This document shows positions 1-47,243 of a stretch of DNA of 47,243 bases, one piece after another. The notes below the pieces were generated by a model. It was not told the DNA's origin and made no database searches. It worked only from the letters and a program-made list of their open reading frames with translations. The DNA lies in contig NZ_JAENHL010000009.1 in NCBI RefSeq assembly GCF_016595235.1, positions 1 to 47,243 of the forward strand. Reading direction: 5' to 3'. This DNA is from Taklimakanibacter albus. Lineage in GTDB: Bacteria > Pseudomonadota > Alphaproteobacteria > Rhizobiales > Aestuariivirgaceae. The translations under genes and the position numbers were made by a program. Within the stretch, counting starts at the first letter, position 1, and the number at the start of each line of letters is the position of its first letter.

Positions 1-14
1 AGACTCAAAATCTG
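1..14. repeat. attL: att core, left copy (attL)
   Basis: The 14 bases AGACTCAAAATCTG are repeated exactly at 47230-47243. They read as a tRNA anticodon arm: stem AGA/TCT around the 7-base loop CTCAAAA, which carries anticodon CAA (Leu). The following base G extends the 3' strand to TCTGG. The sequence after that (GCCCGACTACTC) is not tRNA-like, so the tRNA is not rebuilt on the phage side. Tyrosine integrases often use anticodon-loop cores, and one is encoded at 45139-46233. The host side lies outside the window and was not seen. Confidence 0.8.
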
Positions 15-23
15 GCCCGACTA

Positions 24-41
24 CTCTCATAAAGTTATCTA
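24..41 (+). promoter_or_regulatory. Phage promoter-like motif, copy 1
   Basis: CTCTCATAAAGTTATCTA, one of about 12 copies of a motif found upstream of + strand genes. It lies ten bases from the att core and ahead of the early gene at 78. The downstream string GAGCGCAATT is shared with the copy at 5775. Confidence 0.6.
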
Positions 42-77
42 TTTACTATATGAGCGCAATTAGAGGAACTACCATCG

Positions 78-281
78 ATGTTCTCGCAAAAACCATATCC
101 TACCGTATCTTCATCTAACTCACATTCGGCGTGGCGTGGCGATCCTGCCCTGAGACGGGCCAAGAGGCGCTTGAGGCTCACCGATGAGGGGGACTTCCAG
201 ACCGTTACCGTGCTCGTGGACGATCGGTCGGGCCTGAAGCTCAGCGTCCTTGAGAGCCGCGATCCGGCGATCGACTGGTAG
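78..281 (+). CDS. Hypothetical early protein, 67 aa
   Basis: No family is recognised. The 67-residue product is basic in the middle (an Arg/Lys-rich RRAKRRLRL stretch near residues 27-35) and has no membrane segment. A GAGGA Shine-Dalgarno-like sequence lies about 10 bases before the ATG. It is the first gene after the left att core and the motif at 24-41. The following gene starts 7 bases downstream, so the two are probably co-transcribed. Confidence 0.5.
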   Translation: MFSQKPYPTVSSSNSHSAWRGDPALRRAKRRLRLTDEGDFQTVTVLVDDRSGLKLSVLESRDPAIDW

Positions 282-288
282 GCCCGCC

Positions 289-630
289 ATGAGCACGAAA
301 CCAAGCGAGATCATCGCGAAGATGGAAGACCTCCTGCGTGACCCGAAGCGGTGGACCAAGGGCGCCGCCGCCAGAGATTTCCGTGGCCGTCCCGTGCTGG
401 CCGACAGCCCGGCTGCAACATGCTGGTGTGTCTTGGGCGCCTTTCTGAAGTCTGGTGGCCAACTCGGCGATCTGGCGGACCGCAGCCTTGATGAGGCAGC
501 ACCACCAGGCGTAACCGAATGCAACACCTACGTAGACTTCAACGATCGCAAGAAGACCACCCACGACGACATCATGGCCCACCTGGCGAGAGCCAAGCAG
601 AAGGCCTTGGAGATGGAGGCGCAATCGTGA
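289..630 (+). CDS. DUF6197-like protein
   Basis: This 113-residue protein has the layout of DUF6197 proteins of phages and actinobacteria. An N-terminal helix is followed by W-x-K-G-A-x-A-R-D and G-R-P-V, then CWCVLGAF (near residues 40-47), and near the C-terminus FNDRKKTTHDDIMAHLARA, which matches the family's W/F-N-D then T motif. Function is unknown. The ATG at 289 is preferred over an upstream in-frame start at 250 because it avoids overlap with the gene ending at 281. The stop overlaps the GTG of the next gene. Confidence 0.7.
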   Translation: MSTKPSEIIAKMEDLLRDPKRWTKGAAARDFRGRPVLADSPAATCWCVLGAFLKSGGQLGDLADRSLDEAAPPGVTECNTYVDFNDRKKTTHDDIMAHLARAKQKALEMEAQS

Positions 631-1424
631 AGCCTTCCGAAAATCCTCTCATAAAGTCATCTATTATCAGAAACGGACTAATGGCCCGCTCGCTGGACGA
701 CAAGAAGTGGTTCCTTGAACATCCGGCGCTGTGGGGACGCAACGCATGGCTGGACTTCGGGTGTGCCGATGGGGTCCTCACACGCGAGATCGCTGCGAGC
801 ACACCGCTCGGCCACCCAGTGGTCGGCTACGACAATGACCACGTGCAGATACTCAACGCGAGGCAGGATGGTCGCGGAGTCATCAAGTACGCGAGCGATT
901 GGCACAAAGCGCAGGCTGACTGGTTGAGTATCGAGGGGCCGCGTGTGGTCGTCTTCTCCTCGGTGCTCCACGAGGTGGTAGCCTCGGCCGACTATGGAGC
1001 CCCGCACAACCAGGCAATCCGCAATGCTGAGTACGTGGTCATCCGCGACATGTACTGGGGGCAAACCAACAAAGAGATCGAAGACGATGAGCGCCGAGGC
1101 TACACGGTTGACGTGAAGTTTCCTCTCGCGTGGAAGCGGATGGTTGCCCACGAGGAGCGCTTCGGGTTCATCCGCAAGAGCCAGAAGAGCTTCGTCCATC
1201 TCCTCCTCAAAGAGCAGCACCGCGACAACTGGGAGAGTGAGTGGCGTGAGGACTACTTCGCGCTAACCCCCGAGCGCCTTCACGCGCTTCTGGGCGAGCG
1301 GTTCATCCCCGTCTACTTCGAGACCTACACGCTGCCCTACTTCAAGCAATGGGCCAAGCAGACGTTCAACATCAACGTCATCGACCACACGCACCTCAAA
1401 GCCATCTTCAAGAGGGTGCGGTGA
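627..1424 (+). CDS. Class I SAM-dependent methyltransferase-like protein
   Basis: The fold is that of a class I methyltransferase. Motif I is WLDFGCADGVLTREIA, the SAM-binding glycine loop; VVGYDNDHVQIL follows with an acidic residue at the end of strand 2; VVVFSSVLHEVV occupies the motif IV region. The substrate is not evident, so DNA, RNA, protein or a small molecule are all possible. The GTG start is chosen because GGAGG sits 7 bases upstream and it overlaps the previous stop. An ATG at 681 would give a 247-residue form. A copy of the promoter-like motif (646-663) lies inside the 5' coding region, so transcripts starting there would use the ATG at 681. Confidence 0.75.
   Translation: MKPSENPLIKSSIIRNGLMARSLDDKKWFLEHPALWGRNAWLDFGCADGVLTREIAASTPLGHPVVGYDNDHVQILNARQDGRGVIKYASDWHKAQADWLSIEGPRVVVFSSVLHEVVASADYGAPHNQAIRNAEYVVIRDMYWGQTNKEIEDDERRGYTVDVKFPLAWKRMVAHEERFGFIRKSQKSFVHLLLKEQHRDNWESEWREDYFALTPERLHALLGERFIPVYFETYTLPYFKQWAKQTFNINVIDHTHLKAIFKRVR
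646..663 (+). promoter_or_regulatory. Phage promoter-like motif, copy 2 (inside a gene)
   Basis: CTCTCATAAAGTCATCTA, preceded by AATC as in most other copies. It is inside the first codons of the methyltransferase gene and 18 bases before an alternative ATG at 681. Confidence 0.55.
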
Positions 1425-1765
1425 TGGTGGAGGAGGACATCGCAGTTAAAGACGCGAAGCCCCTTACCCTCGTGTCCGTCTACCTGATGTCCTCGTACCT
1501 CTACTACGAGCACGACACTGCGGTCATCTCTGACGAGGCCTTCGACGCCATCTGCAAGCGCCTCATCGAGATCCCGCTCCTTTGGGAGACCCACGCCCAC
1601 GCGCACCTAGTGGACGTCGAGGCTCTCAAGGCCGGCACCGGATACCACCTCACGAAAGACTACCCGAACCGCGTCAAGTTCGCCGCCAAGCGCTGGCTCA
1701 AGAGTGCCACGGGGCGGGACATCGACGTCACCTTCACCAAACCCAGAAAGAGGAAGACCCAATGA
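1424..1765 (+). CDS. LigA domain Ia-like small protein
   Basis: The 113-residue product contains YLMSSYLYYEHDTAVISDEAFDAICKRL. This matches the helical Ia domain of NAD+-dependent DNA ligases (pattern YY..D.P.ISD..YD.L...L), the part that contacts NMN. No adenylation domain with a KxDG motif follows, so it cannot be a full ligase. Similar stand-alone proteins are common in podoviruses. The ATG overlaps the previous stop by one base. No ATP-dependent gp1.3-type ligase was found in the window. Confidence 0.55.
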   Translation: MVEEDIAVKDAKPLTLVSVYLMSSYLYYEHDTAVISDEAFDAICKRLIEIPLLWETHAHAHLVDVEALKAGTGYHLTKDYPNRVKFAAKRWLKSATGRDIDVTFTKPRKRKTQ

Positions 1766-2091
1766 CTTTCACATCGAACAACACCAGCGGCGCCGAGCAG
1801 CTCACCGTGTTCCGCGACCTCGATGGCAAGCTCCACGAGGACCGCAAGGCCATGGCCGATGCCAACCTGTGGAAGCGCATCGCGGACATTCCTGAGAGTG
1901 ACACGTGGTTTGCCGACCACAATACGGAGATGAACAGTAAGAGGCCGCCCGACTTCAAGAAGGACACGATCATGGACATGATGATCGCGCTCATGGAGAA
2001 GATGGCCCTCAAGTTCTGGATCTCGCGGCGCCTTCCGTTCCTCCAGTCCCTCATCGACAGCTATGAGTCGGACATGGGGCTCAAGAAGTGA
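1762..2091 (+). CDS. Hypothetical early protein, 109 aa
   Basis: Not recognised. The 109-residue protein is rich in charged residues and has a methionine-rich helix (IMDMMIALMEKMALKF) near residue 75. It starts with an ATGA overlap with the previous gene and its stop overlaps the next ATG, so it belongs to a tightly coupled early operon. A longer in-frame start at 1582 is rejected because it would run through the previous gene. Confidence 0.55.
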   Translation: MTFTSNNTSGAEQLTVFRDLDGKLHEDRKAMADANLWKRIADIPESDTWFADHNTEMNSKRPPDFKKDTIMDMMIALMEKMALKFWISRRLPFLQSLIDSYESDMGLKK

Positions 2092-2243
2092 TGTGCCCGC
2101 CGTCTCCACACGTCTTCAAGCCCCTGTGGCAGGCCCTCGGCGCCTGGCCTGAAGACACGCCTCAACGCCACAGCCGCTCCAAGTACATGCCCCATCAAGG
2201 CGCCCGTGAGTGCGCTCGTCGTCGCAGACAGAAAGGTTACTAG
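2091..2243 (+). CDS. Small basic protein, 50 aa
   Basis: A 50-codon frame starts at the ATG overlapping the previous stop (TGATG) and ends at TAG 2241-2243. The C-terminus is strongly basic (KYMPHQGARECARRRR), a nucleic-acid-binding type composition. It fills an otherwise empty 160-base gap and is coupled to its neighbours, which supports it as a real gene. Function unknown. Confidence 0.55.
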   Translation: MCPPSPHVFKPLWQALGAWPEDTPQRHSRSKYMPHQGARECARRRRQKGY

Positions 2244-2248
2244 AAGCC

Positions 2249-2482
2249 ATGTCCTCCAAGATCGTCAAGAAGTTCGGGGCTGATCGCCTCATCCGCTGGG
2301 GCGCCTACTACGCTATCTTCGTGGCAGTCCTGTTTGTCTACGACTGGTCTCTCTCGAAGGGCGGTGCAGGTAGCATTATCGCGTACTTCGGCTTTTACAT
2401 GATGATGCTTTTCCTCAGCACACTCTTTGTCTTCATGATCGGGGGTCTCTGCGAGATGATCCTCGAAGGCGAGGAGGACTGA
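2249..2482 (+). CDS. Small membrane protein, two TM segments
   Basis: The 77-residue protein has a basic N-terminus (SSKIVKKFGADRL). Two hydrophobic segments follow, at about residues 16-32 and 43-68 (YFGFYMMMLFLSTLFVFMIGG), and the tail is acidic. No known family. It begins five bases after the preceding stop. A role at the host inner membrane early in infection is possible but unproven. Confidence 0.55.
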   Translation: MSSKIVKKFGADRLIRWGAYYAIFVAVLFVYDWSLSKGGAGSIIAYFGFYMMMLFLSTLFVFMIGGLCEMILEGEED

Positions 2483-2487
2483 GCGCC

Positions 2488-2667
2488 ATGAAGTACATCC
2501 TCATCATCCTACTGGGGCTGGAAGGCTACCAGTCCGGCAAGGCGGTCGATCACATTGAGTTTGACGAGAAGCTCGCTTGCGAGGTTGCCAAGGACCGCAT
2601 CGAGCGGACCTACACCGAGACCTACAGATCCCACGGCCTCATCACAGTCTGCGTTCTGAAAGGCTGA
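2488..2667 (+). CDS. Small exported-type protein, 59 aa
   Basis: The N-terminus MKYILIILLGL looks like a signal or membrane anchor. The rest is soluble with two cysteines (near residues 31 and 55) that could form a disulfide in the periplasm. Many phages carry short proteins of this shape (hydrophobic start, then EF....C....A...V...C) with unknown role. GAGGAGG sequence from the previous gene's end lies upstream. The next gene begins four bases after the stop. Confidence 0.55.
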   Translation: MKYILIILLGLEGYQSGKAVDHIEFDEKLACEVAKDRIERTYTETYRSHGLITVCVLKG

Positions 2668-2671
2668 TCAC

Positions 2672-3277
2672 ATGTCGTTAGTAATCTACAAGGACGGTAT
2701 CCTCGCGGCCGACAGCGGGTCGTGGTGGGGCAACATGCTTCACTCGAAGGGCGCCATCAAGCTGGGCCGCAAGGTCGTGAAGATCCTCAAGGGCACCGAG
2801 CAGCCCACCGAGGAGGTCATCCTCTATGGTGCTGCCGGCGATGATCCGGCCTTCACGCTGTTCTTCAAGCAGATCGAGGCGAGAAACTCCTTCGAGGACA
2901 TCCGCACGGGCCTCGAATACGATGAGCGCTTCACGAGGTTCAAGGACTTCACGGGCATCATCGTGCGCCAGACCGAGCCTCACCTGCCGTACCTCTTCTC
3001 CGATGGTGTGGTGCTTCGTGAAGATCCCGCAGAGCACTACGCCATTGGGGCCGCCAGCGAGTTCGCTCTTGGTGCCCTCGCGGCGGACGCTGATGTCACC
3101 GAAGCGGTCTTCCTTGCGTGTCTCAACACGACCGTGGCCCATGCACCCGTCCGATGGGTGAGCTTCGAGGAGGACGGCATCCAGGTGCGCAGCCAGATAT
3201 TCTTTAAGGACGTCAAGCTAGAGCCACGCGGCGAGTGCACCGTTGCCGATTACCACAAAGGCCGCGCAGGAGCCTAA
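2672..3277 (+). CDS. Proteasome beta/HslV-like Ntn-hydrolase fold protein
   Basis: The 201 residues follow the HslV/20S beta pattern. MSLVIYKDGILAADS corresponds to the first strands (VxxxxGxxxAAD), AIKLGRKVVKIL to the conserved lysine segment, YGAAGD to the central glycine-rich strand, and YAIGAASEFALGALAADADVTEAV to the typical GSG-x-AxGAL-Axxxx-AV helix. The N-terminal threonine nucleophile is absent; after Met removal residue 1 would be Ser. It may be inactive or use serine. Such proteins recur in phages with unknown substrate. It lies just upstream of the RNA polymerase gene. Confidence 0.65.
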   Translation: MSLVIYKDGILAADSGSWWGNMLHSKGAIKLGRKVVKILKGTEQPTEEVILYGAAGDDPAFTLFFKQIEARNSFEDIRTGLEYDERFTRFKDFTGIIVRQTEPHLPYLFSDGVVLREDPAEHYAIGAASEFALGALAADADVTEAVFLACLNTTVAHAPVRWVSFEEDGIQVRSQIFFKDVKLEPRGECTVADYHKGRAGA

Positions 3278-3284
3278 CACCAAT

Positions 3285-5771
3285 ATGCCATTTGACCCGA
3301 CGACCCATCCTCTGTGGGATCGTCAAGTTGAGCTCGAACGCTACATGCTCCAAGCCGGGGCTGAGCGTTTCCGGGAGCGCTTGAACGATGCCCGCACCAA
3401 AGACGAACTCACGCGCCTCAAGCCTTACAGGCGCCTCATGCAGGAGTGGATTGAGCCGATCACCAAAGGCGTCACCGAGTGGATCGAGGCCACAAAGAAG
3501 AAGCGTGGAGCCAAGCCCGTTGCCCTCAACTACGTGGACGCCCTTCCGCCCGAGATCCTGGCGTACATCACGTGCCGCACCGTGCTCGACCGTATCGCGG
3601 CCAACCGTCTGTTGCTCATCTCCGTAGCGGCCGACATCGGGCAGAACATCGAGTACGAGGCGATGATACGTGCCTGGGAAGACTCCGAGGACGAAGGCTT
3701 CGGGGGCCTCCAAGAGAACATGACACGGAGGCGATCCACTCCGATCCACAGGCGTCGGGTCAACATCAACCTCTTCAACAAGAAGGGCCGGCAATACGTT
3801 GACTGGGCGGACTGGCCCGATGATCACCGCAAGCACCTTGGGCTGGCCTGCGTGGATATCCTCGTGCGCTACACCAAGCAATTCGAGGTACGCCCCGAGA
3901 TGGTGGACCGCAAGTTCAAGAGCACGAAGAGCCCGCCCATGGTGCTTGCCCTGAAGAATGAGGCTATCGAGTGGATCTCTGATGCACTTGAGGTCGCCGA
4001 GATCTCGACGCCCCTCTACCTGCCTACCATCATGCCGCCCAAGAAGTGGAATGGCCCGCGTGATGGCGGTTATTACACGAACATCATAAGACGGCCCTTC
4101 CTGATCAGCTTCAAGACCTCGCAGGAGGAGGAGCGAGGGATGGCTATTGCGGACTTCGAGGCGCTCTCCATGCCGAACGTCTATAAGGCCGTGAACCACC
4201 TCCAGTCTGTCCCGTGGAAGATCAACAAGCGGATCCTCGCGGTGGCCCAGCGTGTCTTCGACCTCGACATTGGCACCGACAAGCTGAGCATCCCGAAGAA
4301 GGGCAAGGAGCAGCTTCCTCCACGCTATGCCGACCAGGACACCAACCCCGAGTCTCTGAAGAGGTGGAAGAAGGAGGCGTCAGTCGTCCACGGCAACAAC
4401 GCCAAGCGTATATCCAAGGCGGCCACTGCCCGGCGCAACCTCAACCTCGCGGCCCAACTCGCGGCCGAGGACAAGATATACTTCCCCCACATGCTCGACT
4501 TCCGGGGGCGCCTCTACCCGATCCCCGTTGCGCTCCAGCCTCAAGGCAACGACCTGGCGCGAGGCTTGCTCACCTTCGCGGAGGGCAAGAAGATCTCCAA
4601 GGAGGCCGGCACTAATGGCTGGCTCGGGATCCAGCTCGCCAACAGTTGGGGCAACGACAAGGTTAGCAACGAGGAGCGCCTTGAGTGGGTCGAAGAGTAT
4701 CGCCCCAAGTGGGAGCGCATCGCGGCCGATCCTTTTGATGATCGCTCGTGGATGACCTGCGACAACCCGTGGCAAGCCCTCGCGGCTATCTTCGAGATAG
4801 TGGACTACTGGAAGCACGGCGATGGCTTCGTCTCATCGCTTCCCATCCGCGTCGATGGTACCTGCAACGGCATCCAGCATCTCTCGGCCATGCTCAGGGA
4901 CTCCGTGGGTGGCGCCTCGGTGAACCTAATCCCCGGCGATGTCCCCCGAGACATCTACCAGGAGGTGGCCGACCTCGTGCAAGCCCAGATTGGGAAGCTT
5001 GATGATCCCATCGCGAAGACCTGGATGCGGATGTGCAACGGGCGGCTCCCAAGGTCCGTCACTAAGCGGCCCGTCATGATCCTGCCCTATGGCGGCACTC
5101 GCAATGCCTACACCACGTACACCTTGAAGTGGATCAAAGAGAACGATCCCCACGAGAACTTCATCCCGAAGGAAGAACGCTTCGCCCACGCCAAGTGGCT
5201 GGCGCACATCATGTGGGACGTTGTGGGCGGCTACTTGCTGCGCCCCCAGGAGGTCATGACGTGGATCAAGCAGTGTGCCCGTGTTGCCTCGCGGGGCCAC
5301 AAGAGGGCTCTCTACTGGCGCACACCAATCGGCTTCTACGTCAGGCACTTCTACGGGAAGCGGAAGATGATGCGGCTGGATACACTTCTTGATGGGAAGC
5401 GCCTCCAGATCGCGAACTGGAAGACAACCGCAGAGCTTAACAACGCGGACGTCCTCACGGCGATCTCTCCGAACTTCGTGCACTCGCTTGATGCCTCGGC
5501 CCTCATGAGCACGATCCTACGGGTTCGAGAGCAAGGTGTCCGCTACATCACAACCATCCACGACAGCTTCGGGGCTCTCGCGGCCGACATGTGGACTGTG
5601 CACGACGCTCTTCGGGATTGTTTCATCGAGACATATAAAGAGTGTCCCTTGACGGAGTTCCGCACGGCTTGCGCTGACGTTGCGAGATCCGACAAGGACC
5701 TGCCTGAGGTACCGCCGAAGGGAAGCCTGGACCTAGAGGGCGTCCGCGAGAGCACCTACTTCTTTGCCTAA
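3285..5771 (+). CDS. T7-type DNA-directed RNA polymerase
   Basis: Single-subunit RNA polymerase of 828 residues (T7 gp1 is 883). FRGRLYPIP and PQGNDLARG match the T7 N-terminal/palm region. Motif A is DGTCNGIQH (catalytic Asp524), motif B is KRPVMILPYGG (Lys594, Tyr602) and motif C is IHDSFG (Asp760). The protein ends STYFFA, like the T7 C-terminal aromatic foot. It transcribes phage genes from its own promoters. The ATG at 3285 has AGGAG 12 bases upstream; an in-frame TTG at 3243 would overlap the previous gene by 35 bases. A promoter-like motif follows at once at 5775. Confidence 0.97.
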   Translation: MPFDPTTHPLWDRQVELERYMLQAGAERFRERLNDARTKDELTRLKPYRRLMQEWIEPITKGVTEWIEATKKKRGAKPVALNYVDALPPEILAYITCRTVLDRIAANRLLLISVAADIGQNIEYEAMIRAWEDSEDEGFGGLQENMTRRRSTPIHRRRVNINLFNKKGRQYVDWADWPDDHRKHLGLACVDILVRYTKQFEVRPEMVDRKFKSTKSPPMVLALKNEAIEWISDALEVAEISTPLYLPTIMPPKKWNGPRDGGYYTNIIRRPFLISFKTSQEEERGMAIADFEALSMPNVYKAVNHLQSVPWKINKRILAVAQRVFDLDIGTDKLSIPKKGKEQLPPRYADQDTNPESLKRWKKEASVVHGNNAKRISKAATARRNLNLAAQLAAEDKIYFPHMLDFRGRLYPIPVALQPQGNDLARGLLTFAEGKKISKEAGTNGWLGIQLANSWGNDKVSNEERLEWVEEYRPKWERIAADPFDDRSWMTCDNPWQALAAIFEIVDYWKHGDGFVSSLPIRVDGTCNGIQHLSAMLRDSVGGASVNLIPGDVPRDIYQEVADLVQAQIGKLDDPIAKTWMRMCNGRLPRSVTKRPVMILPYGGTRNAYTTYTLKWIKENDPHENFIPKEERFAHAKWLAHIMWDVVGGYLLRPQEVMTWIKQCARVASRGHKRALYWRTPIGFYVRHFYGKRKMMRLDTLLDGKRLQIANWKTTAELNNADVLTAISPNFVHSLDASALMSTILRVREQGVRYITTIHDSFGALAADMWTVHDALRDCFIETYKECPLTEFRTACADVARSDKDLPEVPPKGSLDLEGVRESTYFFA

Positions 5772-5774
5772 ATG

Positions 5775-5792
5775 CTCTCATAAAGTGATCTA
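5775..5792 (+). promoter_or_regulatory. Phage promoter-like motif, copy 3
   Basis: CTCTCATAAAGTGATCTA, four bases after the RNA polymerase stop. This is the position where T7 has its first class II promoters. It is followed by a structured leader. Confidence 0.65.
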
Positions 5793-5967
5793 ATCACTAA
5801 GTGAGCGCAATTCCCTCACTGTAGATGACACACACCGACCACGTTCCGTCCCCTCGCGTGGCTCCAGATGGGTCATCTCAAAGTCCTCGGTGTTCGAGCC
5901 CTCCCGCTCCTCCCCGCATCCCCCAAGGGTTCGGCACCGAGGCACCTATTCTCAAACGGAGAGCCGC
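5793..5967 (+). promoter_or_regulatory. Structured 5' leader of the SSB operon
   Basis: The 175 non-coding bases contain perfect inverted repeats in series: AGTGAG 5800-5805 with CTCACT 5815-5820; AGATGAC 5823-5829 with GTCATCT 5872-5878, enclosing CCACG 5839-5843 with CGTGG 5857-5861; and CCTCGGTG 5885-5892 with CACCGAGG 5935-5942. TCTC 5950-5953 can also pair with GAGA 5959-5962 in the ribosome binding site. GGCACCGAGG (5933-5942) recurs exactly in the leader at 43841-43850. Folding is inferred from pairing only. Open frames here have no supporting features. Confidence 0.5.
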
Positions 5968-6270
5968 ATGCCGCTTATCGACAAGGACCGCCTCTATTCG
6001 CTTCCACGCGACATCGCCGCCGAGGTTGCACATGGCGCTCTCTTCCCGATCCAGGAGCGGCCGAACTTCGAGCAGATCGCCGGAGTCGCCATCCTGTTTG
6101 CCGCTTTCTGTAACCGCCTCCAGCTCGACCCCCAGGAGATCCACTCCATCGGGATGAAGATGCTGCGCGACGAGCCCTTCCACCACAAGGGCAACGCACA
6201 GATCGACTCGTTGCGAGACTTCGCCGGGTTGGTCCTCACCAACAAGAACCGTCCTCAACCCAAGGAGTGA
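5968..6270 (+). CDS. Hypothetical protein, 100 aa
   Basis: Not recognised. A soluble, helical 100-residue protein with no clear motif. GGAGAG lies 4 bases before the ATG at 5968. The upstream in-frame start at 5890 is rejected because it would read through the structured leader. It is the first gene after RNA polymerase, where T7 has gp1.1-1.7 type host-modifying proteins, but no similarity to those was seen. Its stop overlaps the SD of the next gene. Confidence 0.6.
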   Translation: MPLIDKDRLYSLPRDIAAEVAHGALFPIQERPNFEQIAGVAILFAAFCNRLQLDPQEIHSIGMKMLRDEPFHHKGNAQIDSLRDFAGLVLTNKNRPQPKE

Positions 6271-6275
6271 TCCCC

Positions 6276-6455
6276 ATGCGGGAATACTGGGACTACATTC
6301 GCGAGAACTGGCTGTTCCTGCTCGCAGTCTTCCTCTTCACCTTCATCGTGACGTTCCTCTTACAGAACAGCACGGGCAACTCAATGCGCCTTCTCGATGA
6401 GCCGCCCTCAGGCTGCGTCGAAGTGGCTGCTCCTTTCCAGGGAGGCTCCGAGTGA
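6276..6455 (+). CDS. Small single-pass membrane protein
   Basis: The 59-residue protein has one long hydrophobic segment, WLFLLAVFLFTFIVTFLL (about residues 11-28), and a short polar C-terminal tail. AAGGAG lies 8 bases before the ATG at 6276; an in-frame GTG at 6267 would add three residues. It overlaps the SSB gene in GTGA fashion. Function unknown. Confidence 0.55.
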   Translation: MREYWDYIRENWLFLLAVFLFTFIVTFLLQNSTGNSMRLLDEPPSGCVEVAAPFQGGSE

Positions 6456-7066
6456 CCTACAAGATTTCCCCGCGCGGCGAAGCTGCCGACTTCCCGTGGA
6501 TCCACGAGGCCGACACCAAGTACAACGCGGACGGCCTCTTCCACACGGCGCTCGCCCTTTCCGGTGAACTCGCTGAGTCCTTCAAGAAGGAGATCGCAGC
6601 GGCGGCCGAAGCCGGCCACGCCGAGGTGACCAAGGATATGACGCCCGGCGAACGGAAGAAGTACTCGGTCTACTACCCGTTTGAGGCCGAGGTGGACAAA
6701 GACGGTAACGAGACTGGCCGCACCTGGTTCAACTTCAAGCAGAACCACATCATCGAGACCAAGGCCGGTGAGCGTAAGGAGATCGAGATCGTTGTCCACG
6801 ATGCGGCCGACAAGCCGATCAAGGGCGTGAAGATCTTCAACGGCGATGAGATCCGCATCCTCTACAAGCCGCGCCCCACCAAGATGACTGGTCTCAAGCA
6901 GGCCGGGTGTCGCCTGGACTTCGCCAAGGTGCAGCTCATCAAGAAGGCTCAGCGCACGTCCAAGGGCTTCGGTGCCATCGAGGGCGGCTATGTGCAGGGC
7001 GATGATGGAGCTTCCCAAGGCTTCGGCAATGCCACCGAGGGAGGCACCAACGATGGAGACTATTAA
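6452..7066 (+). CDS. Single-stranded DNA-binding protein, T7 gp2.5-like
   Basis: The 204-residue protein matches phage gp2.5-type SSBs in length, position and sequence style: an N-terminal YKISPRGEAADFPWIHEADTK block, an OB-fold-like core (KYSVYYPFEAEVD, TWFNFKQNH), GDEIRILYKPRPT, and a disordered C-terminus ending NDGDY. T7 gp2.5 has an acidic tail ending in an aromatic residue, which contacts polymerase and helicase. It would coat replication-fork ssDNA. The start is GTG, overlapping the previous stop. Confidence 0.88.
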   Translation: MTYKISPRGEAADFPWIHEADTKYNADGLFHTALALSGELAESFKKEIAAAAEAGHAEVTKDMTPGERKKYSVYYPFEAEVDKDGNETGRTWFNFKQNHIIETKAGERKEIEIVVHDAADKPIKGVKIFNGDEIRILYKPRPTKMTGLKQAGCRLDFAKVQLIKKAQRTSKGFGAIEGGYVQGDDGASQGFGNATEGGTNDGDY

Positions 7067-7166
7067 GTTTCTCACGATCGGATGCGCTGCGGGTTTCCTC
7101 AACGCACTAGGCTGGGTGTTGGGCATCGGCGCCGGCATCTGGGTTCTCGTCCAGTTGGCCACCTAG
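7053..7166 (+). CDS. Membrane microprotein, 37 aa
   Basis: A 37-codon frame whose product is almost wholly hydrophobic with glycines (ALGWVLGIGAGIWVLVQLA). GGGAGG lies about 8 bases before the ATG, and it overlaps the end of the SSB gene by 14 bases. Length and coupling fit a phage microprotein, but there is no family evidence. Confidence 0.4.
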   Translation: METIKFLTIGCAAGFLNALGWVLGIGAGIWVLVQLAT

Positions 7167-7169
7167 CGC

Positions 7170-7664
7170 ATGGCCGTATCTCGCCAGTCTTGGAGGCGGG
7201 GCGGCGCATGGTGGACAAGAGTGAAGGGCGCGAAGGACCGACAAGAGGCTCGTGGCCTTGCGCACGGCTACCGGAGCGGCTTGGAGGAGAAGAACGCCAA
7301 GTTCCTCGAAGCGAAGGGCATCAAGGTGGCCTTCGAGTCCATCAAGATCCCCTACACTGTGCCCGAGATCAAGCGCCGCTACACGCCCGACTTCCCGTTG
7401 CCCAATGGCATCATCGTGGAGACCAAGGGCAAGCTGGAGCCAGAGGACCGCGCCAAGCACTTGTTCATCAAGTTGCAGCACCCCGAGCTGGACATCCGCT
7501 TCGTGTTCCAGCGCCCCACGGACCCAATCTACAAGGGAAGCCCGACGAGCTACGCGCAGTGGTGCGACAAGCATGGCTTTAAGTGGGCCACGAAGCTGAT
7601 CCCCGAGGCTTGGATCCTTGAGCCGGGGCCGAAGAAGAAACCCGAAGAGGTATTGAAGCGATGA
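7170..7664 (+). CDS. Endonuclease I, T7 gp3 Holliday-junction resolvase
   Basis: Close to T7 gp3 over most of its length. RSGLEEK, RRYTPDFPLPNGIIVETKG, KHLFIKLQHPELDIRFVF, YKGSPTSYAQWCDKHG and KLIPEAWI all have direct counterparts. The catalytic residues of T7 (Glu20, Asp55, Glu65, Lys67) correspond to Glu39, Asp74, Glu84 and Lys86 here. The enzyme cuts branched DNA and breaks down host DNA. The N-terminus is about 19 residues longer than in T7 and tryptophan/arginine-rich. No strong ribosome binding site precedes the ATG. Confidence 0.95.
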   Translation: MAVSRQSWRRGGAWWTRVKGAKDRQEARGLAHGYRSGLEEKNAKFLEAKGIKVAFESIKIPYTVPEIKRRYTPDFPLPNGIIVETKGKLEPEDRAKHLFIKLQHPELDIRFVFQRPTDPIYKGSPTSYAQWCDKHGFKWATKLIPEAWILEPGPKKKPEEVLKR

Positions 7665-7861
7665 AGAAGCCTCGCCGGCTCTGGGTGGCCGAGATGCACA
7701 ACGACCAGTACGTCTCGTACTCGAACTACGAACAGTGCGCGACAACCCCTCATCTCAACGACGCCAAGATCTACGTGAGGCGCTTTATCTCGCTTCCTAA
7801 GTCTCACAGCGTTCGAGCCTGGCGCGAAGTCCGCGTGTGTCTCACAGAGGCCATCACATGA
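7661..7861 (+). CDS. Hypothetical protein, 66 aa
   Basis: Not recognised. The basic 66-residue protein lies between endonuclease I and the amidase and overlaps both neighbours by four bases, so translation is coupled. No membrane segment or known motif. The central YYVRRF-like region has no clear match. Confidence 0.5.
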   Translation: MKKPRRLWVAEMHNDQYVSYSNYEQCATTPHLNDAKIYVRRFISLPKSHSVRAWREVRVCLTEAIT

Positions 7862-8355
7862 ACAACGAGACCCTCTTCTCGCGCATCAAGTTCCGCCCCC
7901 GAGACATCACGCGCCGCATCATCCTCCACGACTCGCACACGGGGCCGAACGTCGAGAACATCACGGACTACCTGCGGAACAAGGGCCGAGAGCTGGGCCT
8001 CATGGACGTTGGCTACCACGCCATCCTCGACCGTGACGGCACCGTGACGCAGACCCGCGACTGGACCGTATGGGGCTCCCACACGCCCGGCCACAACTTC
8101 GATAGCATTGGGCTGTGCCTCGTCGGTGGCGCCCACATGGATGGCTGGCTTGAGGGAGGTGCCTTCACGTTCGATCAACGCAAGGCTCTCTTCGGCGTGA
8201 TGAACATGCTGATGCGCACCTGGCCTGACATCAAGATCATCGCCCACACGGAGGTCCAGAGGTTCCGCAAGCGTGAGTGCTCCTGCCCGGACTTGGACAT
8301 TGAGCAGCTCCGCGACGACTTCACCATGTATCGCAAGTACGGGATCATTCCATGA
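7858..8355 (+). CDS. N-acetylmuramoyl-L-alanine amidase, T7 lysozyme (gp3.5)-like
   Basis: A 165-residue amidase of the PGRP/amidase_2 fold. Zinc ligands by comparison with T7 lysozyme (His17, His122, Cys130) are His24 (ILHDSH), His130 (IIAHTEV) and Cys143 (SCPDLD). Tyr53 in DVGYH matches catalytic Tyr46, and SIGLCLVGG is the conserved core strand. The loop between the last two ligands is five residues longer and the T7 Lys128 position is Cys141. In T7 the protein cuts peptidoglycan and also inhibits the phage RNA polymerase. AGAGG precedes the ATG at 7858. Confidence 0.92.
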   Translation: MNNETLFSRIKFRPRDITRRIILHDSHTGPNVENITDYLRNKGRELGLMDVGYHAILDRDGTVTQTRDWTVWGSHTPGHNFDSIGLCLVGGAHMDGWLEGGAFTFDQRKALFGVMNMLMRTWPDIKIIAHTEVQRFRKRECSCPDLDIEQLRDDFTMYRKYGIIP

Positions 8356-8684
8356 CCAACATCAAGCACCTCAAGGCCCTCGACAAGGCGTTGAGAGACA
8401 AGGCCACCAACATCCCCGACAACATCAGGGGCCAGAAGCGGATGATCCTTGAGTACCTGATGACCGGCCGCACGTTGACCCCCGTGGTGGCGCTCACAAC
8501 GATGGGCATTGGGTCTCTCACCAAGCGCATCCAGGAGCTTCGTGGCCTCGGTCAGCACATCACGGGCACCTGGAAGACGGATCACTTCGGCCGCTCCTAC
8601 ATGAGCTACCGCCTGGGTGGCGATGGCGGCAGCGAGGCCAACAAGGCCGTCAAGGAGAAGTACTCCAAGAAGGAGAAGGCTTGA
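8352..8684 (+). CDS. Winged-helix DNA-binding protein (HTH_39-like)
   Basis: The 110-residue protein has a central winged helix-turn-helix: GQKRMILEYLMTGRTLTP, then ALTTMGIGSLTKRIQELRGLG, then a wing (TGTWKTDHFGRSYMSYRL). This matches the short HTH_39 proteins common in phages. The lysine-rich tail (KEKYSKKEKA) would favour DNA binding. Target unknown; it may control middle genes or act as an accessory replication protein. It has a four-base overlap with the amidase gene. Confidence 0.65.
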   Translation: MTNIKHLKALDKALRDKATNIPDNIRGQKRMILEYLMTGRTLTPVVALTTMGIGSLTKRIQELRGLGQHITGTWKTDHFGRSYMSYRLGGDGGSEANKAVKEKYSKKEKA

Positions 8685-8881
8685 TGCGTGTCGATGACAT
8701 GAACGAAGAGGCCGTCAAGCGCTACATCGCGGGCGTCCTTGCGAACGTCCAAAGCTTTGTGGACGCCAACAAGGACAACGCTGAGTTCCTGCTTCTGGTG
8801 GCCTCGTGGCTAGAGTCCGCCGTAGAGGATGCTGACAATGAGGACCTCTTCGGCACGGAAGGGCTTATGCGCGATGAGTGA
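8684..8881 (+). CDS. Hypothetical acidic protein, 65 aa
   Basis: Not recognised. The acidic helical 65-residue protein ends EDADNEDLFGTEGLMRDE. The ATG at 8684 overlaps the previous stop; a TTG three bases earlier is possible. It overlaps the next gene by eight bases. Confidence 0.45.
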   Translation: MRVDDMNEEAVKRYIAGVLANVQSFVDANKDNAEFLLLVASWLESAVEDADNEDLFGTEGLMRDE

Positions 8882-9227
8882 TCGCTTCGTCGTCCGCTAC
8901 AACGGCCCCAGTGCAGCGAAAGCTAGCGACTGGTGGTTCGACTTAGTGAGAGACTCGCCGTCCTTCTACAAGGACAAACCCGAGGCCACGTTTCTGGCTG
9001 ACAAGAAGGAAGCCCACGATGAGTGCCTTGCGCGTGATGGCGAGTATGTGGCCCTCGGCGGAGGCCATACCCGAGAACTTAGCGAGGCTAACGTAGTCGG
9101 CTGGACCACTAAGAGCAAGAAGCGGTGGACCGAGGGACACACCTACGGGGGCGGCAAACAGTGTCCGCATAGCGATTACGAGCTTGTCCCCGTCGAGATC
9201 GTCATCAAGGAGCCCACCAATGCCTAG
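8874..9227 (+). CDS. Hypothetical protein, 117 aa
   Basis: Not recognised. The 117-residue protein has a mixed alpha/beta look, with a Trp-rich N-terminal part (SDWWFDLV) and GGGHTREL near the middle. The ATG at 8874 is chosen for its short overlap with the previous gene; an in-frame ATG at 8838 would extend it by 12 residues. Confidence 0.5.
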   Translation: MSDRFVVRYNGPSAAKASDWWFDLVRDSPSFYKDKPEATFLADKKEAHDECLARDGEYVALGGGHTRELSEANVVGWTTKSKKRWTEGHTYGGGKQCPHSDYELVPVEIVIKEPTNA

Positions 9228-9513
9228 CTTCAAGGACCTCCGTGGCGTCGAGATCATCGTGGGCGACATCCTGTGGCACCCGAAGCGCGTCAGCTCAGCG
9301 ATGTGGCTCGATGCCAAGCGTGTCGTCTCGATCGATGAGAAGGGCGTGAAGACTGTCCCTGCGGATGCTGCACCGGGCTACGCCCCTCGGCTCCTCAACA
9401 TCCCGCGCTACTGCGTGGTGGATCTCGATGCCCGCAAGAACGGCTTCCCGAATGAGCAGGAGGTTGCCGCCGAGAACGTGGCCGCCGGGCAATACGCGAA
9501 GGCCAAGCTTTGA
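9220..9513 (+). CDS. Hypothetical protein, 97 aa
   Basis: Not recognised. The first part looks like a small beta-barrel (VEIIVGDILWHPKR, KRVVSIDEKGVKTVP), with a helical C-terminus rich in alanine. It overlaps both neighbours and directly precedes the primase-helicase. Confidence 0.5.
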   Translation: MPSFKDLRGVEIIVGDILWHPKRVSSAMWLDAKRVVSIDEKGVKTVPADAAPGYAPRLLNIPRYCVVDLDARKNGFPNEQEVAAENVAAGQYAKAKL

Positions 9514-11135
9514 GTGCCATCAAAGCGCCGTGCCCCCAATGTGGAAGCCCCGATAACCTGAAGATCTACGATGATGGGCATGAGCATTGCTGGTCGGCCG
9601 GGTGCGCGTACCACAAGGCTAGTCCCCACGGCGCAGACGACGAGAGACTCGAACTCTCGACATTACCACGCAGGGCCGATCTCATCCCCACGGGAAGCTT
9701 TGAGGACCTCCCAAAACGCAAGCTCAAGGCCGAAACCCTGCGCCGCTACGGCTATTTCCTCCATAAGGATGCCGGCGAGATTGTCCATGTGGCCCCCTAT
9801 TACAGCCAAGACGGCGAGCTTTGCGTTCAGAAGATACGCAAGGCCGACAAGACGTTTCCCACGATTGGCGGCTCAACGACGCCCTGCAAGCTGTTCGGAC
9901 AGCAAGTATTCGGCGAGAGGTTCGACAAGCGCCTGGTCGTGACCACTGGCGAGATAGACGCCATGTCGGTTGCCCAGGTGATGAACTTCAAGTGCGCCTC
10001 GGTGTCTGTTGGTGGAGGAGATGGCGCCGCCGCCAAGCACCTCAAGGCCAACTACAGGTGGGTTGACCGCTTCAGCGAGATCGTCCTCTTCTTCGACAAC
10101 GACGAGTCGGGCCAGAAGGCGGCCACGGAGTGCGCCCAGCTCTTCCAGGTCGGCAAGGTAAAGCTCGCCAAGGTCAATGAGACCCGCAAGGACGCCTCAG
10201 GCTGTCTCCAGGCCAACAAGCCAGGGGAGATCGAGGAGGCGATCTATTCGGCCGAGACGTGGAAGCCCAAGGGCATCGTCAACGCTGCGGACTGCCTTGA
10301 GGACGTGACCGCCGATGAGGTTGCTCTCCGAGGCTACGACTGGCCTTGGGCCGGACTCAATGCCGCGACCATGGGGATCCAAGACGCCACGGTCATCTAC
10401 CTCCTGGCCGGCGCGGGTGTCGGCAAGACCACAGGCCTCTTCCACATCGAGTACACGCTCCTCAAGCAAGGCGTGGTGATCGGCCACCTTGGCTTCGAGG
10501 ACGTCCGTGCGGATGTCATGTTGGGCATCATGAGTGTTCACGCCTCCAAGCGGCTCACCATCACGCCGACACCGAAGGAAGAACGCGCGGCCCTGCACAA
10601 GGAGCTGTTCTCTTCCGGCAAGTTCTGGATGTTCGATCCGGAGACGGCCGAGTGGGGCATGAAGGCCATCATCGGGTACATCTACTACCTGGTGAAGGCC
10701 CTCGGGTGCCGGCTCGTGGTGGTCGATCCCCTGAGCTTCATCATCGCCGGCATGGAAGATCGGGATGAGCGCCGCGCGATCGACTGGGTGACTATGGTCC
10801 TCGCGAAGGCCTCCAAGGAACTCAGCGTCCCGATCGTCATCTCGCACCACCTCACGCGGCCTGAAGGCACCAGCCACGAGGAAGGCGGCCAGATCTCCCT
10901 CAAGCAGGCTCGCGGCTCCAACTCGATCGGGCAGTTCGCCAACGTGGTGATCGGCATGGAGCGCAACCAGCAAGCCGAGGACCCCCAGGCGGCCAACGAT
11001 GTCGTCATCAGGATCCTGAAGAACCGCCGTCAAGGCAAGACCGGCATAGCCACAACCCTGAGGTTCGATGAAGCCACGGGAAGACTCAACGAAATAGCAA
11101 GCGGAGGTACGACATTTGGCCCCGCCGAATATTGA
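9510..11135 (+). CDS. DNA primase-helicase, T7 gp4-like
   Basis: The 541-residue protein (T7 gp4 is 566) carries all three gp4 modules. A zinc-binding N-terminus has Cys8-x2-Cys11 and Cys27-x4-Cys32. A TOPRIM primase domain has VTTGEIDAMSV and the acidic FFDNDESG. A RecA-like DnaB-family helicase has Walker A GAGVGKTT (Lys306), Walker B LVVVDPLS, and SHHLTRP, RGSNSIGQ and KNRRQGKTG. It unwinds DNA and makes primers for the phage polymerase. The second zinc pair is spaced x4 instead of the T7 x2. The start is a TTG overlapping the previous stop, forced because the zinc motif begins at once. Confidence 0.95.
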   Translation: MSAIKAPCPQCGSPDNLKIYDDGHEHCWSAGCAYHKASPHGADDERLELSTLPRRADLIPTGSFEDLPKRKLKAETLRRYGYFLHKDAGEIVHVAPYYSQDGELCVQKIRKADKTFPTIGGSTTPCKLFGQQVFGERFDKRLVVTTGEIDAMSVAQVMNFKCASVSVGGGDGAAAKHLKANYRWVDRFSEIVLFFDNDESGQKAATECAQLFQVGKVKLAKVNETRKDASGCLQANKPGEIEEAIYSAETWKPKGIVNAADCLEDVTADEVALRGYDWPWAGLNAATMGIQDATVIYLLAGAGVGKTTGLFHIEYTLLKQGVVIGHLGFEDVRADVMLGIMSVHASKRLTITPTPKEERAALHKELFSSGKFWMFDPETAEWGMKAIIGYIYYLVKALGCRLVVVDPLSFIIAGMEDRDERRAIDWVTMVLAKASKELSVPIVISHHLTRPEGTSHEEGGQISLKQARGSNSIGQFANVVIGMERNQQAEDPQAANDVVIRILKNRRQGKTGIATTLRFDEATGRLNEIASGGTTFGPAEY

Positions 11136-11446
11136 GGCATACCAACTTGGAGACCAACGATAAGAAGGACGCCCTTATAGGGAGCCTCCAGAAGACAAAC
11201 ACGGAGCTGAGCACCAAGCTTAATCTGGCCTACGCCTTCATCGACATGTTGCGGCGCGGCTACGATGCTCTCCTCCACTACTCCATCAACTACCAGTCCC
11301 TCCCCGAGTACACGAATGACTCGCCACTCGATGACCTGAGCAAGAAGCCGCTCGCCCAGGTGCACATGGAGGCCATGAACTGGATGCAGCGCGTGAAGAG
11401 CGGCATCGACGCTGCCGTCCGCAGGAAGAACTTCAAGGTTCACTAA
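11132..11446 (+). CDS. Hypothetical helical protein, 104 aa
   Basis: Not recognised. It is largely alpha-helical with a probable coiled-coil start (KDALIGSLQKTNTELSTKL). The TTG start overlaps the primase-helicase stop; no ATG is available near the N-terminus, so the exact start is uncertain. Confidence 0.45.
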   Translation: MRHTNLETNDKKDALIGSLQKTNTELSTKLNLAYAFIDMLRRGYDALLHYSINYQSLPEYTNDSPLDDLSKKPLAQVHMEAMNWMQRVKSGIDAAVRRKNFKVH

Positions 11447-11447
11447 C

Positions 11448-11651
11448 ATGATAACACTTCTCGTCATCGCCCTGGTGTGGCTTTGGGTGGTCGGAGCCAT
11501 TGGCTTCTACGGGCTGCTTCTCTCGGCGCATGGCAACCGTCTTCGCCAGGTGCCTACCATCGTGGGAGCCGCCTTCTGGCCGATCACCTTGCCTGTCCTT
11601 GCGGTGATCTACTTCATCGGCGAGCTTCGCGACTGGATGGACCGCGTCTAG
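11448..11651 (+). CDS. Small membrane protein, two TM segments
   Basis: The 67-residue protein has hydrophobic segments at about residues 1-26 and 38-58 joined by a basic loop (AHGNRLRQ), suggesting a cytoplasmic loop. No known family. One of several small membrane proteins between primase-helicase and exonuclease. Confidence 0.5.
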   Translation: MITLLVIALVWLWVVGAIGFYGLLLSAHGNRLRQVPTIVGAAFWPITLPVLAVIYFIGELRDWMDRV

Positions 11652-11797
11652 TGGACGCCTTCGCGCAGCCGGACCCCGAGACATTCCGTGAGGTCCAAGT
11701 CCTGAAGCATCGAGCCGATACGGCGATGCGCCAGGGCAACATCCAGCAAGCCACCCATTTGCGCATCCAAGCGCGTCACCTTCTCAAGGGAGAATAG
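11651..11797 (+). CDS. Hypothetical protein, 48 aa
   Basis: A GTG start overlaps the previous TAG by one base and opens a 48-codon soluble helical frame, with RQGNIQQATHLRIQARHLL near the end. It leaves only two bases before the next gene. Accepted because it fills the gap with coupled spacing; function unknown. Confidence 0.4.
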   Translation: MDAFAQPDPETFREVQVLKHRADTAMRQGNIQQATHLRIQARHLLKGE

Positions 11798-11799
11798 CC

Positions 11800-11985
11800 T
11801 TGAAGAACATCACCGTGGGCTTCCCGATCTTCGGGTTGCTTGGCCTCCTGTTCATCTACCTGAAGCTCACAGGCACCATCGCGTGGTCCTGGTGGCTTGT
11901 CCTCTTGCCCCTCTATGGGCCGGCCGCAGTGGCGCTCGTGTTCGTCGCCCTCTTCGTAATCCTCTACTGGCTGGCAAGCAGATGA
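11800..11985 (+). CDS. Small membrane protein (Fragile-X-F-like annotation family)
   Basis: The 61-residue protein has two hydrophobic helices around LKLTGTIAWSWWLVLLPLYGP. This pattern (KLTG.I.WSWWWVL.PLW) recurs in many phage proteins usually labelled transmembrane Fragile-X-F protein. Function unknown. The start is TTG with GGGAG about 8 bases upstream. It overlaps the following Acb2-like gene by four bases. Confidence 0.55.
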   Translation: MKNITVGFPIFGLLGLLFIYLKLTGTIAWSWWLVLLPLYGPAAVALVFVALFVILYWLASR

Positions 11986-12224
11986 GCACACACAGCGGAC
12001 TTCCTGTCGCCGGCTATAAGCCGCAGTCCTCCGACAGGGTAAACGTCGTGAACGCCAACAAGCAGGTCGAGGAAGTTGTTCTCAGGCAGCTCGACGCTAT
12101 GAAGGATGACCCCTCGATCGACCAGCGGTGGCTCGCGATAGGCCGTACTCAAATCGAGCAGGGCTTCATGGCTGTCAATCGAGCCGTCTTCCAACCAGGC
12201 CGCATTAAGCTCGCCACCGACTGA
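11982..12224 (+). CDS. acb2-like: Acb2/Tad1-type cyclic-nucleotide sponge candidate
   Basis: The 80-residue protein has the helical-hairpin pattern of the Acb2/Tad1 family. GYKP at residues 11-14 is followed by VNANKQVEE, a central D-Q-R-W-L-A-I helix and the diagnostic C-terminal GFMAVNRAVFQP. From memory, Acb2 binds cyclic nucleotides through Tyr11 and Lys26; here Tyr12 and Lys27 keep the same 15-residue spacing. Family members bind signals of CBASS and related defence systems and so stop effector activation. Binding by this protein is inferred, not shown. The gene overlaps both the preceding membrane protein and DNA polymerase. Confidence 0.75.
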   Translation: MSTHSGLPVAGYKPQSSDRVNVVNANKQVEEVVLRQLDAMKDDPSIDQRWLAIGRTQIEQGFMAVNRAVFQPGRIKLATD

Positions 12225-14374
12225 TGGGCAAACGCACCCTGGTGTATGACGTTGAGGGCAACGGCCTCCTGAAGGCCACCCGCAATATCCCCGCCATGAC
12301 CAAGCTCCACTGCCTCGCCGTGGAGGACGCCTACAGTGACGACGCCTGGTTCTTCCCGCCCGACCGCATCAAGGAGGGCATTGAGTTCCTCCAGGATGAG
12401 GGTGAGCTGACGATCGCCCACAACGGCGCCGACTACGACCACCGGGCCATCAAGCACCTTAACCCGTGGTGGAAGGCCCCCAAGATCCTCGACACCCTCA
12501 TCATCTGCCGGATGGTGTGGCCGGCCGAGACCCTCATGGACCGCGACTACAAGCTGTTCCTCAATCATAAGATGCCCGGCAAGCTCCTCAAGCGGCAGTC
12601 CATCGAGGCCTGGGGCTATCGCCTCGGGATCCACAAGGTTGGTGCCGACATCACGGACTGGACCAAGTACACCGACTACATGGGCGAGCGCTGCGTCTCA
12701 GACGTGAAGGTGAACAAGGCCCTGTGGCTGCTCGCGAGGAAGCGCCTCGGGTGGGACCCAAAGAACCCGCCTGAAGATGGCTTCATCTGGTCCGAGTTCT
12801 GTGTGGACCTGGAGCACCGCGTGGCCGAGCTGATGCGGGAGCAGGAAGACACGGGCTTCAAGCTCGACAAGCCGAAAGCCATACGGCTCGCCAAGGACCT
12901 TGGCAACGCTCAGGCGGACATTGAGGAAGCTCTCGGCCGTGCGTTCCCTGCGTGGTGGCAACCTCTCGATGATCCCAAGGTCGGCCGCCGTGCGCCTCGG
13001 GCCATGAAGGAGAAGCTAACGCATCTGCCTGATGTGACGATCCCGAGGAAGAGCGAGAAGACCGGCAAAGAGCTGAAGCCTTATGTTGGGCCTCCAGTTG
13101 CCGAATACACACCGGAAGCCCCCTTCGTTCGCATCAAGCGCATGAGCTTCAATGCCAGCTCTAAGGACCACCTTGGTGAGCGCCTGGTCGCCGAGTACGG
13201 ATGGCGGCCCACGAAGTTCTCCCCGAAGACTGGCAAGCCGACACTTGATGAAGGCGTCGTCGCGGAGATCCCTGAGCACATCCTTCCGCCTGGCGTGAAG
13301 AAGATGCTCCAGAATTACTTCGTCATTGCCAAGACTCGCGGGACCGTCTCGATCGGCAACAAGTCGTACCTTGGGCTGGTGAATGAGGCGACAGGACGGA
13401 TCCACGGCAGGTGCGATCCCCTCGGCACCATCACAATGCGTGGCGCCCACAAGGACCCGAACCTGGGGAACGTCGCCAGCGTTGAACTCAATGAGGTCAA
13501 AGATGCGAACGGGAAGGTTGTCTCCAAGGAGCCCATCAAGGGCGTTGACGGTGGCTACGGCTGGGAGTCCCGAGATCTCTTTACCGTGGATGAGGGCAAC
13601 GAGCTTACCGGCACCGACGCTAGCGGACTTGAGCTGCGGGACCTGGGGCATCGCCTTCATCCCTTCGACAAAGGGGCATTCACCAAGCGCGTGTCTGATC
13701 CCAGCCTCGACATTCATGAGGAAAACTCGAAGCTAACCGGGCTGAGCCGTAAGGACACCAAGACGACCACCTACAAGACGCTCTACGGCTCAGGGCCGCT
13801 TCCGATCGGCATCGACGTTGGCGTCACACCCGAAGAGCTGCCCGAGCTGCTCACCTCGAAGGAGCTTAACGGCTACTTGCGGTACATGCAGCGCCGAGAC
13901 GGCGAGAAGTATGTGCGTCCTGACGACATGACCTGTGCGCTCATCGCCAAGGGCTCCCGCGTCAAGAAGAAGTTCGAGTCGGGCATTGAGGGCCTTATGC
14001 CCTTGAAGCTCGCCATCACGGCCACCGCCAAGCGCCAGAAGTGGCTCGAAGGGCTGGATGGCCGCAAGATCTTTGTGCGCAAGGAACACGCGGCGCTCAA
14101 CTCTCAGCTCCAATCCGACGGTGCCATCATCTGCAAGCTGTGGATGGTGCTCACGCATCGCAACCTGAAGGCCCAAGGTCTCGTGCCTGGCGTGGACTTC
14201 AAGCAAGTCGCATGGGTGCACGATGAACTCCAGATCGAACATAAGGCGGGCCTTGGGCCTGTCATCGGCAAAGCCTCAAGGGAAGCCATCGAGAAAGCCG
14301 GCGAGATCCTCAAAGTCCTCTGCCCCCTCGCCTCAGAGCACAAGACAGGACGCACATGGGCCGAAACCCACTAG
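12224..14374 (+). CDS. DNA polymerase, T7 gp5-like (family A)
   Basis: The 716-residue protein (T7 gp5 is 704) has an active 3'-5' exonuclease signature: DVEGNG with Asp9 and Glu11, HNGADYD, and an exo III element YMGERCVSDVKVN. The polymerase motifs are A, TDASGLELRDL (Asp465); B, RKDTKTTTYKTLYG (Arg509, Lys513, Tyr517); and C, VHDELQ (His666, Asp667, Glu668). All key residues are present. It replicates the phage genome with the primase-helicase and probably a host processivity factor. The ATG overlaps the stop of the preceding gene by one base. Confidence 0.96.
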   Translation: MGKRTLVYDVEGNGLLKATRNIPAMTKLHCLAVEDAYSDDAWFFPPDRIKEGIEFLQDEGELTIAHNGADYDHRAIKHLNPWWKAPKILDTLIICRMVWPAETLMDRDYKLFLNHKMPGKLLKRQSIEAWGYRLGIHKVGADITDWTKYTDYMGERCVSDVKVNKALWLLARKRLGWDPKNPPEDGFIWSEFCVDLEHRVAELMREQEDTGFKLDKPKAIRLAKDLGNAQADIEEALGRAFPAWWQPLDDPKVGRRAPRAMKEKLTHLPDVTIPRKSEKTGKELKPYVGPPVAEYTPEAPFVRIKRMSFNASSKDHLGERLVAEYGWRPTKFSPKTGKPTLDEGVVAEIPEHILPPGVKKMLQNYFVIAKTRGTVSIGNKSYLGLVNEATGRIHGRCDPLGTITMRGAHKDPNLGNVASVELNEVKDANGKVVSKEPIKGVDGGYGWESRDLFTVDEGNELTGTDASGLELRDLGHRLHPFDKGAFTKRVSDPSLDIHEENSKLTGLSRKDTKTTTYKTLYGSGPLPIGIDVGVTPEELPELLTSKELNGYLRYMQRRDGEKYVRPDDMTCALIAKGSRVKKKFESGIEGLMPLKLAITATAKRQKWLEGLDGRKIFVRKEHAALNSQLQSDGAIICKLWMVLTHRNLKAQGLVPGVDFKQVAWVHDELQIEHKAGLGPVIGKASREAIEKAGEILKVLCPLASEHKTGRTWAETH

Positions 14375-14460
14375 ACGACGACACGATGGTGGCAGTGGCG
14401 GCCCTCTTGGTCGTTCTCGTGCTGTGTCTGGCGTCGGCTACCGGGGAGCTGTTCCTGTAG
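14356..14460 (+). CDS. Membrane microprotein, 34 aa
   Basis: A 34-codon frame starts inside the polymerase 3' end. An acidic start (RNPLDDD) is followed by one hydrophobic helix (VAVAALLVVLVLCLASA). AGGA lies 6 bases upstream of the ATG. No family; accepted on composition and coupling only. Confidence 0.35.
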   Translation: MGRNPLDDDTMVAVAALLVVLVLCLASATGELFL

Positions 14461-14663
14461 TAATCTGGGAGATAGTCCTCACGGCCTGCCTCGCGCCGAT
14501 CTCTATCCAATCGAACTATGCGCGACAGCACTCCCCATCCATCGCCCTCGCAGCGTCCCTTGGGTGGATCAGCAACATCGCTCCTGATGGACGCTCTTAC
14601 AGCCGCCTCTGGCACGTGACCGCCGAGGGGCTCATCGCTTTACGCAACAACTCTTCGGAGTAA
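14424..14663 (+). CDS. Hypothetical protein, about 79 aa
   Basis: The reading frame is open well upstream through the polymerase gene, but protein-like sequence begins near VVIWEIVL. From there it reads ACLAPISIQSNYARQHSPSI, a helix ending SLGWISN, and a strand pair WHVTAEGLIAL, resembling a small winged-helix-like phage protein with GW..T at the end. The GTG at 14424 is the best start found but has no clear ribosome binding site. Start uncertain, function unknown. Confidence 0.4.
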   Translation: MSGVGYRGAVPVVIWEIVLTACLAPISIQSNYARQHSPSIALAASLGWISNIAPDGRSYSRLWHVTAEGLIALRNNSSE

Positions 14664-14670
14664 TCACCAC

Positions 14671-15066
14671 ATGAAAACCTTCGGGACCCTGGCCCTTGTG
14701 GGCACCGGGGCGCTCCTCTTTTATGCCATCGCCACGCTGGGCCTCGGACCGACCTTCGCGGTGCTGCTTGTGGCGGCCTACTGCCTGGCTATCTTCACGG
14801 GCATCTGCTTCCTGATCACCTTCTTCGCCGGCTTCGTGAACAACCCTGATGCCGATCGCATCTGGGCACTTGCCCCAGCGCTTCCCTTCTGGAGCACCGC
14901 CAAGCTCATCTACTACACGGGCCGCTACTGGTTCGAGGTCTTCGCGATCACCAACTGGGACTACCACGCCGGCAAGATCGAGGAGGACTACCTCCTGCGG
15001 GAGGCTGAAGCGGAATTCTACAACAAGGCCCTCGTGCTTAACTTCAAGCCGTGGTGCTCGCTGTGA
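14671..15066 (+). CDS. Membrane protein, two TM segments
   Basis: The 131-residue protein has two closely spaced hydrophobic helices (about residues 5-28 and 30-55), an aromatic-rich middle and an acidic helical C-terminus (GKIEEDYLLREAEAEFYNKA). No known family. It overlaps the exonuclease gene by four bases. Possibly links replication proteins to the membrane; unproven. Confidence 0.5.
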   Translation: MKTFGTLALVGTGALLFYAIATLGLGPTFAVLLVAAYCLAIFTGICFLITFFAGFVNNPDADRIWALAPALPFWSTAKLIYYTGRYWFEVFAITNWDYHAGKIEEDYLLREAEAEFYNKALVLNFKPWCSL

Positions 15067-15956
15067 CGGCCGGCGAGATCGACCACAAGACCGCCCCGAC
15101 GCTCTACGTTGACGGCGATGTCATAGCGTTCGTCGCCGCGTCGGCCGTGCAGAAGACCTACGAGGACGACTTCGGGTACGTCTGGCCCTTCGCCAACATC
15201 ATGGAAGGCCAGGTGGCCGTCGACAATATGCTGTTCCTCCTCAAGAGGCGGCTCCAGTCCGAGGTCATGTGGGTCTACCTGAGCGACCCCGAGGCCAACT
15301 GGCGGATGCACGTCGAGCCGACCTACAAGGACAACCGCAAGACGTCCGTGCGGCCCATGCTCCTCGGCCGCATGAAGCAATACCTCCGTGACCGTTACAA
15401 GGCCACCCACGTGCCGGGCCTTGAAGCTGACGACTGCCTGGGCATCGCCGCAACGGAGGACCCGAGCGCCATCGTCGTGGGCCGCGACAAGGACTTCCTG
15501 AGCTTCCCGGGGCGCTACCACAAGCTCAAGGACATGGACGGCAACGGCAAGCCCATCATCACCACGACGACCTTGGAGCAGGCCAACCGGATGCACATGA
15601 TCCAGGCCCTCGCAGGGGACCGCATCGACGGATACTACGGGTGTCCCGGTATTGGCCCTGAGCGAGCCGCACGGATCATCGACAACCCGGTCATCCTCAA
15701 GCCCGAGGAAGGCGTGATCACTCGCGGCAAGAACAAGGGGCAGAAGACCACCAAGTGGGTCGCTGAGCCGACTGAGGATGTGTGGGCCTGCATCGTCTCC
15801 CACTATCGCAAGGAGGGGCTCGATGAGGGCGTGGCTCTCAAGAACGCTCGCATGGCTAGGATCCTTCGGCACGGTGACCTGGCGGACGACGGCAAGATCA
15901 AGCTCTGGGAGCCCCCTAATGCGTTGGCAGGAGGCCAACATGTTGTTCAAGCCTAA
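15063..15956 (+). CDS. 5'-3' exonuclease, T7 gp6-like
   Basis: The 297-residue protein (T7 gp6 is 300) has the flap/FEN-type acidic metal sites: YVDGDVIAF near the start, EADDCLG in the middle, GRDKDFLSF after it, and the helix-hairpin-helix GDRIDGYYGCPGIGPERAARI that binds duplex DNA. In T7 this enzyme removes RNA primers and degrades host DNA. The GTG at 15063 overlaps the previous stop; an in-frame GTG at 15051 would add four residues. Confidence 0.92.
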   Translation: MTAGEIDHKTAPTLYVDGDVIAFVAASAVQKTYEDDFGYVWPFANIMEGQVAVDNMLFLLKRRLQSEVMWVYLSDPEANWRMHVEPTYKDNRKTSVRPMLLGRMKQYLRDRYKATHVPGLEADDCLGIAATEDPSAIVVGRDKDFLSFPGRYHKLKDMDGNGKPIITTTTLEQANRMHMIQALAGDRIDGYYGCPGIGPERAARIIDNPVILKPEEGVITRGKNKGQKTTKWVAEPTEDVWACIVSHYRKEGLDEGVALKNARMARILRHGDLADDGKIKLWEPPNALAGGQHVVQA

Positions 15957-16518
15957 GGGACCCAACCTGCTCGTCATCAACCTATGGGCGGGACCAGGAG
16001 CCGGGAAGAGCACCACGGCGGCCGGCCTGTTCAACCTCATGAAGCTCTCAGGGTATCGCGTCGAGCTTGTCACTGAGGTTGCCAAGGACCTGGTCTACGA
16101 GGAGCGCATCAAGTTGCTCAACGACAACCAGCTCTTGGTCCTAGCCCTCCAGGATCACCGTCTGCGGCGGCTCGTGGGGAAGGCGGACATCGCGATCACC
16201 GACTCTCCGCTGCCCCTCTCGATCGTCTACAAGCCGGCTCAAGGTCTCTTCTCTGCGAGCTGGCTCAATGACACCGCTCTGGCCCTGTGGCGCGACTACG
16301 AGAACTACAACATCCTCGTGAAGCGCTCGAAGCCTTACCAGAAGTACGGCCGGACGCAGACACTCGAAGAGGCCCGGAAGCTCGACGCGAGGATTGAAGA
16401 CCTTGCGATCCGACTCTGTGGCTCCCGCGCCAAGGAGGTAAAGGGCGATGAACACGCGCCTCGCGCCATCCTCAACTGGCTCCAACGCGACAAGGGGCTC
16501 ATGCCCAAGGAAGAGTAG
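15940..16518 (+). CDS. P-loop NTPase/kinase-like protein
   Basis: The 192-residue protein has a clear Walker A at the N-terminus (NLWAGPGAGKSTTAAGLF) and IAITDSPLPLSIVY as the Walker B-like strand with a lid-like basic region after it (KRSKPYQKYGRTQT). The layout is that of AAA_28 or nucleoside-kinase-like phage ATPases. It may phosphorylate a nucleotide or another small molecule; the substrate is unknown. AGGAGG lies six bases before the ATG at 15940, which is why the ATG at 15919 is not used. Confidence 0.7.
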   Translation: MLFKPKGPNLLVINLWAGPGAGKSTTAAGLFNLMKLSGYRVELVTEVAKDLVYEERIKLLNDNQLLVLALQDHRLRRLVGKADIAITDSPLPLSIVYKPAQGLFSASWLNDTALALWRDYENYNILVKRSKPYQKYGRTQTLEEARKLDARIEDLAIRLCGSRAKEVKGDEHAPRAILNWLQRDKGLMPKEE

Positions 16519-16520
16519 CC

Positions 16521-16913
16521 GTGCGCTACATCGAGACAGACAACGAGTGGCAGCTTCAAGCCGCCGAAGCATCAAGGATCAATATGAACTACATCCAGCC
16601 AGAGGACCTTCGGCGGGCCGAGAAGCGGCACATCGAAGAGACCACGGCCTCAAGGGACGCCCTCGCGGCAACCTACAAGAAGAACGCCATCATGCCGGGC
16701 CACTATGCCCGCTTCAAGATCGAGCCCATCCGGTTCCTCGTGGAGAACTTCGGGCCAGTCATCCTCGTGGGCAAGATCGTCAAGTACGTGATGCGCTACG
16801 ACGCGAAGAACGGGCTCGAAGATCTCCTCAAGGCCAAGCGCATGCTGGAGATGCTCATCGAGAAGACGAAGGGCAACGAGGACTGGTGGAAGGCTCCGAC
16901 CGATGCCCCGTGA
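16521..16913 (+). CDS. DUF3310 protein (T7 gp1.7 nucleotide kinase-related domain)
   Basis: The C-terminal half carries the DUF3310 signature: HYARFKIEPIRFLVENFG, GKIVKYVMRYDAKNG and EDLLKAKRMLEMLIE. T7 gp1.7, which has this domain, is a dTMP/dGMP kinase, so a role in nucleotide supply is reasonable. The N-terminal 55 residues are charged and helical with no match. The start is GTG, two bases after the previous stop. Confidence 0.72.
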   Translation: MRYIETDNEWQLQAAEASRINMNYIQPEDLRRAEKRHIEETTASRDALAATYKKNAIMPGHYARFKIEPIRFLVENFGPVILVGKIVKYVMRYDAKNGLEDLLKAKRMLEMLIEKTKGNEDWWKAPTDAP

Positions 16914-17130
16914 CCTCACCAGATGGCCCGACATCCCGCAGGGCCTCGTGGAGCATCTCCAGAAGCTCTATCCGCCGCGTTGCAAGAGACGCGATGAGAG
17001 CCTTGAGGAGCACATGCACTACGCCGGCAAGGCGGAACTCACCGAACAATTGGCCCGAGAGATGGCGACGCAGAGAAGCGCTGCGCATGAACTCGATGAG
17101 CCTGAAGACGAAGAGGATTACCCCGACTGA
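16903..17130 (+). CDS. Conserved hypothetical phage protein, 75 aa
   Basis: The pattern IPQGLVEHLQKLYPPR, then E-E-H-M-H-Y-A-G and LTEQLAREM is one seen in short proteins of T7-like phages. The C-terminus is strongly acidic (DEPEDEEDYPD). Function unknown. It overlaps the DUF3310 gene by 11 bases and the next gene by one. Confidence 0.5.
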   Translation: MPRDLTRWPDIPQGLVEHLQKLYPPRCKRRDESLEEHMHYAGKAELTEQLAREMATQRSAAHELDEPEDEEDYPD

Positions 17131-17351
17131 TGTGCTTTGGCAAAGCCCCCGATCCCCCCAAGCAGCCGCCCGCTCAGATGACCTACGAGACGGAGACCAA
17201 CGGCGTCACCGACAAAGTCTACACCCAGAAGGAAAGCTCTTACGCTTCGCCTTCGTCCGCCCAACCCGGCGCCGTTTCCAGAGGCTCAGGGCTCAATGCC
17301 CCATCTTCGAGCCGTAACTCTGGCCGCGATAGCCACGAGCCGAGGATGTAA
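17130..17351 (+). CDS. gp6.7-like virion protein, paralogue A
   Basis: The 73-residue protein begins MCFGKAPDPPKQPP. T7 gp6.7, a small virion protein ejected into the cell, begins in the same style (MCFSPK..PK) and sits just upstream of the portal gene, as here. The rest is low complexity, rich in Ser, Pro, Arg and Asn, and likely disordered. A paralogue follows after two bases. Assignment rests on position and the N-terminal motif. Confidence 0.55.
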   Translation: MCFGKAPDPPKQPPAQMTYETETNGVTDKVYTQKESSYASPSSAQPGAVSRGSGLNAPSSSRNSGRDSHEPRM

Positions 17352-17353
17352 GC

Positions 17354-17551
17354 ATGTGCTTTGGTAAAGCCCCCAAGCCTGTCACCCTGAAGCCCCCGCC
17401 GCCGCTCCCGGAGAAGCCGCCCGAGGAAGCCGAGATCACGGCCACCCGCGAGAAGGAAGACGAGCAGAACTTCGGCCCTGGTGGCAAGCCGCAGTATCGC
17501 CGTGCGGACAACAGCGTGTCGGCCCAGCCCGGCGCCGGCTTGAAGATGTAG
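17354..17551 (+). CDS. gp6.7-like virion protein, paralogue B
   Basis: The 65-residue protein begins MCFGKAPKPVTLKPPPP, nearly repeating the start of its upstream neighbour. Both share a late SAQPGA motif (VSAQPGAG here, SSAQPGAV there). The middle is acidic and charged. The two genes look like an old tandem duplication, with different middle segments. Immediately upstream of the portal gene. Confidence 0.55.
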   Translation: MCFGKAPKPVTLKPPPPLPEKPPEEAEITATREKEDEQNFGPGGKPQYRRADNSVSAQPGAGLKM

Positions 17552-17555
17552 CCCA

Positions 17556-19232
17556 ATGGACTACGACCACAAGGATCGCGGCGAGTACAGCCTCGGCGAA
17601 CCCGCAGCGGCGCTCTACGGCCGGCTTAAGACCAAGCGTGACGCCGTGCTCAGCACCGCCAGGGAGATGGCAACGATCACCATCCCCTCCCTGTTCCCGC
17701 CCGAAGGCTACCAGTCTGGCGACCAGATCGGCGAGAACAACCAGTCAGTCGGCGCACAGTGCATCAACACGCTTGCCTCCAAGCTGATGTACGTTGCGTT
17801 CCCGCCCAATCGGCCGGCCATGCGGTTTGAGCTCGAAGAGTACAAGCTCAAGAAGGAGAATGACGGCCTCTCGGAGGACGACAAGCAAGTCCTTCTCTCA
17901 AAGCTCAATGTGGCCCTCGCCTCCCTGGAGGTCACACACAAGCGGCGCATGGAAGCAACGCGGGTCCGCATGGCCTACGTCACCTACATGAAGCAGCTCG
18001 AAGCTGGCGGCAACGCAGCGTGGGAGCACGAGAAGATTGGCGATCCGGTTGTGCACCGCATGGACACCTACGTGGTCAAGCGGAACAAACGCGGCGAGCA
18101 GCTCTTCGTTATCCTTGAGGAGACGCTTCTCTTGGAGGATCTCCCCAAGGAGTTCGCCGATCGGATGCGTGAGGAGCGCAAGATCGACTTCGAGGGTAAG
18201 GCACCGTGGGAGTGCGAGATCACGACTCACCGTGTCTGCAAGACTGTGGGCAGCAAGGATGCGCCGCGCTACATCGAGTGGTCCGAGTATGAGGGGGAGA
18301 TCATCCCCGGCTCAAAGGAAGACCAGGACGACCTCCCGCAGATCTACGCCGGCTGGTTGATCCCCCAGTACGGGGAAGACTGGGGCCGCTCCTACGCCGA
18401 GGAGTATCGTGGCGACCATTACATCGTGGAGAACGGCTACGCGGCCCTTCAAGACGGCATGGCGGCGGCTGCGTGGACCCTCTTCGGTGTGAAGCCGGGC
18501 GGCTCGACCAAGCTGGCGGATCTCATCAAGGCGCGTAACCTCAAGTGGGTCACGGGTGACCTAGTCAATGACGTCACAGTGCTCCGCGTGGACAAGGGCA
18601 GTGACTTCGCCTTCGTGGACAACACCACGGCTAAGGCTGAGCGCCGCCTCGCAAGGGCGTACCTCATGGTCTCCTCCGTGCAGCGTGATGCCGAGCGTGT
18701 CACGGCCGAGGAGTGGGTACAGCTCACGGGCGAGCTGGACGAGGCCATGGGTGGTCTCCACTCGGTGATTGCCCAGACGATCCAGCGCCACGTGGTCATG
18801 AAGTTCCTCGCCCTCCACAAGAAGGAGGAGCCGGATCTCCCGGACTTCGAGAAGATCGCAGGCGCCGATGTGGTCCGCACGGAGATCGTCACGGGCGTGG
18901 ATGCCTTGAGTCGCAGCCATGAAGGCGCGTCTCTGCGTCGTCTGCGTCGTGCTCTCGTTGAGGATCTCGGCCCAGAAGGTGCTGCCCGCGTCATGAGCGA
19001 CATCGAGTATGCCCGCCGCTTGGCCGCATCCGAAGGTGTCCAGACCGCAGGCCTTATCCTCGAAGACAAAGACATCCAGGCGAACGACCAATCGAAACTC
19101 CAGACGGGCATCGCCGCACAGGCTGCACCTGGTGTCATCGAGAAGGTCGCCGGCACGATGGCCGAGGGGGGCAAGGAAGCCCTCCTGCAACAACAAGCTC
19201 AACAGAATGGAGTAATGCCAAATGGCAACTAA
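17556..19232 (+). CDS. Portal (head-tail connector), T7 gp8-like
   Basis: The 558-residue protein (T7 gp8 is 536) occupies the T7 position upstream of scaffold and capsid. Typical features: an N-terminal LYGRLKTKRDAVLSTAREMATITIPSLFPP segment, IGENNQSVGAQCINTLASKLMYVAFPPNRP, a central WLIPQYGEDWGRSYAEEY and a C-terminal helical part ending in a Gln-rich tail. Twelve copies would form the DNA channel between head and tail. The gene overlaps scaffold by 11 bases. Confidence 0.93.
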   Translation: MDYDHKDRGEYSLGEPAAALYGRLKTKRDAVLSTAREMATITIPSLFPPEGYQSGDQIGENNQSVGAQCINTLASKLMYVAFPPNRPAMRFELEEYKLKKENDGLSEDDKQVLLSKLNVALASLEVTHKRRMEATRVRMAYVTYMKQLEAGGNAAWEHEKIGDPVVHRMDTYVVKRNKRGEQLFVILEETLLLEDLPKEFADRMREERKIDFEGKAPWECEITTHRVCKTVGSKDAPRYIEWSEYEGEIIPGSKEDQDDLPQIYAGWLIPQYGEDWGRSYAEEYRGDHYIVENGYAALQDGMAAAAWTLFGVKPGGSTKLADLIKARNLKWVTGDLVNDVTVLRVDKGSDFAFVDNTTAKAERRLARAYLMVSSVQRDAERVTAEEWVQLTGELDEAMGGLHSVIAQTIQRHVVMKFLALHKKEEPDLPDFEKIAGADVVRTEIVTGVDALSRSHEGASLRRLRRALVEDLGPEGAARVMSDIEYARRLAASEGVQTAGLILEDKDIQANDQSKLQTGIAAQAAPGVIEKVAGTMAEGGKEALLQQQAQQNGVMPNGN

Positions 19233-20136
19233 AAAGAGTGGTCCGCTCGATGTCGAGACCGCGATTGGCACCGACTCAAGCGTCTCCCTCTCGATGGGCG
19301 ACCCGGAGAACCCCGATGCCGTCGCCGAGACCAACGATGAGGCTGGCCTTGGCGTCGATGCCGGCCTGAAGAAGGACAAGAAGGAAGTCCCCGATGAAAG
19401 GCCTGAGGACACCGAAGAGGATAGTGGCGGTGATCTCGAAGAGGGATCGGAGGGACAGGACGGTGAAGGTGACGATGCTGACGGAGACGGGGAAGGTGAT
19501 AAGGAGGCGGCACAAGATCCAGCCACTAAGCCCCTCGGCAAGTTCGACGCCAAGGACGTAGCTAAGTGGGACACCCGTTATCAGAAAGACGGGAAGTTCA
19601 ACATGGATGTCCTGTCCTCGGAGTTCGATCGCAACATCAAGGATGGCGTCGGGCAGCTCGATGACGGCACCTATGACTATCTGGCCTCGAAGGGCTGGCC
19701 CAAGGAAGACGTTAAGGCCATCGAGGCGGCCCTCGTTGAGCAGCGCAAGGCGTTCTGGACGGGCACCATCGCAAAGGTCGGCGGCAAGGAGCTGCTCGAT
19801 GCTGCCGTGAAGTGGGGGCGTGAGGGCGGCTACTCGAAGGAGCAGCAAGCCCGCTTCAACGCCACACTCAAGGGCAGCGACTCTGCAGCGATCGAGGAGG
19901 CCCTTGAACTCGTCATCACCCGCTACCAGAAGTCTAACACCAAGGGCGGCAAGACCTTCAACAGCTCCGACAAGCCGAACCGTGGCGGCGGTGCTGGGGG
20001 TGACATCTACAAGACGAAGGACGACTGGAAGGCCGACCAGAAGAAGATCAAGGACATCCGCGATGCCGGCAAGCGCCAGCAGGAGCACAACCGGGTCCGC
20101 GAGAAGCTGAAGCGCTCGCAGAAGCACTGGAAGTAG
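19222..20136 (+). CDS. Capsid assembly scaffold, T7 gp9-like
   Basis: The 304-residue protein (T7 gp9 is 307) has a very acidic, disordered N-terminal half, a short ordered middle (KFNMDVLSSEFDRN, DYLASKGWPKEDVKAIE) and a basic helical C-terminus (KRQQEHNRVREKLKRSQKHWK) that would bind capsid protein. Charge layout, length and the position between portal and capsid identify it. It is expected to leave the prohead on maturation. Confidence 0.88.
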   Translation: MATKKSGPLDVETAIGTDSSVSLSMGDPENPDAVAETNDEAGLGVDAGLKKDKKEVPDERPEDTEEDSGGDLEEGSEGQDGEGDDADGDGEGDKEAAQDPATKPLGKFDAKDVAKWDTRYQKDGKFNMDVLSSEFDRNIKDGVGQLDDGTYDYLASKGWPKEDVKAIEAALVEQRKAFWTGTIAKVGGKELLDAAVKWGREGGYSKEQQARFNATLKGSDSAAIEEALELVITRYQKSNTKGGKTFNSSDKPNRGGGAGGDIYKTKDDWKADQKKIKDIRDAGKRQQEHNRVREKLKRSQKHWK

Positions 20137-20139
20137 CGC

Positions 20140-20715
20140 ATGGCGTTCCCCGTTCTCGCGGTCATCTCGGCGGTCAGCCAGGTGTTCGGATGGGGCAAGG
20201 ACCTTGTGTCCGGCTACGTGCAGAAGAAGGCACAGTTGGCCGAGGCCGAGCTGGACTACAAGGTCAAGGAGATGCAGGCCCGCTCAGAGCTGGCCCTCTA
20301 CAAGGTCAAGGCAGACGTGGAGTGGGACCTTAAGTGGGCCGATGCCGCGCAAGCCTCGTGGAAAGACGAGTGGCTCCTGATCTTGTGGAGCATCCCCCTG
20401 GTGGGTCTCTTCATCCCGCCCCTCCGACCCTACATCATCGAAGGCTTTGAGTATCTCAAGGCTTTCAACCCCGACGCCCCCGGCTGGTACATGGCCGGCT
20501 GGAGCATCATCTTCGCGGCCACCTTCGGCGTTAAGAATGCCATCAAGTTCATGGCGCCTGGTCGCATTGCCAACCTCGTCTCCACCATCGCCTCGGCACC
20601 CGATGACGTGCCCGATGAGGCCATCGAGGAGATCCGAGGGAAGAACGCCACGTCTCAATCTACCGGGGACGATGCGCGGAAGCCGCAAGGCAACTGGAAG
20701 GGCGCCCCTAAGTAG
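20140..20715 (+). CDS. Membrane protein, 3TM-holin-like
   Basis: The 191-residue protein has an amphipathic N-terminus, a long charged helix (KKAQLAEAELDYKVKEMQ), then WKDEWLLILWSIPLVGLFIPP and GWYMAGWSIIFAATFGVKNAI, with a polar tail. The order WKDE-hydrophobic, then WY...AA.FG..., resembles GTA-type 3TM holin proteins. Placement between scaffold and capsid is unlike T7. A holin or head-associated membrane role are both possible. A second holin-like gene lies at 35991. Confidence 0.5.
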   Translation: MAFPVLAVISAVSQVFGWGKDLVSGYVQKKAQLAEAELDYKVKEMQARSELALYKVKADVEWDLKWADAAQASWKDEWLLILWSIPLVGLFIPPLRPYIIEGFEYLKAFNPDAPGWYMAGWSIIFAATFGVKNAIKFMAPGRIANLVSTIASAPDDVPDEAIEEIRGKNATSQSTGDDARKPQGNWKGAPK

Positions 20716-20760
20716 GCACCTTCGAGCAACCCGGTAGCTCAACCACAACAAGGAGTAACG

Positions 20761-21120
20761 ATGGTCGATAAACGCACCATCTTCATTGGCGACGAGGCTG
20801 ATAGCTATCGCCAGGTGAAATCCATTGCGGGAACGCCGTATACGCTCGTCGCAGACGATGCGGACAGCCTTCTCGTTCACACCCACGGCTCTGCGACGGT
20901 CCTCAATGTTCCGCTTCAGGCGGACGTGGAGTTCCCGATCGGCACCAAGATCACGGTCCTTCAGTATGGCGCCGGCCAGATCACCTGGACCGCTATCGGC
21001 GGCGTCACGCTGCGCAAGGGCCTCCCGACCCTCAAGAGCCTGGGGCAGTACGCGACGACCTGGGCCGTGAAGATCGGCCTCAATGAGTGGCTGGTGAGCG
21101 GCGAACTCGCTGCGTCTTAA
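20761..21120 (+). CDS. Beta-rich structural protein, possible head decoration
   Basis: The 119-residue protein is beta-rich. It carries a module often seen in phage fibre and decoration proteins: YTLVADDADSLLVHTHGSATVLNVP, FPIGTKITVLQYGAGQITW, then GLPTLKSLGQYATTWAVKIGLNEWLVSGEL. Its position directly before the capsid gene suggests a head decoration or fibre protein. AAGGAG lies about 6 bases before the ATG. Role inferred. Confidence 0.55.
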   Translation: MVDKRTIFIGDEADSYRQVKSIAGTPYTLVADDADSLLVHTHGSATVLNVPLQADVEFPIGTKITVLQYGAGQITWTAIGGVTLRKGLPTLKSLGQYATTWAVKIGLNEWLVSGELAAS

Positions 21121-21132
21121 CAGGCGCCAATC

Positions 21133-21150
21133 CTCTCACATCGTGAACTA
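21133..21150 (+). promoter_or_regulatory. Phage promoter-like motif, copy 4 (capsid)
   Basis: CTCTCACATCGTGAACTA, 28 bases before the capsid ATG and preceded by AATC. T7 has its strongest promoter (phi10) at this location. It is the only copy found between 5.8 and 39.7 kb. Confidence 0.65.
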
Positions 21151-21177
21151 ATCAACATATTGGAGAATTGAACACGC

Positions 21178-22125
21178 ATGTCTGCATATACCGACAGCCG
21201 TTCGCAACCCGGTAAGAAGGGCCAGTCCGGCACCGACGACCGCGAGTTGTTCCTGACGGAGTTCGGCCAGATGGTCCTTGAGGCCTGGGCCGAGACCAAC
21301 GACTTCGAGTCGCACACCTATACGCGCACCATCCAGCGCGGCAAGGCGGACAGCTTCCCGATCATCGGCCGCAAGCGTGATGCCACGGAGCACACCCCCG
21401 GCGAACTCATCACGGGCGGCACCGTGGAGCACAACGAGAAGATCATCAGCCTTGACAAGATGCTGGTTGACTCCGCGTTCGTCGCCGAGGTGGACGAACT
21501 TATGGCCCACTACGACATCCAGGCGCCCTATGCCCGGCAGTTGGGTGAGTCCCTGTCTACCACCTTCGACAAGCGCGTTGCGATCATGCACGTGCTGGCT
21601 TCCCGCGTCACCGTGCCGGACTATCAGGGCGGCCCCGTGCCGTCCTATGCGTTCCACGCCAACATGGCGACCGACCCGGCGCAGCTCGAAACGGCCTACT
21701 TCAAGGCCGTCGAGTACATCAAGACCTATGACATCGGCGGCGGCGACATCAAGGCGTTCCTCCCGTGGGCGCAGTACCTTCTGCTCTCCCGCTATACGGG
21801 CATCGACGCCGAGGTCACCACGGGCCAGGGCGATCGTGGCAACGCGAAGGTCGGCCTTGTCGCCGGCATTGCGACCAAGGGCACCAACCACATCCCGAAG
21901 ACCAACATCACGACTGGCAACGCCAAGTTCCAGGGCAACTTCGTGAACACCGTTGGGTTCATCTCGAACCCCATGGCGGTCGGCACGTTGAACCGTCGTG
22001 GTCTTCGTGTGGTGATGAAGGAACAGGAGGACCGCCTCGGCACCCTCTTGATCGCCTCGAAGTTCAGCGGCCACGACAAGCTGCGCTGCGAGTGCTCCTT
22101 CGAGCTGGCGACTGTCACGCGGTAA
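21178..22125 (+). CDS. Major capsid protein, T7 gp10-like
   Basis: The 315-residue protein has the HK97-fold capsid layout of T7 gp10A. LFLTEFGQMVLEAWAETNDF is followed by RGKADSFPIIGRKRD, TPGELITGG and LDKMLVDSAFVAEVDELMAHYDIQAPYARQLGESL, all with T7 counterparts in order. It forms the icosahedral head. TTGGAG lies upstream of the ATG. A strong candidate terminator follows. No evidence was seen for a 10B-type frameshift product. Confidence 0.95.
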   Translation: MSAYTDSRSQPGKKGQSGTDDRELFLTEFGQMVLEAWAETNDFESHTYTRTIQRGKADSFPIIGRKRDATEHTPGELITGGTVEHNEKIISLDKMLVDSAFVAEVDELMAHYDIQAPYARQLGESLSTTFDKRVAIMHVLASRVTVPDYQGGPVPSYAFHANMATDPAQLETAYFKAVEYIKTYDIGGGDIKAFLPWAQYLLLSRYTGIDAEVTTGQGDRGNAKVGLVAGIATKGTNHIPKTNITTGNAKFQGNFVNTVGFISNPMAVGTLNRRGLRVVMKEQEDRLGTLLIASKFSGHDKLRCECSFELATVTR

Positions 22126-22178
22126 CCAACTTCAGGTGGCCGCCTGGCGCTAGCACCTGGCCCTGGCACCTGAGCCTG

Positions 22179-22212
22179 GAGGGAGGGCTTAACGGCTCTC
22201 CCTCTCGTTTCA
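22179..22212 (+). terminator. Candidate terminator after capsid (T-phi-like)
   Basis: GAGGGAG at 22179-22185 pairs perfectly with CTCCCTC at 22198-22204 around a 12-base loop and is followed by TCGTTTCATT. T7 has its class III terminator at the same place after gene 10. Further CAGGTG/CACCTG repeats (22133-22172) lie just upstream and may add structure. Confidence 0.6.
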
Positions 22213-22234
22213 TTCCTTAGGACCTTTTCACATC

Positions 22235-22834
22235 ATGCCCGACCTCCCGTCCTACTCGGCGATGATGACGGAGATGGAAGCCGTCAACCTCATCCTGCGA
22301 TCCTGTGGCATTGCCCCCTTGACCACCAACATGGCTCTCGATGAGACGCCGGATGGCGCCAAGGCCCATGGTGAGCTGATGGACACCGCGAGGAACGTTC
22401 TTTCAAGCGGCTGGAACTTCAATCGCAATATCAACGTGAAGCTGGCACCCAACGTCGATGGCCACGTGCTTCTGCCGGCGAACACGCTCAAGGTCGACAC
22501 CATTTGCACCGATTACGGCAAGCCGCTCATTCAGCGGGGCGCCAAGCTCTACGACCGCGAGGCCAACAGCTTTGTGATCGGCAAGGAGATCATTGTCGAG
22601 ATCTACGTCATGCTCGCCTGGGAGGAGATACCTCAAGTCGCCCGCAACTACATCGCCGTTGTCGCGGCTCGAAGGGCCACAGGGGGCAAGATCATCACCA
22701 GCGGCGAGGCCTGGCAGTTCACCCGCGAAGACGAACTCAAGGCCCTCACCCTGCTCGAACAGCACGACTCCGACATCGAGGACTTCGACAGCTACAACGT
22801 GAACCCGCACTTTGCGAAGATGGGGAGGCGCTAG
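22235..22834 (+). CDS. Tail tubular protein A, T7 gp11-like
   Basis: The 199-residue protein (T7 gp11 is 196) has the gatekeeper pattern: EAVNLILRSCGIAPL near the N-terminus, ARNVLSSGWNFN, VLLPANTLKVD, and a C-terminal region with DELKALTLLEQHDSDIEDFDSY. It forms the ring below the portal. AGGA lies upstream of the ATG. Confidence 0.92.
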   Translation: MPDLPSYSAMMTEMEAVNLILRSCGIAPLTTNMALDETPDGAKAHGELMDTARNVLSSGWNFNRNINVKLAPNVDGHVLLPANTLKVDTICTDYGKPLIQRGAKLYDREANSFVIGKEIIVEIYVMLAWEEIPQVARNYIAVVAARRATGGKIITSGEAWQFTREDELKALTLLEQHDSDIEDFDSYNVNPHFAKMGRR

Positions 22835-25375
22835 TTGGCGACTAAACCGTATCCCGTCGCGAGCATCATCCAGGGCATCAGCCAGCAAGCCATCCATCAT
22901 CGCCGAGACTCGCAGTGTGAGGACCAGGAGAATTGTGTCAACTCACCCGTGGATGGCGTGAGGGACCGGCCCGGCTCGATCCTCACCAAGTTCCTCGCCT
23001 CGGCTGATTACTCCGACGCCTTCTTCTACTTCATCGACCGCAGCGCTGATGAGAAGTACGTGGTGATCGTGCTCGATGGCGACCTCAAGGTCTTCAACGT
23101 GCTGACTGGCGTTGAGGCCACCGTGACGTTCTCGGCCGCGAAGACGTACCTCGATGCTCCCACCGGGAAGGTGGCTGACAGCTTCGCTGCCGTATCGATC
23201 GAGGACACAACCCTCATCGGCAACAAGACGATTGCCCCCGCGATGAACAGCGGTGATGTGGCGCCCGATGCCGTCAATGAGTGCCTCGTGTACATCCGCG
23301 CTGGCAACTACCAGATGGAATACACCCTCGGCATCGACTACGGGGGCACCAAGCGCCGCTGGAGCTACAGGACCGCCACACAGGCGTCCACGCCACCGGA
23401 TGATGATAATGCCATCACCACAGACCAGATAGCTGCCAGCTTCTACCGCGCCCTCACGGGCAACACTGCGAGCGGCTCAAGCGGGGGCATCATCGGCGGG
23501 ACCTACAATGGCGATCCTGGCTGGGCCGCTGGTGGACCTGACGCCCGCAAGAACAGCATCGTAACTACGCCCGGATACACCCTCACCTCGCTGGGCTTCA
23601 CGGTACAGCTCAACGGCAACGTCCTCAGAATAGCTCGAGGCGATGCCAATCCGTTCACCCTCGATGTCGCTGACGGTAATGGCGGCAACAACATGACGGG
23701 CATCCAGGGCGCCGTGCAGGCCTTCGCGGATCTCCCCAACAACTGCTTCGATGGCGTGATCGTCAAGGTTCGCGGCAACAAGACGGACGTGGACGACGAT
23801 TACTATGTGAAGTTCGAGGGCAGCGGCCGGTCAGGATCGTGGGTGGAATGTCCCAAGCCCGGCCTCAAGCTCAGCCTCGACGCCGCCACGATGCCCCACC
23901 AGTTGCTCAACACGGGGCTCAACACGTTCACATGGAGCCGCCCCACGTGGTCCAAGCGCATCTCGGGCGACGGCGACAAGACCTCCCCTGAGCCCAGCTT
24001 CGTGGGCAAGCTCCTCAAGGATCTCACCTACGACAACGCCAGGTTCGGTATCCTTACGGCCGCCTCGCAGGTTTGGTCGAAGACCTCCAATGCGTTCACC
24101 TTCTTTGCGGACACCGCGAAGACGAAGCTCGCGACTGCACCCGTTGATCTCGACATCGCCTACAAGAAGCCTTCGATCCTTGAGCGCTTCATCCAGGCTG
24201 GCGAGCTGTCCATGGTGTGGGCGCCTGGTGTGCAATTCCGCATCGACTCCACCGACCAGGGCTTCAAGGAAGACACCGTATCGGCCAAGCCGGCGAAGAA
24301 CTACGAGTTCTCCCACAAGGCTGCACCCGTGGCAGTGGCCGACAGTCTCTACTTCGCGACGGAGCAGCTCAACTTCGCGATGATCCGCGATCTCCTCATC
24401 CGTCAGGAGAGGATCCTTGGGGCTGTCCCCATCACGGCGCATGTCCCCCGGCTCATCCCGAATGGTGTGAGGCACCTGGTGGGCGGCGACAGTCTGTCCA
24501 TGCTCTTTGCCGGCAGCTTGGGGCTTCCCAACGTCCTGTTCAACTATGCGTGGCTCTTTGGGGAGAACGAAGAGCGGGTCCAATCAGCGTGGAACAAGTG
24601 GACCTTCCCGAGCAGCTCCAACATCGTGTGGGTCGCGGTGTCGGAGACCAAGATCTTCCTCGGGGTGCAGAGACCTGGTGGCTTCTCCCTGGAGTACATG
24701 GACTTGGCGTTCACCTCTCGTGACCCCGGCGAGTCCGACTACACCACGCAGCTTGACATGCGGTGCTACGGCGGCGCCTCCCCTGGAAGCGGCTGGGTGG
24801 GGGTGACCAGCATCACCTACAATGCCGGCACCAACAGGACCACCTTCGTGATGCCCTTCGCGCCCAGCGAGGCCGTGGCGGACCCGTCGAAGCTCGTTGT
24901 TGTCACTCGTACGGCAACTGCGGATGTCACTCGCGGCACCATCTTCAAGGTCCTCTCCGTGTCAGGCAGCACGGTCACCGTCCAGGGCAACCTCACGGGG
25001 CTCAACTTCTTCGTGGGCTGGCGGGTGATCACTCGGCAGGAACTCTCGCAGCTCGTCGTGAAGGACGACAACGGGAATGTCCTCTTGCCAACCCGGCTCG
25101 ACATCAAGGAGCTGCGTGTGGCGTATGCGAACACAGCGTACTTCCGCATCGAGGTCGTGGTGCCTGGAGGCCGGACCTACAAGAGCGAATACCAGGGCCG
25201 ACACCCCGAGAAGTCCAGCGGTGGCATCCAGCAAGGCACTGGGTTCTTGGTCCAAGGCGTCTCCAATCCGGCCGATGGCGCCAGGATCACCCTCATCAAC
25301 GATAGCCCATTCCCCTCCGCATGGACCGGCCTGTTGTGGCTCTACGACACCACGGACCCGGCTCTGAAAGGATAA
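22835..25375 (+). CDS. Tail tubular protein B (nozzle), T7 gp12-like
   Basis: The 846-residue protein (T7 gp12 is 794) begins with the typical IIQGISQQ...RRDSQCEDQENCVNSPVDGVRDRPG segment. It continues with beta-propeller-like repeats and VPRLIPNGVRHLVGGDSLSMLFAG in the middle. It forms the tail nozzle through which DNA leaves. The start is TTG directly after the gp11 stop; no closer ATG exists. About 50 residues longer than T7. Confidence 0.93.
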   Translation: MATKPYPVASIIQGISQQAIHHRRDSQCEDQENCVNSPVDGVRDRPGSILTKFLASADYSDAFFYFIDRSADEKYVVIVLDGDLKVFNVLTGVEATVTFSAAKTYLDAPTGKVADSFAAVSIEDTTLIGNKTIAPAMNSGDVAPDAVNECLVYIRAGNYQMEYTLGIDYGGTKRRWSYRTATQASTPPDDDNAITTDQIAASFYRALTGNTASGSSGGIIGGTYNGDPGWAAGGPDARKNSIVTTPGYTLTSLGFTVQLNGNVLRIARGDANPFTLDVADGNGGNNMTGIQGAVQAFADLPNNCFDGVIVKVRGNKTDVDDDYYVKFEGSGRSGSWVECPKPGLKLSLDAATMPHQLLNTGLNTFTWSRPTWSKRISGDGDKTSPEPSFVGKLLKDLTYDNARFGILTAASQVWSKTSNAFTFFADTAKTKLATAPVDLDIAYKKPSILERFIQAGELSMVWAPGVQFRIDSTDQGFKEDTVSAKPAKNYEFSHKAAPVAVADSLYFATEQLNFAMIRDLLIRQERILGAVPITAHVPRLIPNGVRHLVGGDSLSMLFAGSLGLPNVLFNYAWLFGENEERVQSAWNKWTFPSSSNIVWVAVSETKIFLGVQRPGGFSLEYMDLAFTSRDPGESDYTTQLDMRCYGGASPGSGWVGVTSITYNAGTNRTTFVMPFAPSEAVADPSKLVVVTRTATADVTRGTIFKVLSVSGSTVTVQGNLTGLNFFVGWRVITRQELSQLVVKDDNGNVLLPTRLDIKELRVAYANTAYFRIEVVVPGGRTYKSEYQGRHPEKSSGGIQQGTGFLVQGVSNPADGARITLINDSPFPSAWTGLLWLYDTTDPALKG

Positions 25376-25378
25376 TAC

Positions 25379-25750
25379 GTGACGTTCATCTTCAATCGCA
25401 ACCGGCCGTTGCTCTGTCTTCTGGCCGGCCTCTTCCTGTGCGGCCTTAAGTGGCCCTTCAATTGGTTCGGCGGGCAGGATGCCAACCGAAAGGCGGCCAT
25501 GCAGGCTTCGAGCTTTGGGCTTCTCCATCCGGCGAGCCCCCTTTTGATCAACGCCTGGGATCGCCTTGAGGGCAAGGTCCCAGACAATGACGGCGAGTAC
25601 GGGCGCACAACGCACAACCTCACGAACCTTGCCATTGAGTGGACGAGGGTGTGGACGCCCTACGCCACTAAGTACATTGCCTCCTTCGGCGTCTACCTCA
25701 TCGTCCTGATGATCGCTGCGATGAGCCTCGCCGTTTACTTCGAGTTGTGA
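25379..25750 (+). CDS. Membrane protein, 123 aa
   Basis: The N-terminal hydrophobic segment (LLCLLAGLFLCGLKW) and C-terminal segment (GVYLIVLMIAAMSLAVYF) flank a polar middle with WDRLEGKVPDNDGEYGRTTHN. No known family. It is inserted between the gp12 and gp13 positions, absent from T7. GTG start three bases after gp12; its stop overlaps the next gene. Confidence 0.5.
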   Translation: MTFIFNRNRPLLCLLAGLFLCGLKWPFNWFGGQDANRKAAMQASSFGLLHPASPLLINAWDRLEGKVPDNDGEYGRTTHNLTNLAIEWTRVWTPYATKYIASFGVYLIVLMIAAMSLAVYFEL

Positions 25751-26259
25751 CCTCTCGCTCCAGGCCCGGCCTTGTTGCTGTGGCCGCCGAGAGTTCGCAT
25801 GTCCCGCGCCTCCTCGCTATAGTCCGCCCAGAGGATCGACTTGAATGGGTCGCATCTTCGGGAACCCCACTCGCTGAAAGTCTGGCGAGCCTTACGAGAT
25901 GGGGCGGCTTAGCGCGGACGGCTTTAACGCCTGATGGTGATGTTCTCGCCATGTGGGGCGTTGTTCCCTCGTCACTTAGCGGGGAGGCCGGGATCGGATA
26001 CGTGTGGCTCATCGCCACCACTCTTGCCCATGATCGCGTCTTTGCGCTGCACCGCGTGATCAACCCCGAGCTGGGCAAGCTCCACGACAGATACCCCAAG
26101 CTCGTGGCGGTAAGTGATTGCCGCAACCCTGTTCACCACAAGTGGCTCGACTGGCTGGGCTTTGCCTTTGAGGGCATCGTTCCGTTTGGTCCGTGGGGCC
26201 TTCCCTTCAAGCAATACACTAGGATGGTTTCATGTGCGGACCCGCAGTCGGCCTCATAG
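25747..26259 (+). CDS. Internal/assembly protein, T7 gp13-like (GNAT fold)
   Basis: The 170-residue protein resembles the gp13 group, which has an acetyltransferase-like fold: an early helix-loop (LARTALTPDGDVLAMWGVVP), IGYVWLIATT, and a C-terminal HKWLDWLGFAFEG, the part where GNATs place an N..A...LGF motif. In T7 gp13 is needed for proper assembly of the internal core. Activity is not implied. The gene overlaps gp14 by 28 bases. Confidence 0.72.
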   Translation: MTSRSRPGLVAVAAESSHVPRLLAIVRPEDRLEWVASSGTPLAESLASLTRWGGLARTALTPDGDVLAMWGVVPSSLSGEAGIGYVWLIATTLAHDRVFALHRVINPELGKLHDRYPKLVAVSDCRNPVHHKWLDWLGFAFEGIVPFGPWGLPFKQYTRMVSCADPQSAS

Positions 26260-26735
26260 CGGCGGTCGGCTCTCAAGTCGTCGGCTTCATGGCGCAACAA
26301 CAAGACTTCGAGAACAAGAAGGCGGCCTGGGAGCAGAACTACATCAACTCCCTTGCGTCTGGCCGGGAGGAGCAACAGGCGATCACCAACCGCGCGATCG
26401 AGGAGCAGGAGGCAAGCGCCCAGAAGATGCACCTCTCGCTGCTTGAGGAGGGCGAGAAGAAAGCGGAAGCCCAAGTGTCGGCCGCCGAGGCTGGCGTGGC
26501 AGGCATCTCCGTCCAGTCGATCATCACCGATCTCGGCCGCAAGGCCTCCTACAACCGTGTGACGCTCGATCGCAACTACAAGATCACCGCCGCTCAGCTC
26601 ACGAGGGAGATGTCGGCAACGAACACTCGCACCCTCAACCGGATCAACTCCGTGGAGCGGCCCACACCGCCTAATCCTCTCGGCCTCGTCTTCGGGGTCA
26701 TGGGAGCGGGCGCACAGTACGCGGGGCAGATGTAA
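26232..26735 (+). CDS. Internal virion protein B, T7 gp14-like
   Basis: The 167-residue protein (T7 gp14 is 196) has a short hydrophobic N-terminus (GPAVGLIAAVGSQVVGFM) and a long helical, Glu/Gln/Ala-rich body. A late segment, SIITDLGRKASYNRVTLDRNYKITAAQL, resembles the region before the C-terminus of gp14 proteins. In T7 gp14 is ejected and inserts into the outer membrane as the start of the DNA channel. Identified by position and style. Confidence 0.85.
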   Translation: MCGPAVGLIAAVGSQVVGFMAQQQDFENKKAAWEQNYINSLASGREEQQAITNRAIEEQEASAQKMHLSLLEEGEKKAEAQVSAAEAGVAGISVQSIITDLGRKASYNRVTLDRNYKITAAQLTREMSATNTRTLNRINSVERPTPPNPLGLVFGVMGAGAQYAGQM

Positions 26736-29510
26736 ATGGCACGTATCCCTTCACCCACCATCCAGCTCAACGAGCGCATCCAGCCTCAAGCCACACCCAC
26801 AGACTCCTACGTCCGCGTGGCAGAGCCCCCCAAGTCCTCCCTGTGGGGCCTCGCGGAGGGCCTTGAGAAGTTCGATACGGGCCTCCAGTCGTTCCTCGCC
26901 GAGAAGCGCCAGAAGCAAGCCGAGGCGGACGCCATCAAGGGTGAGACGGCCTTCTACCAGAACAACAGCAAGGGCTACGCCGAGGGTGTCCGCGATGGTA
27001 GCATTCCGGCATCCGCAAGTCCGATCTTCATCAAGAATTACAAGAAGGCGCAGGGCAACTCGATGGGTCGCCGCCTGGCCGGCGACATGGCGATTGCCTA
27101 TGAGCTGTGGGACGGGAAGGACTCGACGGACCCCGCAGCGTTTGACTCGTGGTTCTCCAACTATGTGAGCACCAACCTCAAGGAGACCGATGAGGAGGTC
27201 CTCGCCGGCATCCTTCCGCAGCTCCGCGTGTCAGCCGAGAACCTGCACAACGCCAACCTCAAGGGCATCGCCGACAAGACCTACTCGGATGGCGTGAAGG
27301 CCCACGTTGCGTCGGCCACTGTGCGGCTCGATGAATTGAACACCCTCGGCGTCGAGACCAAGGAGGGCGTCAGCTACGATCAAATCTGGGAGGACATCAC
27401 CAAGCAGCGCCAGGATGCCATAGCTTCGGGTGTTCGCTCGGATGACTTCGACAAGGAGCTGGTCGCGATGATTGCCTCTAAGGCCATCGAGCACCAGGAC
27501 CCTGCGATCATGCAGCTCCTCGATCGTGCACTCCCCGGCAAGAAGTACGCCATCAAGGACGACCCGCAGTTCCGCTCTGTGCGGCAACAAACCGAGGAGC
27601 AGCTCATGGCGTTGGCCGTCAAGCAACAGAGCGAGGAGTACACTCGTCAAGAGAGAGCCGATGCGAAGCGCAAGAAGGAGCTTCAGGGCGCGGCCATCGA
27701 GCAGCTCTTCAAGGATCCCGATGCGCAGATCCCCGAGGAGGTCCTTAAGGAGGGCTCGAAGCTCGACGGCAACTTCCGCATCGACATCCTCAACGCCCGC
27801 AAGGCCATCAACGAGTCTGGCGGCATGGAAGATCCTCGGGCCGTCGCAGAGGTCTACCGCAAGATCGCGGAAGGTGGTGGCACCAAGGTTGTCATGGATG
27901 CAATGAACAATGGAGTGCTCACAGGCAGCTTCAAGGAGGCCTGGAACTTCGCGAAGGCTGTTGAAGACTCCACAGGGCGTGGGGGCGGTATCCTGAAGGA
28001 CGGCAACACGCAGCGCATCCGCGATGCCATCTACAAGCGCACCGCCGTGGACACCGGGCTCAACATGCTGGATCCCTCGGGGTGGAGCGATGATGGTCTT
28101 GCTGCCGTGGTGGACTTCGAGCGGGGACTCATTCAGTGGGACCAGGCGCACCCTGATGCGTCGGCCCTGGAACGCTCCGAGGCCATCAACAAGATCGGCA
28201 AGCAGATCCTCGACAACATCAACGCCGACCCTGAGGTGCGCGGCTACAGTAGCCCCACAGGCCCGACCGATCAGAACCCCTTCGGCAAGAAGCCTGAGGA
28301 GGCGCCCGTTGAGGAGCAGCCCGCCAAGCCACAGGGCGAGCAGAAGCAGGGAGCAGTCGAGCAGTCGGCCCCTGAAGAGCGCATTGAGGGCACGGCCTTC
28401 GGTAACCTCCTCGACCAGATCACCCAGAAATACGATCTTCCTGAAGGCTTCCTGTCCATCCTCCACCAGATCGAGGCAGGCGGACGCTTGGATCCACCTG
28501 ACTCCGTGGCGGGCGCCGGGGGTCCCTTTCAGATCATGCCAGATACCGCCAAGGAGTTCGGCGTTGCGGACACCAGTAACTTCGAGCAGTCCGCTGACGG
28601 GGCCGGTAAGATCGCACAGAGCCACGGGAAGCAGCTCCGCAACATCATCGGCCGTGACTACACCGAAGAGGAGCTATACATGGCCTACCAGCAGGGAGCT
28701 GGTGGTGCCGGCGCCTTGTTGAACAACCCCGACAGTAACGCTGTGGATGTCCTCACGAAGGTCTATAAGGGCAACAAGAAGAAGGGGCGCTCCGCAGTCA
28801 TCGATAATGGCGGCCGGGCCAATATGACAGCCAAGGAGTTCACCGATGCGTGGACTCGGAAGTGGAGAGCCGAAAAGGAGGGGATGGGCATCAGCCCGCC
28901 TGACATCAACACCCTCACGCCCGGCACTCGATCCCTCCTGGAGAACCTCGCCAAGCAGCGCGGCCTCGATCCCAAGGACATCATCAAGGAAGCCTGGAAG
29001 AACCTGAAGGAAGCCGATGCGGGAGCCTTCGTGTCGCGCAATGTGAACTCGGATGGCCCCCCTGAGCTGGACCCTGTGACCCAAGGCAAGCGCAAACCGC
29101 TCTCCATCGTTGACTATGCCAACCGGGGAGCCTCTCCTGAGGAACTGGCGCGGACGGATCCGAAGGTGAAGCGCATCTGGGAGAACGCGGTGGCTGCTAC
29201 AGGCTACAACCTGCGGATCAACTCAGCGGCCCGTGATCCTGTTAGCAACAGGAAGCGCGGCGGTGCCCAAAGCTCCCAGCATCTTAAGGGAAAGGCCCTG
29301 GACATCGACGTGAAGGATCTCCCCAAGGCCGACCGCATACGGCTCATCCGCATGTTCTCGCGAATGGGGGCCAAGGGCATCGGGATCTACAAGAACTCCA
29401 TTCACATCGACGTGCGCGGCAAGAAGGCCTCCTGGGGCCAAGACTACCACCTCGGCTCTGTGCCTGAGTGGGCAAAGGCCGCCATCAACGAGCACCTGGG
29501 ATCGCCATGA
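26736..29510 (+). CDS. Internal virion protein C (gp15-like) fused to SLT transglycosylase and M15 peptidase
   Basis: The 924-residue protein has three parts. Residues 1 to about 510 are helical and gp15-like, followed by a Pro/Glu/Gln linker. Residues about 545-680 are a lytic transglycosylase (SLT) domain: GFLSILHQIEAGG with catalytic Glu580, then GAGGPFQIMPDTAKEFG and YMAYQQGAGGA. Residues about 810-924 are an M15A peptidase: RINSAARD, SSQHLKGKALDID and IHIDVRG, with Zn ligands His849, Asp856 and His890. In T7 the SLT domain sits at the N-terminus of gp16 and no M15 domain exists. It should open peptidoglycan during DNA entry. Confidence 0.88.
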   Translation: MARIPSPTIQLNERIQPQATPTDSYVRVAEPPKSSLWGLAEGLEKFDTGLQSFLAEKRQKQAEADAIKGETAFYQNNSKGYAEGVRDGSIPASASPIFIKNYKKAQGNSMGRRLAGDMAIAYELWDGKDSTDPAAFDSWFSNYVSTNLKETDEEVLAGILPQLRVSAENLHNANLKGIADKTYSDGVKAHVASATVRLDELNTLGVETKEGVSYDQIWEDITKQRQDAIASGVRSDDFDKELVAMIASKAIEHQDPAIMQLLDRALPGKKYAIKDDPQFRSVRQQTEEQLMALAVKQQSEEYTRQERADAKRKKELQGAAIEQLFKDPDAQIPEEVLKEGSKLDGNFRIDILNARKAINESGGMEDPRAVAEVYRKIAEGGGTKVVMDAMNNGVLTGSFKEAWNFAKAVEDSTGRGGGILKDGNTQRIRDAIYKRTAVDTGLNMLDPSGWSDDGLAAVVDFERGLIQWDQAHPDASALERSEAINKIGKQILDNINADPEVRGYSSPTGPTDQNPFGKKPEEAPVEEQPAKPQGEQKQGAVEQSAPEERIEGTAFGNLLDQITQKYDLPEGFLSILHQIEAGGRLDPPDSVAGAGGPFQIMPDTAKEFGVADTSNFEQSADGAGKIAQSHGKQLRNIIGRDYTEEELYMAYQQGAGGAGALLNNPDSNAVDVLTKVYKGNKKKGRSAVIDNGGRANMTAKEFTDAWTRKWRAEKEGMGISPPDINTLTPGTRSLLENLAKQRGLDPKDIIKEAWKNLKEADAGAFVSRNVNSDGPPELDPVTQGKRKPLSIVDYANRGASPEELARTDPKVKRIWENAVAATGYNLRINSAARDPVSNRKRGGAQSSQHLKGKALDIDVKDLPKADRIRLIRMFSRMGAKGIGIYKNSIHIDVRGKKASWGQDYHLGSVPEWAKAAINEHLGSP

Positions 29511-29659
29511 TGTTTGTCGTCTACGCTCCGTACAACGAGACAGCGACGGTGTGGTGGCACGTGTTCTGTCCAAGCTCTCCTGAGGGTGTCATTGAGGGGT
29601 TAGCCCGCGAAGATGGCACCTCCGTGTTTATGATCCCACCGACCTCCTGGGATAACTAA
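29507..29659 (+). CDS. Hypothetical protein, 50 aa
   Basis: Overlaps the previous stop as ATGA. The 50-residue product (VVYAPYNETATVWWHVFCP near the start) is compact and has no signal peptide or family match. It lies between two peptidoglycan-active proteins. Accepted for its coupled start and fit in the gap. Confidence 0.4.
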   Translation: MMFVVYAPYNETATVWWHVFCPSSPEGVIEGLAREDGTSVFMIPPTSWDN

Positions 29660-29672
29660 AGGACATCACCCC

Positions 29673-30287
29673 ATGCAGATACCAGAGCGGGCCATCCTTG
29701 CGGTGGCGCCGAAGGCCAACCCTGTTGTGCTCAAGGACATCACGACGCTTGAGCCATACGTCTGGACCAACTTCGGGCTCCCCAACCGCAAGGAGATCAT
29801 CCAGTTCCTCGCTCAGTTCGTCCACGAGTCGCGCGGCCTGACGAGCTTCGAGGAGAGCCTCTACTACAAGTCGGCCGAGCGGCTCATCGCGGTGTGGCCC
29901 AAACGGTTCAATGCCCGCAACGCGCAGGGCTATGTGCGGAACCCTGAGCGGCTCGCCAACAACGTCTACGCTGGACGCCTCGGCAATGGTGACGCGGCCT
30001 CAGGTGACGGCTGGAAGTTCATCGGCCGTGGTGGTCTCCAGGCTACCGGCCGCGAGTGGTACACCTACCTGTCCAAGCGCCTCAACTACGACTTCATTGC
30101 GGACCCCACGGCGCTCGCTCTCTCTGAGTGGGCCTTGCCGTCTGCCCTCGCGGTCGCGGAGAGGATGAAGCTCGGCGCCATCCCTGACTTTGTGAAAGAC
30201 ACCGAGAAGCTCAACGGCGGTCGTACTGGCCTGGCTGATCGCCAATCCATCCTCGCCAAGCTGGAGAAGAATATCCCTAATGGCTGA
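29673..30287 (+). CDS. Endolysin, GH19 chitinase/lysozyme-like
   Basis: The 204-residue protein has the GH19-type muramidase pattern: FLAQFVHESRGLTSFEESLYYKS with Glu52 as the likely catalytic acid and Glu60/61 close by, NPERLANNVYAGRLGNGD, then WKFIGRGGLQATGREWY and a C-terminal KLNGGRTGLADRQ. It has no signal peptide, so it would need a holin. It gives the phage a second cell-wall enzyme beside the gp3.5-type amidase. AGGA precedes the ATG; it overlaps the gp16 gene by eight bases. Confidence 0.85.
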   Translation: MQIPERAILAVAPKANPVVLKDITTLEPYVWTNFGLPNRKEIIQFLAQFVHESRGLTSFEESLYYKSAERLIAVWPKRFNARNAQGYVRNPERLANNVYAGRLGNGDAASGDGWKFIGRGGLQATGREWYTYLSKRLNYDFIADPTALALSEWALPSALAVAERMKLGAIPDFVKDTEKLNGGRTGLADRQSILAKLEKNIPNG

Positions 30288-33200
30288 TCCTCGCCTTGAC
30301 TCCCCTTCGCCGCAGAACCCCACGTTCTCGGATGATGTAGACCCTGACGAGAAGCTCCTCACGGAAGCGGCCGATCGTCTCGCCGTGGGTCGGCAGCAAC
30401 AGGCCCAGACCGAGATCGACGCTGAGTTCGGACCCAACGCCCCGCTGCCTGAAGATCCTCGCCGCATGAAGCCCTCTCAGATCGGCCAATCGATCGCTGC
30501 GGGCATGGTCAAAGCGGGGCTTGAGGTCAAAGACTTCGTGATGGGCGAGCCGAACTTCGAGGACAAGTCGCCGCTCCGCAAGGAAATCGAGCACAAGTCC
30601 GACTCTCTGCGGATGACCTCGGGCATCAACGCGGCGGCCGGCAGCATCTCTCAGTTCGTCACTGGGCTTGCTGGCGCCGGAAAGATCCTCGGGCCGATCA
30701 AGACGGGCAGTCGCGCCCTTAAGTGGGGCTACGAGTCTCTCAAGGCTGCGGGTGTCGGCGCCATGGTGTTCGATCCCCACGAGCAGCGCCTCGCGGATGT
30801 GGTCGAGCAGTTCCCTGCCATCTCCAGCCCCGTCACGGAATACCTACAGTCCGACCCCACGGACAGCGCCGCCGAGGGCCGCTTCAAGTCCGCCGTCGAG
30901 TCCATCGGCATGGATGCGGTCTTCGCGGGCATCTTCGCGCTCAGCCTCAAGGGCATGAAGCTCATCAAGACGGGCACAACTAAGAACGTGACGGCCGGTG
31001 CCCAGCTCCTCGACCAGGCTAACACCGAGATGGCGACCTATGCGTCCGACAAGGAGCGCCTCTCGCAAGGCTGGACCATCAAGACTGAGGGCGATGAGAT
31101 TGTGCCCACGGATGCAGAGCGCCAGTCCCAAGGGTGGACCATCAAGGACGAGAGCGGAGTGGCCCCGCAGCCGGCGCAAGCGGCACCCTCTACGGAGGCC
31201 CCAGGAGCCCCCACAGCGCCTCCCACAGCGGCGGACTCTGGCGTAGCTCCCGTAGGCAAAACGCCGGCAGTGAGTCCCGCAGGCGCACCGCAAGCCGCTC
31301 CCAAGGTTGTCCAGGGAGACGCCACCCAAGCGACCGACATCAAGCCCATCACGGCGCCGAAGGACATCACGGACGACGAAGTCACGCGGATCCTCGACGC
31401 GGCCGACACTGCGACTGGCGCCAAGATGATCGACCAGACGGGCTCCACCTTCTCGGGGATCTCGCCGGGAGGCCTCATCTCGTGGACCAAGGTGGGCGGC
31501 CCTGCGGAGGTGCAGCTCTATGTGCAGAAGCTCTCCGAGGTTGTCGCCAAACGGCTCACCAAGGCGAAGGGCGGTGATGTTCTGTCCGATGCCCGCGTCA
31601 ACAAGATGGTGCAGGCCCGTGCGGATCTCTTCGATGAGGACCCGGCGCTCGTCATGGGCTTCCTCAAGCAGCAAGGCAAGAACGCCAACAGCATGGTGGC
31701 CGACATGGAGGCCTCCTACGCGGTGTCCAATGCCATCCTCTCCGACAGCTACAAGATGGCCCAGAAGATCAAGTACGGCGCGTTGGAGCAGTGGGGCGGG
31801 GACGCTGCGAAGGCCATGGAGGACTTTCTAAAGGTCACGTCTCTGGGCGTCGAGATGCTCGGCTCAGCGCGGGCCATGACGGCGAACTTCGGGCGAGGCC
31901 TCAGGCGGCAACGCAAAGAGTTCAAGCTCACGCCGGCAGACATCGAGAAGTTCAAGACGCTTGGACCCGAAGCCCTCGTTGAGGCGGTCTACCACTCGCA
32001 GGGCAACCCGAAGCTCATCTCGAAGACGCTCTCGCCGGGCTACTGGCAGCGCCTCCAGAAGGGCGCCGAGTTCCTGCTCATCAACGGTCCCTTGTGGTGG
32101 TACCCCACGCATGTCGTCAACGGTATCTCCAACCTGTACCTGCTTCACGCTCGCCCTGCGGAGAAGATCATCGGGTCCCTCGCCATGGGCAAGGCAGGGT
32201 CGCAGATCCGCAACCAGGCGCTCAAAGAGTACCGCTTCATGTACGGGGCAATCTGGGATGGCCTAGAGGCCGGCTGGGACGCCTACAAACGGGGAGACTC
32301 TAAGATCGCCCCGCACGAGAGCGCCTTCCAGGATCTAGCGGCTTCAGGGGACAACATCGCCACAATGTTCAAGCCCTTCACGGACATCAGCTCCGTGCTC
32401 CACAACATGCTGATGGCCTCGAAGCTTGCCCTCGGTCAGCCGACCAGAGCACTCGGGGCTGTGGATGAGACCGTCAAGGTTATCCGCTATCGTGCTGTCA
32501 TTCAGGCGCGGGCCGCACAGGAGGCCACCGATCAGGGTCTTAAAGGTCAGGCCGCACAGGCTTACATCTCCAAGTCGCTCGATGACTCCTTCGATGAGGC
32601 CGGCCAGGCGATCGACATAGCGGCGCTTCGGGAGGCCCAGGCGACGACCTTCTCGCAGCCGCTCCAAGGCAAGACCTTGGGCCACACCATCCAGACGAAT
32701 GTCGCCACACACCCCTTCCTCCGCACTGTCTTCACCTACGTCCGCACTCCAATCAACGCTCTGCGGTACACGTGGAAGATGACGCCGATCCTCAACATGG
32801 CGCAAACGGAGTTCCGCAACAGCATCTTCGGTAAGCTGGGACCTGAAGCCCAAGCCCACGCGATCGGCCAGATGTCGCTCGGGGCTCTCATCATGGGAGC
32901 TGCGGGGGGCTTCGCTCAGTCGGGAATGCTCACAGGGCGTGGTCCCAATGACCCCAAGCTTCAAGAGCAGCTCAAGTCCACCGGGTGGCGGCCCTATTCG
33001 TTCGTGTGGACTAGCGAGGACGGTAAGAAGCGCTACCTGCCGATCGGCCGCCTGGATCCCGTGGGCATGCTGTTCGGCATCATCGCGGACTTCCACGACA
33101 TCTCGCAGCATCCTGACAAGTACGAGAACGGCAACGAGGTCCTCGGCGCGGCCGGCATTGCGCTCCTCCAGAACATCCTCAACCGCACCTACCTGATGTC

Positions 33201-33936
33201 CGTCCAGTCGGCGCTTCGCGGCATGATGGAGCCCGATAAGAGCTTCGGTAAGTGGGCGGGTAATGTAGGCGAGGCCATGCTCCCCGCATCGTCGCTGCTC
33301 CGAGGCGTGAACCCCGATCCGTACATGCGCGAAGCTCGGACGATGATGGACCACGTCTTGGACAACACCCCTGGCTACTCCAACACGCTGCCCCCAAAGC
33401 GCAATGCCCTCGGCGAGCCTATCACCGCGCAGAAGGGCTTGTGGTCCACCTCCGACAATGATGGCGTCGATGACGAACTCACGCGCATCATCCACGAGAC
33501 GGACGGCGGGATAACTCAGATGGCGCCGAAGCTCATGGAGGGCCTCGACATGCGGGACCTGGAGCTGGAGGATGGACGCACCGCGTTCGATCGCATCCAA
33601 GAGCTGGCCTTCAAGCCGAGTCCCCGTCAGCCCAACATCAGGGAAGCCCTCGCGAAGCTCTTCAAAGACAAGCGCTACCAGGAGGCCCCTGATGGCAAGA
33701 GCGATTTGGCGGGCACAAAGTCTCGGGCCATTGCGGGGCTGCTTTCGAGATACCGCGAGGCCGCCAAGAAGCAGCTCCTCCGCGAGAGCAAGATCTTCAG
33801 GGATGCTGTCACCAAGAGGAAGCGCGAGACCATCGCTGCGGCCCGCCTGAAGCGCAACCCCGGCAACCAGCCGGCCCAGCCGCAAGACAGCGCCCTCGGG
33901 ATGCTGCTCGACATGTTCAACCTTCAGCAGAACTAA
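30280..33936 (+). CDS. Internal virion protein D, T7 gp16-like
   Basis: The 1218-residue protein (T7 gp16 is 1318) is the last and largest internal core protein, between gp15 and fibre as in T7. The N-terminal 250 residues are helical, with alanine/glycine-rich hydrophobic stretches. A disordered Pro/Ala linker (about residues 285-360) contains two SQGWTIK repeats at residues 262 and 283. The C-terminal part is helical with WWYPTHVVNGISNLYLLHA and RTPINALRYTWKMTP. No transglycosylase motif was seen; that domain has moved to the gp15-like protein. It would form part of the ejected channel. Confidence 0.85.
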   Translation: MADPRLDSPSPQNPTFSDDVDPDEKLLTEAADRLAVGRQQQAQTEIDAEFGPNAPLPEDPRRMKPSQIGQSIAAGMVKAGLEVKDFVMGEPNFEDKSPLRKEIEHKSDSLRMTSGINAAAGSISQFVTGLAGAGKILGPIKTGSRALKWGYESLKAAGVGAMVFDPHEQRLADVVEQFPAISSPVTEYLQSDPTDSAAEGRFKSAVESIGMDAVFAGIFALSLKGMKLIKTGTTKNVTAGAQLLDQANTEMATYASDKERLSQGWTIKTEGDEIVPTDAERQSQGWTIKDESGVAPQPAQAAPSTEAPGAPTAPPTAADSGVAPVGKTPAVSPAGAPQAAPKVVQGDATQATDIKPITAPKDITDDEVTRILDAADTATGAKMIDQTGSTFSGISPGGLISWTKVGGPAEVQLYVQKLSEVVAKRLTKAKGGDVLSDARVNKMVQARADLFDEDPALVMGFLKQQGKNANSMVADMEASYAVSNAILSDSYKMAQKIKYGALEQWGGDAAKAMEDFLKVTSLGVEMLGSARAMTANFGRGLRRQRKEFKLTPADIEKFKTLGPEALVEAVYHSQGNPKLISKTLSPGYWQRLQKGAEFLLINGPLWWYPTHVVNGISNLYLLHARPAEKIIGSLAMGKAGSQIRNQALKEYRFMYGAIWDGLEAGWDAYKRGDSKIAPHESAFQDLAASGDNIATMFKPFTDISSVLHNMLMASKLALGQPTRALGAVDETVKVIRYRAVIQARAAQEATDQGLKGQAAQAYISKSLDDSFDEAGQAIDIAALREAQATTFSQPLQGKTLGHTIQTNVATHPFLRTVFTYVRTPINALRYTWKMTPILNMAQTEFRNSIFGKLGPEAQAHAIGQMSLGALIMGAAGGFAQSGMLTGRGPNDPKLQEQLKSTGWRPYSFVWTSEDGKKRYLPIGRLDPVGMLFGIIADFHDISQHPDKYENGNEVLGAAGIALLQNILNRTYLMSVQSALRGMMEPDKSFGKWAGNVGEAMLPASSLLRGVNPDPYMREARTMMDHVLDNTPGYSNTLPPKRNALGEPITAQKGLWSTSDNDGVDDELTRIIHETDGGITQMAPKLMEGLDMRDLELEDGRTAFDRIQELAFKPSPRQPNIREALAKLFKDKRYQEAPDGKSDLAGTKSRAIAGLLSRYREAAKKQLLRESKIFRDAVTKRKRETIAAARLKRNPGNQPAQPQDSALGMLLDMFNLQQN

Positions 33937-33945
33937 GGACACCTG

Positions 33946-35991
33946 ATGTCGTACAACACGCGGAGTTCCTACACCGTAGGGGCGCCCAGCACCACTATTG
34001 CCATTCCCTTCCCGTATCAGCTCAAGGCTGACGTCAACCTGGTGATCGGCGGGGTGCCTCTTAATGGCGCTGATGCCGTGTGGGCCGACCCGTCAACCAT
34101 CACCGTCCCCACGATGAGTGGCGGCACTGTGGTGAAGCGTCAACGCACGACCCTCGGCACGGAGATGCGGGCGGTCTTACAGCCGGGCAACTACAACGCC
34201 TCCAGCATCAACAGCGCCCTCACACAGCTCCTCTACCTCCAGCAGGAGGGCCAGGACCGCATGGATATCCTGGAGGACAATGATGGTGTGATCCTCGATG
34301 AGCTTGCGGCCTCCGTTGCGGCTGCGGCTGCGAGTGCCAGCTCGGCGAACACCTCGAAGAACCTTGCCGCTGCGAGTGCCACTGCGGCCAGCGGCTACAA
34401 GGATCTCACGGCGGCTGATGCAAGCAATTCGCTGGCTGCTCGGATCGCGGCTGAGGCGGCCCGTGATGCTACCCTCGCGGCATACGACAACTTCGACGAT
34501 CGCTACCTGGGCGCCAAGGCGAGCGATCCTGCGGTGGACAATGACGGAGATCCTCTGACTGCCGGCCGCCTGTATTTCAACACCGTGTCTGCGGCCATGA
34601 TGATCTACACGGGGTCGGCCTGGGTAGCCGCCTATGTGTCTGGCACGAGCTTTCTCGCCAAGGCTGGGGATGCGATGCTTGGGCCGCTCACCCTCGCTGG
34701 TGCCCCCACACTGGCCCTCCATGCGGCACCCAAGAACTATGTGGACCAGAAGATCAGCGATGTGGTCAACAGCTCGCCGGCCCTTCTCGACACACTGAGT
34801 GAGCTTGCCTCCGCGATTGGCAACGACCCGAACTTCGCCACGACCGTTCTCAATGCCATCGCCCTTAAGGCTCCCACCAACTCGCCGACCTTCACGGGCG
34901 ACCCCAAGGCGCCAACCCCAAGCCCCGGCGACAGGGACACCTCCGTTGCCACCACGGCGTATGTCCAGGAGGCACTCGCCGGCCAGGAGGTCACGGCGTC
35001 TCCGAGTGCTGACACCAACAACCTCTCGGGTGTCGATGCGCTGGGATCCGAGGTGACGCTCATCTTGACGCCGACCGCGAGCTTCAACCTCACGGGTGTC
35101 GTGCCGGGCAACTGTCGGCGGCTTAATGTGATCAACGGCACCTCAGGCGCATCGGGGCGTCTCGTGGTTCTTCCTCACGAGAGCGGCAACTCGACGGCGG
35201 CTAACAGGTTCTCGATGCCTGACATGATGCCGCGCTTCCTTGCGCCAGGGGACATCTTCACGTTTGTCCGCGCGGGTAGTCGCTGGGTTCCAACAGGCAG
35301 CGCCTCGTGGACGCAGTCCTTCCCCGTCTGGGGCGACATGGTGGCTAACAGCACCCCCTGGATCGGCTCATTCTCTGGCACTGGGGCCGCAGGCGGCGCC
35401 GCTTTGAACTCCTACCTTGCGACTGACACAACGCAGAAGCCTCAGGGGACCTTTAAGCTTGACACCGGCACGACCAATACTGGTGCCACCCATAACGGCC
35501 TGTACGGAGGGAGCCAGCTCAATCCGGCACAAGGTCCAGGACTTGTGGTCGGCCGGCTCGCGGTGCCCCTGTTGTCCACTGTGTCCGAGGAGTTCGCTCT
35601 TAGGTTCGGCTTCCATGACAACATGGCGACGGACTCCGATGTCACCGACGGCGTCTACTGGGAGTATCTCCGCACGGCCTCCGTGAACTGGTCCATGAAT
35701 TGTGCTGGCGGTGGGACCCGCTCCAAGACCGCTTCGGGTGTTGCCGTGGACACCAACTATGTGTGGCTGGGTATCTTCGTCAACTCCGACTGGAGCCGCG
35801 CCGACTTCTTCATCTCACAGGACGGCCGCACGTGGACCTTCGCGGGCTCTCAGTCGGGCGCCAACATGCCGATCGCCTCGGAGACCACGGGCTTTGGTGT
35901 GGTCCTTCGGAAGTCAGCGGGTACAACGAGCCGCACCGCCGAGGTCGACCTCATGGCCTATCGCTATGACACTTATCGCGGAGCGGCGTGA
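33946..35991 (+). CDS. Tail fibre protein, T7 gp17-like
   Basis: The 681-residue protein starts with the gp17 tail-attachment type domain (TIAIPFPYQLKADVNLVIGG, SINSALTQLLYLQQEGQDRMD, about residues 1-110). An Ala/Ser-rich coiled coil follows (about 120-185), then a fibre module (GPLTLAGAPTLALHAAPKNYVDQ; SPTFTGDPKAPTPSPGDRDTSVATTAYVQ). The C-terminal half is a beta-rich, lectin-like receptor-binding region with no chaperone domain. AAGGA lies before the ATG. Confidence 0.88.
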   Translation: MSYNTRSSYTVGAPSTTIAIPFPYQLKADVNLVIGGVPLNGADAVWADPSTITVPTMSGGTVVKRQRTTLGTEMRAVLQPGNYNASSINSALTQLLYLQQEGQDRMDILEDNDGVILDELAASVAAAAASASSANTSKNLAAASATAASGYKDLTAADASNSLAARIAAEAARDATLAAYDNFDDRYLGAKASDPAVDNDGDPLTAGRLYFNTVSAAMMIYTGSAWVAAYVSGTSFLAKAGDAMLGPLTLAGAPTLALHAAPKNYVDQKISDVVNSSPALLDTLSELASAIGNDPNFATTVLNAIALKAPTNSPTFTGDPKAPTPSPGDRDTSVATTAYVQEALAGQEVTASPSADTNNLSGVDALGSEVTLILTPTASFNLTGVVPGNCRRLNVINGTSGASGRLVVLPHESGNSTAANRFSMPDMMPRFLAPGDIFTFVRAGSRWVPTGSASWTQSFPVWGDMVANSTPWIGSFSGTGAAGGAALNSYLATDTTQKPQGTFKLDTGTTNTGATHNGLYGGSQLNPAQGPGLVVGRLAVPLLSTVSEEFALRFGFHDNMATDSDVTDGVYWEYLRTASVNWSMNCAGGGTRSKTASGVAVDTNYVWLGIFVNSDWSRADFFISQDGRTWTFAGSQSGANMPIASETTGFGVVLRKSAGTTSRTAEVDLMAYRYDTYRGAA

Positions 35992-36284
35992 TGGCTGACC
36001 TCCAGCATGTGACGGTCGAAGATCGCATCATCCACTACCTCCAGCTTCCCAACCAGATCGCGGACCTCAAGGTGGCCGTCGCAAGGCTGGAGACCAAGAT
36101 GGACGTGGTGATCTCCCAGGACAAGAAGACGGAAGTGCGCTTCGAGGACCACGACTCGCGGCTCGTTAGCCTTGAGCAACACGGCGTTGCGACGAGCGCA
36201 AAGCTGGGCCTAGGCAAGTACTTCTTCGAGATCCTCTGGTCCATCATCCTCGCATTAATAGGAGCCGGCGTATGGCTGAAATAG
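35991..36284 (+). CDS. Holin-like protein (coiled coil plus C-terminal TM)
   Basis: The 97-residue protein has a long coiled coil (IADLKVAVARLETKMDVV, DHDSRLVSLEQHG) and one C-terminal membrane segment (YFFEILWSIILALIGAGVWLK). This is the shape of XhlA-like lysis accessory proteins. It holds the place of the T7 gp17.5 holin between fibre and small terminase. The ATG overlaps the fibre stop. Pore formation is inferred. Confidence 0.6.
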   Translation: MADLQHVTVEDRIIHYLQLPNQIADLKVAVARLETKMDVVISQDKKTEVRFEDHDSRLVSLEQHGVATSAKLGLGKYFFEILWSIILALIGAGVWLK

Positions 36285-36589
36285 AAGACGATCCCCCGCC
36301 CAGCGGACACAATGATCCCGAGGGCGACCTCCAGGCTGAGGCGGAACGCGATACAATCCTGCGGATGACCGAAGACGACATCCTCAAGGAACTCAGCAAG
36401 CTCTCTCTCGCGGACATTCTCCTCAAGCTCAAGCTGGGGCAGTGCGACTACCGGGATCATGCGGTCATTGCGAAGATCCTCAAGGATCGCGGCTATGCGC
36501 TCCCCGTTAAGAGCGATGAGGAGGAGCAGCAAGACGAACAGCGCTCGCCGGCAAGCCTCCCCACCTATCTCCCTGACGACACCGAATAA
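36272..36589 (+). CDS. Terminase small subunit, T7 gp18-like (putative)
   Basis: The 105-residue acidic, helical protein starts with a disordered acidic stretch and has a helical core (EDDILKELSKLSLADILLKLKLGQCDYRDHAVIAKILKDRG). The pattern of a helix followed by short helix-turn segments fits gp18-like small terminases, and the position matches T7 gene 18. Sequence similarity is weak. It would recognise the concatemer for cutting. Confidence 0.6.
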   Translation: MAEIEDDPPPSGHNDPEGDLQAEAERDTILRMTEDDILKELSKLSLADILLKLKLGQCDYRDHAVIAKILKDRGYALPVKSDEEEQQDEQRSPASLPTYLPDDTE

Positions 36590-36598
36590 GGAACCTCC

Positions 36599-36871
36599 AT
36601 GCCTGTCATTGCAGTTGACAACTACTCGCCCAACCAACAGCGCCAGCTCGGCCCACACGACGATGCCGCAGCGGTGACCAAGAGCGACACCGATGAACTC
36701 GTGGAGGTTGCCGAGGGCTTCCTCGTGGGTGCTGACGGAAACATCGTGATCAAGACCGCTCGCGGCACCACCCTGACGATCGCCGCAAAGGCTGGCGTCG
36801 AGTACCGCATCAGGATCCGCCAGGTGCTCTCCACCAACACCACGGCCACTGGCATCGTTGCGCTGTACTGA
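36599..36871 (+). CDS. Spike-base-like structural protein
   Basis: The 90-residue beta-rich protein follows the pattern of the spike base family first seen in the Rhodobacter GTA: KSDTDELVEVAEGFLVGADGNIVI, then AAKAGVEYRIRIRQVLSTNTTATGIVALY, close to the family ending P.RV.RVL.T.TTA..I.AL. This implies a head or tail surface protein. It is unusual between the terminase subunits. AAGGAA lies upstream. Assignment is from pattern memory. Confidence 0.55.
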   Translation: MPVIAVDNYSPNQQRQLGPHDDAAAVTKSDTDELVEVAEGFLVGADGNIVIKTARGTTLTIAAKAGVEYRIRIRQVLSTNTTATGIVALY

Positions 36872-37068
36872 TGAAGATCGTCCAGGAGATCAACCTCAGG
36901 ATCAAGGCGCTGGAGAGACAGAAGGCCGAGATCCAGAATAAGTGCTCTCATCCAGGCCACACTCGTACCGCGAGGGCAAACACAGGGAACTACGACCCCT
37001 TCAGCGATCGGTACTGGTACGACTGCAAGTGCACCCTCTGTGAGAAGTTCTGGCGAGAAGACCAGTGA
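36871..37068 (+). CDS. Zinc-ribbon-like small protein, 65 aa
   Basis: Has Cys and His in CSHPGH (residues 25-30) and CKCTLC (about residues 51-56), a plausible zinc site, with a helical basic N-terminus. Function unknown. It overlaps the spike-base-like gene by one base and the large terminase by four. Confidence 0.5.
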   Translation: MKIVQEINLRIKALERQKAEIQNKCSHPGHTRTARANTGNYDPFSDRYWYDCKCTLCEKFWREDQ

Positions 37069-38900
37069 TCCAACCTGAAGCCTTCTCTCCAAGCGCCGCT
37101 AAGGCCGCCATCAAGTCCGAGACCGCACTGACGGGGATGAGCGCCAGGGAGGTCGATGCGAAGATCCGCAAGGACTTCCGCTACTTCCTCTACCTGATGT
37201 GGAAGCATCTCGGCCTCCCGGAGCCGACTCGCCTCCAGTACAACATCGCGTATTGGCTGCAGCATGGCCCTGATCGCCAAATCATCATGGCGTTCCGTGG
37301 TGTGGCGAAGTCGTGGATCACTGCGGCCTACGTCCTGTGGCTGCTCTACTGCGATCCCCAGAAGAAGATCCTCGTGGTCTCGGCCTCGCTCAAGCGCTCC
37401 ATCGCCTTCACCAACTTCTGCCTCATGCTCATCCGCCAGTGGCCGCTCCTGGAGCACCTGGCGCCGAGGATGGACCAGAGGCAGTCGAGCGTCATGTTCG
37501 ACGTGGGGCCAGCACTGCCCGATCAGTCACCGAGTGTCCATGCGGCCGGCATCACGGGACAGATCGTGGGCTTCCGCGCGGATGAGATCGTCCCCGATGA
37601 CATCGAGACGAACGACAACTCCAAGACGACCGTCATGCGTGACACCTTGAAGAACAACGTCAAGGAGTTCGATGCGATCATCAAGCCGGGCGGCAAGATC
37701 AAGTACCTCGGGACGCCGCAGACGGAGAACTCGATCTACATCACGATCATTGCTCGCGGTTACACTTGCCGCATCTGGCCGGCGAGATACCCCGACGAGA
37801 AGCAGGTTGCCGCCTATGGGGACAAGCTCGCGCCATTCATCAAGAAGATCGCCCAGTCGGAGATCAAGCTTGTAGGGAAGAGCACGGAGCCAACACGCTT
37901 CAGCGATGAGGATCTCTTCAAGCGCGAACTGTCGTGGGGCCGCTCAGGCTTCGCCCTCCAGTTCATGCTCGATACAAGCCTTGCGGACGGCGATCGGTAT
38001 CCCATCAAGCTACGCAACCTCATCGTCATGTCCTTGGATCCCAAGAAGGGACCCGAGAGCCTGGCGTGGAGCAACGACGCCTACTATGCCCACAAGGAGC
38101 TGCCTGTTCTGGGGATGGACGGCGATGGCTACTATGGGCCTGTGTCCGAAGAGAAGCGGACCATGTCGCCCTACAACTCGACCATCATGATCATCGACCC
38201 CTCAGGTGGTGGCGCCGACGAGACGGGCTTCTCAATCATGTCCGAGCTGCATGCCCGACTGTTCCTGCACAAGACGGGCGGCTTCCTGGACGGCTTCGGG
38301 CCGGCGACACTCCAGGCACTCGCTCAGTTGTGCGTTGAGTATCGCGTCAACAGGTGTCTCATCGAGAGCAACTTCGGTGACGGCATGTGGACGGCCCTCT
38401 TCCGGCCGAAGCTCGTGGCCGCCTGGGAGAAGCACAATAAGTCGGTCCAGAAGGCGCTCCACGGCGGCACCACCATTGAGGAGGTCACCGCAAGCCGTGC
38501 CACGAAGGAGGAGCGCATCATCTCGGCCCTCGCGTCTGTCGTGAAGGCCCACCAGCTCGTGGTCAACACCGATGCCATCCGCGAGGACTACGAGAGCCTC
38601 TCGAAGATCGACGGCGAGAACGACAGGCAGAGCTACTCGGCGTTCTACCAGATGTCGCGGATCACCAATGAGAAGGACTGCCTGGCCCACGAGGACCGCC
38701 TGGAGACGATTTCTGTGGGTGCCCTACACTATGCGCCAGCCCTCGGCGTGGCCCCTGAAGAGTCCCTACAGGCCGCTGAGGAGCGCCGCATGGATGAGGA
38801 GCTTGAGGCCCTATTCGCGGAGGCCGACGAGATCCAGGGCGTTGGGCGGGCTCCTGGGGGCCTCAGGCCGGGGCTTCGAGGGGGTGGCCTAAGGCACTGA
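37065..38900 (+). CDS. Terminase large subunit, T7 gp19-like
   Basis: The 611-residue protein (T7 gp19 is 586) has the T7-type ATPase start IIMAFRGVAKSWITAAYVLWLL with the variant Walker A, followed by KKILVVSASLKRS. The RNase H-like nuclease domain has IMIIDPSGGGADETGFSIM with its metal-binding Asp, and LIESNFGDGMW. A Gly/Arg-rich tail ends the protein. It packages and cuts concatemers. GTG start overlapping the previous stop. It is the last gene before the repeat-rich non-coding region. Confidence 0.95.
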   Translation: MIQPEAFSPSAAKAAIKSETALTGMSAREVDAKIRKDFRYFLYLMWKHLGLPEPTRLQYNIAYWLQHGPDRQIIMAFRGVAKSWITAAYVLWLLYCDPQKKILVVSASLKRSIAFTNFCLMLIRQWPLLEHLAPRMDQRQSSVMFDVGPALPDQSPSVHAAGITGQIVGFRADEIVPDDIETNDNSKTTVMRDTLKNNVKEFDAIIKPGGKIKYLGTPQTENSIYITIIARGYTCRIWPARYPDEKQVAAYGDKLAPFIKKIAQSEIKLVGKSTEPTRFSDEDLFKRELSWGRSGFALQFMLDTSLADGDRYPIKLRNLIVMSLDPKKGPESLAWSNDAYYAHKELPVLGMDGDGYYGPVSEEKRTMSPYNSTIMIIDPSGGGADETGFSIMSELHARLFLHKTGGFLDGFGPATLQALAQLCVEYRVNRCLIESNFGDGMWTALFRPKLVAAWEKHNKSVQKALHGGTTIEEVTASRATKEERIISALASVVKAHQLVVNTDAIREDYESLSKIDGENDRQSYSAFYQMSRITNEKDCLAHEDRLETISVGALHYAPALGVAPEESLQAAEERRMDEELEALFAEADEIQGVGRAPGGLRPGLRGGGLRH

Positions 38901-39162
38901 TAACATTGGGTGATCAATATCCTCACTGTACCAGTCCCCCCCGGTTGTCCATATAGGGTATACATAGAGTAGGGCTCTAGGACTGTCCTCAAGGTAGGGA
39001 TGGTCCTCCCTGCCCATCTCCATCATGCTTAGGGTCTTTACTTAGCTGTAGTGCTCGAAGTGACCTAGGAGTCCAGGCCTAAGGTAGCTCCTTGATGCCG
39101 GCCCTAATGAGCCTCCCCCGAGCTGATGGAGATGAGAGGACAGATCACCTGGTCTAAGTGCG

Positions 39163-39694
39163 TAAAGTGACCCGGATGCTCCCCTAGGGGTCGATCATTT
39201 GAGAGGTCACCTTTACGTGCGAGCGGTCGCGATCCCCCCATAGGGGTCCCAAGGTGCGCCGGAAGGGCCTAATCAAGGGGGTGCGGGCACCTAGCGCCAC
39301 ATCCAGCGCCGCCACGCCACGCCTAACCCATTGATTTCCTTGTAGTTCCGAACAGATTTGTAATCTGATTGTGCGCCACATTAGGCTCTAGCTGCCAGTT
39401 TGGCCCTCAAGTTGCGGCAAGACGCAAAGGGCTCCCCTGAGAGGGCACATCATTGAGCACTGCTAGGTCACTTCGCGCGGCTAGAGCATGGGGGCACGAC
39501 CACAGGCCCAACCTCAGGCCCGCCATCATGTACAGCCGCAGGCCTCGCCACCATGTCCACAACCTCAGGCCCTCGCCACCAGGCCTCGCCATCATGTGCC
39601 GCGATCATTAGGGCACGGCATTAGGTCTGAGGCCTTAGGTCTGCCATTGGGTGCGGGGTGATGAAAGCGCCAATATATAAAGTGAGCCGGACGC
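39163..39694 (+). repeat. Imperfect direct repeat pair TAAAGTGAxCCGGAxGC
   Basis: TAAAGTGACCCGGATGC at 39163-39179 and TAAAGTGAGCCGGACGC at 39678-39694 differ at two positions and are 515 bases apart, start to start. The first part, TAAAGTGA, also occurs in several promoter-like copies. They might mark a terminal-repeat edge or be partial promoters. Confidence 0.45.
39515..39597 (+). repeat. Short degenerate tandem repeat, CAGGCC-CGCCA-CATGT type
   Basis: Four related units: 39515-39531, 39539-39556, 39566-39580 (shortened) and 39580-39597. The unit is close to CAGGCCTCGCCACCATGT. Spacing is irregular, from 14 to 27 bases. Similar in kind to the short repeats flanking T7 genome ends. Confidence 0.55.
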
Positions 39695-39765
39695 ATCTAT
39701 TCGTTTTGTGCATAGCTCCCATGCGCAAACATTGTGGCGATCCTAGTAGACAAACCGCGCAAATC

Positions 39766-39783
39766 CTCTCATATTGTGATCTA
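39766..39783 (+). promoter_or_regulatory. Phage promoter-like motif, copy 5
   Basis: CTCTCATATTGTGATCTA with AATC before it, 26 bases ahead of the ATG at 39809. First copy after the presumed virion left end. Confidence 0.6.
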
Positions 39784-39808
39784 TCAACTAAACGATAGGA
39801 ATTGCACG

Positions 39809-40006
39809 ATGGCTACTTGGCATCAGAGGAAGGCTCAGAGACGCAACCCAGTGCGGCTTGATCATGATACCGAATGGACCGTCGTCATTGATCCGCCTAA
39901 TGGTTTCATGGCTGCAATTCGCTTCTCCTCTGAGAAGGCCGCCGAGCGCTACGCCTCTAATGTCGAGCATACCTATATCCTCAAGCCTCGCAATCTGACG
40001 GCCTAA
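39809..40006 (+). CDS. Hypothetical early protein, 65 aa
   Basis: Not recognised. The basic N-terminus (MATWHQRKAQRRNPVRL) is followed by TEWTVVIDPPNGFMAAIRFSSEKAAERYASNV, a strand-helix pattern. The ATG at 39809 is used because AGGA lies upstream and the promoter-like copy ends 26 bases before it; the longer frame from 39734 would include that site. First gene of the left-end early block. Confidence 0.55.
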   Translation: MATWHQRKAQRRNPVRLDHDTEWTVVIDPPNGFMAAIRFSSEKAAERYASNVEHTYILKPRNLTA

Positions 40007-40008
40007 TC

Positions 40009-40026
40009 CTCTCATAAAGTGATCAG
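40009..40026 (+). promoter_or_regulatory. Phage promoter-like motif, copy 6
   Basis: CTCTCATAAAGTGATCAG, 28 bases before the ATG at 40054 and preceded by AATC. Confidence 0.6.
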
Positions 40027-40053
40027 TCACACATTCAGCAGGAACATTCGGTC

Positions 40054-40269
40054 ATGCTCACCAAGTTTGAAAGATACAAGCTCGCCATTCAGTTTCAGAG
40101 CCATGCCGCTGAGTGGTACGAGGTGGCGCGAATGAGCGGCCAAGCGGCATTACCACTCAGGGCCGAAGCCCGCCACAGGCAGACCCATGCCGCTTACCAT
40201 TCGGAGCAGGCCAGATGGCACCTCATGAACCTTCTCAATGATCTGACCACGCCGGAAGCGAACCAATAG
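40054..40269 (+). CDS. Hypothetical early protein, 71 aa
   Basis: Not recognised. A helical, His/Gln/Ala-rich 71-residue protein (RHRQTHAAYHSEQARWHLMNLL). AGGA lies before the ATG. It follows a promoter-like copy and precedes another small gene by 13 bases. Confidence 0.5.
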   Translation: MLTKFERYKLAIQFQSHAAEWYEVARMSGQAALPLRAEARHRQTHAAYHSEQARWHLMNLLNDLTTPEANQ

Positions 40270-40282
40270 GGGGCCTTGCGCC

Positions 40283-40501
40283 ATGTCCACACGTGAAACC
40301 TACAAGCGCGACCTTGAGGCCCTGCTAGATGGCGGTCACACGGTCTCGGACATTCTGAGCATGCTGGCGGAGGTCTGCGACGACAAGGCGGATCATATCG
40401 AAGACAACTGGCAGGACGACACCACGGCCAAGGTCTGGCGCAAGCTCAGTGTTCGGCTCGCTAACACCAGCAATCAAGTCCACCGGCATTACGGCATCTA
40501 G
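40283..40501 (+). CDS. Hypothetical early protein, 72 aa
   Basis: Not recognised. An acidic helical protein (ILSMLAEVCDDKADHIEDNWQDD), ending with a stop five bases before the next promoter-like copy. Small acidic early proteins in T7-like phages are often inhibitors of host enzymes, but nothing specific is seen here. Confidence 0.5.
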   Translation: MSTRETYKRDLEALLDGGHTVSDILSMLAEVCDDKADHIEDNWQDDTTAKVWRKLSVRLANTSNQVHRHYGI

Positions 40502-40506
40502 TAATC

Positions 40507-40524
40507 CTCTCACTTAATGATCAA
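40507..40524 (+). promoter_or_regulatory. Phage promoter-like motif, copy 7
   Basis: CTCTCACTTAATGATCAA, 25 bases before the ATG at 40549. Confidence 0.55.
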
Positions 40525-40548
40525 TCTCACTTGGGGAGACATTCGACA

Positions 40549-40785
40549 ATGGCATTTGCTTTTGATACCCTTGGATACTCGCAGAGGCTTCGTGATGCTG
40601 GCATTAAGCAAGCACAAGCGGAGGCCCACGCGGAAGCCGCAAGGGACTTCATTATGGCCGAGCTTGTCACGCGGAAGGACTTGGAGACAGCGCTTAAGGG
40701 CCAGTCTCAAGGGCTTATCATTTGGCTCGGAAGCATGATGATTGTCGCCGTGGGCATTCTCGCCACGCTCATCAAGCTCCTTTAG
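40549..40785 (+). CDS. DUF1640-like coiled-coil membrane protein
   Basis: The 78-residue protein reads FDTLGYSQRLRDAGIKQAQAEAHAEA, then LVTRKDLETALKGQ and a C-terminal membrane segment (GSMMIVAVGILATLIKLL). This is the DUF1640/CCDC90-type layout common in phages and prophages: FDT, helix, coiled coil, TM. Function unknown. GGGGAG lies before the ATG. Confidence 0.6.
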   Translation: MAFAFDTLGYSQRLRDAGIKQAQAEAHAEAARDFIMAELVTRKDLETALKGQSQGLIIWLGSMMIVAVGILATLIKLL

Positions 40786-40806
40786 GCGCTTCGCCTCGCC
40801 TCAATC

Positions 40807-40824
40807 CTCTCACATCGTTATCAG
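40807..40824 (+). promoter_or_regulatory. Phage promoter-like motif, copy 8
   Basis: CTCTCACATCGTTATCAG, preceded by AATC and 27 bases before the ATG at 40851. Confidence 0.6.
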
Positions 40825-40850
40825 TTCACTTTTTGGCAGGACTTTAAGCC

Positions 40851-41252
40851 ATGGCCATTCATGTCGAGCAGTTCACGCGCTTCGATCCCAAGCCGGAAGC
40901 ACATCAGGGCGTAACCGTCCGCTTCGAGGCCCTTCAGGTTCCTGATGAGACGGCAATGCCCGACTACATGCCAGACCCAGACGAGGGCTTTCAGGCCCAG
41001 CACAAGGCGCGGCTTGATGACTTCGTCAACGGGGCGTGGTGCTACGTGGGCGTCGTCTGTCGGGCTCATGTGAACGTCATTAAGGGCGGTCATGGCGTCA
41101 GCTTCCATATCGACAGCCCTGGAGTGTGGGGCGTGGAGAGTGACAGTGATGCCTCCTACTTTGCGGAATTGCAACAAGAGCAGCAAGAGGAAGTCAAGGC
41201 GATGATTGAGGCCTTGCGCTCAGAGCCCATCCTTTATGTGACGGTGGCCTAG
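40851..41252 (+). CDS. Conserved hypothetical phage protein, 133 aa
   Basis: The central segment CRAHVNVIKGGHGVSFHIDSPGVWGVESDSDASYFAELQQEQ resembles a group of phage proteins with an SPGLWG-E-D pattern and an acidic helical tail. No function is known for that group. AGGA lies before the ATG. Confidence 0.5.
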   Translation: MAIHVEQFTRFDPKPEAHQGVTVRFEALQVPDETAMPDYMPDPDEGFQAQHKARLDDFVNGAWCYVGVVCRAHVNVIKGGHGVSFHIDSPGVWGVESDSDASYFAELQQEQQEEVKAMIEALRSEPILYVTVA

Positions 41253-41256
41253 CGCA

Positions 41257-41442
41257 ATGTCCACACTCAATGGCCCCCCAGCAAGCTACGTCATTGTGCG
41301 CAAGAGCGACGGCAAGGCCATGTGCGAGACCTTCAGCGCCACGCTTGCCGCGCACATCAACAAGGATCGTTATCGCGTAGTGCCGATCCTCGAATATCTC
41401 CAAAGCATCAACCGCAAGATAAAGAGGGACAAAGCATCATGA
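41257..41442 (+). CDS. Hypothetical early protein, 61 aa
   Basis: Not recognised. A basic 61-residue protein with YVIVRKSDGKAMCETFSA and a C-terminal basic helix (LQSINRKIKRDK). It overlaps the next gene by four bases. Confidence 0.45.
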   Translation: MSTLNGPPASYVIVRKSDGKAMCETFSATLAAHINKDRYRVVPILEYLQSINRKIKRDKAS

Positions 41443-41975
41443 CACGCCCCAGTGACAATCAATCGGCCGTCGACACGTTTTGGCGCAACAACGCGGGCCA
41501 TTGCGTCAGCGGGCTCATCTCGACGTTGGCGAGTGGCGGACATGAGATTGACGTGGTGCGCTCCACATCGGCCAACATGCTGGCGGAACTGTGCGCCAAG
41601 GCGAACGCATTGACTATGCCCCTTGAAGACTTTGAGGAGGCCGCAAGGCAAGAGGGCTTCGAGGAGGGCGAGGATAGCAGCGGCGAAACGTGCTGGACCA
41701 TGGGCGGCTACAAGCCGGACGGCGGCACAACGCTTTACGACAACGCGCAAGAGGCATGCGAAGCGGCGGACATCGAGCCCTACCAGTGGGAAGTCTTTGA
41801 GCACTGGATAGTGGACCAATGGCTGGCCGAAAAGCTCGCCGCCAAGGGCCAGCGCGTGGACACGGACTTCGAGGGCCTTTGCATCTGGGGGCGCACGTGC
41901 ACCGGACAGGCAGTCTCGATGGACAGCGTCATCAAGGAAATCTTTGACGACCTTCATACGGACAGCCACGCCTAA
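41439..41975 (+). CDS. Conserved hypothetical protein, 178 aa
   Basis: The C-terminal part (YQWEVFEHWIVDQWLAEKL, then IWGRTCTGQAVSMDSVIKEI) matches a widespread group of phage and plasmid proteins with EHW-V..WLA..L and IW-RT-TGQ-I motifs, of unknown function. Such proteins often lie in accessory early regions beside counter-defence genes. No catalytic motif is evident. Start at ATG 41439, overlapping the previous gene. Confidence 0.55.
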   Translation: MTRPSDNQSAVDTFWRNNAGHCVSGLISTLASGGHEIDVVRSTSANMLAELCAKANALTMPLEDFEEAARQEGFEEGEDSSGETCWTMGGYKPDGGTTLYDNAQEACEAADIEPYQWEVFEHWIVDQWLAEKLAAKGQRVDTDFEGLCIWGRTCTGQAVSMDSVIKEIFDDLHTDSHA

Positions 41976-41978
41976 TTC

Positions 41979-41996
41979 CTCTCACATCATGAACTA
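41979..41996 (+). promoter_or_regulatory. Phage promoter-like motif, copy 9
   Basis: CTCTCACATCATGAACTA, four bases after the preceding stop and about 30 before the ATG at 42027. Confidence 0.6.
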
Positions 41997-42026
41997 ACTC
42001 ACATTGTGAACGAAAGGGACAACCCA

Positions 42027-42461
42027 ATGGACAACACGCAAATCTGCGAGTGCGCTAATTGCGGCTGGAAGGGGCCAAGCTCCGAGGCTGATCTAGGAAT
42101 TGACGTTTTGTTGAGCCTCCCAGAGCGAGTTGATCCAGGTGAGCCTTTCCCGGCTGGCGAGTGCCCAAAGTGCAAATCTTTGTGTCACGTCGAACAGGCC
42201 TTGCCCATCCTCGCCATCGTAGTGGAGGGCGGCATTGTGCAAGCCGTGGTGAGCGATAAGCCAGGCTTGGTGAAGCTCCGCGATTTGATGGTCATCGACT
42301 ATGACGCGGAAGGGGCGGACCTCGATGAGATCAGCCTTGTGCCCCAAGAGGGCGGCACCGATGCGGAAGCCATTGTGGTCTCGCATTCGATATCACTCGC
42401 CAGGATCAACCTTGCGGGAATACTGCCCCTCATCCCCGCTTCCGAGGACAACGCATCATGA
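42027..42461 (+). CDS. Zinc-ribbon hypothetical protein, 144 aa
   Basis: The N-terminus has CANCGWKG and, after an acidic spacer, GECPKCKSLCHV, two CxxC pairs that would bind one zinc. This arrangement (CxxCGW.G then PAGECP.C) is found in many phage and plasmid proteins with unknown role. The C-terminal 90 residues are acidic alpha/beta. The ATG at 42027 is preferred over 42006 because AAGGG is well placed before it. Confidence 0.55.
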   Translation: MDNTQICECANCGWKGPSSEADLGIDVLLSLPERVDPGEPFPAGECPKCKSLCHVEQALPILAIVVEGGIVQAVVSDKPGLVKLRDLMVIDYDAEGADLDEISLVPQEGGTDAEAIVVSHSISLARINLAGILPLIPASEDNAS

Positions 42462-42745
42462 CACGCCGATTGAGCGGCCTTAAGCAAATGCGCTTTAAGG
42501 AAACCGACAGCGGAAATTGCCGCGTGTATTACACCTACGGCAGGCGCCTCTATTGCTTTCAAGACGACAGGACATGGGGCGACCGACCGGCTGACTTCAG
42601 GCTTTACGAATGCACCCGCGACGGCGAACCCTCGCACACCGTGCCCACAGAAGGCTTCGGGATCGACAAGTACCCGCCCGAGGGCGACAGCCGCACAGGT
42701 GACAACTTCCGTGCATGGGCCGAACAAGAGGACAGCGCATCATGA
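42458..42745 (+). CDS. Hypothetical early protein, 95 aa
   Basis: Not recognised. A Tyr/Arg/Asp-rich protein with paired strands (RVYYTYGRRLYCFQDDRTW). It overlaps both neighbours by four bases. Possibly a small all-beta protein. Confidence 0.5.
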   Translation: MTRRLSGLKQMRFKETDSGNCRVYYTYGRRLYCFQDDRTWGDRPADFRLYECTRDGEPSHTVPTEGFGIDKYPPEGDSRTGDNFRAWAEQEDSAS

Positions 42746-42960
42746 GCACCACCACCACCACCAACCCGATCAACCAGATGCTCTACGTGACGCCCCATTA
42801 CATCGTGCGCCGCAGGCTTGGGGGCACCTACCTGCTCACCAACATTAAGGATGGGCGGACGGTCGTGCTCAACGGCGAGCAGGCTGAAAGCTTCTACGTC
42901 GAGGCAGCGCATCGGACGGTCGCGACCTTGGAGCAGTGCATAGAGAGGGCCATGCAATGA
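42742..42960 (+). CDS. Hypothetical early protein, 72 aa
   Basis: Not recognised. A Thr-rich start is followed by YVTPHYIVRRRLGGTYLLTNIKDGRTVVLNG, a three-strand pattern, and a helical C-terminus. Overlaps the next gene by four bases. Confidence 0.5.
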   Translation: MSTTTTTNPINQMLYVTPHYIVRRRLGGTYLLTNIKDGRTVVLNGEQAESFYVEAAHRTVATLEQCIERAMQ

Positions 42961-43208
42961 GACGCGCCAGCTATCGAGACGCCTTGTTCTGGATCACGCG
43001 CAATGACGACTGCTCATGGCTACCGGACGGTCCCATAAGCGTCACGGCGGCATTGGTGGCTGATCTCTTCGAGGTGGACGACGCGAGGATCAGAAAGGAC
43101 CTATGCGACCGCTATCCGAACACCCTGCATGGGCCGGATGATGCGACCCTACGCAACCGCAGGAGGCCTGTTGACATCCCGCGCACAACGGGGGGAACCT
43201 CCTCATGA
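42957..43208 (+). CDS. Hypothetical early protein, 83 aa
   Basis: Shape of a short helical protein: YRDALFWITRNDDCSWL, then SVTAALVADLFEVDDARIRKDL, where the second part could form a helix-turn-helix. This resembles short phage proteins with A..WIA.ND pattern. Function unknown. It overlaps the neighbours as ATGA. Confidence 0.5.
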   Translation: MRRASYRDALFWITRNDDCSWLPDGPISVTAALVADLFEVDDARIRKDLCDRYPNTLHGPDDATLRNRRRPVDIPRTTGGTSS

Positions 43209-43378
43209 AGAAACCAATTGACCAACGAGTGAAGACCACCATGGAACAATTCGAGGCGCTCCACGCGGCCAACGCCAAGACCCGCTCCACCTCGAAGACG
43301 GTGACGGTCTCGAAGGAGGCCTTGACGAATATCCTGATGGATCACTCAATGATGGTCGGCGAGTTGGAGGGACGATAA
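43205..43378 (+). CDS. Small hypothetical protein, 57 aa
   Basis: A 57-codon frame starts with ATGA overlap and ends one base into the next ATG. The product is polar and helical (TVTVSKEALTNILMDHSMMVGELEG). Supported by exact coupling on both sides. Confidence 0.5.
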   Translation: MKKPIDQRVKTTMEQFEALHAANAKTRSTSKTVTVSKEALTNILMDHSMMVGELEGR

Positions 43379-43572
43379 TGGCAGACACAATGTATCGGCG
43401 CATCTTCACGGTGCGTGATCTGAACGCACTCAAGGCCCAAGTCGACAAGTACACGGACCTTGTGCTGGCCCCCTGCCGTCCAGGTAGGGAGAACGAGTAC
43501 AGCATCACAGGGTCCGTGAAGCATAAGAGCGTGATTGACGGACTGGTGCGCAAGCACGACTCGGGGGAATAG
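43378..43572 (+). CDS. Small hypothetical protein, 64 aa
   Basis: Not recognised. A basic alpha/beta-like protein (RRIFTVRDLNALKAQVDKYTDLVLAP). GGAGG lies 6 bases before the ATG. It overlaps the previous stop by one base. Confidence 0.5.
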   Translation: MADTMYRRIFTVRDLNALKAQVDKYTDLVLAPCRPGRENEYSITGSVKHKSVIDGLVRKHDSGE

Positions 43573-43574
43573 CC

Positions 43575-43703
43575 ATGAGGCTCCCCTTCCCGCGTCTCGG
43601 GAACATCCTCGCCGGCATCGTCCTGGTGGGCCTCAAGTGGTGGTTCGGGGTCTGGGGGAACGGACGAGCAACAATAAACCCTGAAAACGCCACGACTTTC
43701 TAG
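43575..43703 (+). CDS. Membrane microprotein, 42 aa
   Basis: A 42-codon frame begins two bases after the previous stop. The hydrophobic stretch ILAGIVLVGLKWWFGVW suggests one membrane helix. Compare the N-terminal LLCLLAGLFLCGLKW of the membrane protein at 25379. Last gene of the left-end block. Confidence 0.4.
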   Translation: MRLPFPRLGNILAGIVLVGLKWWFGVWGNGRATINPENATTF

Positions 43704-43761
43704 GCGAATTGAGCCCCCTTGCATAAGAGTCAGTTAGTCACCAGTTGCAAAAGGCAAATTC

Positions 43762-43779
43762 CTACCACTTGACGAACTA
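43762..43779 (+). promoter_or_regulatory. Promoter-like motif, copy 10 (divergent)
   Basis: CTACCACTTGACGAACTA. It keeps CxxxCA and GAACTA of the motif but has CTACCA in place of CTCTCA, like the copy at 44698. Followed by the structured leader. Confidence 0.5.
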
Positions 43780-43792
43780 ATCACTTTAACTA

Positions 43793-43923
43793 AATATCGG
43801 CATACGGACGGTCGGCACTCTGCCGGCCCTCGTGTAGGAAGGCACCGAGGGGCTTAGTGGGTCACTCGGTGCACTCCACTCTCTCAACCCCGCAATGACC
43901 CACTCAATGAGAGACTGAAAGAA
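43793..43923 (+). promoter_or_regulatory. Structured leader with mutually exclusive stems
   Basis: Perfect pairings: hairpin GGTCGGCA 43810-43817 with TGCCGGCC 43821-43828 (one G-U); S1 GCACCGAG 43842-43849 with CTCGGTGC 43865-43872; S2 AGTGGGTCA 43856-43864 with TGACCCACT 43896-43904; S3 TCTCTCA 43880-43886 with TGAGAGA 43908-43914. S2 crosses both S1 and S3, so S1+S3 and S2 alternate, or form a pseudoknot. S3 covers the GAGAG that is the best SD-like sequence before the ATG at 43924. Box GGCACCGAGG is shared with 5933-5942. Folding is deduced from complementarity only. Confidence 0.6.
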
Positions 43924-44439
43924 ATGCACACACCGAAAGACGGCAAGACCCTCCTCATCCACAAGGTCGGCGAAGAGGGCACCATCGAGATCGACGCCAT
44001 GACGGGCCAGTTGGTCACCCCTGTGGACGACCGGCCCGAATGGGCGGACAAGCTCGCGGCGGCCTCCCTGGCTGAGCGCATCGGGTGGTACGAACAGCGT
44101 GTCGGCAAGACGAAGGCCGCCGAGCACCTCACCACGGACGGCCCCATCGCCTTCCAGGACCTCACGTGGGTGGGGCTCGATGATGAGCAGACCGAGGTGG
44201 AGATCGAAGCGGACAACGACTTCCGCATGCAGTGCCTCGGCGAACTCCTCGGGATCGACCTCGAAGCGGCCGAGAAGGACGCGGACTTCGGGAAGGTCCT
44301 CGCGGATGTTTCTGTCGCGCACCAGCCCCAACGCACCGACGCCGAGCTGGCCGAAATGTCCGAGGCCGACAAGCAGGGCTTCGGCGTTTCCAGCGACCAG
44401 AAGGACGGCGAGCAGAAGCGCACTGCGACCGGCGCCTAA
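43924..44439 (+). CDS. Acidic hypothetical protein behind structured leader
   Basis: Not recognised. The 171-residue protein is strongly acidic (DDEQTEVEIEADNDF, EAAEKDADFGKVLADV), with a disordered, charged C-terminus. The N-terminal 55 residues look ordered (LLIHKVGEEGTIEIDAMTGQLV). It stands alone with its own promoter-like site, a long leader and a downstream promoter-like copy, which suggests separately controlled expression. A role in takeover or in the lysis-lysogeny decision is possible but only inferred from place. Confidence 0.55.
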   Translation: MHTPKDGKTLLIHKVGEEGTIEIDAMTGQLVTPVDDRPEWADKLAAASLAERIGWYEQRVGKTKAAEHLTTDGPIAFQDLTWVGLDDEQTEVEIEADNDFRMQCLGELLGIDLEAAEKDADFGKVLADVSVAHQPQRTDAELAEMSEADKQGFGVSSDQKDGEQKRTATGA

Positions 44440-44475
44440 GCGTCCGCATGGTGTGTGGGAGGGACCAGCAAATCC

Positions 44476-44493
44476 CTCTCACATCTTTAACTA
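44476..44493 (+). promoter_or_regulatory. Phage promoter-like motif, copy 11
   Basis: CTCTCACATCTTTAACTA, 26 bases before the ATG at 44519. Confidence 0.55.
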
Positions 44494-44518
44494 CTAGACA
44501 AACGGTAGGATCGACACT

Positions 44519-44662
44519 ATGTATACGCTCAGGATATTCGGCCTCTATGAAGTAGGAGTAGAATGGTGGCCCGAGTATTGCCTGGGAGTGGAAACAACAA
44601 GAAGAGGAGACTTTCTGGCCTGGATCGGCAAGCTTCACTTCGCGGTATGCCCTCTTAAATAG
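44519..44662 (+). CDS. Small hypothetical protein, 47 aa
   Basis: A 47-codon frame with its own promoter-like site and AGGA about 10 bases upstream. The product is aromatic-rich (RIFGLYEVGVEWWPEYCLG, then DFLAWIGKLHF), compact, with two cysteines. Codon use is less GC-rich than its neighbours. Function unknown. Confidence 0.45.
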   Translation: MYTLRIFGLYEVGVEWWPEYCLGVETTRRGDFLAWIGKLHFAVCPLK

Positions 44663-44697
44663 AGCGCTACTTGCAGGAGGAGTAAGCCGCCCCTATG

Positions 44698-44728
44698 CTA
44701 CCACATCGTGTTTAATTGACTTTGTGGT
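44698..44728 (+). promoter_or_regulatory. Promoter-like copy 12 overlapping a possible operator
   Basis: CTACCACATCGTGTTTAA at 44698-44715 is a divergent copy of the motif. It overlaps an inverted repeat ACCACA 44700-44705 with TGTGGT 44723-44728 and a TTGACT at 44715-44720 that could serve as a host -35 element. It lies just ahead of the regulator gene, so autoregulation is plausible. Confidence 0.45.
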
Positions 44729-44750
44729 TACAAACCAAGGGGAATTCCAG

Positions 44751-45113
44751 ATGTCAGAGGGTAAGGCGAACATGACACGCTTACTCAGTGGCTTGCATAA
44801 ACTAAGGGACGAAGCACCTGACATGCCTATAGCCGTTCTCGTGACTTTCTTCGGGATCGGCGAGTATGCAGCAGAGCGCTCAGAACAAGATCCCATCTCG
44901 ATCCGCGAGTTGGCCGAGAAGATCGGACTGCCTTATTCATCAACCTCCCGCCATATCCGCTACCTGGGAGACATGTTCTCGCCCGATAAGCGGGGACTAG
45001 GGTGGATCGACACGGACATAGTCCAGCAAGATCGCCGCCAGAAGACCGCCTTTCTGACACCGAAGGGTAAGAGGGTGCTCAGCACCTTCAAGGCCACAGT
45101 GGGCCTAGAGTAG
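44751..45113 (+). CDS. MarR-like winged-helix regulator, candidate lysogeny switch
   Basis: The 120-residue protein has a MarR-type layout: helix MPIAVLVTFFGIGEYAAE, then DPISIRELAEKIGLPYSSTSRHIRYLGDMF as helix-turn-helix with recognition helix YSSTSRHIRYL, a wing (GLGWIDTDIVQQDRRQKTAFLT) and a final helix (PKGKRVLSTFKATVG). It lies 25 bases upstream of the integrase in the same direction, with a palindromic site ahead of it. T7 has no such gene. It is the best candidate for a repressor or for controlling integration. Confidence 0.7.
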   Translation: MSEGKANMTRLLSGLHKLRDEAPDMPIAVLVTFFGIGEYAAERSEQDPISIRELAEKIGLPYSSTSRHIRYLGDMFSPDKRGLGWIDTDIVQQDRRQKTAFLTPKGKRVLSTFKATVGLE

Positions 45114-45138
45114 ATCGAGACTTGGGGAGTGGTTAATC

Positions 45139-46233
45139 GTGCCCATCAGACGGCGGGACAATAGCTTTCAGGTTACCGTTGAGAACGCCAACGCGATGCA
45201 AGGCTTCAAGCGCATCCGTAAGTCGTATCGAGACGAAGCCGAAGCGGTCGCCAAAGAGGCAGAGATAACGAAGGCCGTTGAAACCTTCGGACATTGGCCC
45301 GTCAAGAAGGACGCGAAACCACTCCCCACTCCTCTCTCCAGCAAGAAGACTTCCCTCGCCACAGACATACCGAACACCATAGACGGCACCATCAAGGAAG
45401 CCGCGACGCTCGCCCTCAAGACACATTGGGCCGGCAAGCGCTACGCCGCCAAGGTCCCCAGCTATGTGGACTACGTGGTGACCTTCCTCACTCAGTCCTG
45501 CGGAAAGCGCAACCTGGACGACCTCATCACGAAGGACATTGACGACTTGGTCGCGAAGTGCCGCGCCGATAAGAACAGCGCCTCGACCATCAACGCCAAG
45601 CTGTCGGCACTGCGAGTCATCTTCAAGGTAGCAGCCGGAAGGACGCCGCCGCTCTGCTCCCGCTCGATCACCATCAAGAGAGTTCCAGCTTCGAGGGCCA
45701 AGAAGTGGTGGCTCAACCTGGAGAACCTTGAGAAGGCCCTAGCGTATTGCCGCAAGGAGGCCGGCCTCATGATCCTCGGGGACTACATCGAGTTCATCTG
45801 CAACTCCGGGATCCGCGTCGAGGAAGCCCTCCGCGCCCGCAAGGATGACTTTGAGAACCTCGGCAAGGTTAATCACACCAAGATGCTGGTGGACGGCACG
45901 AAGACGGAAGGCGCCCGCAAGTGGATCGCCCTCAACGAGACCGCTGCGGCCATCGCCAGGCGCCGGCTCAGGAGCTGTGACGTCCTGTTCCCTATCAGCT
46001 ACGGCCAACTGGCTGGCGCCTGGAATGACGTGCGGTCCCACCTTGGCTTCTCGGATGTCCCCACGGCGACACTCAAGGCCCTTCGCCGGACGTTCGCCAA
46101 GATCACTGAGCTTCGCGGGATGCCCACGAGCATGCTCCAGAGGATCCTGCGGCACCAGAGCATTACTACAACGCAAGGCTACCTTGACTTGGTGGGCACG
46201 AATGATGAGGATGCTGCGAGGAGGTACCTGTGA
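45139..46233 (+). CDS. int: Tyrosine recombinase integrase
   Basis: The 364-residue protein has an N-terminal arm-binding-like part, a SAM-like core-binding domain (about residues 85-165) and a catalytic domain. Catalytic residues: Arg226 (CNSGIRVEEAL), Lys255 (DGTKTEGAR), Arg316 (KALRRTF), His339 (LRHQSITTTQGY) and nucleophile Tyr348. The usual His in box II (HxLR) is Lys313 here. It should recombine attP with a tRNA-Leu core. GTG start. Integrases also occur in some T7-like marine cyanophages and pelagiphages. Confidence 0.93.
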   Translation: MPIRRRDNSFQVTVENANAMQGFKRIRKSYRDEAEAVAKEAEITKAVETFGHWPVKKDAKPLPTPLSSKKTSLATDIPNTIDGTIKEAATLALKTHWAGKRYAAKVPSYVDYVVTFLTQSCGKRNLDDLITKDIDDLVAKCRADKNSASTINAKLSALRVIFKVAAGRTPPLCSRSITIKRVPASRAKKWWLNLENLEKALAYCRKEAGLMILGDYIEFICNSGIRVEEALRARKDDFENLGKVNHTKMLVDGTKTEGARKWIALNETAAAIARRRLRSCDVLFPISYGQLAGAWNDVRSHLGFSDVPTATLKALRRTFAKITELRGMPTSMLQRILRHQSITTTQGYLDLVGTNDEDAARRYL

Positions 46234-46625
46234 TCACCGCCAAGCAGCTTCTCGAAGCCTTCTTCAAGAACCAGGGCACAGCGTTCGTCTCCTATGAGAG
46301 CCACGCAAAGGTGGTGCTCGACGGAACCTTTGACTTCGACCAGATCGCCGCCACGATGAACGAGATGTTCGGCCCACGCGGCACCAACGATCATCCCCTC
46401 CTCGGCAACATGCCAGAACCCGTCATACCGTGGCCCGTAAAGGAGCCCACTAAGAGCGGCGAAGAGCCCGAGGTGGAGATCGAGTGGGTTAACCCGATGC
46501 CGGCGCACACCTTCAGCGAGTGGGGGAAGGACCCGACATACTGCGACATCTGCGGCCAACACATGCTGGCGCCCGTCCACAAGTACTTCGACGGGGTCAT
46601 ACCTCTCGTGAGGCGCGACGGCTAA
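46230..46625 (+). CDS. Hypothetical protein with Cys/His cluster, 131 aa
   Basis: The 131-residue protein has a C-terminal Cys/His cluster (HTFSEWGKDPTYCDICGQHMLAPVHK) suited to one zinc, and a Pro/Glu-rich middle. The first 50 residues look helical (AKQLLEAFFKNQGTAF). It overlaps the integrase by four bases, so it is probably co-translated with it. A directionality or accessory role is possible but unsupported. Confidence 0.5.
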   Translation: MITAKQLLEAFFKNQGTAFVSYESHAKVVLDGTFDFDQIAATMNEMFGPRGTNDHPLLGNMPEPVIPWPVKEPTKSGEEPEVEIEWVNPMPAHTFSEWGKDPTYCDICGQHMLAPVHKYFDGVIPLVRRDG

Positions 46626-46825
46626 TGGCCCTCAACACGAAGCTTCCCGATCGGTACTTCCCCCAGGCCTGGGCTATGCGCGAGCGCTTGATGTTTCGCC
46701 TCCTGGTATCGGAGAGCCGCCGCCTTAAGAAATACCGCCTGGCCGCTAGCTACGGTGCGTCGTGGGAGAGGCTTTGCGCGGACGCTACCTTCCAGCGCTA
46801 CCGTGCGAGGTTCAACCATGTTTGA
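46625..46825 (+). CDS. Small basic protein, 66 aa
   Basis: The 66-residue protein is rich in Arg and aromatic residues (RERLMFRLLVSESRRLKKYRLAASYG), helical, pI very high. Function unknown; size and charge would allow a recombination directionality factor. Its stop codon ends one base before the 3' CCA of the convergent tRNA gene. Confidence 0.5.
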   Translation: MALNTKLPDRYFPQAWAMRERLMFRLLVSESRRLKKYRLAASYGASWERLCADATFQRYRARFNHV

Positions 46826-46911
46826 TGGTGCCCCATGCCGGACTCGAACCAGCACGCCTTTTGGACACTTGATTTTGAGTCAAGCGCGTCTACCAATTCC
46901 GCCAATGGGGC
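46826..46911 (-). tRNA. trnL-CAA: tRNA-Leu (anticodon CAA)
   Basis: Read on the minus strand the 86 bases form a full class II tRNA. Acceptor GCCCCAT pairs with ATGGGGC, discriminator A, encoded CCA. The D arm contains GGTAGAC; the anticodon stem is CTTGA/TCAAG around the loop CTCAAAA with CAA at 46875-46877; a 14-base variable region holds GTCC/GGC; the T arm is GCTGG-TTCGAGT-CCGGC. All stems are intact. It shares GACTCAAAATC with the att core but has a different anticodon stem. It is the only minus-strand gene. Confidence 0.95.
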
Positions 46912-46932
46912 TCGCCATGGGGTCTAGCCGGG

Positions 46933-46961
46933 TGACTAGCCGAATGCTACATAAAGGGCAA
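46933..46961 (-). promoter_or_regulatory. Weak sigma70-like promoter for the tRNA
   Basis: On the minus strand TTGCCC (46956-46961) and TAGTCA (46933-46938) are 17 bases apart, ending about 21 bases before the tRNA 5' end. The -10 is a poor match. Proposed because the tRNA needs its own transcription on this strand. Confidence 0.25.
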
Positions 46962-47158
46962 TGCCCCAGAAGCGAAGCCCTCTCAAGATCCTCGGAATGC
47001 TGCTCATCATGGCAGTGGCGTTCTCGTGGTCGGCGTATCGCATGGACCAGGTGCTTGGCCTCGGGTGGATCTCTGGCGTTGACCAGTGTGCCGGCGTCAC
47101 AGCGCAGGACTGCAAGCTTCTCACCGATGCGGCCGACCGCCTGGCTGCGTCCCAATAG
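46961..47158 (+). CDS. Small exported-type protein, 65 aa
   Basis: The 65-residue protein has a basic start (MPQKRSPLKI) and a hydrophobic helix (LGMLLIMAVAFSWSA), then a polar domain with two cysteines (DQCAGVTAQDCKLL). It looks like a membrane-anchored or periplasmic protein. AAAGGG lies 3-8 bases before the ATG. In a lysogen it would lie at the prophage edge, where superinfection or fitness genes are often found; role unproven. Confidence 0.5.
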   Translation: MPQKRSPLKILGMLLIMAVAFSWSAYRMDQVLGLGWISGVDQCAGVTAQDCKLLTDAADRLAASQ

Positions 47159-47165
47159 AGTGTGG

Positions 47166-47181
47166 CGTGGCGTTCGCCACG
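47166..47181. other. Perfect hairpin beside attR
   Basis: CGTGGC-GTTC-GCCACG forms a six-base-pair stem with a four-base loop, eight bases after the last stop codon and about 50 before the att core. There is no T-run, so it may be a weak terminator or part of the attP arm region. Confidence 0.4.
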
Positions 47182-47229
47182 TGGCGGACTAACCCTCTGA
47201 AATTCAAGGAGAATGACCCCTAAACTAGA

Positions 47230-47243
47230 AGACTCAAAATCTG
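47230..47243. repeat. attR: att core, right copy (attR)
   Basis: Exact copy of bases 1-14. Upstream phage sequence (CCCTAAACTAGA) does not match a tRNA 5' anticodon strand beyond the core. In the circular phage the two copies collapse into one attP core flanked by CTAGA on the left and GCCCGAC on the right. Confidence 0.8.

Follow-up and report, generated by a model that had tools for sequence, protein, structure and literature searches.

A temperate T7-like phage in Taklimakanibacter albus splits the host tRNA-Leu(CAA) gene and probably replaces it with a copy of its own

Introduction

The term tRNA-dependent lysogeny was defined in PMC10865867, where, in the portions of the text available, its frequency outside actinobacteriophages is left open. 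A design in which the phage replaces a broken host tRNA gene has been described in T7-like phages of Alphaproteobacteria since at least 2019 (PMC8631192, PMC6811365 and PMC11476347, as far as their available text goes). The vTRX32-1-like Autographiviridae prophages of Rhizobium leguminosarum are T7-like and temperate and use a 12-bp att motif, CAGATTTAGGTT, in a host tRNA-Leu gene. They carry a tRNA-Leu of their own without the motif, which according to the authors replaces the broken gene and prevents integration into the phage itself (PMC8631192). The HTVC019Pvirus-type phage uv-Fonsiphage-EPL has an 11-bp core in a host tRNA-Leu gene and its own tRNA-Leu, said to replace the lost function, and ~5% of reads circularise the phage (PMC6811365). 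In the Lo5R7ANS-like prophages of Sinorhizobium meliloti AK21 and RU11/001, also T7-like, the host tRNA-Leu gene is broken centrally and the phage tRNA-Leu is ~80% identical to the host gene (PMC11476347). Here we describe a locus of this design in Taklimakanibacter albus.

Results

Integration site and contig junctions

The window analysed, a stretch of 47,243 nucleotides, is the whole of contig C9 of the T. albus genome (7.17 Mb, nine contigs), so that the 14-nt repeat AGACTCAAAATCTG found at both of its ends marks contig ends as well as att sites (Table 1). No further copy occurs elsewhere in the window at up to one mismatch, and 100 shuffles gave 0 matches. The final 104 nt of contig C8 are identical to window positions 1-104, and ahead of them stands a tRNA-Leu 5' half; the initial 104 nt of contig C3 are identical to positions 47140-47243 and are followed by a tRNA-Leu 3' half. 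Joined across the 14-nt core, the two flanks yield one 86-nt tRNA-Leu(CAA) with a full cloverleaf (ARAGORN), whose anticodon arm reads GCAGA-CTCAAAA-TCTGT. ARAGORN detected no tRNA at attL, at attR or at the joined attP, and the broken gene is therefore rebuilt at neither junction. A previous sequence-only reading had taken the end repeat for a tRNA-Leu(CAA) anticodon arm that neither phage flank continues, and had proposed that integration splits the host gene; the repeat search and ARAGORN bear out the first point, and the joining of the flanks, the check which that reading had suggested, bears out the second.

The junctions could also be an assembly artefact or a minor state, with the phage mainly extrachromosomal and the tRNA gene intact in most cells. 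Such an arrangement would fit the separation of the phage as a contig bounded by the core, and the fact that in no single contig does a junction have long sequence on both sides. Contigs C8 and C3, however, each join 104 nt of phage to a tRNA half, and these halves pair into one cloverleaf. In addition, C8 runs uncut through the core and an empty site is assembled nowhere, so that attB is probably rare. We accordingly give this reading hardly any weight.

The contig boundaries bear also on the state of the phage DNA. Contigs C5 and C6 likewise overlap by exactly 104 nt, and this length thus looks like the graph overlap of the assembler. The contig ends coincide exactly with the first and last core bases, with the 104-nt overlap, and a phage stretch running from the first to the last core base would be expected at the meeting point of attL, attR and a circular attP path. 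These boundaries point to the presence of circular phage DNA, too, in the sequenced sample.

Two congeners, genomes G002 and G004, display an intact tRNA-Leu(CAA) adjoining the same left flank, and neither has a match to the phage-type RNA polymerase family PF00940. The C3 flank reappears in G002 on the contig of the tRNA, ~4.7 kb past it (92% over 2043 columns); in G004 it was not matched beyond the tRNA within the 12 kb examined. At G002:C33, around 281700 (L101, 5691-5743), a decayed tRNA-Leu(CAA) 5' half is followed by the full 14-nt core and then by sequence like the left phage end. This site lies ~0.9 kb from the intact tRNA-Leu(CAA), its 53 nt are 90.6% identical to the C8-phage junction, and it may be what a related phage left behind after inserting there at an earlier time.

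Host tRNA complement

The genome contains 57 tRNA matches, of which 56 were typed by ARAGORN. The 57th (C7:8508-8655) reads as a Ser(GCT) with a 63-nt intron and carries the CTCAAAA loop on neither strand. The sole Leu(CAA) among the 57 is the prophage copy, in a genome judged 98.3% complete, where a missed copy is possible; within this scope, the expectation that the host has no second intact tRNA-Leu(CAA) holds. Six leucine tRNAs were identified: TAA, GAG, CAG, two TAG and the prophage CAA. The tRNA-Leu(UAA), located at C4:123927-124009, might decode UUG through wobble, a point against the explanation preferred below. One of the Leu(TAG) genes, at C4:661887-661960 (L055; 77 nt by ARAGORN), is oddly short for a leucine tRNA, whereas the other, at C6:614861, is normal. 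Near the start of contig C7, 12 tRNA matches, some of which score low, are clustered within 6 kb (C7:2856-8655; L042), the intron-bearing Ser(GCT) being the last of them; the cluster looks like the tRNA array of a mobile element.

Phage genes and integrase

The features of the window are presented in Table 1. By its Pfam and PHROG matches the phage has a single-subunit RNA polymerase along with T7-type genes for replication (primase/helicase and DNA polymerase), head (head-tail adaptor) and terminase, and so belongs with the T7-like (Autographiviridae-type) phages. The RNA polymerase is ~34% identical to those of LUZ100 and Lo5R7ANS. A string resembling CTCTCATAAAGTTATCTATT is repeated at window positions 24-61, ~640-668 and 5775-5812 (87% between the first and last; middle copy by eye). 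One copy sits just inside attL, and the string may be the phage polymerase's own promoter.

Table 1. Coordinates of the features of the window
Feature	Position	Strand	Evidence
att core copy, left end, AGACTCAAAATCTG	1..14	+	contig overlap with C8, flank joining, repeat search
Overlapping pair of GGCGTGGCG repeats near the left end, possible arm-type sites of the integrase	128..141	+	
T7-like single-subunit RNA polymerase	3243..5771	+	PF00940 E 5.5e-92; phrog_414 E 2e-226
DNA primase/helicase	9510..11135	+	phrog_239 E 5e-148
DNA polymerase	12224..14374	+	phrog_17 E 7e-94
Head-tail adaptor	17556..19232	+	phrog_449 E 7e-99
T7-type terminase	37065..38900	+	PF22530 E 2e-27
Possible transcription regulator, upstream of integrase	44724..45113	+	phrog_9665 E 2e-17; weak HTH matches
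Tyrosine integrase, divergent	45139..46233	+	Phage_integrase PF00589 E 6e-11; phrog_1 E 1.5e-32
Complete phage tRNA-Leu(CAA) with encoded CCA	46826..46911	-	ARAGORN
Single GGCGTGGCG repeat near the right end, possible arm-type site of the integrase	47164..47172	+	
att core copy, right end, AGACTCAAAATCTG	47230..47243	+	contig overlap with C3, flank joining, repeat search

The integrase is highly divergent. Its top identity to 54 other integrases is 27%, its end branch measures 4.87 and it belongs to no supported set of the tree, the group of LUZ100, Lo5R7ANS and related viral loci included. With the protein itself as query, no relatives were confirmed in genome contigs or viral contigs, and one weak phage match, to Bordetella phage BB8, covers 74% of the query at 30%. 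This lack of a supported place among T7-like integrases counts against the explanation preferred below. The repeat GGCGTGGCG occurs five times in the window against 0.86 expected, and the copies flanking attP on both sides may constitute integrase arm sites; two of the five lie far from att, at 39310-39323 on the minus strand.

The phage tRNA-Leu(CAA)

ARAGORN identifies a single tRNA in the window, the same intact, CCA-encoding tRNA-Leu(CAA) that had been recognised from the letters alone. It is inverted in relation to both the att core and the integrase, has an anticodon arm reading CTTGA-CTCAAAA-TCAAG, and agrees with the rebuilt host gene at 67 of 87 alignment columns. A search of 46600-47243 for a sigma-70-type promoter gave none, a result that says little for this host and is counted against the preferred explanation.

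The phage tRNA might serve lytic growth instead, by supplying codons or by replacing tRNAs cut in defence, its anticodon match being incidental and the host living on its tRNA-Leu(UAA). Phage tRNAs are often explained in this manner, according to the available text of PMC10865867, and the host does possess a tRNA-Leu(UAA). UUG is nevertheless rarer in the phage, with 5.3 per 1000 codons (45/8571), than in the host flanks, with 8.5 (62/7305), in a small sample of ORFs picked by length. Since the codon is no commoner in the phage, codon supply is an unlikely reason for the tRNA; together with the evidence from other phages given below, this makes a purely lytic role improbable.

Related prophages

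At the level of the order PF00940 matched 9 of 397 genomes, and at that of the class 4 of 385, with the T. albus genome counted in both, leaving 11 other positive genomes, one of which (G172) falls below the curated cut-off. The integration design was resolved in four of the 11 (G382, G707, G094 and G610), the remaining seven being G139, G130, G155, G268, G293, G677 and G172. In G382 a Leu(UAG) gene is interrupted at a 13-nt core, and in G707 a Leu(CAA) gene at a 15-nt core. In both, the host halves join into a full tRNA and the prophage carries its own tRNA with the anticodon of the broken gene, an agreement that argues against an incidental match. G094 and G610 present a 55-nt repeat in tRNA-Tyr and a 50-nt repeat in tRNA-Lys, respectively, which look like the ordinary kind. 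With two of the four resolved cases ordinary, the T7-like phage type alone does not predict the replacing design. In G139, a tRNA 5' half and an intact Leu(TAA) lie 9.9 kb apart. A T7-like phage contig of 44084 bases in G268 (C16; L082-L084) is bounded by a 15-nt repeat, GCCTAACGAAGTGTT; no tRNA was found there, and it is maybe a prophage with another kind of target.

Survey of viral loci

The best 80 of 358 viral loci with related integrases were surveyed using a query alignment headed by the G707 integrase. Because the viral loci came within reach through this alignment, the survey applies to G707-like integrases rather than to the lineage of the window. Among the 80 are many marine-type or metagenome contigs, in which a candidate att core by a tRNA is not proof of integration. 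Among these best 80 of 358, a T7-like RNA polymerase lies within the examined stretch in 63, a complete tRNA lies within 3 kb of the integrase in 24 (18 of 49 when integrases are clustered at 90% identity), 13 have a tRNA 3' half only and 43 have neither. L143 and L209 contain a displaced tRNA 3' half as well; half-like matches without CCA in L140 (at 51), L165 (at 5205) and L197 (at 11004) were dropped as chance.

All 24 complete tRNAs found in the best 80 of 358 loci are tRNA-Leu (18 TAA, 3 CAA, 2 TAG and 1 CAG), and in 14 of the 24 the anticodon loop of the tRNA recurs exactly within 60 nt past the tRNA's 3' end, compared with 0.35% of control windows. Such copies, like the anticodon agreement in G707 and G382, argue against a role in lytic growth only. 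In L140, L147, L154, L155 and L203 the loop copy starts right after the CCA of a complete tRNA-Leu(TAA), the att core being thus fused with the tRNA 3' end. On the integrase tree, the complete-tRNA label requires 15 changes; shuffled labels average 17.9, and 50 of 500 shuffles need as few. This barely clustered pattern fits repeated gain or loss, and could also reflect tRNAs missed near contig ends.

The tRNA-Leu of LUZ100 has been read as a possible remnant of imprecise excision (PMC10134795, in the text available). By analogy, the window tRNA would be a relic from a former host with no present role, and its foreign appearance, complete as it is yet identical to the host gene in only the columns counted above, would be in keeping with such an origin. 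The tRNA, however, has a complete cloverleaf with CCA, and a relic would not have to carry the anticodon of the broken gene, which is matched here and in both G707 and G382, and the restriction of complete tRNAs near related integrases to tRNA-Leu (24/24 in the best 80 of 358 loci) also speaks against it. We consider a relic very unlikely. No convincing att core was found near the tRNA-Leu of LUZ100 itself, a 9-nt match at 3916 being at about chance level. In L177 (~9956), ~110 nt separate a core-bearing tRNA-Leu 5' half from a complete tRNA-Leu(TAA) by a LUZ100-like integrase; this may be a LUZ100 relative that has integrated and follows the replacing design.

Similarity of the phage tRNA to the core

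The sequence-only reading had further claimed that the differing stem of the phage tRNA would stop the integrase from using it as a target, an escape already proposed for the Rhizobium phages (PMC8631192, available text). The phage tRNA and the core still have 11 contiguous nt in common, and the common cores of known tRNA-dependent cases measure 8-17 bp (PMC10865867, available text). Fifteen phages were compared, comprising 11 viral loci, the window, G707, G382 and Lo5R7ANS; the near-copies L142, L155 and L203 were left out, as were the 10 of the 24 loci in which the loop does not recur exactly within 60 nt past the tRNA. In all 15 the phage tRNA arm is not identical to the core, with a common run of 7-11 nt. 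This mismatch was not stronger than in shuffled pairs of the 15 phages (summed extra identity 33 against a mean of 37.9, P = 0.12). The claim is therefore not upheld as stated, and protection of the phage tRNA by mismatch is a possible effect.

Discussion

Proposed mechanism

We propose that a temperate T7-like phage has used its tyrosine integrase to enter the one tRNA-Leu(CAA) gene detected in the host, at a 14-nt core within the anticodon arm. The gene is cut into a 5' half (on C8) and a 3' half (on C3) and is restored at neither junction, and the complete tRNA-Leu(CAA) of the prophage would make up for the loss in the lysogen. The assembled DNA itself shows that the gene is split and not rebuilt, that no other CAA gene is detected and that the phage copy is intact. 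The insertion was presumably made by the window's own integrase; the phage tRNA would be expressed in the lysogen in place of the host gene, and lysogens would be expected to need it. The locus combines a tyrosine integrase, an attB in a host tRNA gene of which no other copy is detected, a short core without reconstruction and a cognate phage tRNA, all features of tRNA-dependent lysogeny, and we hold this explanation as a whole to be highly probable. Here the host may come to depend on a translation gene in a copy that the virus provides.

Taken with the survey, the locus suggests that temperate T7-like phages, whose group was for long regarded as strictly lytic, commonly follow this mode, and that their tRNA-Leu genes deserve to be read as lysogeny genes and not as cargo. 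We lean, with reservations, towards the view that replacing rather than rebuilding tRNA-Leu is widespread in these phages over UAA, CAA, UAG and perhaps CAG targets. The replacement would often be made by a compact cassette of integrase, complete tRNA-Leu and short att core, gained or lost many times. The LUZ100-type tRNA-Leu would then be a working part, and the window a separate arrival with a very divergent integrase. We found no paper that extends the replacing mode to temperate T7-like phages as a group, in a search of mainly openly available literature.

Comparison with known systems

Descriptions of the known systems below follow the available portions of each report. The actinobacteriophages Fionnbharth and Gaia share with the window a tyrosine integrase, a short core, the lack of reconstruction and a cognate tRNA (PMC10865867). 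Gaia targets tRNA-Leu-CAA, as here, and Fionnbharth carries its tRNA on the strand opposite the neighbour gene. They belong to another virus group and their hosts to another phylum; moreover, dependence was shown in Fionnbharth by deletion of the tRNA, whereas for the window phage it is a prediction. In the T7-like cyanophages P-SSP7 and S-TIP37 the integrase uses the host tRNA-Leu, as in the window. Their attP consists of matches to regions of the tRNA-Leu gene, a complete tRNA of their own is not mentioned in the text available, and stable lysogens were not found (PMC8776855).

The closest counterparts remain the T7-like phages of Alphaproteobacteria, and because the design was already described in them its novelty here is low. 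By our reading, the vTRX32-1-like motif is a Leu(UAG) arm, in contrast with the Leu(CAA) arm of the window; those prophages were induced and formed new lysogens (PMC8631192), whereas activity of the window phage is surmised. uv-Fonsiphage-EPL differs in its freshwater SAR11 host and its tRNA-Leu(TAG) (PMC6811365). Lo5R7ANS differs in its Leu(UAG) target, in a tRNA placed on the integrase strand and in the low identity of its polymerase noted above. Against this background, the T. albus prophage is a well-resolved case, in which both junctions are assembled, two congeners show the site intact and tRNAs were counted over the whole genome. What it adds to the known systems is Leu(CAA) as the target of a T7-like phage of this design, a divergent integrase and an inverted tRNA, together with two further genomes of the same design (G382 and G707) and the survey of viral loci.
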